In this document: positions 1 through 38,921 of the stretch, piece by piece | How the letters are laid out: the number at the start of each line of letters is the position of its first letter | How positions within the stretch are numbered: the stretch's first letter is position 1 | From: an uncultured Pseudomonadota bacterium | Lineage (GTDB): Bacteria > Desulfobacterota > Syntrophorhabdia > Syntrophorhabdales > Syntrophorhabdaceae | NCBI GenBank assembly: GCA_937862865.1 | Contig: CALMFJ010000001.1 | Coordinates: forward strand, 1 to 38,921 | Direction of reading: 5' to 3' | DNA: 38,921 nt | Notes under the pieces: generated by a model | Seen by the model: only the letters and a program-made list of their open reading frames with translations | What the model was told of the DNA's origin: nothing | Databases searched by the model: none | Translations under genes and position numbers: made by a program

Positions 1-2
1 GC

Positions 3-236
3 CCCGATGAATACGAAGAGATGCGTCTGGGCATAGGCGAGACGCTTATCCCCCTCGGAATGCTGCGAAAAAGGCTCAACGAGCTTCCTGAGGATAAAGA
101 CGCCGGGATAATATGTTACTGCAAAATATCGCTGCGGGGGTACGAGGCGGCCCGCGTTCTCGAAGCGAACGGTTGGAGAAATGTGAAGGTCATGGAAGGG
201 GGCCTTATGGCATGGCCGTTCCATCGGGATAAATAA
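3..236 (+). CDS. Rhodanese-domain protein, C-terminal part (5' truncated by window edge)
   Basis: The frame is open from the left edge, so the start is missing and only about 77 residues are visible. They form the second half of a rhodanese fold. The putative active-site cysteine (codon at 120-122) lies in a CKISLRGY loop, followed by an AARVLEANGW helix and a GGLMAW end, which is the usual finish of a rhodanese domain. The LRGY-AAR-L pattern resembles rhodanese domains fused to the C-terminus of FAD-dependent CoA-disulfide reductase/NADH oxidase proteins (family knowledge), so this may be the tail of such a fusion. A stand-alone rhodanese is equally possible because the upstream part is absent. 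The stop lies only 3 bp from the convergent ClC gene, and no terminator hairpin is visible between them. Confidence 0.75.
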   Translation, partial: PDEYEEMRLGIGETLIPLGMLRKRLNELPEDKDAGIICYCKISLRGYEAARVLEANGWRNVKVMEGGLMAWPFHRDK

Positions 237-239
237 AGC

Positions 240-2030
240 CTATCTTCGCGTTCTTGTTTGCACGATCTCCTGGTGGTATGCGCGGGTGATATCTTTCCTG
301 CTCACGATCGAGATGATCTTTCGCGGGTCTTCCTTCGCGACGACCGGAAGCTCCCGGACATTTACGTCGGCCATGGCCTTTAAAGCCGTATTGAGGTTAT
401 CGTCCATGGTAACGGCCATGACGCCGGCAGTGGCAATGTCCTTTGCGATCAGGAGCCTGTGAAGGGAGGGGTCGGCCATCGCCGTACGGAGGTCTGCCAT
501 GGAGATCATCCCGACAAGGTTGTTGTCCCTGTCTACCACGGGAAAGTCCTGCTGAGATGAGCCTATCATCGAATTGAGCATCTTTTCGAACCCCATGTCA
601 TCGGGAAAGGTCTCGACCTTCTTTCCCGGGAGGACGGCGTCTTTCACCCTAAGATGCTCCATGATATCGACCGCGTATTCCCCCATATGCGCCGGGGAAT
701 CGAGCCGGGTGTCCACCTGCTTCTCGTACAGGGAGACCCTGCCGAGAAGAAGGTAGCTCAATGACGAAACGATCATCATGGGCAGGATCAGGCTGTACCC
801 GCCGGTCATTTCAGCGACCATGATAAGTGCCGCTATCGGCGTTTTCGCGACGCCGGCGAAGAAACCCCCCATTCCGACAAGAATGAACGCAGCCGGCTCG
901 TTGATGATCTTCGGAAAGATCCGGTGGCAGACATTTCCGCAGACCCCGCCGAGCATCGAACCGATAAAGAGGGAAGGCGCAAAAACGCCGCCGCTTCCGC
1001 CTGAACTTATCGTGAAAGATGTGGCGATGATCTTGCCGAAGACGAGGGCAACCATGAGGCCGATTGCTATCTGGCCGTTAATGGCGGACTGTATCCATTC
1101 GTAGCCTCCCCTGAAGACCTCGGGGAGAAAAAAACCGAGGACTCCCAGCAAGAGACCGCCCAGCGCCGGCTTCAGGTATCTGGGGATGGGGAGCGGTTTA
1201 AAAACACGGTCGCGCATACCGTAGAAGATCTTGACATACAGGAAGCCAATGACTGCGCAGAGAAGCCCGAGAACAAGGTAAAAGGGTAATTGGGCGGGGG
1301 TTGCAAGGCTAAGGGGCGGGATGTGGAAGATCGTTCCCGTTCCGTCATAAAAGGTAAACACCATGAAAGCAACAACGGAGGAGAGGATGCAGGGGATGAT
1401 CCCCTCGAACTCAAAGTCTGCCTTGCTGTAGAGGACTTCGGCGGCAAAAAGCGCCGCGCCGAGCGGCGCCTTGAAGATGGCCCCGATGCCCCCTGCCGCA
1501 CCGGCAAGGAGGAGGATCCTGCGTTCGTTGTCACCGAGCTTGAGTACCGAGGCGAGTATGGAGCCGAACCCGGAACCAATCTGGGCGATAGGGCCTTCTT
1601 TTCCCGCTGACCCGCCGGAACCTATTGTAATGGCCGATGCCAGGGTTTTTATGACAGGGACCTGTTTACGTACGATCCCCTTATTCCGGTGGAAGCTCTC
1701 GATCATCGCATCCGTCCCGTGGCCTTCTGCTTCAGGGGCGAACCCGAACACGATAAGGCCTGATATGAGCCCCCCGAGGGCGGGGATCCAGAGCATCATC
1801 CACCGTTCGACCGGGAAACCCAGGATACTGGCGTCCCGCAGGGAAGGGATGAGATGAACGACCATGTCTCCGGAGAGAAGACGGGTCCCGATCGATATCA
1901 TGTGGTTGAACACTATCCCTCCGAGACCGGAGACAATACCGACCAGAATGCCCAGGAGTGTGCCCCTCCAGATTCGTTTTATGCGCCTCGGGGTGAAGGG
2001 TTCGGGTATCTTTGCCGGCATGGTCTGCAT
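240..2030 (-). CDS. ClC family chloride channel/H+-Cl- antiporter with C-terminal CBS pair
   Basis: Polytopic inner-membrane protein for chloride transport. The three ClC selectivity segments are visible: GHGTDAM, GSGGSAGKEGP and SGGVFAPS. In the second, Glu145 (counting from 2030) sits at the position of the gating/proton glutamate of E. coli ClC, so proton-coupled exchange is possible. The last 130 residues form two CBS domains (FPVVDRDNNLVGMIS and LPVVAKEDPRKIISIVS), which often bind adenosine nucleotides. The longest reading frame runs up to 2306 but overlaps the divergent kinase gene and encodes no ClC-like sequence there. The likely start is ATG at 2030, or ATG at 2021 (MPAKIPEP), giving about 596 residues. 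No Shine-Dalgarno is seen. A TGGTATAAT extended -10 box at 2029-2037 would place the transcription start next to the 2021 ATG. Confidence 0.93.
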   Translation of the reverse strand: MQTMPAKIPEPFTPRRIKRIWRGTLLGILVGIVSGLGGIVFNHMISIGTRLLSGDMVVHLIPSLRDASILGFPVERWMMLWIPALGGLISGLIVFGFAPEAEGHGTDAMIESFHRNKGIVRKQVPVIKTLASAITIGSGGSAGKEGPIAQIGSGFGSILASVLKLGDNERRILLLAGAAGGIGAIFKAPLGAALFAAEVLYSKADFEFEGIIPCILSSVVAFMVFTFYDGTGTIFHIPPLSLATPAQLPFYLVLGLLCAVIGFLYVKIFYGMRDRVFKPLPIPRYLKPALGGLLLGVLGFFLPEVFRGGYEWIQSAINGQIAIGLMVALVFGKIIATSFTISSGGSGGVFAPSLFIGSMLGGVCGNVCHRIFPKIINEPAAFILVGMGGFFAGVAKTPIAALIMVAEMTGGYSLILPMMIVSSLSYLLLGRVSLYEKQVDTRLDSPAHMGEYAVDIMEHLRVKDAVLPGKKVETFPDDMGFEKMLNSMIGSSQQDFPVVDRDNNLVGMISMADLRTAMADPSLHRLLIAKDIATAGVMAVTMDDNLNTALKAMADVNVRELPVVAKEDPRKIISIVSRKDITRAYHQEIVQTRTRR

Positions 2031-2037
2031 TATACCA
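2029..2037 (-). promoter_or_regulatory. Extended -10 promoter of the ClC gene
   Basis: On the minus strand the sequence reads TGGTATAAT, a perfect -10 hexamer with the TGn extension. No good -35 hexamer is found 16-19 bp upstream, which is tolerated for extended -10 promoters. Transcription starting about 7 bp downstream would begin at about 2022, immediately before the ATG at 2021, suggesting a leaderless message. Predicted from sequence only. Confidence 0.4.
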
Positions 2038-2098
2038 TAAATTAAGTGAGGGTTCGCAGCGTTCGCCTTGTTGGAGCGTGAATATTTCATTGAAGGTC

Positions 2099-2127
2099 TT
2101 GTCGTGGGAGCTGCTTGACGGTATAAT
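2099..2127 (+). promoter_or_regulatory. Candidate sigma-70 promoter for the hybrid kinase operon
   Basis: TTGTCG at 2099-2104 and TATAAT at 2122-2127 are separated by 17 bp. The predicted transcription start (about 2134) falls two bases before the ATG at 2136, which has no Shine-Dalgarno, so the mRNA may be leaderless or nearly so. It lies back to back with the ClC promoter. Confidence 0.45.
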
Positions 2128-2135
2128 CGAATCGG

Positions 2136-5100
2136 ATGAAACATAAACGGGCCATAATAACCCGCCTTAAAGCCGTGTGGCGCCCGTTTCTCGCCGGGGC
2201 CCTCCTGTGTGTGTTTGTCAGTGTCATCGTCGGAAACCTTAACAAACAGGAAGAGGACAATCTGTACAACGAGGTCCGCACGGAGGGAGAGAACCTGGCA
2301 GGTCACATAAATTCCGATCTGAGAAACCGCTTCCTGGTTTTACAGAGATTGGCCAAGAAATGGGATCTTAAGAAAAGGGTGTCGAAGAGGGAATTTACCG
2401 AGGAAGCGCTGGAATACCTTTTTCACGACCCGGGCTTCCAGGCGCTCGAATGGGCGGACAGGAATTTTATCGTACGCTGGGTAGTTCCCCTGGAAGGCAA
2501 TGAGCAGACACGAAATCTGGACCTTGCGTTTGAAGAGAACCGGCGCAGTGCCCTGGAAAAAGCGAGGGATACAGGGGCGCCGGCCGTGACGATGCCGCTT
2601 GAACTTGTCCAGGGAGGGACGGGTTTTTCAGGTTTTTTCCCTGTCTACGCACAGGACCGGTTCGAGGGGGTCATTGTGGCCGTCTTCAGGGTTGATGAAT
2701 GGCTTAAGTATGTTTTCAGTTTCAAACGTTTCGAGAGACCGGACAGGTTCCTTATCACCCTTGATCTGGATGGGGTACCGATTTTCAAGCAGGCAGGCTG
2801 GGACGATTCCCGGAATGCCGCGTATGGGACAGCGGTGGAGACGCGGGTGCTCGACCGCCGCCTGACCATCAACATTCGCCCGACCGACGTGTTCGTCAAT
2901 CAAAGCAGAACAGTTCTGCCGAAACTGACCGCGGTCTTCGGGTTTCTCGTGTCCATACTCCTGACATATGTCTTGTACCTTTTCGGAGAGCGGAAGAAGG
3001 CCGCTGACGAACTTAATGAAACATTGTCCCGTGTACAGCTTCTTCTTGATTCCACAGCGGAGGCTATATACGGGGTGGATTTAGCGGACAATTGCACTTT
3101 CATAAATCCTTCAGGCCTCAGAATGATCGGTTATGAAAGCGCCGACCGGGTGCTGGGCAGGAACATGCACGGCCTTATCCACCATTCTTATCCGGACGGA
3201 CGCCCTATGCCGGCGGAAGAGTGCCGTATACACCGGGCATTCCGTGAGGGAACGGGTGTGCACTACGATAAGGAGGTGTTCTGGAGGTCTGACGGGACCA
3301 GTTTTCCCGTAGAGTACTGGTCATATCCGCAGATAAAGAACGGGGTAGTGCGGGGGGCGGTGGTCACGTTCAACGATATTACCGAGCGCAGAGAGGCCGA
3401 GGACAAGCTGCGCGCCGGCGAGGAGCGCCTGCGCAACATTACAGATTCAGCCCGGGACGCCATAATAATGATGGATGCCCGCGGAGTGATCTCTTTCTGG
3501 AACCCGGGTGCGCAGGTAATCTTCGGGTACAGGGCTGAGGAAGCGATCGGACAGAACCTGCATGAACTCCTGGCTCCCGAGCGTTATTGGGAGACCTATC
3601 GAACGGCATTTTCAGAATTTCAGCGCACGGGACGGGGAAACGCGATCGGTACGACCCGCGATCTCTTCGCCCGGCTCAAGAATGGCCGGGAGATACCGAT
3701 CGCCTTATCACTGTCGTCTCTCTGGCAGGATGGGGAGTGGTACGCCGTCGGGATCATCCGGGATGTAACTGCACAGAAAGAGGCTGAAGCGGCGCTTGAC
3801 GAGGCACGAAAAATCGCCGAAGAGGCGAACATGGCGAAAAGCGATTTTCTTGCGACGATGAGCCACGAGATCCGGACGCCGATGAATGCCATCATAGGCA
3901 TGGCGGAACTTCTTGCAGAGACATCTCTCGACCCGGAACAGGCGAGATATGTCGAGGTGTTCAGGAACGCGGGGGAGAACCTGCTGAACATTCTCAACGA
4001 TATCCTGGACCTGTCCAAGATCGAGGCCGGCCGGATAGATATTGAATCGGTGGCTTTCAATCTCGAGGAGATCGTCGAAAAGGCGTGCGGGGTGATGGCC
4101 GTGCGGGCCGCCCAGAAAGGTCTGGAGTTTGCCTGCCATATCCTGCCGGATGTGGCTGCGCATCTTGTCGGTGACCCGGTCCGCCTGCGGCAGGTGATCG
4201 TCAATCTGCTGGGAAATGCGATCAAATTTACGGAACACGGCGAAGTGGTCCTGGAGATAAGGAACGGTAGGGCAGGAAGGGAAGACGGCACGGCGGCAGT
4301 ATCGTTCCTGGTCCGGGATACAGGGATCGGGATCCCTGCAGACAAGATCGATACTATATTCGAGAAGTTTTTCCAGGCCGACTCGTCGACAACACGCAAG
4401 TACGGAGGGACGGGCCTTGGATTGCCTATATCGCGTCGGCTTGTTCAATTGATGGGCGGGGACCTGTCCGTCAGAAGCGAACCGGGTAAGGGGACGGAAT
4501 TCTTCTTCACCCTTTCTTTTCCTGTGATAACGCAGCCTGCGGAAAAGAGGGAAAAAGATGGGGCGTTCGATATGCATGGCAGGAAAGCCCTCATCATCGA
4601 TGATAATGAAACGAACAGGATCGTAGTGAAGGAGATGCTCTCCGCGTGGGGATTCGATGTTTCCGGGGCTGAAGACGGCAATACAGGGATCGGGATGCTG
4701 CGGACCGCACTGAACGCGGGGAACCCGTACGACCTTGTTATTCTGGATTACGTTATGCCGGATGTTGACGGGATCACCATCGCGGCGCGGATAACGGATG
4801 ATACATCGCTCCACGAGCTGCCGATCATCATGCTGACGCCGGACCCGGCGATGACGATATCGAAGAAGCTAACGGCAGCGGGGATCGCGGATTGTATATC
4901 AAAACCGGTCCGGCGCTCGGAGTTGAAGGCGGCGGTCAGGAAGGCCCTCGGCCGGGAGGGGGCCGGCGAGCGAAAGGCCGGTTCCGCAGACCGGGGCCCG
5001 GCCCGGGTGAAAAGCTCCCTCAATATCCTTCTTGTCGATGATTCCGACGACAACCGTCTTCTCATCATGGCGTATCTCAAACAGTACCCTTATGCCATAG

Positions 5101-5393
5101 ACACCGCCGGGAACGGGCTCGAGGCCGTTGAACGCTTCAAGGCGGGGAAATACGATATTGTTCTCATGGACATGCAGATGCCGGTTATGGATGGGTACAC
5201 GGCAACGAAAGAGATACGGTCCTGGGAGAGGCGCAGCGGTTTCGAGCGGACGCCGATCGTTGCCCTCACCGCATACGCGCTCCGTGAGGAGATTGAGAAG
5301 AGCATCGATGCCGGCTGCGATGCGCATTTGACAAAGCCGGTCAAGAAGGCAACTCTGATCGAAACGATCCATGCATATGCGGGGAGGGGATAA
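2136..5393 (+). CDS. Hybrid sensor histidine kinase: CHASE-like sensor, two PAS, HisKA, HATPase, two receivers
   Basis: Inner-membrane phosphorelay kinase of 1085 residues. Order of parts: TM1 (about 16-34), an extracytoplasmic CHASE-like domain (about 60-195), TM2 (about 265-283), PAS1 (about 298-422), PAS2 (about 430-551), HisKA with the phospho-acceptor His577 in MSHEIRTPMN, and HATPase (about 677-795) with NLLGNAIKFT, DTGIGI and GTGLGL boxes. Receiver 1 follows (about 815-935, phospho-acceptor Asp871 in LDYVMP), then receiver 2 (about 963-1078, Asp1012 in MDMQMPV). Both receivers keep the acidic pair and the conserved Lys. There is no Hpt domain, so a separate phosphotransfer protein would be needed for a full relay. 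The ligand cannot be deduced. The start is the first ATG after a candidate promoter with no ribosome-binding site. The 3' end overlaps the next gene by one base (TAATG), implying translational coupling. Confidence 0.93.
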   Translation: MKHKRAIITRLKAVWRPFLAGALLCVFVSVIVGNLNKQEEDNLYNEVRTEGENLAGHINSDLRNRFLVLQRLAKKWDLKKRVSKREFTEEALEYLFHDPGFQALEWADRNFIVRWVVPLEGNEQTRNLDLAFEENRRSALEKARDTGAPAVTMPLELVQGGTGFSGFFPVYAQDRFEGVIVAVFRVDEWLKYVFSFKRFERPDRFLITLDLDGVPIFKQAGWDDSRNAAYGTAVETRVLDRRLTINIRPTDVFVNQSRTVLPKLTAVFGFLVSILLTYVLYLFGERKKAADELNETLSRVQLLLDSTAEAIYGVDLADNCTFINPSGLRMIGYESADRVLGRNMHGLIHHSYPDGRPMPAEECRIHRAFREGTGVHYDKEVFWRSDGTSFPVEYWSYPQIKNGVVRGAVVTFNDITERREAEDKLRAGEERLRNITDSARDAIIMMDARGVISFWNPGAQVIFGYRAEEAIGQNLHELLAPERYWETYRTAFSEFQRTGRGNAIGTTRDLFARLKNGREIPIALSLSSLWQDGEWYAVGIIRDVTAQKEAEAALDEARKIAEEANMAKSDFLATMSHEIRTPMNAIIGMAELLAETSLDPEQARYVEVFRNAGENLLNILNDILDLSKIEAGRIDIESVAFNLEEIVEKACGVMAVRAAQKGLEFACHILPDVAAHLVGDPVRLRQVIVNLLGNAIKFTEHGEVVLEIRNGRAGREDGTAAVSFLVRDTGIGIPADKIDTIFEKFFQADSSTTRKYGGTGLGLPISRRLVQLMGGDLSVRSEPGKGTEFFFTLSFPVITQPAEKREKDGAFDMHGRKALIIDDNETNRIVVKEMLSAWGFDVSGAEDGNTGIGMLRTALNAGNPYDLVILDYVMPDVDGITIAARITDDTSLHELPIIMLTPDPAMTISKKLTAAGIADCISKPVRRSELKAAVRKALGREGAGERKAGSADRGPARVKSSLNILLVDDSDDNRLLIMAYLKQYPYAIDTAGNGLEAVERFKAGKYDIVLMDMQMPVMDGYTATKEIRSWERRSGFERTPIVALTAYALREEIEKSIDAGCDAHLTKPVKKATLIETIHAYAGRG

Positions 5394-6712
5394 TGGAAGA
5401 GAACGAAATGACGAGGATGCTCCTCAGGGACAGGGACCTCAAATCAACGATGCTGGAGGCTGCGATCGACGGTATCCTGGTGGTCGACAGCAACGGCGCG
5501 GTGGTCGCGCATAACCGGCAGTTCGCAGAGATGTGGGGCATTTCGGATGAGGCCCTTGGAGCCGGAACCGATGAGAGGCTCCTGCAAGAGGTCAGGGACA
5601 AGCTTGCTGATCCGGAGGGGTTCACGAATAAGGTGAAATGGCTTTACGAGAATAGGGAAGAGGTATGCCGTGACGAGATACAGCTTTCGGGCGGGCGGGT
5701 GCTGGACAGGTACTCCGCGCCTGCTGTGGGCAAGGATGGGGACTACTACGGCCGGGTCTGGTATTTTCGGGACATGACGGAACGGAAGGAGCTGGAAAAC
5801 GAATTGAAGGCCCATCGCGACCATCTCGGGAACCTGGTAGCCGCGCGCACCGCCGAGATACAGGAGGAGGTCATCAGGCGGACGAGAAAAGAAGAACAAT
5901 ACCTTGCCCTCATCGAATCGATCATAGAGTGGGTATGGGAAGTCGACACGCATTTTATTTATACATACCTGAGCCCGCGCATATGCGACTTCCTTGGATA
6001 CAAGCCCGGGGAACTTATCGGAAAAAGCCCCGCCGACATCATGCCCGAGCGCGAGAGAAAAAGGGCAATGCCTCTCATTCGGCAGGCCATGGCCGATCAT
6101 AAGAATTTTGTAGATTTTCAGTGCGTGCACGTGCACAGGGACGGCCGGCATATATTTATCGAGGCCAACGGCAAACCCTTTTACGATCTCCACGGCAGGC
6201 TGATGGGATACAGGGGAAGTGCGCGGGATGTAACGGAACACAAGAGAATGATCGATGCCCTGAGGGAACGGGAGGCTGACCTGACGGCGAAGTCAAAGAG
6301 CCTGGAAGATGTCAATTCAGCGCTTCGTGTTCTCCTGAAGCAGAGAGAGAACGACAAGAAGGAACTCGAGCAGAGGTTTGTGTCCAATGTACGTGAGATG
6401 GTCTTTCCGTACCTGGACAAATTGCAGAAAAAGAACCTCGAGCCGCAACAAAGGGCATACGTTGACATCATAAAGGCGAACCTGGGCCAGTTGACGTCCC
6501 CCTTCGCGGGGAATATCAGGCATCTCAACTTTACGCCGCGGGAGATCGAGGTGGCAAGCCTGATACGCGACGGCAGGACCACGAAAGAGATCGCAGAGAT
6601 CATCGGGGTCGCTCCGAGCGCCATACACTCGCACCGCGACAACATTCGCAAGAAGCTCAGACTGAATGGCCGGGACGTGAACCTCAGGTCGTACCTTCGA
6701 GACCTCGGATGA
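5393..6712 (+). CDS. PAS-PAS-LuxR-type transcriptional regulator
   Basis: Cytoplasmic DNA-binding regulator of 439 residues. Residues about 15-125 form a first PAS domain (AAIDGILVVDSNGAVV) and residues about 170-285 a second (SIIEWVWEVDTHFIYTYLSP). A coiled-coil linker follows, and a LuxR/GerE helix-turn-helix occupies about 378-435 (FTPREIEVASLIRDGRTTKEIAEIIGV begins it; recognition-helix region around SAIHSHRDNIRKKL). There is no receiver domain, so it is not a classical response regulator; control probably comes through the PAS domains. It overlaps the hybrid kinase by one base, so the two are almost certainly co-translated and likely act on the same signal. PAS-LuxR proteins of this layout are common in Desulfobacterota (family knowledge). 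Target genes are unknown; the chemosensory-like cluster downstream is one candidate (inference). Confidence 0.9.
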   Translation: MEENEMTRMLLRDRDLKSTMLEAAIDGILVVDSNGAVVAHNRQFAEMWGISDEALGAGTDERLLQEVRDKLADPEGFTNKVKWLYENREEVCRDEIQLSGGRVLDRYSAPAVGKDGDYYGRVWYFRDMTERKELENELKAHRDHLGNLVAARTAEIQEEVIRRTRKEEQYLALIESIIEWVWEVDTHFIYTYLSPRICDFLGYKPGELIGKSPADIMPERERKRAMPLIRQAMADHKNFVDFQCVHVHRDGRHIFIEANGKPFYDLHGRLMGYRGSARDVTEHKRMIDALREREADLTAKSKSLEDVNSALRVLLKQRENDKKELEQRFVSNVREMVFPYLDKLQKKNLEPQQRAYVDIIKANLGQLTSPFAGNIRHLNFTPREIEVASLIRDGRTTKEIAEIIGVAPSAIHSHRDNIRKKLRLNGRDVNLRSYLRDLG

Positions 6713-6780
6713 TCATAAGACTCAAGGCATCTCTCACCCTGTCATAACTTTTCACATCCAGCACTTCCGCGCCTTTTCCA

Positions 6781-6829
6781 TATTTATCCGGCGAATCGTT
6801 AAGTAAAATCCGTTCATGAACGATAAATA
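6781..6829 (+). promoter_or_regulatory. Inverted repeats and possible sigma-28-type promoter before the chemosensory-like cluster
   Basis: The 147-bp gap before the receptor-like gene holds an 8-bp inverted repeat, TATTTATC (6781-6788) with GATAAATA (6822-6829). A perfect 12-bp palindrome CGTTCATGAACG lies between them (6811-6822). The sequence TAAGTAAA (6800-6807), 11 bp, then AACGATAA (6819-6826) loosely resembles the flagellar/chemotaxis sigma-28 pattern (TAAA near -35, GCCGATAA near -10). The CGATAA core is exact but the -35 part is weak. The palindrome inside the promoter spacer could bind a repressor or activator. Confidence 0.35.
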
Positions 6830-6859
6830 GGGTGTTGAGTATAAACCTGTGCCGGATAT

Positions 6860-8659
6860 GTGACCATGATAAATGAAATTGGCGGTATCTCCAAGATGAC
6901 AGAGCGTGTCGGCAGGATCATCCCGGGCACCGAGGACCAGTTCCTTCTCATAGGGTCCCGTCTGGGTAAGGTGCATGCCGATGTCGAGAATATTTCGAAA
7001 CAGGCGTCCCGGCTTGTCGGGCTCCTCGACAGCTCGGCGATGAAAGGGACAATAGCACAGTTCCGCGATGTCATGGGACAGCTGGAGAGATATGTAGAAA
7101 GACTGCATCAGAGGTTTGAGTCCGGCCATGCAAGCCTTCAAGATGTGGGCAGCGCCGTTTCGGATGTCGGCACACCGATGGCCAATTTCCGGAAGATCGT
7201 CAAGAAACTGAAAATACTTGGCATATCGACAAAGATAGAGAGCGCCCAGTTGAAGAAGATGGAAGTCGATTTCGTCAACCTTGCTGCGGACGTCGAGCAG
7301 CTGTCCGAACTTATCCGTGATAAATCCGCCGCGATCGAGAAACACCGCGAGGGCCTCATGGCCTTTGCCCGCAGCACACTTTCGAAGATCTCCCACATAA
7401 ACCGGAAGAGCAGGAGTTTCACCAGTGCCGCCCTCGGGGACATCAATGAGAGTATCTGCGTGCTTGAAGACCGCAACGAGCTTTCCTTCAATACGGCGGA
7501 TTCCATTCTGGGCCGGTCCCATGCCATGTCAGCACAGGTCGGCAAGGTTGTCATGTCGATGCAGTTTCACGATATCACCCGGCAGCAGATCGAGCACATC
7601 GTGGACGTTCTCAAGACCCTGGAAACGAGGGGAAGGAATGCCGCAGGTTTCACCGAGGGAGGTGAAAACGGCGCGATGATGGCCGAGGCAATTGTGGTAT
7701 CCGAACTCCAGAAGGCCCAGCTTGTCGATGCCCGGGACAAGTTCGTCAAAGCGGTACGCGTTATCATGGACAATCTCCGGGGAATATCCGCAAATATTGC
7801 CGGGATCATCGATGAAATTCAAAAAATGACCGGGGCGACGGGCACCTCTTCGGACAATTTCCTTTCGAATATTGAAGCGGCCACCGGGCAGGTTATGGAC
7901 AAGATCCATAGTGGGAAGAGGGCTGAAGAGGAGTTCGGCGAGGCCATGACGGAGCTTTCGACGGCAGTCTCAACCATATCAAACCTTGTTGATGATATCG
8001 AGGAAATAGGCGAGGAAATCGAGCTGATAGCCATCAACGCCCGCGTCAAGGCCGCGAGGACGGGTGAGGAAGGCGCGCCTCTCGGGGTCATTGCGGAGGC
8101 TATATGGCACCTGTCTCTTGACGCCACATCCCAGAAATCGGTCATCTCCGGCCTGTTGAAAAAGGTTGTCTCGGCGACGGAAGGGCTGCAGGCTGCTGCA
8201 GTGAAAGAGGGGCCGGATACGGACGCCTCCGGCACTATCGCGGAGCTTGCCGGTATCGTCGAGGGGCTCAGGAAGATGAAGGGTGATGTAGCGCGGCTTG
8301 TCGCGGAGATCGGATCAGACAGCCGCAATCTTTCAGAGCTTATCGGGGAGACCATTAGCGACATAACCGTGCACAATGACCTGGAGGATGATATCGCGGA
8401 TATCTGCAGGATGTTCGATGAATTTACCGTTCAGTCACGGCAGACGGTGACGCAGGCTGAGATAGAGGAAGCCCGGCGCAAGTCATTCGAATACATCGAG
8501 GGCAACTATACGATGCAGCGGGAAAGGGCCATACACTGTAGCCTGGCCTCGAACGTGATACCTATGGATAGCAGAGTCAAAGACCGCGCGCCGGGACCGG
8601 AGATCTTCGAGGAGACTGCAGGGCCCGGGGACCTTGGCGATAACGTGGAGCTGTTTTGA
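6860..8659 (+). CDS. Soluble receptor-like chemosensory protein with two degenerate MCP-type hairpin segments
   Basis: Protein of 599 residues, predicted mostly alpha-helical and without membrane segments. Residues 385-430 (EIELIAINARVKAARTGEEG onward) clearly resemble the hairpin tip of methyl-accepting chemotaxis proteins, but with Lys where receptors have the Glu of the EAAR motif. Residues 116-160 (LKILGISTKIESAQ onward) look like a second, more diverged copy. Each copy is followed about 120 residues later by a DIT-containing segment (MQFHDITRQQIEHI at 235-247, ISDITVHNDLEDDI at 499-512), so the protein appears to be an internal tandem duplication. It heads a run with CheY-, CheR- and CheB-like genes, which supports a chemosensory role. 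No HAMP or ligand-binding domain is visible. The start is ambiguous: GTG 6860, ATG 6866 or ATG 6896; none has a clear Shine-Dalgarno. Confidence 0.7.
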   Translation: MTMINEIGGISKMTERVGRIIPGTEDQFLLIGSRLGKVHADVENISKQASRLVGLLDSSAMKGTIAQFRDVMGQLERYVERLHQRFESGHASLQDVGSAVSDVGTPMANFRKIVKKLKILGISTKIESAQLKKMEVDFVNLAADVEQLSELIRDKSAAIEKHREGLMAFARSTLSKISHINRKSRSFTSAALGDINESICVLEDRNELSFNTADSILGRSHAMSAQVGKVVMSMQFHDITRQQIEHIVDVLKTLETRGRNAAGFTEGGENGAMMAEAIVVSELQKAQLVDARDKFVKAVRVIMDNLRGISANIAGIIDEIQKMTGATGTSSDNFLSNIEAATGQVMDKIHSGKRAEEEFGEAMTELSTAVSTISNLVDDIEEIGEEIELIAINARVKAARTGEEGAPLGVIAEAIWHLSLDATSQKSVISGLLKKVVSATEGLQAAAVKEGPDTDASGTIAELAGIVEGLRKMKGDVARLVAEIGSDSRNLSELIGETISDITVHNDLEDDIADICRMFDEFTVQSRQTVTQAEIEEARRKSFEYIEGNYTMQRERAIHCSLASNVIPMDSRVKDRAPGPEIFEETAGPGDLGDNVELF

Positions 8660-8695
8660 TCCACGGATACGATGATATGGAGCAAGGAGGCATGA

Positions 8696-9061
8696 GTGAG
8701 TAAACGTATAATGACGGTTGATGATTCGGTCAGTGTCCGGCAGATGGTCAGCTTCACCCTGAAGAACGCCGGATATGAGACAGTTGAGGCGAGCGACGGG
8801 AAAGACGCGCTCGCCAAACTGAATAGTTCCGGGGTCAACATGATACTGACTGACCTGAATATGCCGAATCTGGATGGTATCGGCTTGATAAAAGAGGTAC
8901 GGACAAGGCCGGAGTACAAGTTCATCCCCATCGTCATGCTGACGACGGAATCGCAGGACAGCAAGAAAATGGAGGGAAAGAGCGCCGGGGCTACCGGCTG
9001 GATAGTGAAACCGTTCAAACCCGACCAGCTGCTGGCGGTGATCAAAAAAGTTCTCGGTTAG
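8696..9061 (+). CDS. CheY-type single-domain response regulator
   Basis: A 121-residue stand-alone receiver domain. The acidic pair is Asp9-Asp10 (TVDDS), the phospho-acceptor is Asp53 (LTDLNMPNLDG), the Thr switch lies in VMLTTES and the conserved Lys in VKPFKP. It has no output domain, so it should signal by protein contact, as CheY does. The start is GTG at 8696 with AAGGAGG at 8684-8690 at ideal spacing. An ATG at 8692 sits too close to that site and is in another frame that stops after three codons. It lies between the receptor-like gene and cheR. Its kinase is not obvious: no CheA is in the window, so the donor may be encoded elsewhere or may be the hybrid kinase at 2136 (inference). 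Confidence 0.92.
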   Translation: MSKRIMTVDDSVSVRQMVSFTLKNAGYETVEASDGKDALAKLNSSGVNMILTDLNMPNLDGIGLIKEVRTRPEYKFIPIVMLTTESQDSKKMEGKSAGATGWIVKPFKPDQLLAVIKKVLG

Positions 9062-9070
9062 GGTTATTGC

Positions 9071-9955
9071 ATGATGGCACAGGCAGATACGTCAGCGCGA
9101 CAGAACCATGATTATCATGGGGTAAAGATGTCGGGAAAGCTCTTTGCCGAACTCAGCCGTTTCATTCATGACGAAGTGGGAATAAATATCACGCCCGTCA
9201 AACAGGTCATGCTCGAGGGGCGTCTGCATAAGAGGCTCCGCAACCTCGGCATGCTGAGCTTTGAGCAGTATTGCGATTACCTGTTCAGCGATGAGGGAAG
9301 GTCCACCGAACTGGCATTCATGATCGATGAGGTCACCACGAACAAGACAGACTTCTTTCGGGAGCCGGCGCATTTCCGGTTCCTCACGTCCGACGTCCTG
9401 CCGGCGTTGTTCAAGAGCGGGGCATATACAGCGTCCAGCAAGCTCACGATCTGGAGCGCCGGGTGTTCCAGCGGTGAGGAGCCGTATACGATCGCAATGG
9501 TCGTCAAGCACCACATGGCAGAGCACGGGGAACGTCCGTTCCAGATCATTGCTACGGATATCTCGCGCCGCATGCTCGACAAAGGCTGTAAAGCCGTATA
9601 TGAGGTCGAAAAGACGGTCCCGGTCCCGGAGGAGATCAGGAAAAAATTTCTCCTGCGGAGCAAGGACCCGGCATCGGGGCTTGTCAGGATCGCACCGGAG
9701 ATCCGGTCGTGTGTGGCCTTTCGCCGGCTCAATTTCATGGATTGCGACTTCGGGTTCCGGGAGCAGATTGATATCATCTTCTGCAGGAACGTCATCATAT
9801 ATTTTGACAGAAGAGTGCAGGAAAAATTGCTTCGCAAGTTCTGCCAGTGCATGAAACGGGGAGGGTTTATTTTCATGGGGCATTCGGAGACCCTTTTCGG
9901 TATGGAACTCCCCCTCGAACAGGTCTCGCCGACCGTGTACCGGAAATACGCATAG
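9071..9955 (+). CDS. cheR: CheR-type protein-glutamate O-methyltransferase
   Basis: SAM-dependent methyltransferase that methylates glutamate residues of chemoreceptors. It has 294 residues, close to E. coli CheR (286). The N-terminal helical domain ([27 protein letters not shown]) is followed by NKTDFFRE and the SAM-binding [15 protein letters not shown] loop. The CheR signatures [10 protein letters not shown] and [10 protein letters not shown] come near the end. The ORF starts at ATG 9071, 9 bp after the CheY stop. ATG at 9128, preceded by a GGGG, begins exactly at the conserved N-terminal domain and is an alternative start. It pairs with CheB downstream; the receptor-like protein at 6860 is the obvious nearby substrate, although its methylation sites are not recognisable by eye. 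Confidence 0.94.
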
Positions 9956-9995
9956 GGACGGGCAGGGTACGATCGAAACGCCCCGGGGATACGCT

Positions 9996-11066
9996 ATGGA
10001 AAAGATCAGGGTTTTAATTGTGGACGATTCGGCAGTGGTCAGACAGGTCCTTGAGGACATGTTCGATTCCGATCCCGGTATGGAAGTTATCGGCTCGGCG
10101 CGCGACCCCTTCGTTGCGGCGGACATATTGAAGCGTGTTGTGCCTGACGTGATCACGCTCGACGTGGAGATGCCCCGTATGGACGGCCTGACCTTCCTGC
10201 ACAAGATTATGACGCAAAAGCCTATCCCTATCGTCATGTGCTCGAGCCTCACGGAAAAGAATTCCGAGACAGCCCTCAAAGCGCTCGAGTACGGCGCCGT
10301 GGACATAATAGAGAAGCCGCGCATGGGCGTGAAACAGTTCCTTGAAGAGTCAAAGGTCATTATCTGCGACAGCGTGAAGGCCGCCGCGCAGGCGCGGATC
10401 GGTGTGAGGCCGAGAAAAGCGACGCTTATAAAAGTCGAGCCGAAACTGACGGCCGATGCAGTTCTCGAAAAACCCACGTCCCACGCGATGATCCAGACCA
10501 CCGAAAGCGTTGTTGTCGTCGGCGCGTCGACGGGGGGCACCGAGGCGCTCAAGCTCTTCCTCGAGTCCCTTCCCCTGAACTCTCCCGGCATGGTTGTCGT
10601 TCAGCATATGCCCGAGAATTTTACGGCTGCGTTTTCCCGCAGGCTCGACGGGATCTGCCGTGTTACCGTGAAAGAGGCGCAGAATGACGATACGGTCGTC
10701 CCCGGCCGGGTCCTCATAGCGCCGGGGAACAAGCATACCCTGCTCAAGAGAAGCGGTGCGCGCTACTACGTCGAGGTAAAGGACGGGCCTCTCGTATCGA
10801 GGCACAGACCGTCCGTGGATGTCCTTTTCCGGTCGGCCGCCCGGTACGCCGGCAAGAATGCGGTCGGGGTGATCATGACGGGAATGGGTGATGACGGCGC
10901 GAAGGGGATGCTTGAAATGTACGAGGCAGGCGCATATACGGTAGCCCAGGACGAGGCCACCTGTGTCGTTTTCGGCATGCCGAAGGAAGCGATAAAACTG
11001 GGTGCCGTCAGGACGGTGTCCCCTCTTGAAGGCATCGCCGGCATCGTGATGCGGGAAACAAGATAG
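9996..11066 (+). CDS. cheB: CheB-type chemotaxis response regulator, protein-glutamate methylesterase
   Basis: Two-domain protein of 356 residues. The N-terminal receiver (about 1-120) carries Asp56 in [11 protein letters not shown]. The C-terminal methylesterase/deamidase domain (about 170-355) keeps the full catalytic triad: Ser178 (GASTGG), His204 (VQHMPENFT) and Asp300 (GMGDDGAKG). It reverses CheR methylation and is normally activated by phosphorylation from CheA (family knowledge). The size matches E. coli CheB (349). The ATG lies 40 bp after cheR with a modest GGGG upstream. It is followed by an intergenic heptamer-repeat element and then the adenylate cyclase, so the cluster may end here transcriptionally or continue through the repeats. 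No terminator is visible. Confidence 0.95.
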
Positions 11067-11077
11067 AAATGGTCCTG

Positions 11078-11102
11078 CGTTCTACGTTCTGCGTTCTACG
11101 TT
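11078..11102 (+). repeat. Heptamer tandem repeat CGTTCTR, forward arm of element 1
   Basis: Three and a half 7-bp units in tandem: CGTTCTA (11078), CGTTCTG (11085), CGTTCTA (11092), CGTT (11099), with a weaker unit just before. It starts 12 bp after the cheB stop. The reverse-complement array lies at 11206-11233, so the two arms enclose about 103 bp of non-coding DNA and could form a long imperfect stem. Confidence 0.85.
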
Positions 11103-11205
11103 AAGGAATCTCTCGAAACATTTGTGGTTGTATTTGCAGATATCCGGGTCGGGGCCGGGAAGGGCCTCCTGTGTGATCGAACGCGTAAGCAGTGATGGCC
11201 CGACG

Positions 11206-11233
11206 TAGAACGTAGAACGCGGAACGCAGAACC
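11206..11233 (-). repeat. Heptamer tandem repeat, inverted arm of element 1
   Basis: Plus-strand units are TAGAACG (11206), TAGAACG (11213), CGGAACG (11220) and CAGAACC (11227), the reverse complement of the CGTTCTR unit. It ends about 50 bp before the cyclase start. The enclosed 11103-11205 shows no gene and no sequence similarity by eye to the interior of the second element at 18225-18348. Confidence 0.85.
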
Positions 11234-11281
11234 ATCTTTTCGTTGTATTTCCTCTCCCGCTTTGCAATAATGTCAGGTACG

Positions 11282-13135
11282 ATGAAATTTTTTGTCGATG
11301 AGAAGGTCCGGCACCCTATCGGGGCGAAGATCCTGGGGATCACCTTCATTCTTTTGATCCTTATGGGGATCGTCACGTATACATCCAATACCAATTTGAA
11401 GAAGCTCAACGAGGAGCTTTCGATACTTTCGGGATATTACATACCCCTCGATCAGGCGTTGGGCGACTTGAGGATGAATTATACACTGCAGATACTGTCG
11501 TTTGAACGCGTGGTGGCTTCGCATCCGAAAAAGGGCATTGAGATCGCCCGGCGGGAGGGGGAAAAACTTGCCCTGGCCATGCCGTCCTGCAGCCGGGACG
11601 ATGCAAAAGAATTCAGGACGAAGGCCCGCGCTATGTTCCCTGCTGCCGATCAGTATAATATGGCCATATACGAGATGCAAAGGCATTGCACGGATGTGCA
11701 GATCAAGTTGACGAGCGAGCTGTGCGAAAAGGCGTTGTCAACCCCGGTCGTCGTGCAAAGCCCGGATTTTACCCGGAAATTTACGAAACTGCAGGGGCAG
11801 CTGGCGCAGATCCCCAGGCTTCGCAATGACCTTCACAGCGGCATCCTGAGATATATCGCCGAGCTCCAGAAAGGCGGTTCGCAGTCGGTGAACCTTCTCG
11901 AAGAACAGTTCGAACAGAACCGCAGGACTGTTGGCATAGAGACAGGCAGCGTCAGCAATCTTCTGCATTCGTATACGCAGGAAGCGGCAAAAAAAGCCAA
12001 CGGTCTCGAAAGGCAGGCCTTCCGGTTCAACTGGACCATGACGCTCGCCGCGGCCATATTCGGCCTGATCTGCGCAGTTTTCCTGACAAGGAACCTTGTC
12101 CGGCCGATACGGAACCTCCTGACGGGCGCAAAGGAGATACAGGACGGGAACCTGAATATACAGGTCCAGGTCAGCAGTGCGGATGAAATAGCCCTTCTGG
12201 CACAATCTTTTAATTACATGGTCGCCGGTCTCAAGGAAAAAGAGACCATCAAGGAAACCTTTGGGAAATATCTGGACCCGAAGATCGTCAGGACCCTTCT
12301 CGAGGGCCAGGCGCTTACCCAGAGCGGCGAGAAGCGGACCATGACCGTGTTCTTCTCGGACATCCAGAACTTTACGAACATGAGCGAACAGCTTGCACCC
12401 AACGTTGTCGTCCGGTTGCTCAATCATTATATCTCCGCGATGTCCGAGCCGATACGGGGCAATCACGGGATAATCGACAAATATATCGGGGACGCGATCA
12501 TGGCCTTCTGGGGCCCGCCTTTCTCGGGCGCGAATGAACATGCGCTGCTTGCGTGCAGGGCTGCTCTGGAGCAGTACCGGCGCCTCGCAGAATTCCGGGA
12601 GGCCATCCCGGATATTATCGGCCTGCGCAAAGGGATACCCGACTTCAATGTCCGCATGGGCATCTGCACGGGGGACGTTATTGTCGGGACAGTGGGTGCG
12701 GAAATGGCGAAAAGCTACACGGTTATAGGCGATACGGTGAACCTGGCGTCCCGCCTTGAGGCGGCCAATAAGTTGTACGGGACCCGCCTTATTATTTCGG
12801 GCAGTACGTTCGATATGGCAAAGGAAGGCATAGAGGTTCGGGAACTGGATATCGTTCGCGTCTTCGGCATGACTGAACCGGTCCGCATCTTTGAACTGCT
12901 CGGGCTCAAAGGCGACATTTCCGGAGTGTCGCGTGAGCTTCGCGACAATTTCGAAAAAGGCCTCGCTTTTTATCGCAACAGAGAATGGAAAGATGCGCGC
13001 GTATCATTCGAGGCATGCCTTGCCATCGACCCGCAAGACTCCCCGTCACATCTATTCATATCCCGGATCGCCTCCCTTGAGGCAGGTCCGCCCGGCGATG
13101 ACTGGACGGGGGTATGGAACCTCAGCGGAAAATAA
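11282..13135 (+). CDS. Membrane class III adenylate cyclase with HAMP domain and C-terminal TPR
   Basis: Makes cAMP (less likely cGMP) in the cytoplasm in response to an extracytoplasmic or membrane signal. Layout: TM1 near the N-terminus (GITFILLILMGIVTY), a long helical periplasmic domain, TM2 (MTLAAAIFGLICAVFL), HAMP (VRPIRNLLTGAKEI onward), then the cyclase domain. Numbered from ATG 11282, the metal-binding aspartates are Asp360 (FSDIQ) and Asp404 (GDAIMAFW). The base-selecting pair is Lys400 and Thr480, and the transition-state residues are Asn487 and Arg491. All are present at canonical spacing. Lys/Thr is the class IIIb pattern and argues for ATP as substrate. A TPR-like segment (FEKGLAFYRNREWKDA) ends the protein. 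Starts at 11270 (ATG) or 11243 (TTG) are possible; 11282 has a nearby AGG. The nearby Che-like genes suggest linked signalling (inference). Confidence 0.9.
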   Translation: MKFFVDEKVRHPIGAKILGITFILLILMGIVTYTSNTNLKKLNEELSILSGYYIPLDQALGDLRMNYTLQILSFERVVASHPKKGIEIARREGEKLALAMPSCSRDDAKEFRTKARAMFPAADQYNMAIYEMQRHCTDVQIKLTSELCEKALSTPVVVQSPDFTRKFTKLQGQLAQIPRLRNDLHSGILRYIAELQKGGSQSVNLLEEQFEQNRRTVGIETGSVSNLLHSYTQEAAKKANGLERQAFRFNWTMTLAAAIFGLICAVFLTRNLVRPIRNLLTGAKEIQDGNLNIQVQVSSADEIALLAQSFNYMVAGLKEKETIKETFGKYLDPKIVRTLLEGQALTQSGEKRTMTVFFSDIQNFTNMSEQLAPNVVVRLLNHYISAMSEPIRGNHGIIDKYIGDAIMAFWGPPFSGANEHALLACRAALEQYRRLAEFREAIPDIIGLRKGIPDFNVRMGICTGDVIVGTVGAEMAKSYTVIGDTVNLASRLEAANKLYGTRLIISGSTFDMAKEGIEVRELDIVRVFGMTEPVRIFELLGLKGDISGVSRELRDNFEKGLAFYRNREWKDARVSFEACLAIDPQDSPSHLFISRIASLEAGPPGDDWTGVWNLSGK

Positions 13136-13179
13136 CGTAAAGCTGTGCAGGGAGCAAGTCGTAACGCGCAGGGGTTTAT

Positions 13180-13245
13180 TGCAAAAAGCAGCGTGACAGG
13201 TACTGACGTACAGCGAAGGGCTCAATGCTGATACGTGCTGTTGCA
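13180..13245 (+). promoter_or_regulatory. Possible leader hairpin upstream of the TauE-like gene
   Basis: TGCAA (13180-13184) pairs with TTGCA (13241-13245), and GCA-g-CGT (13188-13194) pairs with ACGTGC (13233-13238) with one bulged base. This gives about 11 pairs around a 38-base loop. The structure ends four bases before the AGGAGG ribosome-binding site at 13249. It could influence translation, but no known riboswitch class is recognised and it may be coincidental. Confidence 0.2.
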
Positions 13246-13261
13246 AGCAGGAGGTGGGGCA

Positions 13262-13630
13262 ATGGAAGCGGGCCATATTTTTCTTCTGGTCCTGTTGGGT
13301 GTGGCTGCGGGGTTGTTGAGCGGCCTTATCGGCATCGGGGGTGGGGTCATCATCATCCCGGCACTGGTGCTGATGTTCGGGTTTTCGCAGCATCAGGCGC
13401 AGGGAACGACGCTGGCCCTCCTTGTTCCCCCGATCGGGATCCTGGCAGCGTGGTCGTATTACCGCCGGGGAGACGTCAACATCGAAGCGGCCCTTTTCAT
13501 CGTGATCGGTTTCCTGATCGGGAGCGTTTTTGGCGCACGAATGGCAGCGGGACTCTCCGACCTTGTGCTGAAAAAGATATTCGGGGTATCCCTTCTTCTC
13601 ATCGCAATACGCATGATATTTTTTAAATGA
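13262..13630 (+). CDS. Half-size TauE/SafE-family membrane protein
   Basis: Hydrophobic protein of 122 residues with three or four membrane helices. The N-terminal GLLSGLIGIGGGVIIIPAL segment is the hallmark of TauE/SafE (DUF81) permeases, which export or import sulfite, sulfonates and similar organic anions. Usual members have two such halves (about 250 residues); this one has only one, ending cleanly with SDLVLKKIFGVSLLLIAIRMIFFK, so it would have to dimerise. The start is ATG 13262 because AGGAGG at 13249-13254 lies 7 bp upstream; a GTG at 13235 lacks such support. No second half is visible downstream, so it does not look like a recent frameshift. The substrate cannot be told. It lies upstream of glgP with an 83-bp gap. 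Confidence 0.85.
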   Translation: MEAGHIFLLVLLGVAAGLLSGLIGIGGGVIIIPALVLMFGFSQHQAQGTTLALLVPPIGILAAWSYYRRGDVNIEAALFIVIGFLIGSVFGARMAAGLSDLVLKKIFGVSLLLIAIRMIFFK

Positions 13631-13713
13631 CAGTGATAGAGCGGCCCTTTGACCTGATGAAGGCCCGCTGTGGGGCAAGGAAAAGAACAGGAACAAAATG
13701 CAGGAGGCAGCGG

Positions 13714-16215
13714 ATGGATGTTGATGACGTCGAGGTCCAGGACCTTATAGCTCTCTCTACGGAAGATGTTCGTACGGGGCTCAGCGCCGATACCATCCGG
13801 CGTGCCATCCTGGAAAACCTGAATTTCATACAGGGGCGCATACCGCGCATCGCGACAAAGAATGACTGGTACATGGCCCTGGCATATACGGTCCGGGACA
13901 GAATGCTCAGCCACTGGGTCCGTTCTACAGAGGAGCTTCGCGTGAGCTCCCGGGCAGTCTGCTATTTTTCCGCCGAGTTCCTGATGGGCCCGCATCTTGC
14001 CAATGCAATGATCAATCTGGGGATTGACGATCAGGTGAAGGAGGCCGTCCTCAAACTCGGGCTTGACCTCGACGAACTGATGGCCCAGGAGACCGAACCG
14101 GGCCTCGGGAACGGGGGCCTCGGCCGGCTGGCGGCGTGTTTCCTCGATTCGATGGCCACGCAGAAGATCTACGCGCTCGGCTATGGGATCCGTTACGAAT
14201 TCGGCATTTTCGACCAGGAGATAGTGGACGGCTGGCAGCGCGAGAAAACGGACAAGTGGCTTGCGCTCGGCAATCCCTGGGAGATAGCACGGCCCGAGAT
14301 CGCATATTATGTTCAGTTTGGCGGACGCACGGAGCATTACCGTGATGAGAACGGACGTGACCGCATCCGGTGGATACCCGACAGGGTGGTGAAGGGAATG
14401 GCCTATGACACCCCGGTACCGGGGTATAACGTCGAGATCGTCAACGTACTGCGGCTCTGGAAGTCGGAGGCCTGCGAGTCATTTGATTTCCAGGCGTTCA
14501 ATAAGGGCGACTACGACGGTGCCGTGGAAGAAAAAGTCGCGTCGGAAACTATATCAAAAGTGCTCTATCCCAATGATGAACCGGCATCCGGCAAAGAATT
14601 GAGGCTATCCCAGCAGTACTTTTTCGTATCATGCTCCCTGCAGGACATGATCAGGATACACGGCCTGGCCGGGGGGAAACCTGAAAGTTTCCATGAACGG
14701 TACGCGGTCCAGCTGAACGACACGCACCCGTCAATTGCGGTTGCGGAGCTTATGAGGCTTCTTGTCGATCAGTACGCGATCGATTGGGATGCCGCATGGG
14801 AAATAACGGGGAAGACCTTTGCATATACGAACCATACACTGCTTCCTGAGGCGCTCGAGAAATGGCCGGTCTTTCTGCTTGGCCGGGTCCTGCCCCGGCA
14901 TCTCGAGATCATTTACGAGATCAACAGGCGTTTCCTGGATGGGGTGCGGATCACGCATCCCGGCGACGAAGACCTTGTCAGGCGCATATCACTCATAGAC
15001 GAGACGGGCGAGAGATACGTGCGGATGGCACATCTCGCCACGGTGGGCAGCCATAGTGTCAACGGGGTGGCGGCCCTGCATACCGAGCTCCTGCAAAGAA
15101 CGATCATGAAGGATTTTCATGAATTGGCCCCGGGAAAGTTCCACAATGTTACAAACGGTGTGACGCCTCGCCGATGGATGATGGTGAGCAACCCGGCCAT
15201 GGCAAGGCTTATCACGGATGCGATAGGTGACGGCTGGGTTTGCAATTGCCAGAACGAGGTCCGTCGCCTCGAGACGTTTGCCGACGACCCGGAGTTCCGG
15301 AAGGCGTGGCATGCCGTGAAGCGCCAGAACAAAATAGCCCTCGCCCGGGCCATCGAGGACCGGACGGGCATCGTGGTTGACCCTGAAAGTCTCTTCGATA
15401 TCCAGGTAAAGCGTATCCATGAATACAAGCGCCAGCACCTGAACGCCCTTCACGTTATCGCGTACTACCTGGAATTGAAGCGCCGCCCTGAGGCCGGCCT
15501 CCCCAAACGCACCGTTATTTTCGGAGGCAAGGCCGCGCCGGGATATTTTATGGCAAAGCTGATGATCAAGCTCATCACGTCGATAGCGGGCGTTGTCAAC
15601 GCCGATCCGGAAGTGTCCGGGCGGCTTAAGGTCGTGTTCTTTCCCGACTTCAACGTGAAGAACGGGCAGATGATCTACCCGGCCGCCGACATTTCGGAAC
15701 AGATATCGACGGCGGGAAAAGAGGCCTCGGGGACAGGCAATATGAAATTCTCGATGAACGGCGCGCTGACGATCGGTACGCTCGATGGCGCAAATGTCGA
15801 GATACGCGAAGAGGTCGGCCAGGAGAATTTTTTTCTGTTCGGGCTTGATTCCCGGCAGGTGTTTGAGCTGAAGGCGTGCGGCTACGATCCGCGCGCGTAC
15901 TATGAGGAGAACGCGGGCCTTCGGGAGGCGATCGATCTCGTTGGTTCCGGTTATTTTTCGAAGGGCGACAGGGACCTTTTCCGTCCGCTCGTCGATTCCC
16001 TTCTCAACCGTGACGAATATATGTTGTGCGCCGATTATCAGTCCTATATCGATTGTCAGAGCGATATCACATCAGCGTACAGCGACATCGACCACTGGCT
16101 CAGGATGTCGATCATCAATGTTGCCCGGACGGGGAAGTTCTCATCGGACCGTTCCATCGTGGAGTATGCCGCGAAGATATGGAAGGTGGCGCCGTCGAGA
16201 ACGCCTGATCCGTAA
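13714..16215 (+). CDS. glgP: Glycogen/starch/maltodextrin phosphorylase
   Basis: Pyridoxal-phosphate enzyme releasing glucose-1-phosphate from alpha-1,4-glucans. It has 833 residues, the normal family length. Visible signatures are GLGNGGLGRLAACFLDSMAT near the N-terminus, VQLNDTHPSIAVAELMRLL in the middle and EASGTGNMKFSMNGALTIGT, in which Lys678 should bind PLP. FDIQVKRIHEYKRQ lies before it. The reading frame extends to an ATG at 13627 that would overlap the TauE-like gene. ATG 13714 is the better start because AGGAGG lies at 13702-13707 and the conserved sequence begins shortly after. It implies that the organism stores glycogen or uses maltodextrins. No other glycogen genes are in the window. 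Confidence 0.97.
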   Translation: MDVDDVEVQDLIALSTEDVRTGLSADTIRRAILENLNFIQGRIPRIATKNDWYMALAYTVRDRMLSHWVRSTEELRVSSRAVCYFSAEFLMGPHLANAMINLGIDDQVKEAVLKLGLDLDELMAQETEPGLGNGGLGRLAACFLDSMATQKIYALGYGIRYEFGIFDQEIVDGWQREKTDKWLALGNPWEIARPEIAYYVQFGGRTEHYRDENGRDRIRWIPDRVVKGMAYDTPVPGYNVEIVNVLRLWKSEACESFDFQAFNKGDYDGAVEEKVASETISKVLYPNDEPASGKELRLSQQYFFVSCSLQDMIRIHGLAGGKPESFHERYAVQLNDTHPSIAVAELMRLLVDQYAIDWDAAWEITGKTFAYTNHTLLPEALEKWPVFLLGRVLPRHLEIIYEINRRFLDGVRITHPGDEDLVRRISLIDETGERYVRMAHLATVGSHSVNGVAALHTELLQRTIMKDFHELAPGKFHNVTNGVTPRRWMMVSNPAMARLITDAIGDGWVCNCQNEVRRLETFADDPEFRKAWHAVKRQNKIALARAIEDRTGIVVDPESLFDIQVKRIHEYKRQHLNALHVIAYYLELKRRPEAGLPKRTVIFGGKAAPGYFMAKLMIKLITSIAGVVNADPEVSGRLKVVFFPDFNVKNGQMIYPAADISEQISTAGKEASGTGNMKFSMNGALTIGTLDGANVEIREEVGQENFFLFGLDSRQVFELKACGYDPRAYYEENAGLREAIDLVGSGYFSKGDRDLFRPLVDSLLNRDEYMLCADYQSYIDCQSDITSAYSDIDHWLRMSIINVARTGKFSSDRSIVEYAAKIWKVAPSRTPDP

Positions 16216-16239
16216 AGAGTGAACGGCGGGGGCATCCGC

Positions 16240-16290
16240 TTGATTTATTTTGGTAAACCCGTATATAGTCTTAATAGACACTATATACGG
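16240..16290 (+). promoter_or_regulatory. Promoter with overlapping perfect inverted-repeat operator
   Basis: TTGATT (16240-16245), an 18-bp spacer and TATAGT (16264-16269) form a good sigma-70 promoter. A perfect 11-bp inverted repeat, CCGTATATAGT (16259-16269) and ACTATATACGG (16280-16290) with a 10-base spacer, covers the -10 box and the start region. It ends a few bases before the GGAAGGA ribosome-binding site. The position is typical of a repressor operator. Alternatively the mRNA could fold into a 5' hairpin that protects or hides the start. Confidence 0.6.
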
Positions 16291-16304
16291 TCCAGGGAAG
16301 GACG

Positions 16305-16616
16305 ATGAAACGATCTAAGGCAATCACTCTTGTCCTGCTGACAGGCACGCTTCTGTTGCCTGCCTGTGGTGATGAAGAAAATATGAGGAACAAGTACGCG
16401 AGCTGGGATGACTGTGTGGCCGATTACAAAGACCCCTCCAAATGCACACGGTCGGAAGAGAGAACAACGACGGGGGCCCGCTATTTTTACTATGGCCCGT
16501 GGTACACTGCGTCCCGCTTTAGAAATTCAACCTATAATCCCGGCTATTCGAGCGGGAGAAGTGTCGGGATCTCCCGCGGCGGGTTCGGCTCCTCGGGGCA
16601 TTTCTCGGGGTCGTGA
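16305..16616 (+). CDS. Small YgiB-like (DUF1190-like) lipoprotein
   Basis: Protein of 103 residues with a lipoprotein signal: MKRSK, a hydrophobic stretch, then the lipobox LPAC with Cys21 as the lipidated residue. Asp at +3 and Glu at +4 do not match the simple inner-membrane retention rule (Asp at +2), so sorting is uncertain. Two short motifs match my recollection of E. coli YgiB: YASWDDCVADYKDPSKC corresponds to its Y-A-T-R-E-D-C-V-A-E-F segment followed by a Cys, and SRGGFGSSG corresponds to its TRGGFG tail. The protein is about half the size of YgiB and lacks its Gln/Met-rich middle. The gene after it is a YgiC homologue, the same neighbour as in E. coli, which supports the assignment. 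ATG 16305 has GGAAGGA upstream. The function of the family is not established. Confidence 0.7.
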   Translation: MKRSKAITLVLLTGTLLLPACGDEENMRNKYASWDDCVADYKDPSKCTRSEERTTTGARYFYYGPWYTASRFRNSTYNPGYSSGRSVGISRGGFGSSGHFSGS

Positions 16617-16620
16617 TACT

Positions 16621-17739
16621 ATGCGGCGGATACAGCTCGAAAGGACACGTGAGAACTGGCAGGAAAGGGTAGAGGACATCGGCTTTTACTACTATGAGAT
16701 CGACGGGTCACCGTACTGGGACGAATCGGTATATTACGAATTTACCTCCGGCCAGATAGATGAGCTCGAAGAGGTTACCGAAGATCTGTACGGCAAATGC
16801 AAAAAGCTCGTCGATTATGTCTTTCAGAATGATCTTGGTGAGCGCATGGGCATACCCGGGCCTTTTTTCGAATATGCCCGTGATTCATGGCGTAACGGGG
16901 AACCGACCATCTACGGGAGGTTCGATTTCTGGTGGGACGGCCTCTCCGACCCGAAACTTCTGGAATTTAATGCAGATACGCCGACCGCGCTTTTCGAGGC
17001 GAGCGTCGTACAGTATTACTGGCTCCAGGACATGTTTCCCGGTAAGGACCAGTTCAACTCGATCCATGAAAAGCTCCTTGAGGCCCTCAGCGGAAAGATC
17101 CGCCGGTACTGCTCGTATGAAACGTTCTATACATCGTCCGTGCAGGATAATCTCGAGGACCTGACAACAACGGAATACCTGCGTGACGTAGCGACACAGG
17201 CAGGGCTCAAGACCGAACACATCTATGTTGACGACATCGGGTACGACGAGAGCAACAGGTGTTTCGTCGACCTCGAGGAAAGGCGCATCCGCTACATATT
17301 CAAACTGTATCCGTGGGAATGGATGGTCCGCGAGGAGTTCGGGCCGCGTCTTCTCGAGAGGAGCCTTAACCTGCTCGAACCTCCCTGGAAGATGGTTTTG
17401 AGCAACAAGGCCATCCTGCCGATACTCTGGGAGATGTACCCCGGTCACAGAAACCTCCTGCCGTCCTATTTTGAACCGCGGTCGGATGGCGTGACGTACG
17501 TCGAAAAACCTTTTTTTTCCCGGGAAGGTGAGGACATCGTGGTCCGTCCCCATTTCAGCGCGGCGAAGCCGGGGTCTGTTTATCAGGAATATCGCCAGCT
17601 GCCGGGGTATTCCGGGAATTACCCCGTGATAGGCTCCTGGGTGATAGACGAGATGTCCGCAGGCATAGGAATTCGAGAAGATACGAGCCCTATAACGAAC
17701 AATATGAGCCGATTTGTCCCTCACGCCTTTGACAATTGA
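16621..17739 (+). CDS. YgiC-like glutathionylspermidine-synthase-family ATP-grasp ligase
   Basis: Protein of 372 residues, near E. coli YgiC/YjfC (386). It shares the family signatures: RFDFWWDGLSDPKLLEFNADTPT (Asn117, Asp119), FKLYPWEWM, LSNKAILPILWEMYPGHRNLLPSYF in two stretches, KPFFSREGE and the C-terminal SAGIGIREDTSPITNNMSRFVPH. The fold is that of the ATP-grasp synthetase half of glutathionylspermidine synthase; the amidase half is absent. It presumably ligates an amine or peptide to a carboxylate, but the substrate of YgiC-type proteins is unknown to me. The frame is open back to 16408 but that would run through the lipoprotein gene; ATG 16621, 4 bp after the lipoprotein stop, is right by family alignment although its ribosome-binding site is weak. 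Confidence 0.92.
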   Translation: MRRIQLERTRENWQERVEDIGFYYYEIDGSPYWDESVYYEFTSGQIDELEEVTEDLYGKCKKLVDYVFQNDLGERMGIPGPFFEYARDSWRNGEPTIYGRFDFWWDGLSDPKLLEFNADTPTALFEASVVQYYWLQDMFPGKDQFNSIHEKLLEALSGKIRRYCSYETFYTSSVQDNLEDLTTTEYLRDVATQAGLKTEHIYVDDIGYDESNRCFVDLEERRIRYIFKLYPWEWMVREEFGPRLLERSLNLLEPPWKMVLSNKAILPILWEMYPGHRNLLPSYFEPRSDGVTYVEKPFFSREGEDIVVRPHFSAAKPGSVYQEYRQLPGYSGNYPVIGSWVIDEMSAGIGIREDTSPITNNMSRFVPHAFDN

Positions 17740-17762
17740 GCTCGTGAAAAGAGGAGACAACG

Positions 17763-18200
17763 ATGACGGAACCGGTTGCGGACAGGGGTTTTGAATTTGG
17801 AGCGAAGGAAAATGAGCTCCTCCTGAAATTATCGAAAGATCTCACACGGCTCGGCATTGCAACCCTTGTGGCCGGCATTCTCTTTGTGCTCTACCTGTTC
17901 GTATCTTATTTAGACCCGGCGGCCGTTGTCGAGGTGAGCGAGGCCCGGCACACAGCCCTATCATTCCTCGACTACGTCGTGTGGGGGCTCATCGCCCTCC
18001 TTATCATCTACATGAGCATCACCGTGATCCGGCTCGCCATTCCCATAAAAATGATCGTGACGACCTCAGGCCTCGATATCGCCTACCTCATGAGCTTCGT
18101 AGAAAAACTGGGCGTATTGTCAAAGGTTTCCTTTGTGAGCCTCATCTTCATATGCGTCCTGATGGCCATAAGCCTCATCATGCTGATCCTGGTCTTCTAA
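17763..18200 (+). CDS. Unknown small integral membrane protein in the YgiB/YgiC-like operon
   Basis: Protein of 145 residues with an acidic cytoplasmic-looking N-terminus and three to four hydrophobic segments (LGIATLVAGILFVLYLFVSYL, then VVWGLIALLIIYMSITVIRL and FVSLIFICVLMAISLIMLI). It belongs to no family I recognise. GAGGAG at about 17752 gives a good ribosome-binding site for ATG 17763, and the gap after the ligase is 23 bp, so it is the third gene of the operon. In other bacteria related ATP-grasp ligases are often next to a DUF350 membrane protein (YjfL type); this protein does not resemble DUF350 by eye but may fill the same place (inference). It is followed by a non-coding repeat element. 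Confidence 0.8.
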   Translation: MTEPVADRGFEFGAKENELLLKLSKDLTRLGIATLVAGILFVLYLFVSYLDPAAVVEVSEARHTALSFLDYVVWGLIALLIIYMSITVIRLAIPIKMIVTTSGLDIAYLMSFVEKLGVLSKVSFVSLIFICVLMAISLIMLILVF

Positions 18201-18203
18201 AGA

Positions 18204-18224
18204 CGTTCCGCGTTCTACGTTCAC
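18204..18224 (+). repeat. Heptamer tandem repeat CGTTCYR, forward arm of element 2
   Basis: Units CGTTCCG (18204), CGTTCTA (18211) and CGTTCAC (18218) start 3 bp after the stop of the membrane protein gene. The inverted arm is at 18349-18376. The arrangement is the same as at 11078-11233, with an interior of about 124 bp. Confidence 0.8.
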
Positions 18225-18231
18225 AAAGTTA

Positions 18232-18321
18232 GGGGCTGTCATGTCTCAGACCCCCACTGTTTGCGTTCATCTTACACATAATTCTCAGGGCCTGCAGGTT
18301 CTGGTCAGCTTCTTTGCTTAG
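18232..18321. other. Interior of element 2: hairpin and possible decayed mobile-element remnant
   Basis: GGGGCTG (18232-18238) can pair with CAGACCCC (18247-18254) with one bulge. A 26-codon ATG frame (18241-18321) follows, with no ribosome-binding site and no recognisable product. The GGGGTCTGAGACATGACAGCCCC-like text read on the minus strand reminded me of ends seen near IS200/REP-associated transposases, but no transposase is present, so the origin is uncertain. Confidence 0.25.
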
Positions 18322-18348
18322 AAATTGCCCGGGAAAATTTCTTTAACG

Positions 18349-18376
18349 TAGAACGTAGAACACGGAACGTAGAACG
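18349..18376 (-). repeat. Heptamer tandem repeat, inverted arm of element 2
   Basis: Plus-strand units TAGAACG (18349), TAGAACA (18356), CGGAACG (18363) and TAGAACG (18370) are the reverse complement of the CGTTCTR unit. The array ends 5 bp before the stop codon of the lytic transglycosylase gene on the minus strand. Confidence 0.85.
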
Positions 18377-18381
18377 ACACC

Positions 18382-19668
18382 TCATCTGTACAGCAAAGCC
18401 TGCGTTCTGTACCAAGACAGTGTGTCGTCGAATTTTCGCAGGTACGTCTGGGTCTCGTTTGGTATGGCGGATGCCCAGTTGCTCCCGTGCCTTTCCATGC
18501 TTGTGCGGGTCCGCCCGGGCCCGCAGTTGTACGCGGACGCGAGGAACCTTCCGAGGGCCGCCGGGTCCTCGAAGAGTTGCTGCCTGCGGGTGTCGCTGAG
18601 CACGTAGAGATCGGCATCGAAGAGAAGGAATGATGCCTTTGCGGCGTTGCGATGGTCCTCCATTCCCCGTACAAAATCCCTGTTGAGGCCTGCATGAGGG
18701 TAAAGGTTCAGAATCCTTTTATAGGTGCCGGGAATGAACTGGAACAGGCCCATCGCCCCGGCCTTTGAGCGTGAATAGCGGTAGGCGTTCTGTTTGTTTG
18801 CTCCCAGGATAACGAGAGTCTCGTTGATAAGCTTTTCGGGGGTGTATCTTCCGCTCAGGTATTTGCCGGGATCGACGTGTTCGATGATGGCGAGAACTAC
18901 AGATATGTCGTTGTCGATAAACGAATTGCATGATCGGGGATTGACACGCCTGCGCACGAGGTCGTCCTTCGCGTCGCCGATAATGTCCCGCAGATAATCG
19001 AGGCCTGCCTTTCGAACCGCGGGGATGTCGATGCCTTCCGAATAAGGGGTATACACGACCTCTTTGAAACTGGCGCCGCTGCGGACGGGCCGTTTAAGCG
19101 CGAGGACAATGTGGTGCTCCTGCGAGATGATCGTGAATTTTGTATTGACGCCGTTCGCCTTACCGGGTTCGATGACCGCGTCTTCAGCGCGTGCCCCGAG
19201 CCTCGGGTGGACCCTGAGGACCTTGATCTCCCGGGTCGGTACATTCTCGACTGCAAGGAGTATTGTAAATTGGGCGAGCTCCGGTTTGCCGTACGTGACC
19301 ACGGTTCTATATTTCTGTTTCTTTTTTCCTTTCTTCCCGACCTTGACCTTTTTAACGATCCTGGGACGCACGACCTTAAACCCGCAGGTTGCCTTTTCGA
19401 GCATCGCCCGTGCCCGCGCGATATCTTCGAAAATGTTAAAGTTGATATCGTCCCTTTTTCCGGACGGGGTGGTTATTTCGATCGGCTCCTCGACTTCGGC
19501 GTCTATCTCGTCGACGTCATCGGCCGGCTGCGCATACGACGGGGTTGAGGGCACAAACGGCCCTGCGCCGAAACAGAGAAGAAAAATTACTAAAATTAAT
19601 GTATTGACAACGTTTTTCAGAAGTGGCCCTTTCCTGTGCCGTCTGCCGGCGCTTGCCTCAATAAACAT
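18382..19668 (-). CDS. Lytic transglycosylase-like (SLT) protein with an unusual N-terminal domain
   Basis: Exported protein of 428 residues. A hydrophobic signal segment (VVNTLILVIFLLCFGAGPFV) is followed by an acidic linker. A basic beta-rich domain of about 150 residues follows, containing a Lys-rich stretch (KKVKVGKKGKKKQKYR). The C-terminal 180 residues resemble the lysozyme-like SLT fold: LAIIEHVDP with a probable catalytic Glu, then SKAGAMGLFQFIPGTY and LASAYNCGPGRTR. About 30 residues are inserted between the Glu and the GAMGLFQF motif compared with standard SLT domains. It should cleave peptidoglycan in the periplasm; the N-terminal domain is not recognised and may bind the wall or a partner. 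The start at ATG 19668 has AGGGA upstream; a few shorter starts before the hydrophobic segment are possible. Confidence 0.8.
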   Translation of the reverse strand: MFIEASAGRRHRKGPLLKNVVNTLILVIFLLCFGAGPFVPSTPSYAQPADDVDEIDAEVEEPIEITTPSGKRDDINFNIFEDIARARAMLEKATCGFKVVRPRIVKKVKVGKKGKKKQKYRTVVTYGKPELAQFTILLAVENVPTREIKVLRVHPRLGARAEDAVIEPGKANGVNTKFTIISQEHHIVLALKRPVRSGASFKEVVYTPYSEGIDIPAVRKAGLDYLRDIIGDAKDDLVRRRVNPRSCNSFIDNDISVVLAIIEHVDPGKYLSGRYTPEKLINETLVILGANKQNAYRYSRSKAGAMGLFQFIPGTYKRILNLYPHAGLNRDFVRGMEDHRNAAKASFLLFDADLYVLSDTRRQQLFEDPAALGRFLASAYNCGPGRTRTSMERHGSNWASAIPNETQTYLRKFDDTLSWYRTQALLYR

Positions 19669-19746
19669 TCAAAACAGTCCCTTACAAAAGTCTAACGGCC
19701 CCGCAGTATATTGTGAAACGAAGCCCGGCACTCGATCGGAGGCCGC

Positions 19747-20757
19747 TTATTCGCTCGGCTCAAAGACGTATTTTCCCGTTGTATCGATATAGCCCCATTT
19801 TGTTCCCGACTGGACCCGTGCAAGCCCTTCAGAGAAAGGGTCGATATAATCGTACACGGGCTTGATGACCTGCTTGCCGGTACGGTCGATGAAACCCCAC
19901 TTGCTTCCGACCTGTATGCCTGCGAGCCCCTCCGTGAACCTGTTGACCTTCTTGAACTGCGGGGTTATCACGAGCGAACCCGTCTTGTCGATGAAGCCCC
20001 ATTTTCTCTTGACCTGAACACGCGCGAGGCCGTCGGAGAACCTGTTCGCGTTCACGAATCGGGGCTGTATGACAAATATGTCCTGTTTATCTATGTAGCC
20101 GAACTTCTTATTGAGGACGACAGGTGCAAGGCCTTCAGAGAAGGGAAGGGCAAAATCGTAGACAGGCTGTATGGCTGTTTGACCGGAATGGTCGATGTAG
20201 CCGTATTTCTTTCCCACAAGGACGGCTGCAAGACCATCGCTGAAACGGGATATTTCGATGTATTGCGGCTCGATCACTATCTTGCCCGTTCTATCGATGA
20301 AACCCCACTTGCCCTTGAGCTTTATCCCGGCAAGGCCTTCGGAGAACGGCGCTGCATCATCGAATCGGGCGGGAATGACGGTATTGCCCGTTTTATCTAT
20401 GTATCCCCTTTTTCCCTTTACCGCCACTTCCGCCAGCCCGTCGGAAAAACGGTCCGCACCGTCAAACTGAGGCGTGATGACAATAGCGCCCTGCCGGTTC
20501 ATATACCCCCATTTTCCCTTGAGCTGGATGCGTGAAAACCCTTCCGTGAAGGGAAACGCTGCTTCGAATTGCGGCTCGATCACCATCCTGCCCGTTCTAT
20601 CCATAAATCCCCACTTGCCCTCCCGCGAAACGGGGAAAAGTCCCGCCTTGTCCTTATCCTCGATGTCCAGCTGCGAATACCCGGCAGCGCTGATAAAAAA
20701 TACGGCGAGTGCACAAAGCAGGACGGTCACCGAATATGCCCTGACCCTGTTTTTCAT
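19747..20757 (-). CDS. Exported WG-repeat protein
   Basis: Protein of 336 residues with a signal peptide (VTVLLCALAVFFISAAGYSQ) followed by eight full 34-residue WG repeats and one partial repeat. Each unit has the form KWGFIDRTGKIVIEPQY, about 6 residues, then F-S-D/E-G-L-A and a short strand. Odd and even repeats partly alternate PFSEG and RFSDG. WG repeats form beta-propeller-like or solenoid scaffolds, probably for binding; no enzyme activity is known. The start is well supported by CCTCCT (20766-20771), that is AGGAGG on the minus strand, 8 bp upstream. It is transcribed away from the DUF2330-like gene at 20968. Confidence 0.93.
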   Translation of the reverse strand: MKNRVRAYSVTVLLCALAVFFISAAGYSQLDIEDKDKAGLFPVSREGKWGFMDRTGRMVIEPQFEAAFPFTEGFSRIQLKGKWGYMNRQGAIVITPQFDGADRFSDGLAEVAVKGKRGYIDKTGNTVIPARFDDAAPFSEGLAGIKLKGKWGFIDRTGKIVIEPQYIEISRFSDGLAAVLVGKKYGYIDHSGQTAIQPVYDFALPFSEGLAPVVLNKKFGYIDKQDIFVIQPRFVNANRFSDGLARVQVKRKWGFIDKTGSLVITPQFKKVNRFTEGLAGIQVGSKWGFIDRTGKQVIKPVYDYIDPFSEGLARVQSGTKWGYIDTTGKYVFEPSE

Positions 20758-20967
20758 AACCTGTACCTCCTGCGGTAGTGATGAAGCCGCGCCGGCCCGC
20801 GATCCCCTTTGTGGAGGGCCCGGATCGTGAAGCCGGTCATGCCACTAATAATAGCATATCCTTCAAGCACCGCAAAGGTTTAATGAGGCTGTTCATAAGC
20901 TCTGGACATACGGCCGGCCGATGGTGTTGAATGTACATAGCAAATTCGAAGACAGGGACGGTCCGCT

Positions 20968-22491
20968 ATGAAACGCATCTTTCTACTGACGGCATTCATT
21001 CTTCTTCTGGTGCACCCTGTTCTTGCCGACAAGGGGCCTGTGATATGGCAGGATGACGTCAATCTGTCACAGGATTCCCAGAAGGCAATAATTGCCCACA
21101 ACGGTTCCGAAGAGATCATGATACTCGGTACGGAGATGAAGGCCAGCCGTGAGGTCGAGGTCCTTGAATTTATACCTTTTCCGTCTGAACCAGCGGTCCA
21201 GGCAGCCGGCGGTGATCCTTTCGAGGCAATATCGGCCCTCATTGCCCAGAAAGGCCTTGTTTTTTTCAGGAGCGGCGGTTTTACCGCAAAAGGAGGACAG
21301 GACGGGGAAGGCGCCGTCTCTCCCGTAGAGATCCGCTTCTCCCGGAAGATCGGCCTTCATGATGTAACGGTGGTCAGGATACATGATGTGGCTGAATTCC
21401 GGAACTGGTGCGAAAAATTTTTCAAAGAGAAGGGGATACAGGCAGACCACGACAGGCTGTCGCGTGTCTATGACAATGCCAGGGATTATACGCGCAGAGG
21501 GTACACATACTTCGTCTTTGACCGGGTAAAGGTCTCGGGTGAGACCAGGTTCGTCGAGCCCCTTTTGTACAGTTTCAAAAGCGGCCGGATCTATTATCCT
21601 CTGAAGACGTCGAACCTTATCGGGGGCAACGGGGCGGTCGAACTTGTCCTGCTTCTCCCGGGCTCTTTCATGGATGATGTATGGCAGAACATACGAGGTC
21701 TCTTCGATCTGTCCAAAAGGCCCGGGATCGAACTGAGTTCATCGTCTAAGATATATCGCCGCGAATTGCAGCCGGCCGGTATTTTGGAAGGGTTTTTCGC
21801 CCCGGGGTCCAAGATCTATATGCAGGTGTTGCGATATAAGGGTGCGTACAGCTTTAAAGATGATCTGTCTTATGATATCGGAAGGCTCAAGCCGTATGCC
21901 TACCGCTTTGAATCTACCCGATGGCACGGTCAGAATAAAGAGTTCACACCTGCATTCACACGCGAAGAGGTCCGGGACCTTCGGGAGTTTTTCTGCCCGA
22001 AAAGCGGTGACCCCGCCTATGTGTTCGCCATGCTGGATTATAACCTCGATTGCTGGAGCTTCATACCGAACGAGGAATACGAGGTATATGCGGCGATTTT
22101 CCGGAACCCGCCGTCCGGCGTCCCGCGGCGTGATGTCGTCCTCGGACGGATGACGATCAAGAACGAGGTGAAGGGCCCGAAGATTACGTTTGACAGGGAA
22201 CTCGTCAAGGACTTTAACGAAAAGAACAGGGTCAGCCTGCCGCTCGAAAATGCCTTTCCGGACGACAGCCGGCCTCTCGTCACCCTCGAAGGCGATACGT
22301 CGCGGAACGTCCTGCCCGGTACGGGGAAAACATATGTCTCGCGTGTTGGTTTCGATAAGAAAAGAACACGGGCCCTCGTTTACGTAGACCATGCAGCCGG
22401 CCCGAGATTGGGAATGTCCTGTTATATCACCCTGGGGAAAAAGAACGGCGCTTGGGAAGTAGCGGATTCGATCATGGCGGCCGTACACTGA
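20968..22491 (+). CDS. Exported DUF2330-like protein of unknown function
   Basis: Protein of 507 residues with a clear signal peptide (MKRIFLLTAFILLLVHPVLA, cleavage after ALA-like LADK). The first mature half (KAIIAHNGSEEIMILGTEM, VLEFIPFPSEP, KIGLHDVTVVR, SFKSGRIYYPLKTSN) has the order of motifs I associate with DUF2330 proteins, but this is from memory and not certain. The second half (about 290-507) is not recognised; it has two cysteines and many charged residues. It is probably periplasmic or secreted. A GGGACGG lies before the ATG. The 210 bp between it and the divergent WG gene hold no other gene. Its stop lies 37 bp from the convergent RNase R gene. Confidence 0.75.
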   Translation: MKRIFLLTAFILLLVHPVLADKGPVIWQDDVNLSQDSQKAIIAHNGSEEIMILGTEMKASREVEVLEFIPFPSEPAVQAAGGDPFEAISALIAQKGLVFFRSGGFTAKGGQDGEGAVSPVEIRFSRKIGLHDVTVVRIHDVAEFRNWCEKFFKEKGIQADHDRLSRVYDNARDYTRRGYTYFVFDRVKVSGETRFVEPLLYSFKSGRIYYPLKTSNLIGGNGAVELVLLLPGSFMDDVWQNIRGLFDLSKRPGIELSSSSKIYRRELQPAGILEGFFAPGSKIYMQVLRYKGAYSFKDDLSYDIGRLKPYAYRFESTRWHGQNKEFTPAFTREEVRDLREFFCPKSGDPAYVFAMLDYNLDCWSFIPNEEYEVYAAIFRNPPSGVPRRDVVLGRMTIKNEVKGPKITFDRELVKDFNEKNRVSLPLENAFPDDSRPLVTLEGDTSRNVLPGTGKTYVSRVGFDKKRTRALVYVDHAAGPRLGMSCYITLGKKNGAWEVADSIMAAVH

Positions 22492-22528
22492 AAGAGTCTC
22501 AATTTCAGGCAAATGTAAAAGGGCCTGC

Positions 22529-24637
22529 TTACGGGGTGTACAGCTCGAAATGGAGCCGGTTTGAGGTTACGTCGGCGAGGATGACCCTGATGGTCACCAG
22601 GTCGCCGATGCGGTAGGTCTTACGGGTCCTCGAGCCTGTGATGCGGTAGCGCTCTTCCTCAAAATGGTAATAGTCGTCGACCAGGCTTGACATAAGCACG
22701 AGCCCTTCGACGAATATCCCGGTGAGCTCGACGAAAAAGCCGAAAGAAGTAACGTGTGAAATGACGCCCTGAAATGTCTCTCCCAGCCTGTCCCGCATGT
22801 GGAGTATGCGGACCCTGTCCTCGAGCTCCCGCTCGGCATCCATGACGAGGCGCTCCCGTTCCGAGGCGTGGTTCGCCATGGTCATAAGCTGTTCCTCTAT
22901 ATAGACGGGTTCCTTTCCTCCCTCCAGCGCGTTTTTCAATATGCGGTGGCAAACGAGGTCGGGATACCGCCGGATGGGGGATGTAAAATGGAGGTAGCTC
23001 TCGGATGCAAGGCCGAAATGGCCCCGATTGCGTGCGGAATAACGGGCCTGTTTCATGGAACGCAGCAAGACCCTGTTGACGATGAACTCATATTGTGTGC
23101 CGCAAACTTCTGACAGAACGTCCTGCAACGCCCCGGCCGTTCCCAATTTCCGATGTCCTATGCCGAGGCTCCGGAGAAGGCGCTCGAAATCCCTCAGTTT
23201 TTCCGGCTCGGGAGGTTCATGGACCCTGAAGAGGGCGGACAGGCGCCGTTCCTCGAAAAATCGCGCGACGGCCTCGTTCGCGGATATCATGAACTCTTCG
23301 ATGATCCTGTGGGCATTAAGGCGCTCGGCCCGTATGATGCCGGAAACGCCGCCTTCGATGTCGAGGATGATCTCGGGCTCCGGGAGGTCGAAATCTATGC
23401 TGCCCCTCTTTTCGCGAACGCAGGTGATCAATCCGGCGAGTTCGGCCATATCGTCGAGGCAAAGGACGCAGTCGTGAAGCTTGCGGCGGATTTTCGGCTC
23501 GTGATGTACCGTTGCCATCTCAACCGCCTCGTAGGTGAGGCGCATGCGGCTGCGTATAACGGAGGGGAAAAAGGTCGATCCCGTTACTCTCCCTTCCCGG
23601 TCGAACGCGATGGCCGCCGTCACCGTGTAGCGGTCCTCACGGGGGTTCAGGCTGCATATCCCGTTGGAGAGCGCCTTTGGCAGCATGGGCACTACCCGGT
23701 CGGGAAAATAAATGCTTGTACCCCGTTTGCCTGCTTCTGAGTCGAGAAGAGACCCCTGCCGGACGTAATGGGAGACATCGGAGATCGCAACACGCAGTGT
23801 GAATCCCTCAGATGTACGCTCTATTGCAACCGCGTCATCAAAATCCCGGGCGCTCCGGCCATCGATCGTGACAAAGGTAAGGTCCCTTAAGTCTTTCCTC
23901 CCTTCTGGTGAAATATCTGACGCAATGCCTGCGGTTTCCTTTTCGACAACCCGGGGAAAGCGGCGGGGCAGGGCATGCTTGTACTCGATGAATTTTGTAA
24001 TCGCTGACAGGCTGTCGAGCTCACCGATGATACGGGTTATCCTGCATTCCGGCTCCGCTCTGTCACCCGGGAACGCTGTTATCCGGGCAACTGCGAGCTG
24101 GCCGTCGGGAAGGCTCTTGCCTGCCGATACAACTCTGTATTCCGTATTATAACGGTAATCTTCCGGTATAATATAAGGTATATTATTATGTAGTTTAGTG
24201 AAGCCTATAATTATATTAGAGTTGCGAGATATTATACGGATTATTTTGCCTTCGGGCTTTCCGCGGTGATAGTGGTCGAGCCGAACGGTGACCCGGTCGC
24301 CGTGGACAGCATTGTTGAAATTACGTGACGAGACAAAAACGTCCTTCTCACCCTCGGCGTCGGGTATGACAAACCCGTTGCCGCTGCGGGTGCACCAGAG
24401 CGTCCCGCTGACAAGGTTCATCTCCTTCGTGACCCCAAAACGTTTATTTTTAAGCTCGATGACCCGGCCCTTTGCGATCAGGGAGGCGATCATTTTCATT
24501 AATTCCCTGCGTTTGGGTTTTTCACGGATGAAGACATTTTCGAGCTCATCGATCCCCACAGGACGCCGCGCACTCAAGAACACCCTCAACAGCGAGTCCT
24601 CGGTAACAGGGGCCGGCCCTTTTCCTCTTCGTTTCAT
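22529..24637 (-). CDS. rnr: Ribonuclease R
   Basis: 3'-5' exoribonuclease of the RNase II/R family that degrades structured RNA. About 702 residues: an N-terminal winged-helix domain (LLRVFLSARRPVGIDELENVF), cold-shock-like domains, then the RNB catalytic domain. The RNB domain contains DGRSARDFDDAVAI (metal-binding aspartates), GTSIYFPDRVVPMLP and the YLHFTSPIRRYPDL signature. A C-terminal S1 domain ends the protein. The longest frame begins at 24700, but ATG 24637 (MKRRGKG) matches the family N-terminus and lies just downstream of a candidate promoter (24657-24685), so the extra 21 residues are probably not translated. The gene lacks the long Lys-rich tail of E. coli RNase R. Confidence 0.96.
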   Translation of the reverse strand: MKRRGKGPAPVTEDSLLRVFLSARRPVGIDELENVFIREKPKRRELMKMIASLIAKGRVIELKNKRFGVTKEMNLVSGTLWCTRSGNGFVIPDAEGEKDVFVSSRNFNNAVHGDRVTVRLDHYHRGKPEGKIIRIISRNSNIIIGFTKLHNNIPYIIPEDYRYNTEYRVVSAGKSLPDGQLAVARITAFPGDRAEPECRITRIIGELDSLSAITKFIEYKHALPRRFPRVVEKETAGIASDISPEGRKDLRDLTFVTIDGRSARDFDDAVAIERTSEGFTLRVAISDVSHYVRQGSLLDSEAGKRGTSIYFPDRVVPMLPKALSNGICSLNPREDRYTVTAAIAFDREGRVTGSTFFPSVIRSRMRLTYEAVEMATVHHEPKIRRKLHDCVLCLDDMAELAGLITCVREKRGSIDFDLPEPEIILDIEGGVSGIIRAERLNAHRIIEEFMISANEAVARFFEERRLSALFRVHEPPEPEKLRDFERLLRSLGIGHRKLGTAGALQDVLSEVCGTQYEFIVNRVLLRSMKQARYSARNRGHFGLASESYLHFTSPIRRYPDLVCHRILKNALEGGKEPVYIEEQLMTMANHASERERLVMDAERELEDRVRILHMRDRLGETFQGVISHVTSFGFFVELTGIFVEGLVLMSSLVDDYYHFEEERYRITGSRTRKTYRIGDLVTIRVILADVTSNRLHFELYTP

Positions 24638-24656
24638 TTTCTCAATACCCGGTATC

Positions 24657-24685
24657 GTTATACCACTTTTAACGGGCATATCCAA
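24657..24685 (-). promoter_or_regulatory. Candidate promoter of rnr
   Basis: On the minus strand TTGGAT (24680-24685), 17 bp and TATAAC (24657-24662). Transcription would begin about 13 bases before ATG 24637, which argues against the longer start at 24700. Confidence 0.4.
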
Positions 24686-24705
24686 CGCATTTGGCCCCAT
24701 AGAGA

Positions 24706-24734
24706 TTGCTATTTATCCATCAAGCACCTATAAT
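24706..24734 (+). promoter_or_regulatory. Candidate promoter of the kor operon
   Basis: TTGCTA (24706-24711), 17 bp and TATAAT (24729-24734), a perfect -10 box. The predicted start is at about 24741, just before the GAGG ribosome-binding site (24742-24745) of the GTG start at 24751. It is divergent from the rnr promoter. Confidence 0.5.
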
Positions 24735-24750
24735 ACCCCTTGAGGCAAAG

Positions 24751-26463
24751 GTGGATTACAGCATCAAGATAGGCGGTGAGGCAGGGCAGGGCATCCAGAC
24801 GATCGGCGACGTGCTCGCCCGGGTATTCGCGCGGTCGGGTTATCATGTGTTTACAGACCAGGAATACCAGTCGAGGATACGGGGCGGCCATAATTTTTAC
24901 CGGATACGCCTGTCCGATGTACCTGTTCGTGCGCCGAAAAGGCAGCCTGACATCCTCATTGCCCTGGACCGCGCATCGATCGCCCTGCACATGCCCGAAA
25001 TGCGGGATGAAGGAATAATAGTCTATGATCCCGACATGTTAAAACAGCAATTTGACGGGCCTTCATTCCTTGATATCCCGTTTCTGACGCTGGCCACCGA
25101 GACGGGCGCCGGCAGGATCGCGGCAAACACGGTTGCCACGGGGGCTGTCCTGGGAATGCTTGGCTTTGCGTTGGAGCAGCTGTTCGACATCATGGATATT
25201 ATACTGAGGAAAAAAGATGAGGATATACGTAAGCGCAACAGGCTGGCCGCGCAGGCGGGACGGGATCATGCCGTAGCCAGCTGCAAGCGCTGCTCGTTTA
25301 CCCTGAAGGCGGCGGGCCCGCCGAAGATGCTGCTTGGCGGCAACGAAGCGATAGGCCTGGGGACGCTTGCCGGGGGGTGCAGGTTCTACAGCGCGTATCC
25401 CATGACACCGTCGACAGGGATCATGATCTACGTGGGGACGAAAGCACATGAGTACGGGGTCGTCGTGGAACAGGCGGAGGACGAGATCGCTGCGATCAAC
25501 ATGGCGCTGGGTGCGTCATACGCGGGCGTCCGGTCGATGACCGGGACTTCCGGGGGCGGGTTCGCCCTCATGGCCGAAGGGCTTTCGCTCGCAGCCATGA
25601 CGGAAACGCCCGTTGTCATTGCCCTTGCACAGCGGCCGGGACCGGCGACAGGTCTTCCTACGGGGACGGAGCAGGCGGACCTTTTCTTCGCCCTTCATTC
25701 GGGGCATGGTGAATTCCCCCGCATCATTTTCGCGCCCGGTGATCCCGAACAGGCGATCAGACTGACAGCAAAGGCCTTTGATCTTACCCAGAAATACCAG
25801 GTCCCGGCCATAATTATGACCGACCAGTACCTGGCCGATACTCAATGGACCTTTGACCGGATCTCCCTCGATGGTATTCCCATGCGTGACTACAGGGCCG
25901 ATGCGGGCGAGGTCGACCGTCTCGATGAGTACATGCGGCACGCTTTTACGGAATCGGGCATTTCACCCTTTGCCGTGCCGGGGAAGACACGGCATGTCGT
26001 CGTGACCGACAGCGACGAGCACACAGAGGCAGGGCACATTATCGAGGACGCGGGAATACGCACGAGGATGGTCGAAAAACGGCTTTTCCGGAAGATGGGG
26101 AGCATACGGGCAGAGATGGCGCCGCCCGCATATTTCGGCCCGCCCGCTCCGGGGACAGTCCTCATATCGTGGGGCTCGACATACGGGATCGTGAGGGAGG
26201 CAGCGGAAGAGCTTGCCGCCAACAGGGTAGGAATGCTCCATTTCAGCGAGATATACCCGCTGCCGGGAAACGATGCGTTCGATTACGCAGGCCTGCTGAA
26301 CGGGGCTGCCCGGACAATATGCATAGAGAATAACGCGACATCCCAGTTTGCCCGGCTTCTCGAAGCCGAGACCGGGCACAGGGTAACGGACCGGGTAACG
26401 CGGTACGACGGAAGGCCGTGGGTCCTGGAAGAATTGCTGGAGGAATTGCGTGGCAGAACGTGA
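24751..26463 (+). CDS. korA: 2-oxoacid:ferredoxin oxidoreductase, fused gamma-alpha subunit
   Basis: Subunit of a ferredoxin-dependent 2-oxoacid oxidoreductase, most like 2-oxoglutarate synthase (KorA). About 570 residues. The N-terminal 180 residues are the gamma domain (IGGEAGQGIQTIGDVLARVFARSG in two stretches, SRIRGGHNFYRIR). The alpha domain follows from GNEAIGLGTLAGGCRFYSAYPMTPST, with the pyrimidine-binding region and a C-terminal domain. It works with KorB to convert a 2-oxoacid plus CoA to acyl-CoA, CO2 and reduced ferredoxin, or the reverse. GTG 24751 is the start because GAGG precedes it by five bases and the conserved sequence begins with it; an upstream TTG frame to 24706 would run through the promoter. 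It overlaps korB by 14 bp. The substrate (2-oxoglutarate or another 2-oxoacid) cannot be decided by eye. Confidence 0.93.
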   Translation: MDYSIKIGGEAGQGIQTIGDVLARVFARSGYHVFTDQEYQSRIRGGHNFYRIRLSDVPVRAPKRQPDILIALDRASIALHMPEMRDEGIIVYDPDMLKQQFDGPSFLDIPFLTLATETGAGRIAANTVATGAVLGMLGFALEQLFDIMDIILRKKDEDIRKRNRLAAQAGRDHAVASCKRCSFTLKAAGPPKMLLGGNEAIGLGTLAGGCRFYSAYPMTPSTGIMIYVGTKAHEYGVVVEQAEDEIAAINMALGASYAGVRSMTGTSGGGFALMAEGLSLAAMTETPVVIALAQRPGPATGLPTGTEQADLFFALHSGHGEFPRIIFAPGDPEQAIRLTAKAFDLTQKYQVPAIIMTDQYLADTQWTFDRISLDGIPMRDYRADAGEVDRLDEYMRHAFTESGISPFAVPGKTRHVVVTDSDEHTEAGHIIEDAGIRTRMVEKRLFRKMGSIRAEMAPPAYFGPPAPGTVLISWGSTYGIVREAAEELAANRVGMLHFSEIYPLPGNDAFDYAGLLNGAARTICIENNATSQFARLLEAETGHRVTDRVTRYDGRPWVLEELLEELRGRT

Positions 26464-27313
26464 TAAATATCAGGGCGGTGTGCCCGCCTGGTGCCCCGGG
26501 TGCGGCAATTTCGCGATATTGCGCGCTTTCAAGGAAGCCCTTGCCGAAGAGAACATCGAGCCGGGTGAGTTCTGCATCGTTTCGGGCATAGGCCAGGCAG
26601 GAAAATTTCCTCATTATGTCCGGTGCAACACGTTCAACGGCCTGCACGGCCGTTCCCTGCCCGTTGCCACCGGGATCAAGCTCGCCAATCACGACATGCT
26701 CGTCATGGCGGTAGGGGGCGACGGCGACATGTACGGCGAGGGGGGCAATCACCTTATGCATGCCATGCGGCGCAACATAGGTATCAAGGTTTTCGTCCAC
26801 GACAACCAGATCTATGGCCTGACAAAAGGACAGGCGTCACCCACGAGTATGGAGGGCATGGTAACGAAGGTCCAGCCCTTTGGGGTGTTCTCCGGGCAGT
26901 TCAATCCGATGGCTATGGCCGTGTCCCTTGACTGCGGGTTCGTAGCGCGGGGGTATGCGGGGGACCACGAGCACCTGAAAGGGCTCATCCGGCAAGCCAT
27001 CCGCCACCCGGGCTTTTCGCTCGTCGATATTCTTCAGCCATGCGTATCGTTCAACAAGGTCAATACGTATGAATGGTATGCGCAAAGAGTGTATGATGTC
27101 GGGGACGGCCATGACCCGACTGACCGGGGCCGGTCCTTTGTAAAGGCCCTGGAATGGGGCGACAGGATCCCCATCGGCATTATCTACCGCAATGACCGCC
27201 GGAGCTTTGAAAGCCGGATCCCCGTATTGAACAAAGGTACCCTTATCGATCACGTGATCGATTGGGAAACCCTCAAAAAGAAATTGGCTGAAACTTTACA
27301 CGAATTCTATTAA
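26450..27313 (+). CDS. korB: 2-oxoacid:ferredoxin oxidoreductase, beta subunit
   Basis: Thiamine-diphosphate-binding catalytic subunit of 287 residues. It has the CPGCGNF cluster-ligand motif (Cys15, Cys18) and the ThDP motif [28 protein letters not shown] and [21 protein letters not shown], typical of KorB-type subunits, follow. It starts at GTG 26450 inside the end of korA, with GGAGG at 26439-26443, so the two are translationally coupled. No separate delta (ferredoxin-like) subunit is encoded next to it, consistent with the two-subunit class. Confidence 0.95.
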
Positions 27314-27351
27314 AATACATATTCCGGCTCAAATCACACAAGGAGGGCGAG

Positions 27352-28041
27352 ATGAATCTCAAGGCTATTCAAAAGATCTGTTACGGAGTTTACATTATCA
27401 GTTCAAAAATGGATGGTAAGATAAATGGGCAAATAGCCAATACGGCGTTTCAGATCACATCCGATCCGCCGACCCTGGCGATCAGCATAAACAAGCAGAA
27501 TTTGACTCACGAGTTCATAGAGTCAAGCAAGGTGTTCGCGGTATCGATCCTTTCGAAATTTGCCCCGATGACGCTTATCGGGAAATTCGGGTTCAAATCC
27601 GGCAGGGATACGGATAAATTTGCCGATACAAAATATAAGACGGGCACTACCGGCGCACCGGTCGTACTCGACAGCACCATCGGCTACCTGGAGTGCGAGG
27701 TCGTCAGCATGACGGATGTCGGGACACACACCATCTTTATCGGGAAGGTTGTCGATTGCGATGTGTTGAGCGATAGTGAAGCGATGACATACACATACTA
27801 TCACCAGGTCAAAGGCGGGAAGGAGCCGAAGACAGCACCGACGTACGTTAAGGAAGAATCCGTAAAGACGGCCCCCGAGGAATCAGGCAAATATGTCTGC
27901 AATGTGTGCGGCTATGTCTACGACCCGGCCGTCGGCGACCCGGACAACGGGATACAAGCGGGGACGCGGTTTGAAGACCTGCCTGATTCATGGGCCTGCC
28001 CGATATGCAATGCTCCGAAAAACGAGTTTTCGAAAGAATAG
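27352..28041 (+). CDS. Flavin reductase-rubredoxin fusion (high-molecular-weight rubredoxin type)
   Basis: Protein of 229 residues with two electron-transfer modules. Residues 1-150 form a flavin-reductase-like FMN-binding domain ([23 protein letters not shown], split), similar to flavoredoxin and the N-terminal part of Moorella Hrb. Residues about 180-229 are a rubredoxin with the two iron-binding pairs CNVCGYVYD and CPICNAPK. Such proteins pass electrons from NAD(P)H or ferredoxin-linked enzymes to flavodiiron oxygen/NO reductases in anaerobes (family knowledge). ATG 27352 has a strong AAGGAGG. It lies 38 bp after korB, so it is probably in the same operon; a link to ferredoxin metabolism is inferred from that position. 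Confidence 0.93.
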
Positions 28042-28055
28042 AGCACGGGGTTACC

Positions 28056-28943
28056 ATGGCAAATATAATAAGGGAGACCAATTTTGAAACTCTTGGCACC
28101 CCTCGTAAAGGGAAAGTGAGGGACATTTACGATTTCGACGGTACATTGCTGATCGTCGCCACGGACAGGCTGTCGGCGTTCGACGTCGTCCTGCCGACCG
28201 GCATAGAGGACAAGGGCAAGGTCCTTACCAGGCTTTCCCTCTTCTGGTTCCGGCAGGTAAAGGATATCATTGCGAACCATATTATCGAGACCGATGTCGA
28301 TAACTATCCGGATAGACTGAAACAATATGCCGGATCTTTGAGAGACAGGAGCATGCTTGTCAAAAGGGCGAAGGTCCTGCCCGTCGAATGTGTCGTACGG
28401 GGCTACCTGGCGGGGTCCGGCTGGGCTGAATACCAGAAGTCCGGCACCGTGTGCGGCATCGGCCTGCCTGAGGGTTTGAAGGAGTCATCCAGGCTTGAAG
28501 CGCCCATTTTTACGCCGTCGACGAAGGCCGAAGAGGGCCATGACCTCAATATTTCGTATGAGGAGGCGGTCGATATAATTGGCGAGGAGTATGCGCGCAA
28601 ACTGCGCGATTCCAGCATCGCGATCTATGAAAGGGCGCGCGACATAGCGGAAAAGAGGGGGATCATCGTTGCGGACACCAAGTTCGAGTTCGGCCTCATC
28701 GATGGCGATGTTGTTCTTATCGACGAGGTCCTGACCCCCGACTCATCGCGTTTCTGGTCGATCAAGGATTATGCCCCCGGCAAATCCCAGGACAGCTACG
28801 ACAAGCAGATCGTGCGCGATTACCTGAACACCCTCGACTGGGGCAAGACATACCCGGGCCCCGAACTCCCGCCCGGGATTGCGAAGAAGACGTCGGAAAG
28901 ATATAAGGAAATCTATACGATATTGACGGGGGAAAAGATATAG
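28056..28943 (+). CDS. purC: Phosphoribosylaminoimidazole-succinocarboxamide synthase
   Basis: SAICAR synthetase of purine biosynthesis, joining CAIR and aspartate with ATP. It has 295 residues, the longer bacterial/eukaryotic-like class. Motifs: GKVRDIYDFDGTLLIVATDR, LSAFDVVLP, LPVECVVRGYLAGSGWAEY, IADTKFEFG-type (IVADTKFEFGLIDG) and DEVLTPDSSRFW. ATG 28056 is chosen over the upstream in-frame ATG at 27990, which would overlap the rubredoxin gene by 52 bp and adds non-family residues. A GGGG lies 5 bases before it. It is the last gene of the kor-rubredoxin-purC run and is followed by tandem heptamers and a strong terminator. Confidence 0.96.
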   Translation: MANIIRETNFETLGTPRKGKVRDIYDFDGTLLIVATDRLSAFDVVLPTGIEDKGKVLTRLSLFWFRQVKDIIANHIIETDVDNYPDRLKQYAGSLRDRSMLVKRAKVLPVECVVRGYLAGSGWAEYQKSGTVCGIGLPEGLKESSRLEAPIFTPSTKAEEGHDLNISYEEAVDIIGEEYARKLRDSSIAIYERARDIAEKRGIIVADTKFEFGLIDGDVVLIDEVLTPDSSRFWSIKDYAPGKSQDSYDKQIVRDYLNTLDWGKTYPGPELPPGIAKKTSERYKEIYTILTGEKI

Positions 28944-28948
28944 AAAAG

Positions 28949-28983
28949 GGGCGATAGGCGATGGGCAATAGGGAATAGGGAAG
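28949..28983 (+). repeat. Heptamer tandem repeat, GGGCRAT family
   Basis: Five consecutive 7-bp units: GGGCGAT (28949), AGGCGAT (28956), GGGCAAT (28963), AGGGAAT (28970) and AGGGAAG (28977). They begin 6 bp after the purC stop and end 10 bp before the terminator stem. The unit sequence is unrelated to CGTTCTR but has the same length. Confidence 0.8.
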
Positions 28984-28992
28984 CAATTCGTC

Positions 28993-29027
28993 CCCGCCTG
29001 GTCGAGTTTGGTCAGGCGGGCTTTTTT
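28993..29027 (+). terminator. Rho-independent terminator after purC
   Basis: CCCGCCTG (28993-29000) pairs perfectly with CAGGCGGG (29013-29020). The stem is extended inward by wobble and C-G pairs around a GAGTTT loop and followed by C and six T (29022-29027). The T-run is only on the plus strand, so it serves the kor-purC operon. The minus-strand pdxA frame ends inside this stem (stop 29012-29014). Confidence 0.9.
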
Positions 29028-30028
29028 GTTCTCCCATGGCCCATGGCCCATGGCCCATGGCCTGTTGCTGCTTTATCGACCATTGCGCAGGCGGTGCTAT
29101 ACGCCTCGATGAAGCTCGTCGGGTCGGCGATGCCCTTTCCGGCGATATCGAATCCCGTGCCGTGGCCGGGTGATGTCCTTACAAAAGGCAGGCCCAGCGT
29201 GATGTTGACGGTCCTTTCAAAATCCAGCGTCTTTACGGGTATGAGCCCCTGGTCGTGGTACATGGCGATATAGGCATCGCAATCGAGACGGTGGAAGAGG
29301 GAGTCGGCAGGGAAGGGCCCCGAAACGTTGATGCCGACTGTCCTTGCCCGCTCGATGGCGCGCACGATCACCTCTTCCTCGCTTCCCATTAATCCCTGCT
29401 CACCGGCGTGGGGGTTGAGACCGCAAACCTTGATAAAGGGGTTCTTGAGGGACAGCCGTTGCTCGAGGGAGCGTGCCGTAATGCGTATGCAATCGAAAAC
29501 GGACCGCTCGGTGATCAGGCCGGGGACCCTGATGAGGGGAACATGTATGGATACAAGGCTCACCCGGATCGACGGGTTTGCAAGCATCATAACGTAGCTG
29601 TCAACGCCGCTGAAGTGGGCCAGGAGCTCTGTATGGCCCGGGAATGGGACACCTGCCGACCGCATCGATGCCTTGCTTATGGGGCAGGTCACAATGGCCT
29701 GTGCGCAGCCCGTAAAAACCAGCTTCAGGGCCTCCACGATGTATTCGAACGAGGCGCGCCCGCACGCGGCATTGGATGACCCCGGGTTGACGGCGCCTAT
29801 GCGAGCGAGGTCCATCAATTCGATGTCACCGGGACTGCCCTGGCCGGGCAGGCAAAATGAGTGCCGGGAAAGGGCAGGGAGTGACGCGTGGACGGCTTCC
29901 AGCGCTTTCAGGTCTGCGATTATGAGCGGAATGTGTTTCCCCGTGATCCGGGGGATGGACCTCAGAACGATCTCGGGGCCTATCCCGGCGGGGTCGCCTA
30001 TCGTTACGGCAATGCGGCTGAAATCTAT
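29012..30028 (-). CDS. pdxA: 4-hydroxythreonine-4-phosphate dehydrogenase, start codon not canonical
   Basis: NAD-dependent enzyme of pyridoxal-5'-phosphate synthesis, about 338 residues (E. coli 329). The family N-terminus RIAVTIGDPAGIGPEI is encoded at about 30016-29965. VTCPISKASMRSAGVPFPGHTE, NPHAGEQG, DAYIAMYHDQGLIPVK and PGHGTGFDIAGKG follow. There is no ATG, GTG or TTG in frame near the expected start; the first ATG or TTG (29815-29818) would cut off the first 70 residues, including the conserved N-terminus. An ATA at 30028-30026 lies 7 bases after GAGG and overlaps the stop of the surA-like gene, so it may be the start, or the base there may be an error. The last 17 or so residues come from the CCCATGG heptamers and terminator stem and are not part of the normal family C-terminus. 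Confidence 0.85.
   Translation of the reverse strand: MDFSRIAVTIGDPAGIGPEIVLRSIPRITGKHIPLIIADLKALEAVHASLPALSRHSFCLPGQGSPGDIELMDLARIGAVNPGSSNAACGRASFEYIVEALKLVFTGCAQAIVTCPISKASMRSAGVPFPGHTELLAHFSGVDSYVMMLANPSIRVSLVSIHVPLIRVPGLITERSVFDCIRITARSLEQRLSLKNPFIKVCGLNPHAGEQGLMGSEEEVIVRAIERARTVGINVSGPFPADSLFHRLDCDAYIAMYHDQGLIPVKTLDFERTVNITLGLPFVRTSPGHGTGFDIAGKGIADPTSFIEAYSTACAMVDKAATGHGPWAMGHGRTKKPA
29033..29060. repeat. Four perfect heptamers CCCATGG, inside the pdxA 3' end
   Basis: CCCATGG repeats exactly four times (29033, 29040, 29047, 29054); each contains the palindrome CCATGG. On the minus strand it is read as part of pdxA and encodes a Gly-His-Gly-Pro-Trp-Ala-Met tail. Four identical copies suggest a recent slippage expansion. 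Confidence 0.9.
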
Positions 30029-30960
30029 ATCTTTACCTCGATGTAGGACGATCTTTTGATCTTGGCTATGTAATCCTGGTATCTTTTGCCCGATTCCTCG
30101 ATTATCATGCGCTCCCTGATCGCCTTTTTGACCTCGTCATAAGGTACCGTACCCGATTGCTTGACCTCGATCAGCTTCAGTATATGGAGACCGTACGGTG
30201 TGGGGACAACGATGGAGAAGGCGCCGGGTGGAAGACCGTTGAGGGCATCCCGCAAGGTGGGCAGAAGGTCGCTTCTTTTCACGAACCCTATGTCGCCCCC
30301 CTGGCGTGCGGAAGGGTCGTCGGAGTATTTCCGTGCCACCTCGGCAAAGGGCGTACCGGCAACGAGCTGTTTGTAGGCGGTTTCGGCACGTTCACGGATA
30401 TCTTTATGCTGGCCCGATATAAATATCTGCTGGATATGGAACTCTTCTTCCTTGAAGTAATCCTGATGGCTGTCGTAATAGCTCTTGAGAGCGTTCTCGG
30501 TAATGCTCACTTCGGTTGAAACGACCCGCATGAGGAGCCTGGTCCGCAGCAGGTTGAGCTTTATGCCCTCCCTGAACTGTTCGTACGTCACATTGTCTTT
30601 TCTTAACTGCTCCCGCAGTTCGGCATCGGTGATGAGGTTCTGTTTCTTGATGTTTTCGATAAAGCCGGAGACCTCCTGGTCCGTAACAACGATCCCGGCC
30701 TTTTTTGCCTGCTGTTTTATCAACGTCCCTTCGATGAACGTCTCCAGTTTCTCCTTGAGCTGAAGGTTCCGGAAATATTCATCTACGGATGTATATTTTG
30801 TTGTCCGCTTCTCGATCTTCACAAACGCCTCGAAGTCCTTCAATGTGACGATATCGTCGTTGACGATAGCTATGACCCTGTCCACCACTTCAGCATGGAC
30901 CATGCCGCATGCGGCTGCGAGGAATGATACGGCAAGGATGATTTTGACTAATTGTTTCAT
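30025..30960 (-). CDS. SurA-like periplasmic chaperone/peptidyl-prolyl isomerase
   Basis: Exported protein of 311 residues with a signal peptide (IILAVSFLAAACGMVHA). The mature N-terminus (VVDRVIAIVNDDIVTLKDFE) and the following helical region match the SurA N-terminal chaperone domain. One parvulin/PpiC domain follows at about 165-260 (FHIQQIFISGQ, ARKYSDDPSARQGGDIGFVKR, PYGLHILKLIE). It assists folding of outer-membrane proteins. E. coli SurA has two parvulin domains, this protein only one. ATG 30960 overlaps the stop of the upstream PpiC lipoprotein gene by 4 bp (ATGA), so they are coupled. Its stop codon overlaps the probable pdxA start; surA-pdxA adjacency is also known in E. coli. Confidence 0.9.
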   Translation of the reverse strand: MKQLVKIILAVSFLAAACGMVHAEVVDRVIAIVNDDIVTLKDFEAFVKIEKRTTKYTSVDEYFRNLQLKEKLETFIEGTLIKQQAKKAGIVVTDQEVSGFIENIKKQNLITDAELREQLRKDNVTYEQFREGIKLNLLRTRLLMRVVSTEVSITENALKSYYDSHQDYFKEEEFHIQQIFISGQHKDIRERAETAYKQLVAGTPFAEVARKYSDDPSARQGGDIGFVKRSDLLPTLRDALNGLPPGAFSIVVPTPYGLHILKLIEVKQSGTVPYDEVKKAIRERMIIEESGKRYQDYIAKIKRSSYIEVKI

Positions 30961-31931
30961 TTACTTTTGGGCACCGTGTCCTTTTTTGGTGTTTCGGCAC
31001 TGACGGCCGGTTTGCCGGGTGTGTTCTTTGCATCAGGTTTCACATCTTTTGCATCAGGTTTCACATCTTTTGCATCAGGCTTTGCGGCGGCCTGGTCCTT
31101 GAGCAATGCCTCATTGATCGTTATCTTCGAACCCTTTTTTAGGTCTTCGATGTATTTATCGAGCACTTCTTTTTGTTTTTCCTGCATGAGCTGCTGTTTG
31201 ATGAATTCCTTCACTTCCGCGAAGGGGACGTATTGAGGAGGTTTCACGCCCTCGAGCCTGATGATGTGATAGCCGAACTGGGTTTTTGTTATGGGGCTTA
31301 TTTGCCCGACCTTTGTCAGTTTGAAAGCTGCGGCCTCGTATTCGGGCAGGAGCGTACCCTTCGGGTGAAATCCCACCTCGCCGCCCGTTACCTTTGCATT
31401 CGGGTCTATGGAATATCTCTTTGCGAGCTCGATGAAATCCTCTCCGCCCGAAAGCTTTTCCTTGACCTGCCTTGCCTCTTCTTCCGATTTCAAAAGAATG
31501 TGGCGTGTATTGATCTCGCGCTCCTTCCGGAACTTTTCCTTGTTGGCATCATAGAATTTTTGGAGATTTTCATCCGTCAAACTGGCGCTTGACGTCAATT
31601 TCTTCTTGAGGAGAGATTCGATGATCAGTTGCTCTTTGATCTCCGCAAGTTTGTTCTGGAAATCCTTGTCCTGCTCTACATTCGCCTTTTCAGCCTCTTT
31701 CAGGAGAAGCTTCTTGATGACAAACCGGTCGAGAAACGCCTTTTTCCCGCTTTCGGAGGCAACCATCATCTTCATGTTCATCGGGATCTTGTCGAGCTCC
31801 TTGTTGAACTCGGCCATTGTGATCTTATCGTCATTGATGGTGACGAGTACTTTGCTGTCATCCTCCTTTTTGCAGGCAAGCAGACCGGCGATCAGTACCA
31901 GGCAGATCGTGCAGATCAAAGCATTTTTCAT
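30957..31931 (-). CDS. PpiC-type peptidyl-prolyl isomerase lipoprotein (PrsA/SurA-like)
   Basis: Lipoprotein of 324 residues: signal with lipobox LLAC (Cys20), then an SurA/PrsA-like N-terminal helical domain (VLVTINDDKITMAEFNKELD). A parvulin domain (TRHILLKSEEEARQVKEKL, AKRYSIDPNAKVTGGEVGFH, TQFGYHIIRLEGV) follows. The C-terminal tail is Lys/Pro/Ala-rich with the 7-residue repeat PDAKDVK, encoded by 21-bp tandem repeats at 31030-31080. It probably acts as a membrane-anchored foldase for exported proteins together with the overlapping SurA-like product. The ATG at 31931 has AAGGGG (CCCCTT at 31938-31943 on the plus strand) and a candidate promoter upstream. Confidence 0.92.
   Translation of the reverse strand: MKNALICTICLVLIAGLLACKKEDDSKVLVTINDDKITMAEFNKELDKIPMNMKMMVASESGKKAFLDRFVIKKLLLKEAEKANVEQDKDFQNKLAEIKEQLIIESLLKKKLTSSASLTDENLQKFYDANKEKFRKEREINTRHILLKSEEEARQVKEKLSGGEDFIELAKRYSIDPNAKVTGGEVGFHPKGTLLPEYEAAAFKLTKVGQISPITKTQFGYHIIRLEGVKPPQYVPFAEVKEFIKQQLMQEKQKEVLDKYIEDLKKGSKITINEALLKDQAAAKPDAKDVKPDAKDVKPDAKNTPGKPAVSAETPKKDTVPKSK
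31030..31080. repeat. 21-bp tandem repeat in the PpiC lipoprotein tail
   Basis: Two identical 21-bp copies (31030-31050 and 31051-31071) and the start of a third, encoding the residues PDAKDVK. The period is three times seven, fits codon phase, and likely arose by replication slippage. Confidence 0.85.
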
Positions 31932-31956
31932 TCAACACCCCTTAAACAATCCGGAT

Positions 31957-31984
31957 TTTATATCCACCTATCTTAAAAATGCAA
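31957..31984 (-). promoter_or_regulatory. Candidate promoter for the ppiC-surA-pdxA operon
   Basis: On the minus strand TTGCAT (31979-31984), 16 bp and TATAAA (31957-31962). This lies in the AT-rich 109-bp gap between mfd and the PpiC lipoprotein gene, so the latter need not depend on mfd transcription. No terminator hairpin is seen after mfd. Confidence 0.4.
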
Positions 31985-32040
31985 TTCCACATATTTATTA
32001 CATCACAAAACCGCAGATAGCCGATAAACGCTTTTTTATA

Positions 32041-35000
32041 TCATACCGCCACGAGTTCCATCAAGATATTTCTTATAAAATTCATGAGTTCGCCTTCACG
32101 GAGGTTGGTGTTTATGATGATCTGGCCGCCGGGCAGGAGCTTGACGTTCCTGTCCGGGTCCGTAGCCATGCAAAGGAGCCGACGCATGTCCATAGGCGTG
32201 TTTTTCGTAACATGCAGGGCGATCCTGTTTTTTGCCTGTTCGACCTTGCGTATCTTGAGGCGCATGAGCAGCGACTTAAGGGCGATCACCTCAAGCAGGT
32301 TGAGAAGAGGGGGAGGCATCTGTCCGTACCGGTCTCTCAGCTCCGCCTTCAGGTCGCCAAGCTCGTCTTCATGCCTGACGCGCGCCAGGCGCTTGTACAT
32401 GAGAAGCTTCTGGGTGGCATCCTCGATGTAATCATCGGGGATAAATGCGTTGACCGGGATGTTGATCTCCGTTGCCGCGTCCTCTTCCGGTTCGGAGCCG
32501 CCGTCCGCATTTTTCAGTCTGTTGACCGTTTCTTCGAGCATGTCGCAGTAAAGCTCGAAACCGATCAGGTTTACATTACCCGATTGCTCTTTACCGACAA
32601 GGTTGCCCGCTCCCCGTATCTCAAGATCGTAATTGGCGATCTGGAACCCCGATCCGAGGTCGCTCAGTTCTTCCAGGATCTTGAGCCTCAGGTGTGCGTC
32701 ACGCGTGAGGGCCTCCTCGTCGGGGACAAGGAGGTACGCATACGCCTGCCGGGGGCTTCTGCCGACGCGTCCGCGCAACTGGTAAAGGTCGGCGAGGCCC
32801 ATCCTGTGGGCGTTGTTGATGAAGATAGTATTGACGTTGGATATGTCGAGGCCGGACTCGATTATGTTCGTGGAAAGCAGGATGTCGTACCTTTTTTCAA
32901 TAAAGTCGACCATGATCCTCTCAAGCTTCGGGCCGCTCATCTGTCCGTGTGCGACAGCAATACGGGCATCCGGGACAAGGCGCGCGAGATGGTCGTAGAT
33001 AATGCCGATGTTGTGAATGAAATTGTGAACGAAGAAGACCTGCCCGGACCTTTCCAGTTCATGGCGTATTCCGCGGACCACGACGTTATCATTGAACTTG
33101 ACAACGGTTGTGCGAACGGCCTGGCGGTCAAGCGGCGGAGTATCAATGACGCTTAAGTCCCTGATGCCTGACGTGGCCATGTAGAGTGTCCGCGGGATCG
33201 GGGTCGCGCTCATCGTCAGCACGTCGACCGTCTTGCGGAGAGTTTTGAGCCGCTCCTTGTGCCTGACACCGAACCGGTGCTCCTCGTCGATGATAACAAG
33301 GCCGAGGTCGCGGAACGAAACGTCCTTCTGAAGAAGCCTGTGGGTTCCCACAATAATGTCGATCTGCCCGTTGCCGAGCAGCCGGGCCGTTTCGGTCTGT
33401 TGCCCGGGTGTCCTGAAACGGGAAAGAACGCCGATCACGATGGGGTAATCGGAGAAGCGTTCGCTGAAGGTTTTGTAGTGCTGCTGCGCTAGGACGGTTG
33501 TCGGGACGAGCACGGCTACCTGTTTCCCGTCGAGCACGGCCTTGAACGCCGCCCGCAGGGCAACCTCGGTCTTTCCGAAACCGACATCGCCGCAAATGAG
33601 CCTGTCCATGGGCTTCGGGCACTTAAGGTCGGCGAGGACGTCATTTATAGCGTTGATCTGGCCGTCGGTCTCCTCATATTCGAACCGGGATTCCATCTCC
33701 CTGAAAAGCTCATCTTCGGGAGGGTAGCTGTGGCCCTGCGCCACCTGCCTCTCGGCGTATATCTCGAGAAGCTCGCCGGCTATGTCCTCAATCTGGCGCC
33801 GTACCCGTTTCTTTGTATTGACCCAGAGCCTCGACCCCAGCCGGTCGATCTTAGGCTTAAATTTTTCGCTGCCGATGAATTTCTGGACGAGCTGGAGGTC
33901 TTCGACAGGGACATACAGCTTGTCCCCCCCGAGGTATTCGATGAGGAGGAAATCCTTCGTGTAAGCGTTGACGGTCAGCGCGGTAATGCCCCGGTAGATG
34001 CCGATGCCGTGGTCCACATGGACGACCCGGTCGCCGGCATTCAGGTCCCTGAATGTGGCGAGGAACTCGTCCTGGCTATCCCATTTCTTCCGGATAACCC
34101 GTTTCTTGGGCCCGACTATATCATCTTCTGTCAGGACGATGATGTCTTCCGTCCGGAAACCGCGCCTGACGGGGCCTTCAATGATCCCCCACTCCCGGGT
34201 TTTCCCGGGGTAGCCGATCCTGGTCAGCACGGGAAGCACGAGCCCGTAGTTCTCGAAGATCTCCTGCAGCCGCCTCGATTGATGGGCAGTGTTTGCGAAC
34301 AGGTATACGAAGGGGTAATGAGACCATTCCTTCTGGAGCCTTTCCCTGAGAATATGAAAGATGTGGGTCTTCCGGGCACTGAAGAGCTGTCGCAGGTCGT
34401 CGTTGGAAACCGCCCGGACAGTTTTTTGGTCATGGCCCGTACCGGCTATGCCGGAAAAATCTATTTGTCCCGACCTGCCGAGAAATTCGCCCCAGCGCCG
34501 GAAAATCTCCGGGCCTTCCTCGGTGAGGGCCTCATGAATGCAGGATGTTCCGGGGTGCGCTACGATAATGTCCGGATCGAGGTAATCGATAATCGTCGCG
34601 GAACTGCCTGCCTCCTCGTGCTTCAGACTGCTTACGGCGATCTCGTTGATCTCCTTGTCTGACCTTTGCGTAGCAGCGTTGAAATAACGCAGAGAAAGTA
34701 TCTGGTCCCCGATAAATTCACATCTGACGGGTTTTTCCGACGCAGGGGGGAAAATGTCTATGATGCTTCCCCGCCTCGCGTATTGCCCCGCTTCGCGAAC
34801 GAGAGGGGCCAGTTCGAATCCCTTTGCCTCGAGGGCGTCATGTACGTCCTCAACGAAGATCACCTGGCCTACAGCGAGCTTTAGGGCGTCGCCGGACATT
34901 GACACGGGCGGGGGCAGAGGACGTGGAAGGCTGGCTGCAGGGAACAATCCGATGAAGCGCTCATCGGTTGTTATCCGGTAAAGGAAGCCGGTCCTTTTTA

Positions 35001-35229
35001 CCCGGTCCTCCTCCTCAAAGAAGCGGTCTTCGTCCGGGGGGAAGTATGCAACGTCCATGTTGCCGTAATATGATATCTCTTCACGCAACAATTCGGCTGA
35101 TCCCTCGTCTTCATAGAGCACGAGCACTCTTCTGCCGCAATGGGCTATGAGGAAAGATACGAAGGAGCCGCCCTTGCCGGTTATGTAAAGGCATTGGTTG
35201 GGAAGGAGGTCATGGGAGGATCTGTTCAC
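32041..35229 (-). CDS. mfd: Transcription-repair coupling factor Mfd
   Basis: ATP-dependent DNA translocase that removes stalled RNA polymerase and recruits nucleotide-excision repair. 1062 residues, somewhat shorter than the usual 1130-1180; the difference seems to be in the N-terminal UvrB-like module, which is still present ([11 protein letters not shown]). The RNA-polymerase-interaction domain ([17 protein letters not shown]) is followed by the helicase with Walker A near residue 550 ([14 protein letters not shown]), the DEEH box near 646 ([14 protein letters not shown]) and [20 protein letters not shown] and QLRGRVGRS follow, and the C-terminal TRCF domain ends the protein. The start is GTG 35229 with no obvious ribosome-binding site, 27 bp downstream of the lytic transglycosylase stop. 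Confidence 0.97.
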
Positions 35230-35255
35230 GAAGGGTCAAACCACGGTAAATATCA

Positions 35256-35846
35256 TTAAGGATCGGGCAATATCACAATATTCCTGTGGTACTCCCGGAG
35301 AACCTGGCCGGGAAAACCGCGGGGCGAGCTCATCTTCCCGGGCGGCAGCCCCCGGGTCCTTTCAGGTCCCATATTATACGCACGGAGGGCCGTTGTGACG
35401 TCGTAGAAGCGATGCACCATGTCGGACAATACGCGGACCCCGATCTTTATGTTGGTGCCGGGGTCGTCTGCGGTTTCGTTGCCGTTCCATTGTATCCCCA
35501 TATCCTGTGCGACGAATTTCGCAAAGACAGGCCTTATCTGCAGAAGGCCGCGAGCGCCCCTCGGCGATACCGCGTCGTGCTGGAAGTTTGACTCCACCTT
35601 CATCAGGGCAAGGATAAGCCGGTAATCGATGCCGTATTCCTGCGAGGCGTCATATACTGTGCTGGATATGGCATTCAAATGCTTCGCCTCGATCTCCTCA
35701 TTCCCGTTCCTGACATGGTCGGCTATATGGTGCCTGATGTTCTGCTGTTTCTGGAAACCGGAGTATACGGCCATCACAGGGATAACGAAGCAGAGAAAAG
35801 CCATTGCGAGGAATGATGCAAACCGCGCTTTATGCCACGTGTTCAT
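35256..35846 (-). CDS. Membrane-anchored or exported lytic transglycosylase (SLT family)
   Basis: About 196 residues. An N-terminal hydrophobic segment (FASFLAMAFLCFVIPVMAVY) is a signal or anchor. The SLT domain follows: LILALMKVESNFQHDAVSPRG with the catalytic Glu, GLLQIRP, and ALRAYNMGPERTRG. It cleaves peptidoglycan glycan strands. The frame extends to a TTG at 35882, but ATG 35846 (MNTWHKARF) gives a normal signal sequence. It is upstream of mfd and downstream of the partner-switching genes on the same strand. It is a second, more standard transglycosylase than the one at 18382. Confidence 0.9.
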   Translation of the reverse strand: MNTWHKARFASFLAMAFLCFVIPVMAVYSGFQKQQNIRHHIADHVRNGNEEIEAKHLNAISSTVYDASQEYGIDYRLILALMKVESNFQHDAVSPRGARGLLQIRPVFAKFVAQDMGIQWNGNETADDPGTNIKIGVRVLSDMVHRFYDVTTALRAYNMGPERTRGLPPGKMSSPRGFPGQVLREYHRNIVILPDP

Positions 35847-35913
35847 GACTATGTCATACAACAGATGTTCGAACCATGTCAAACGGGGTATGGCAGACTA
35901 TCGCCTGTTGTTA

Positions 35914-36351
35914 TTAACTTTTATAAAACGTTTTCCGCATCGTCAGCGTGTTGACGTTGCCCGTTGTTTCATAGGTGACCTCATCCATCACGGAGTGGAT
36001 TATGTAGAGGCCCATTCCGCGGTGCGGGACGGACTTGATATCGTCCGGATCGAAATCAGGCCTTTTGGGGGTATAGAGATCCATCTTTTTCCCTGTATCA
36101 CTTATCTTGACGATGACCACACCCGGCCCGTACGAGATGACGACGTTCACGGCGTGCCCTTCCTCGTTCGAGTATGCATGCTGGACCGCATTGTTGATTG
36201 CTTCCATAACGCACAGCTCGAGATAGTATGTGTCGATGTCGCTCAATGCAAGGTGTTCGCTCAACCCCCTGATCGCCCGAGAGGCGGCAGAGATGTTATG
36301 GAACTTGCTGTCAATAAGGAGATTTATTGTTTTCGGGGAATCTTCAGGCAT
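35914..36351 (-). CDS. RsbW/SpoIIAB-like anti-sigma factor kinase
   Basis: 145-residue GHKL-type ATPase/serine kinase. The N-box is ELCVMEAINNAVQHAY (Glu and Asn for Mg-ATP), then SDTGKKMD and the G2 box RGMGLYIIHSVMDEV. It would phosphorylate the STAS protein encoded just before it and sequester a sigma factor or another output protein. ATG 36351 lies inside the end of the STAS gene (8-bp overlap), so the two are translationally coupled. No sigma-factor gene is adjacent, so its target is unknown. Confidence 0.92.
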   Translation of the reverse strand: MPEDSPKTINLLIDSKFHNISAASRAIRGLSEHLALSDIDTYYLELCVMEAINNAVQHAYSNEEGHAVNVVISYGPGVVIVKISDTGKKMDLYTPKRPDFDPDDIKSVPHRGMGLYIIHSVMDEVTYETTGNVNTLTMRKTFYKS

Positions 36352-36691
36352 ACTTTTCGTTGAGTGCCTGCACCGCGTCAGATTGCTGCGGGAAAATGCT
36401 GAATACGCGGTTCATCCTTGTAAGGTCAAAAAGCTTCATGACTGTTTTCTGTATACAGCACAGGGCCAGATCGCCCTCACCACCGATGGTTTTGAGTGAG
36501 GAGACCAATACCCCGAGGCCGCTGGAATCGACAAAATCAACATGGGAAAGGTCAAGCACGATCAGCTTGCTGCCCTCGTTTATCCAGTCAACCATCCTTC
36601 CTTTAAATTCCGTCGAAACAGCCGCATCGATCCTGCTGTCGCGAGGAACGACGACCAGCACACTGCCTATCTTCTTTTCTTCAATCTCCAT
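36344..36691 (-). CDS. STAS-domain anti-anti-sigma factor
   Basis: 115-residue single STAS domain. The regulatory serine is in VDFVDSSGLGVLV, probably Ser57 (the second Ser), by analogy with SpoIIAA. It is phosphorylated by the RsbW-like kinase and dephosphorylated by the PP2C phosphatase encoded upstream. ATG 36691 overlaps the phosphatase gene by 11 bp and is preceded by a GGGGGAG. Confidence 0.93.
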   Translation of the reverse strand: MEIEEKKIGSVLVVVPRDSRIDAAVSTEFKGRMVDWINEGSKLIVLDLSHVDFVDSSGLGVLVSSLKTIGGEGDLALCCIQKTVMKLFDLTRMNRVFSIFPQQSDAVQALNEKYA

Positions 36692-37913
36692 CAGTTATCT
36701 CCCCCGGTATGTGCGGAATGTGTGCCGTGCCTCTTGTGCCGTATTCGATGACCGCGATCGATATATCGTCCGGGAAGGGCAGGCCGCGGCAGAAATCGGT
36801 GATAGAATGGACAAGCCCGTCCAGGAGCTCATGTACCGTCTTACGGCCTGCGGACCGCAAGGCCGAATACAGGCGCTCCTCCCCGTAGAGGTCCCCCTCG
36901 GGGTTCCGGCAATCAAGGACACCGTCTGTAAACAATACGACGCGGTCTGAGGCCTTCAATGATACCTCGCCCTCCTCGAACGGAACGGGCCCGCCAAGGC
37001 CGATTATCGTACCTCCCTTATCGAGCAGTTCGATCCCCCCGCCCTTACGGATGAGAACGGGCATCGGGTGCGCCGCGTTGCTGTATGTGAGTACGCCCGT
37101 GACGGTGTTCATGATGAGGTACACTATCGTAAAATACCTGCCGAAGCGCTCGATCGGGTATTCCCGGTCAAGCGCTTCCATGAGCGCCCCGGGTGATATT
37201 ATCCGGTACCCCGGCGTTTCATACGTGCGCTCTTTTGTCAGGCCGTTCCCGTCAGGCTTCAATGTCTGGGAAACGGAGACCGTGATGAGAGCAGCCGGGA
37301 CCCCGTGCCCGGCGACATCGATCATGTATATGCCGACGTGGTCCTCGTCAAGGCGGATGATATTGAAGATGTCTCCGCCGATCAGGTAGCTGGGCATGAA
37401 CCTCCAGCCGAACGTGAGGTTCTGGAAATCCGGCACATGGTGGGGCAAAAGGCTCTGCTGTATCCCGGAGGCCGCGTTCAGATCGTCGTCGAGGGCCTTT
37501 TGTTTCTCCGTCAACACCCTGTTGGCATCTTTCAACTCACGGGTCAGCTTGCGGATCTTGAGCTGGCTGTCGATGCGGGCGAGCACTTCGGCTTTATCGA
37601 AGGGTTTTGTAATGTAATCGTTGCCTCCGCACTCCAGGCCCCGGACCTTGTCCGTTGAATCCGACTTGCCGGAAAGAAAAACGATAGACGTATCGTTGTC
37701 TGCATCGCGAATGGCCTTGCACACCGCAAAGCCGTCAATATCGGGCATGACTATATCAAGGAGAACGAGGTCAGGCTTGAAACTTTCCTTTTGTGCCAGG
37801 CCTTCCCTCCCATTCGCGGCCTCTTCGACCTCGAAGCGGGACGCCGGCAGCATCCGTTTAAGAAGAATACGGACATCGGGGCTATCGTCAACGATCAGGA
37901 TCCTGTCTTTCAT
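36681..37913 (-). CDS. Receiver-PP2C (RsbU/SpoIIE-type) serine phosphatase
   Basis: 410-residue response regulator whose output is a PP2C-type phosphatase. The receiver (1-120) has Asp9-Asp10, the phospho-acceptor Asp53 (LLDIVMPDIDG) and Lys103 (TKPF). A coiled coil (120-150) leads to the PPM domain with QSLLPH, GGDIFN (Asp181), MIDVAGHGVPAALI (Asp199), FTDGVLDCRN and PDDISIAVI. It should dephosphorylate the STAS protein when phosphorylated by a histidine kinase, releasing the RsbW-controlled output. It heads a three-gene operon with overlapping ends. The ATG 37913 lies only about 3 bases after the predicted transcription start. Confidence 0.95.
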   Translation of the reverse strand: MKDRILIVDDSPDVRILLKRMLPASRFEVEEAANGREGLAQKESFKPDLVLLDIVMPDIDGFAVCKAIRDADNDTSIVFLSGKSDSTDKVRGLECGGNDYITKPFDKAEVLARIDSQLKIRKLTRELKDANRVLTEKQKALDDDLNAASGIQQSLLPHHVPDFQNLTFGWRFMPSYLIGGDIFNIIRLDEDHVGIYMIDVAGHGVPAALITVSVSQTLKPDGNGLTKERTYETPGYRIISPGALMEALDREYPIERFGRYFTIVYLIMNTVTGVLTYSNAAHPMPVLIRKGGGIELLDKGGTIIGLGGPVPFEEGEVSLKASDRVVLFTDGVLDCRNPEGDLYGEERLYSALRSAGRKTVHELLDGLVHSITDFCRGLPFPDDISIAVIEYGTRGTAHIPHIPGEITDGD

Positions 37914-37922
37914 TTACCCGTA

Positions 37923-37952
37923 ATCATACAGCCGATGGCGTGAATATTCCAA
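37923..37952 (-). promoter_or_regulatory. Candidate promoter of the partner-switching operon
   Basis: On the minus strand TTGGAA (37947-37952), 18 bp and TATGAT (37923-37928). The predicted start is at about 37916 and the ATG is at 37913 without a useful ribosome-binding site in between, so the message may be nearly leaderless. Confidence 0.4.
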
Positions 37953-37997
37953 GTTTTTTTCGCCGTATGACCTGACGATCATGGCCCTTTTTCCATT

Positions 37998-38852
37998 GTG
38001 CGGTTGTTGGTGAACGTGTATGATAGTTTCGTGGAGACAGGGGCTTATCAGGAACGGAGGAAGGAAAAAAGGCTTGATATACGTTCTATCAACATGCCCT
38101 TTCTCGGCAGCAGGGACGTCGACCATTCCAGTTTTCAATACGTCATTCTCGATCTGAGCAAGAGCGGCATCGGGTTCGCGATCCCGAAATGGGTGGTCAA
38201 CAGGGAGGGCCTGCGGACAGGCGACACGATAAACTTCAATCTGCCGGTCTTTGTCCAGGGTTCATTCTACAAACAGGGCGACCTTCTGTGGACGAGATGG
38301 GACAGGGATATGGAGGCGCAGGTTTGCGGTGCGTCGCTTGTCCGGGCTAAGGCCCCGCTGTACCCGATCTACATCTCGCTCGATGCTGATGCGGTGTCGG
38401 TCAGCCTCGAGGATTTTACCGTCAGGGAAGACGCCCTTGTGCACCGTGTCCTGAAAGATACCGCTTTCCTGAAAAAGGGGGTCGAGATATACGTCAGCCA
38501 TCTTGTGCCCTTCTTTGCGCGGATCGCCAAGTACCCGCCGGAAAAGTACCCTCAGCTGAGAGGCTTCCTGTTTTCGGACATCAGGGAACGGGTCAGGGAG
38601 CATTTTAAAAAGCTCGAGGACCTCTACAGGACGATCAATGCCGAAAACCCCGCCCCGGCTGATATTGCAAAATATATCGACCTTGAGGAATTACGGACGA
38701 CCATCGATTCGGAGATATCCGTTGACGTTTTCATGGCGGTCTTTTCAGATGAGAACATCATGCCGTACCTCAAAGCAATAAAGGACCTCGAACAAAAGTT
38801 GTTTTACAACTACAACATCATAGTGCTGCTGTATCTTCATTCGCTGGAATGA
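37998..38852 (+). CDS. PilZ-domain protein with an unrecognised helical C-terminal half
   Basis: Protein of up to 284 residues. The N-terminal third has the c-di-GMP-binding signature of PilZ domains: RxxxR (Arg21 and Arg25 in RRKEKR) and, about 27 residues later, DLSKSGIG (Asp52, Ser54, Gly57). A beta-rich part ends near residue 125. The rest (about 140-284) is helical, charged and unknown to me. It is divergent from the partner-switching operon. No ATG is available at the beginning; GTG 37998, TTG 38004, TTG 38007 and GTG 38010, 38016 and 38031 are all possible and none has a clear ribosome-binding site, so the N-terminus is uncertain. It probably senses c-di-GMP and contacts a partner through the C-terminal half (inference). 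Confidence 0.8.
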   Translation: MRLLVNVYDSFVETGAYQERRKEKRLDIRSINMPFLGSRDVDHSSFQYVILDLSKSGIGFAIPKWVVNREGLRTGDTINFNLPVFVQGSFYKQGDLLWTRWDRDMEAQVCGASLVRAKAPLYPIYISLDADAVSVSLEDFTVREDALVHRVLKDTAFLKKGVEIYVSHLVPFFARIAKYPPEKYPQLRGFLFSDIRERVREHFKKLEDLYRTINAENPAPADIAKYIDLEELRTTIDSEISVDVFMAVFSDENIMPYLKAIKDLEQKLFYNYNIIVLLYLHSLE

Positions 38853-38871
38853 GGATTTGAAACTCCTTCCG

Positions 38872-38913
38872 CGTTCTGCGGTAAAGACCGTTCTACGTTC
38901 TGCGTTCTGCGTT
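38872..38913 (+). repeat. Heptamer tandem repeat CGTTCTR, third site, cut by window edge
   Basis: CGTTCTG (38872), a 10-bp interruption, then CGTTCTA (38889), CGTTCTG (38896), CGTTCTG (38903) and CGTT (38910). It lies 20 bp after the PilZ gene stop. By analogy with the two complete elements, an inverted arm may lie about 100 bp beyond the right edge. Confidence 0.8.
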
Positions 38914-38921
38914 GTTTCATT

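Follow-up and report, generated by a model that had tools for sequence, protein, structure and literature searches.

Operons that combine an ATP-grasp ligase, a DUF350 protein with four membrane helices (YjfL type) and a DUF1190 lipoprotein with PspA helpers have been described (PMC11237479). In the window, by which we mean the whole stretch of 38,921 nucleotides that was analysed, three genes in series encode a short lipoprotein, a ligase and a membrane protein. The locus raises the question whether this trio is a minimal version of such operons, as a preliminary description had suggested, and what its ligase acts on. The trio is a reduced form of this kind of operon with a different membrane partner; the novelty lies in the exchange of its third gene, not in its small size.

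Operon layout and conservation

An ORF listing confirmed the three open reading frames at the coordinates first given, all on the + strand (Table 1). The lipoprotein stop and the ligase start are 4 bases apart, the ligase and the membrane protein gene 23 bases. On the 5' side a gene of the glycogen phosphorylase family ends at 16215; on the 3' side a lytic transglycosylase gene (18382-19668, - strand) is convergent with the trio. Beyond it, positions 19747-20757 on the - strand encode a protein with a signal-like N-terminus and nine WG beta repeats (361 bits against PF14903).

Table 1 Features of the three-gene operon (positions in the window)
Feature	Position	Strand	Basis
Putative sigma-70 promoter, TTGATT-18-TATAGT	16240..16269	+	Consensus scan
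Perfect 11-bp inverted repeat, CCGTATATAGT-N10-ACTATATACGG, possible operator	16259..16290		Sequence
Short YgiB/YjfM-like lipoprotein, 103 aa	16305..16616	+	ORF, alignment with 7 relatives, hhalign
Lipobox LPAC (Cys21)	16356..16367	+	Sequence; Cys invariant in family
DC...C motif (D36, C37, C47)	16410..16445	+	Invariant in family alignment
Conserved C-terminal tail, SRGGFGSSGHFSGS-COOH, proposed ligation site	16572..16613	+	RGG[FWY]G and terminal G/S/A, 71/75
YgiC/YjfC-type ATP-grasp peptide-polyamine ligase, 372 aa	16621..17739	+	PF03738, YgiC 7uk8, invariant residues
Three-helix membrane protein, 145 aa, third gene, in DUF350 position	17763..18200	+	ORF, neighbourhood, AlphaFold2
D-x3-W (D70...W74), start of second membrane helix	17970..17984	+	8/8 of membrane-protein family
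T-x-G-x-D-I-x2-L-M segment, common to stand-alone family	18063..18092	+	(Nearly) invariant in alignment; hhalign 97.2%

The putative promoter belongs to a class of sites no more frequent in real than in shuffled sequence; its TTGATT...TATAGT arrangement also stands upstream of the operon in a relative (G004, locus L018). The inverted repeat overlaps the putative -10. It was rejected as a conserved operator, being present in the window only and absent in relatives; elsewhere in the genome there is one imperfect second copy of the site (contig C33).

Among 99 related genomes the membrane protein was found in eight, always directly behind the ligase (8/8; in one of them, G001, the contig ends within the ligase gene), and the trio is therefore conserved rather than a chance association. 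The constant neighbourhood with a YgiC-type gene, which the preliminary description had named as a check, was thus borne out, and an occurrence mostly without such neighbours was not seen. A search of 395 genomes across the phylum returned four strong matches, the same as those already found, and one distant relative (L025, E 3e-7) with no ligase nearby. Three weak matches (L026-L028) were set aside as partial and located inside larger unrelated membrane proteins, and tblastn against phages and plasmids gave no match to the membrane protein.

Ligase and polyamine supply

That the ligase is a full-length YgiC homologue, as first proposed, is confirmed by 452 bits against PF03738 (cut-off 29.3) over profile positions 1-370 of 371, and by a sequence match to YgiC (7uk8, E 7e-100) as the closest solved structure, with YjfC (7uk6) also matched; the next solved relatives are trypanothione and glutathionylspermidine synthetases. 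The conserved ATP-grasp residues are present, and R100, D102, E115, N117, K228, K263, R301 and R352 are invariant in an alignment of 14 diverse ligases. Gss and trypanothione synthetase have a ligase domain homologous to that of the window; unlike Gss, which has an amidase domain, the window protein consists of a single ligase domain, and its substrate is presumed to be a protein or peptide. The genome carries just one copy of the gene.

Peptide-spermidine ligase activity has been published for YgiC and YjfC (Pederick et al. 2023, as cited in PMC12568646 and PMC12270671), and the E. coli K-12 annotation likewise gives this function for both. Spermidine is plausible as a substrate here, since the genome has three polyamine genes in a row. 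Two of the encoded proteins pass their cut-offs, agmatinase with 259.5 bits and an NspC-type decarboxylase with 452 bits; the remaining one, a carboxy(nor)spermidine synthase-like protein, scores 387 bits and falls short of its cut-off of 800. This row is the carboxyspermidine route; two proteins with a spermidine-synthase domain are encoded in addition.

The short lipoprotein

The lipoprotein contains LPAC, DDCVADYKDPSKC and SRGGFG; the proline of its lipobox is unusual, relatives having LLGC or LIGC. With 11 bits against Pfam DUF1190 (PF06693) it stays below the gathering score of 22, as do the short lipoproteins that adjoin DUF350 genes in the same phylum (13-18 bits). When seven members of the family were aligned by profile-profile comparison (hhalign) to YgiB, YjfM and three further sequences, the probability was 91%, rising to 97% once an intermediate, the 128-aa relative L013, was added. 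The lipoprotein signal, the DC..C segment and the C-terminal RGG[FWY]G tail beside a PF03738 ligase are all present. The protein is therefore named YgiB/YjfM-like and not a DUF1190 member. Of the earlier assignment, the YgiB type stands, on the profile-profile comparison and the tail; the DUF1190 match proposed as its check misses the Pfam threshold, a result outweighed by hhalign and the conservation of the tail.

The small size of the protein is no peculiarity, because short lipoproteins of 97-135 aa occur widely, both in phages and in bacteria of the phylum. The reading of the locus as a minimal version had to be given up: short lipoprotein, ligase and third gene form the ordinary arrangement in the phylum and in many phages, normally with DUF350, and in E. 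coli YjfL-YjfM-YjfC (DUF350, DUF1190 lipoprotein, peptide-spermidine ligase) genes of these three kinds already adjoin one another. The window shares with YjfL-YjfM-YjfC a homologous ligase and a YgiB/YjfM-like lipoprotein with an RGG[FY]G tail; it differs in the order lipoprotein, ligase, membrane protein, in a lipoprotein of half the size, in a membrane protein of another family and in having no YjfI, PspA or YjfK genes. E. coli YgiB-YgiC has the lipoprotein directly 5' of the ligase, as in the window, and the ligases are 43% identical; unlike the window it has no membrane protein gene, and its lipoprotein has 223 aa. The operons of short lipoprotein, ligase and DUF350 in the phylum and in large phages (L155, L156, L157, L160-L162, L062, L095) resemble the window in gene kinds and sizes, and the bacterial ones also have its gene order; they differ from it in the third gene.

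Exchange of the membrane partner

A ligase followed by DUF350 was found in eight loci from other genomes of the phylum (L011, L013, L155, L156, L157, L160, L161, L162), nearly all with the short lipoprotein first; in L158, L163 and L019 a long form of DUF350 takes this place. In the sampled genomes that bear a ligase, the new partner is present in 8, DUF350 in 11, neither in 2 and both in none (Fisher p 2e-4 for exclusivity, a value that ignores kinship). In a tree of 96 ligase sequences the seven ligases with the exchanged partner form one clade (SH-aLRT 100), sister (98) to six DUF350-type ligases of the phylum (L157, L160-L162, L011, L013), and the partner label changes once. Because these ligases are a single clade, sister to the DUF350 type, the partner was swapped once, within an existing type of operon. 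Such a natural swap offers a comparison that reveals what the module requires of its membrane protein.

The membrane protein had been described as unrecognised, and it indeed has no match in Pfam or NCBIfam. AlphaFold2 places helices at residues 14-50, 61-100 and 106-144 (mean pLDDT 71, pTM 0.61); with two models, Foldseek gave no match in the PDB with E under 0.3. Its distant relative L025 belongs with stand-alone proteins (L168-L172) that begin with a YEF..EN/QN motif and carry T-x-G-x-D-I/L-x2-L-M ahead of the final helix. These are homologous to the window protein over most of its length (hhalign with the window family 97.2%, P 3e-11, 107 columns). Unlike it they lack D-x3-W and have no ligase nearby, their neighbours being H+-pyrophosphatase (L171, L172), a substrate-binding protein or other genes.

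The third gene could instead be a highly diverged DUF350 that evolved in place, a reading that concerns this gene only and is otherwise compatible with the explanation of the trio given below. It has the same position and size in its favour, and the two families share the D-x3-W helix start. Of 24,736 Pfam families DUF350 comes out best for the window family, with E 1.3 in one of its eight members; when 3,581 ORFs were searched, the DUF350 proteins ranked just after the true relatives and three weak partial matches; and hhalign of the window family with two DUF350 alignments gave 42-47%, centred on one helix, against 0.1% for reversed controls. The window protein itself does not reach the gathering score of PF03994 (DUF350). 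Against an origin from DUF350 stand the 107-column homology to the stand-alone three-helix proteins, themselves unlike DUF350 (hhalign 0.8%), the prediction of three helices and not four, and the missing TPY-E and GN-AAA segments of DUF350. Tests by hhalign with reversed controls, by reciprocal hmmsearch and by scanning eight members against the whole of Pfam left only a weak local signal round one helix, and assignment of the protein to DUF350 was rejected. We consider divergence in place rather improbable and hold with good confidence that the third gene is a replacement.

The D-x3-W helix start was noticed in this analysis and is no published criterion for DUF350. All 8 members of the window family have it, as do 23/25 DUF350 proteins; it occurs in 2/161 other membrane ORFs at these loci and in 0/6 relatives without a ligase. 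Since the samples consist of related sequences, this sharing is a lead and not a test. Judged also by the charge pattern, the D-x3-W end of the window protein is probably periplasmic, and for this reason it may point towards the lipoprotein and not towards the ligase.

The lipoprotein tail and the proposed substrate of the ligase

Beside most ligases examined, bacterial and phage, there is a lipoprotein whose tail is anchored to the stop codon. In 75 ligase-linked lipoproteins, selected by a glycine motif within the last 60 residues, the last residue is G in 38, S in 24, A in 9 and E in 4, and the ending GG occurs in 35 (47%), from bacteria, plasmids and phages; for 517 other ORFs at the loci, terminal G/S/A amounts to 24% and GG to 0.2%. 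A second search was blind to the tail and used the lipobox alone, with a pattern that missed the window's own protein (LPAC), though the tail is present there. Of its 80 candidates 60 have the tail, with G/S/A at position -1 in 93% and G at -2 in 77% of these, and mostly 7-12 residues between RGGFG and the C-terminus; at most of the positions further from the end the value is 40-80%. The tail is rich in G/S throughout (55-90% G/S/A at positions -3 to -13), so the terminal preference is partly one of composition. A strict rule of C-terminal GG was rejected, the lineage of the window ending in S or G; the G/S/A rule holds. Of 16 other lipoproteins at these loci one ends in G/S/A, and the endings are mostly K, N or Q; given this difference from the stop-anchored G/S/A ending, the C-terminal end of the ligase-linked lipoproteins is probably under a constraint of its own.

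Glutathionylspermidine synthetase, like trypanothione synthetase, joins spermidine to the carboxylate of the C-terminal Gly of glutathione. With that precedent, the simplest reading of the conserved tail is that the lipoprotein C-terminus serves as the carboxyl substrate, which suggests that the lipoprotein is the substrate of its own ligase. We give an even chance to the trio being an envelope module akin to YjfL-YjfM-YjfC that modifies its lipoprotein, with the ligase adding a polyamine to the C-terminus. The cytosolic ATP-grasp ligase would use ATP to activate the C-terminal carboxylate of the lipoprotein precursor (SRGGFG...G/S/A-COOH) and would join it to a polyamine, most likely spermidine. 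Ligation would precede export; a precursor of 103 aa probably leaves the cytosol once its translation is complete, so that a cytosolic enzyme could reach it. The modified precursor would then be exported, lipidated at Cys21 and held in the envelope, its C-terminal tail now cationic. We infer for the inner-membrane protein the role of a docking site or sensor that would couple the ligase, the lipoprotein and the state of the envelope; in this lineage the usual DUF350 was replaced once by a protein of a different three-helix family with the same D-x3-W helix start. The terminal Glu in 4/75 and the ending of the window lineage in S or G, not in the commonest GG, count against ligation at the tail, as does its overall G/S-rich composition.

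The ligase might also make a free peptide-polyamine conjugate, with the lipoprotein and the membrane protein binding, sensing or exporting the product and the lipoprotein being no substrate. The kinship of the ligase to glutathionylspermidine and trypanothione synthetases, which use small-molecule substrates, is in keeping with this, as is the peptide-spermidine ligase activity under which YgiC/YjfC was published (by the title cited in PMC12568646). We think it unlikely, as it leaves the G/S/A-restricted end of the lipoprotein and the RGGFG upstream of it unexplained, in bacteria and phages alike. Smaller still is the probability we attach to a membrane stress module of the PspA type, without lipoprotein conjugation, in which the tail would be a glycine-rich or metal-binding envelope segment and the ligase would act on another protein or on a polyamine stress metabolite. 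DUF1190 has been described as a lipoprotein that chelates metal and shares operons with PspA, DUF350 and an ATP-grasp ligase (PMC11237479); the three-gene forms seen here, however, lack PspA and its helpers, and the conservation of the tail is anchored to the stop codon, not spread.

Returning to ligation at the lipoprotein tail, we tentatively extend it, as an idea we still find somewhat doubtful, to the YgiC/YjfC-type ligases of bacteria and large phages in general: each may join a polyamine to the last residue of the lipoprotein that is its partner, with an inner-membrane partner exchangeable between two families that share only the D-x3-W start for coupling. The stop-codon-anchored rule makes the question of the natural YgiC/YjfC substrate testable by mass spectrometry. 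The literature search, which covered papers open without subscription, found none that names the lipoprotein as a substrate of the ligase; a polyamine on a lipoprotein C-terminus, if true, would be a protein modification not described in the accessible literature.

Related gene sets in phages

Large phages carry the same gene set, which may thus matter for control of the envelope during infection. In Achromobacter phage Motura (L062) the short lipoprotein, the ligase and DUF350 follow in series behind a saccharopine-dehydrogenase-type gene (1303-2613) that is annotated as homospermidine synthase and lies directly upstream of the lipoprotein, an arrangement in line with the proposed ligation of a polyamine. 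Viral contigs of one clade (L072, L075, L076, L085, L089, L093, L125) have a second small lipoprotein of 109-135 aa beside the ligase and the GGFG lipoprotein, often with a YxxYITVK-like ending; the one tested had no Pfam match. In five large viral contigs (L079, L082, L087, L088, L090) an extra lipoprotein of 147-176 aa, without Pfam match in the two tested, stands between the GGFG lipoprotein and the ligase, and DUF350 stands behind the ligase, giving a four-gene phage form.

Half-length DUF350-like proteins (72-96 aa) are encoded upstream of phage ligases, at 2097-2315 in L083 and similarly in L092, L080, L078 and L074; the one of L083 matches DUF350 profile positions 71-133 with 39.7 bits. 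With E about 1e-5 to 1e-8, and perhaps by composition only, the DUF350 profile also matches, weakly, two-helix proteins of 69-73 aa (contig C11 of genome G000, 18842-19024, and homologues in relatives) that resemble ATP synthase c subunits.
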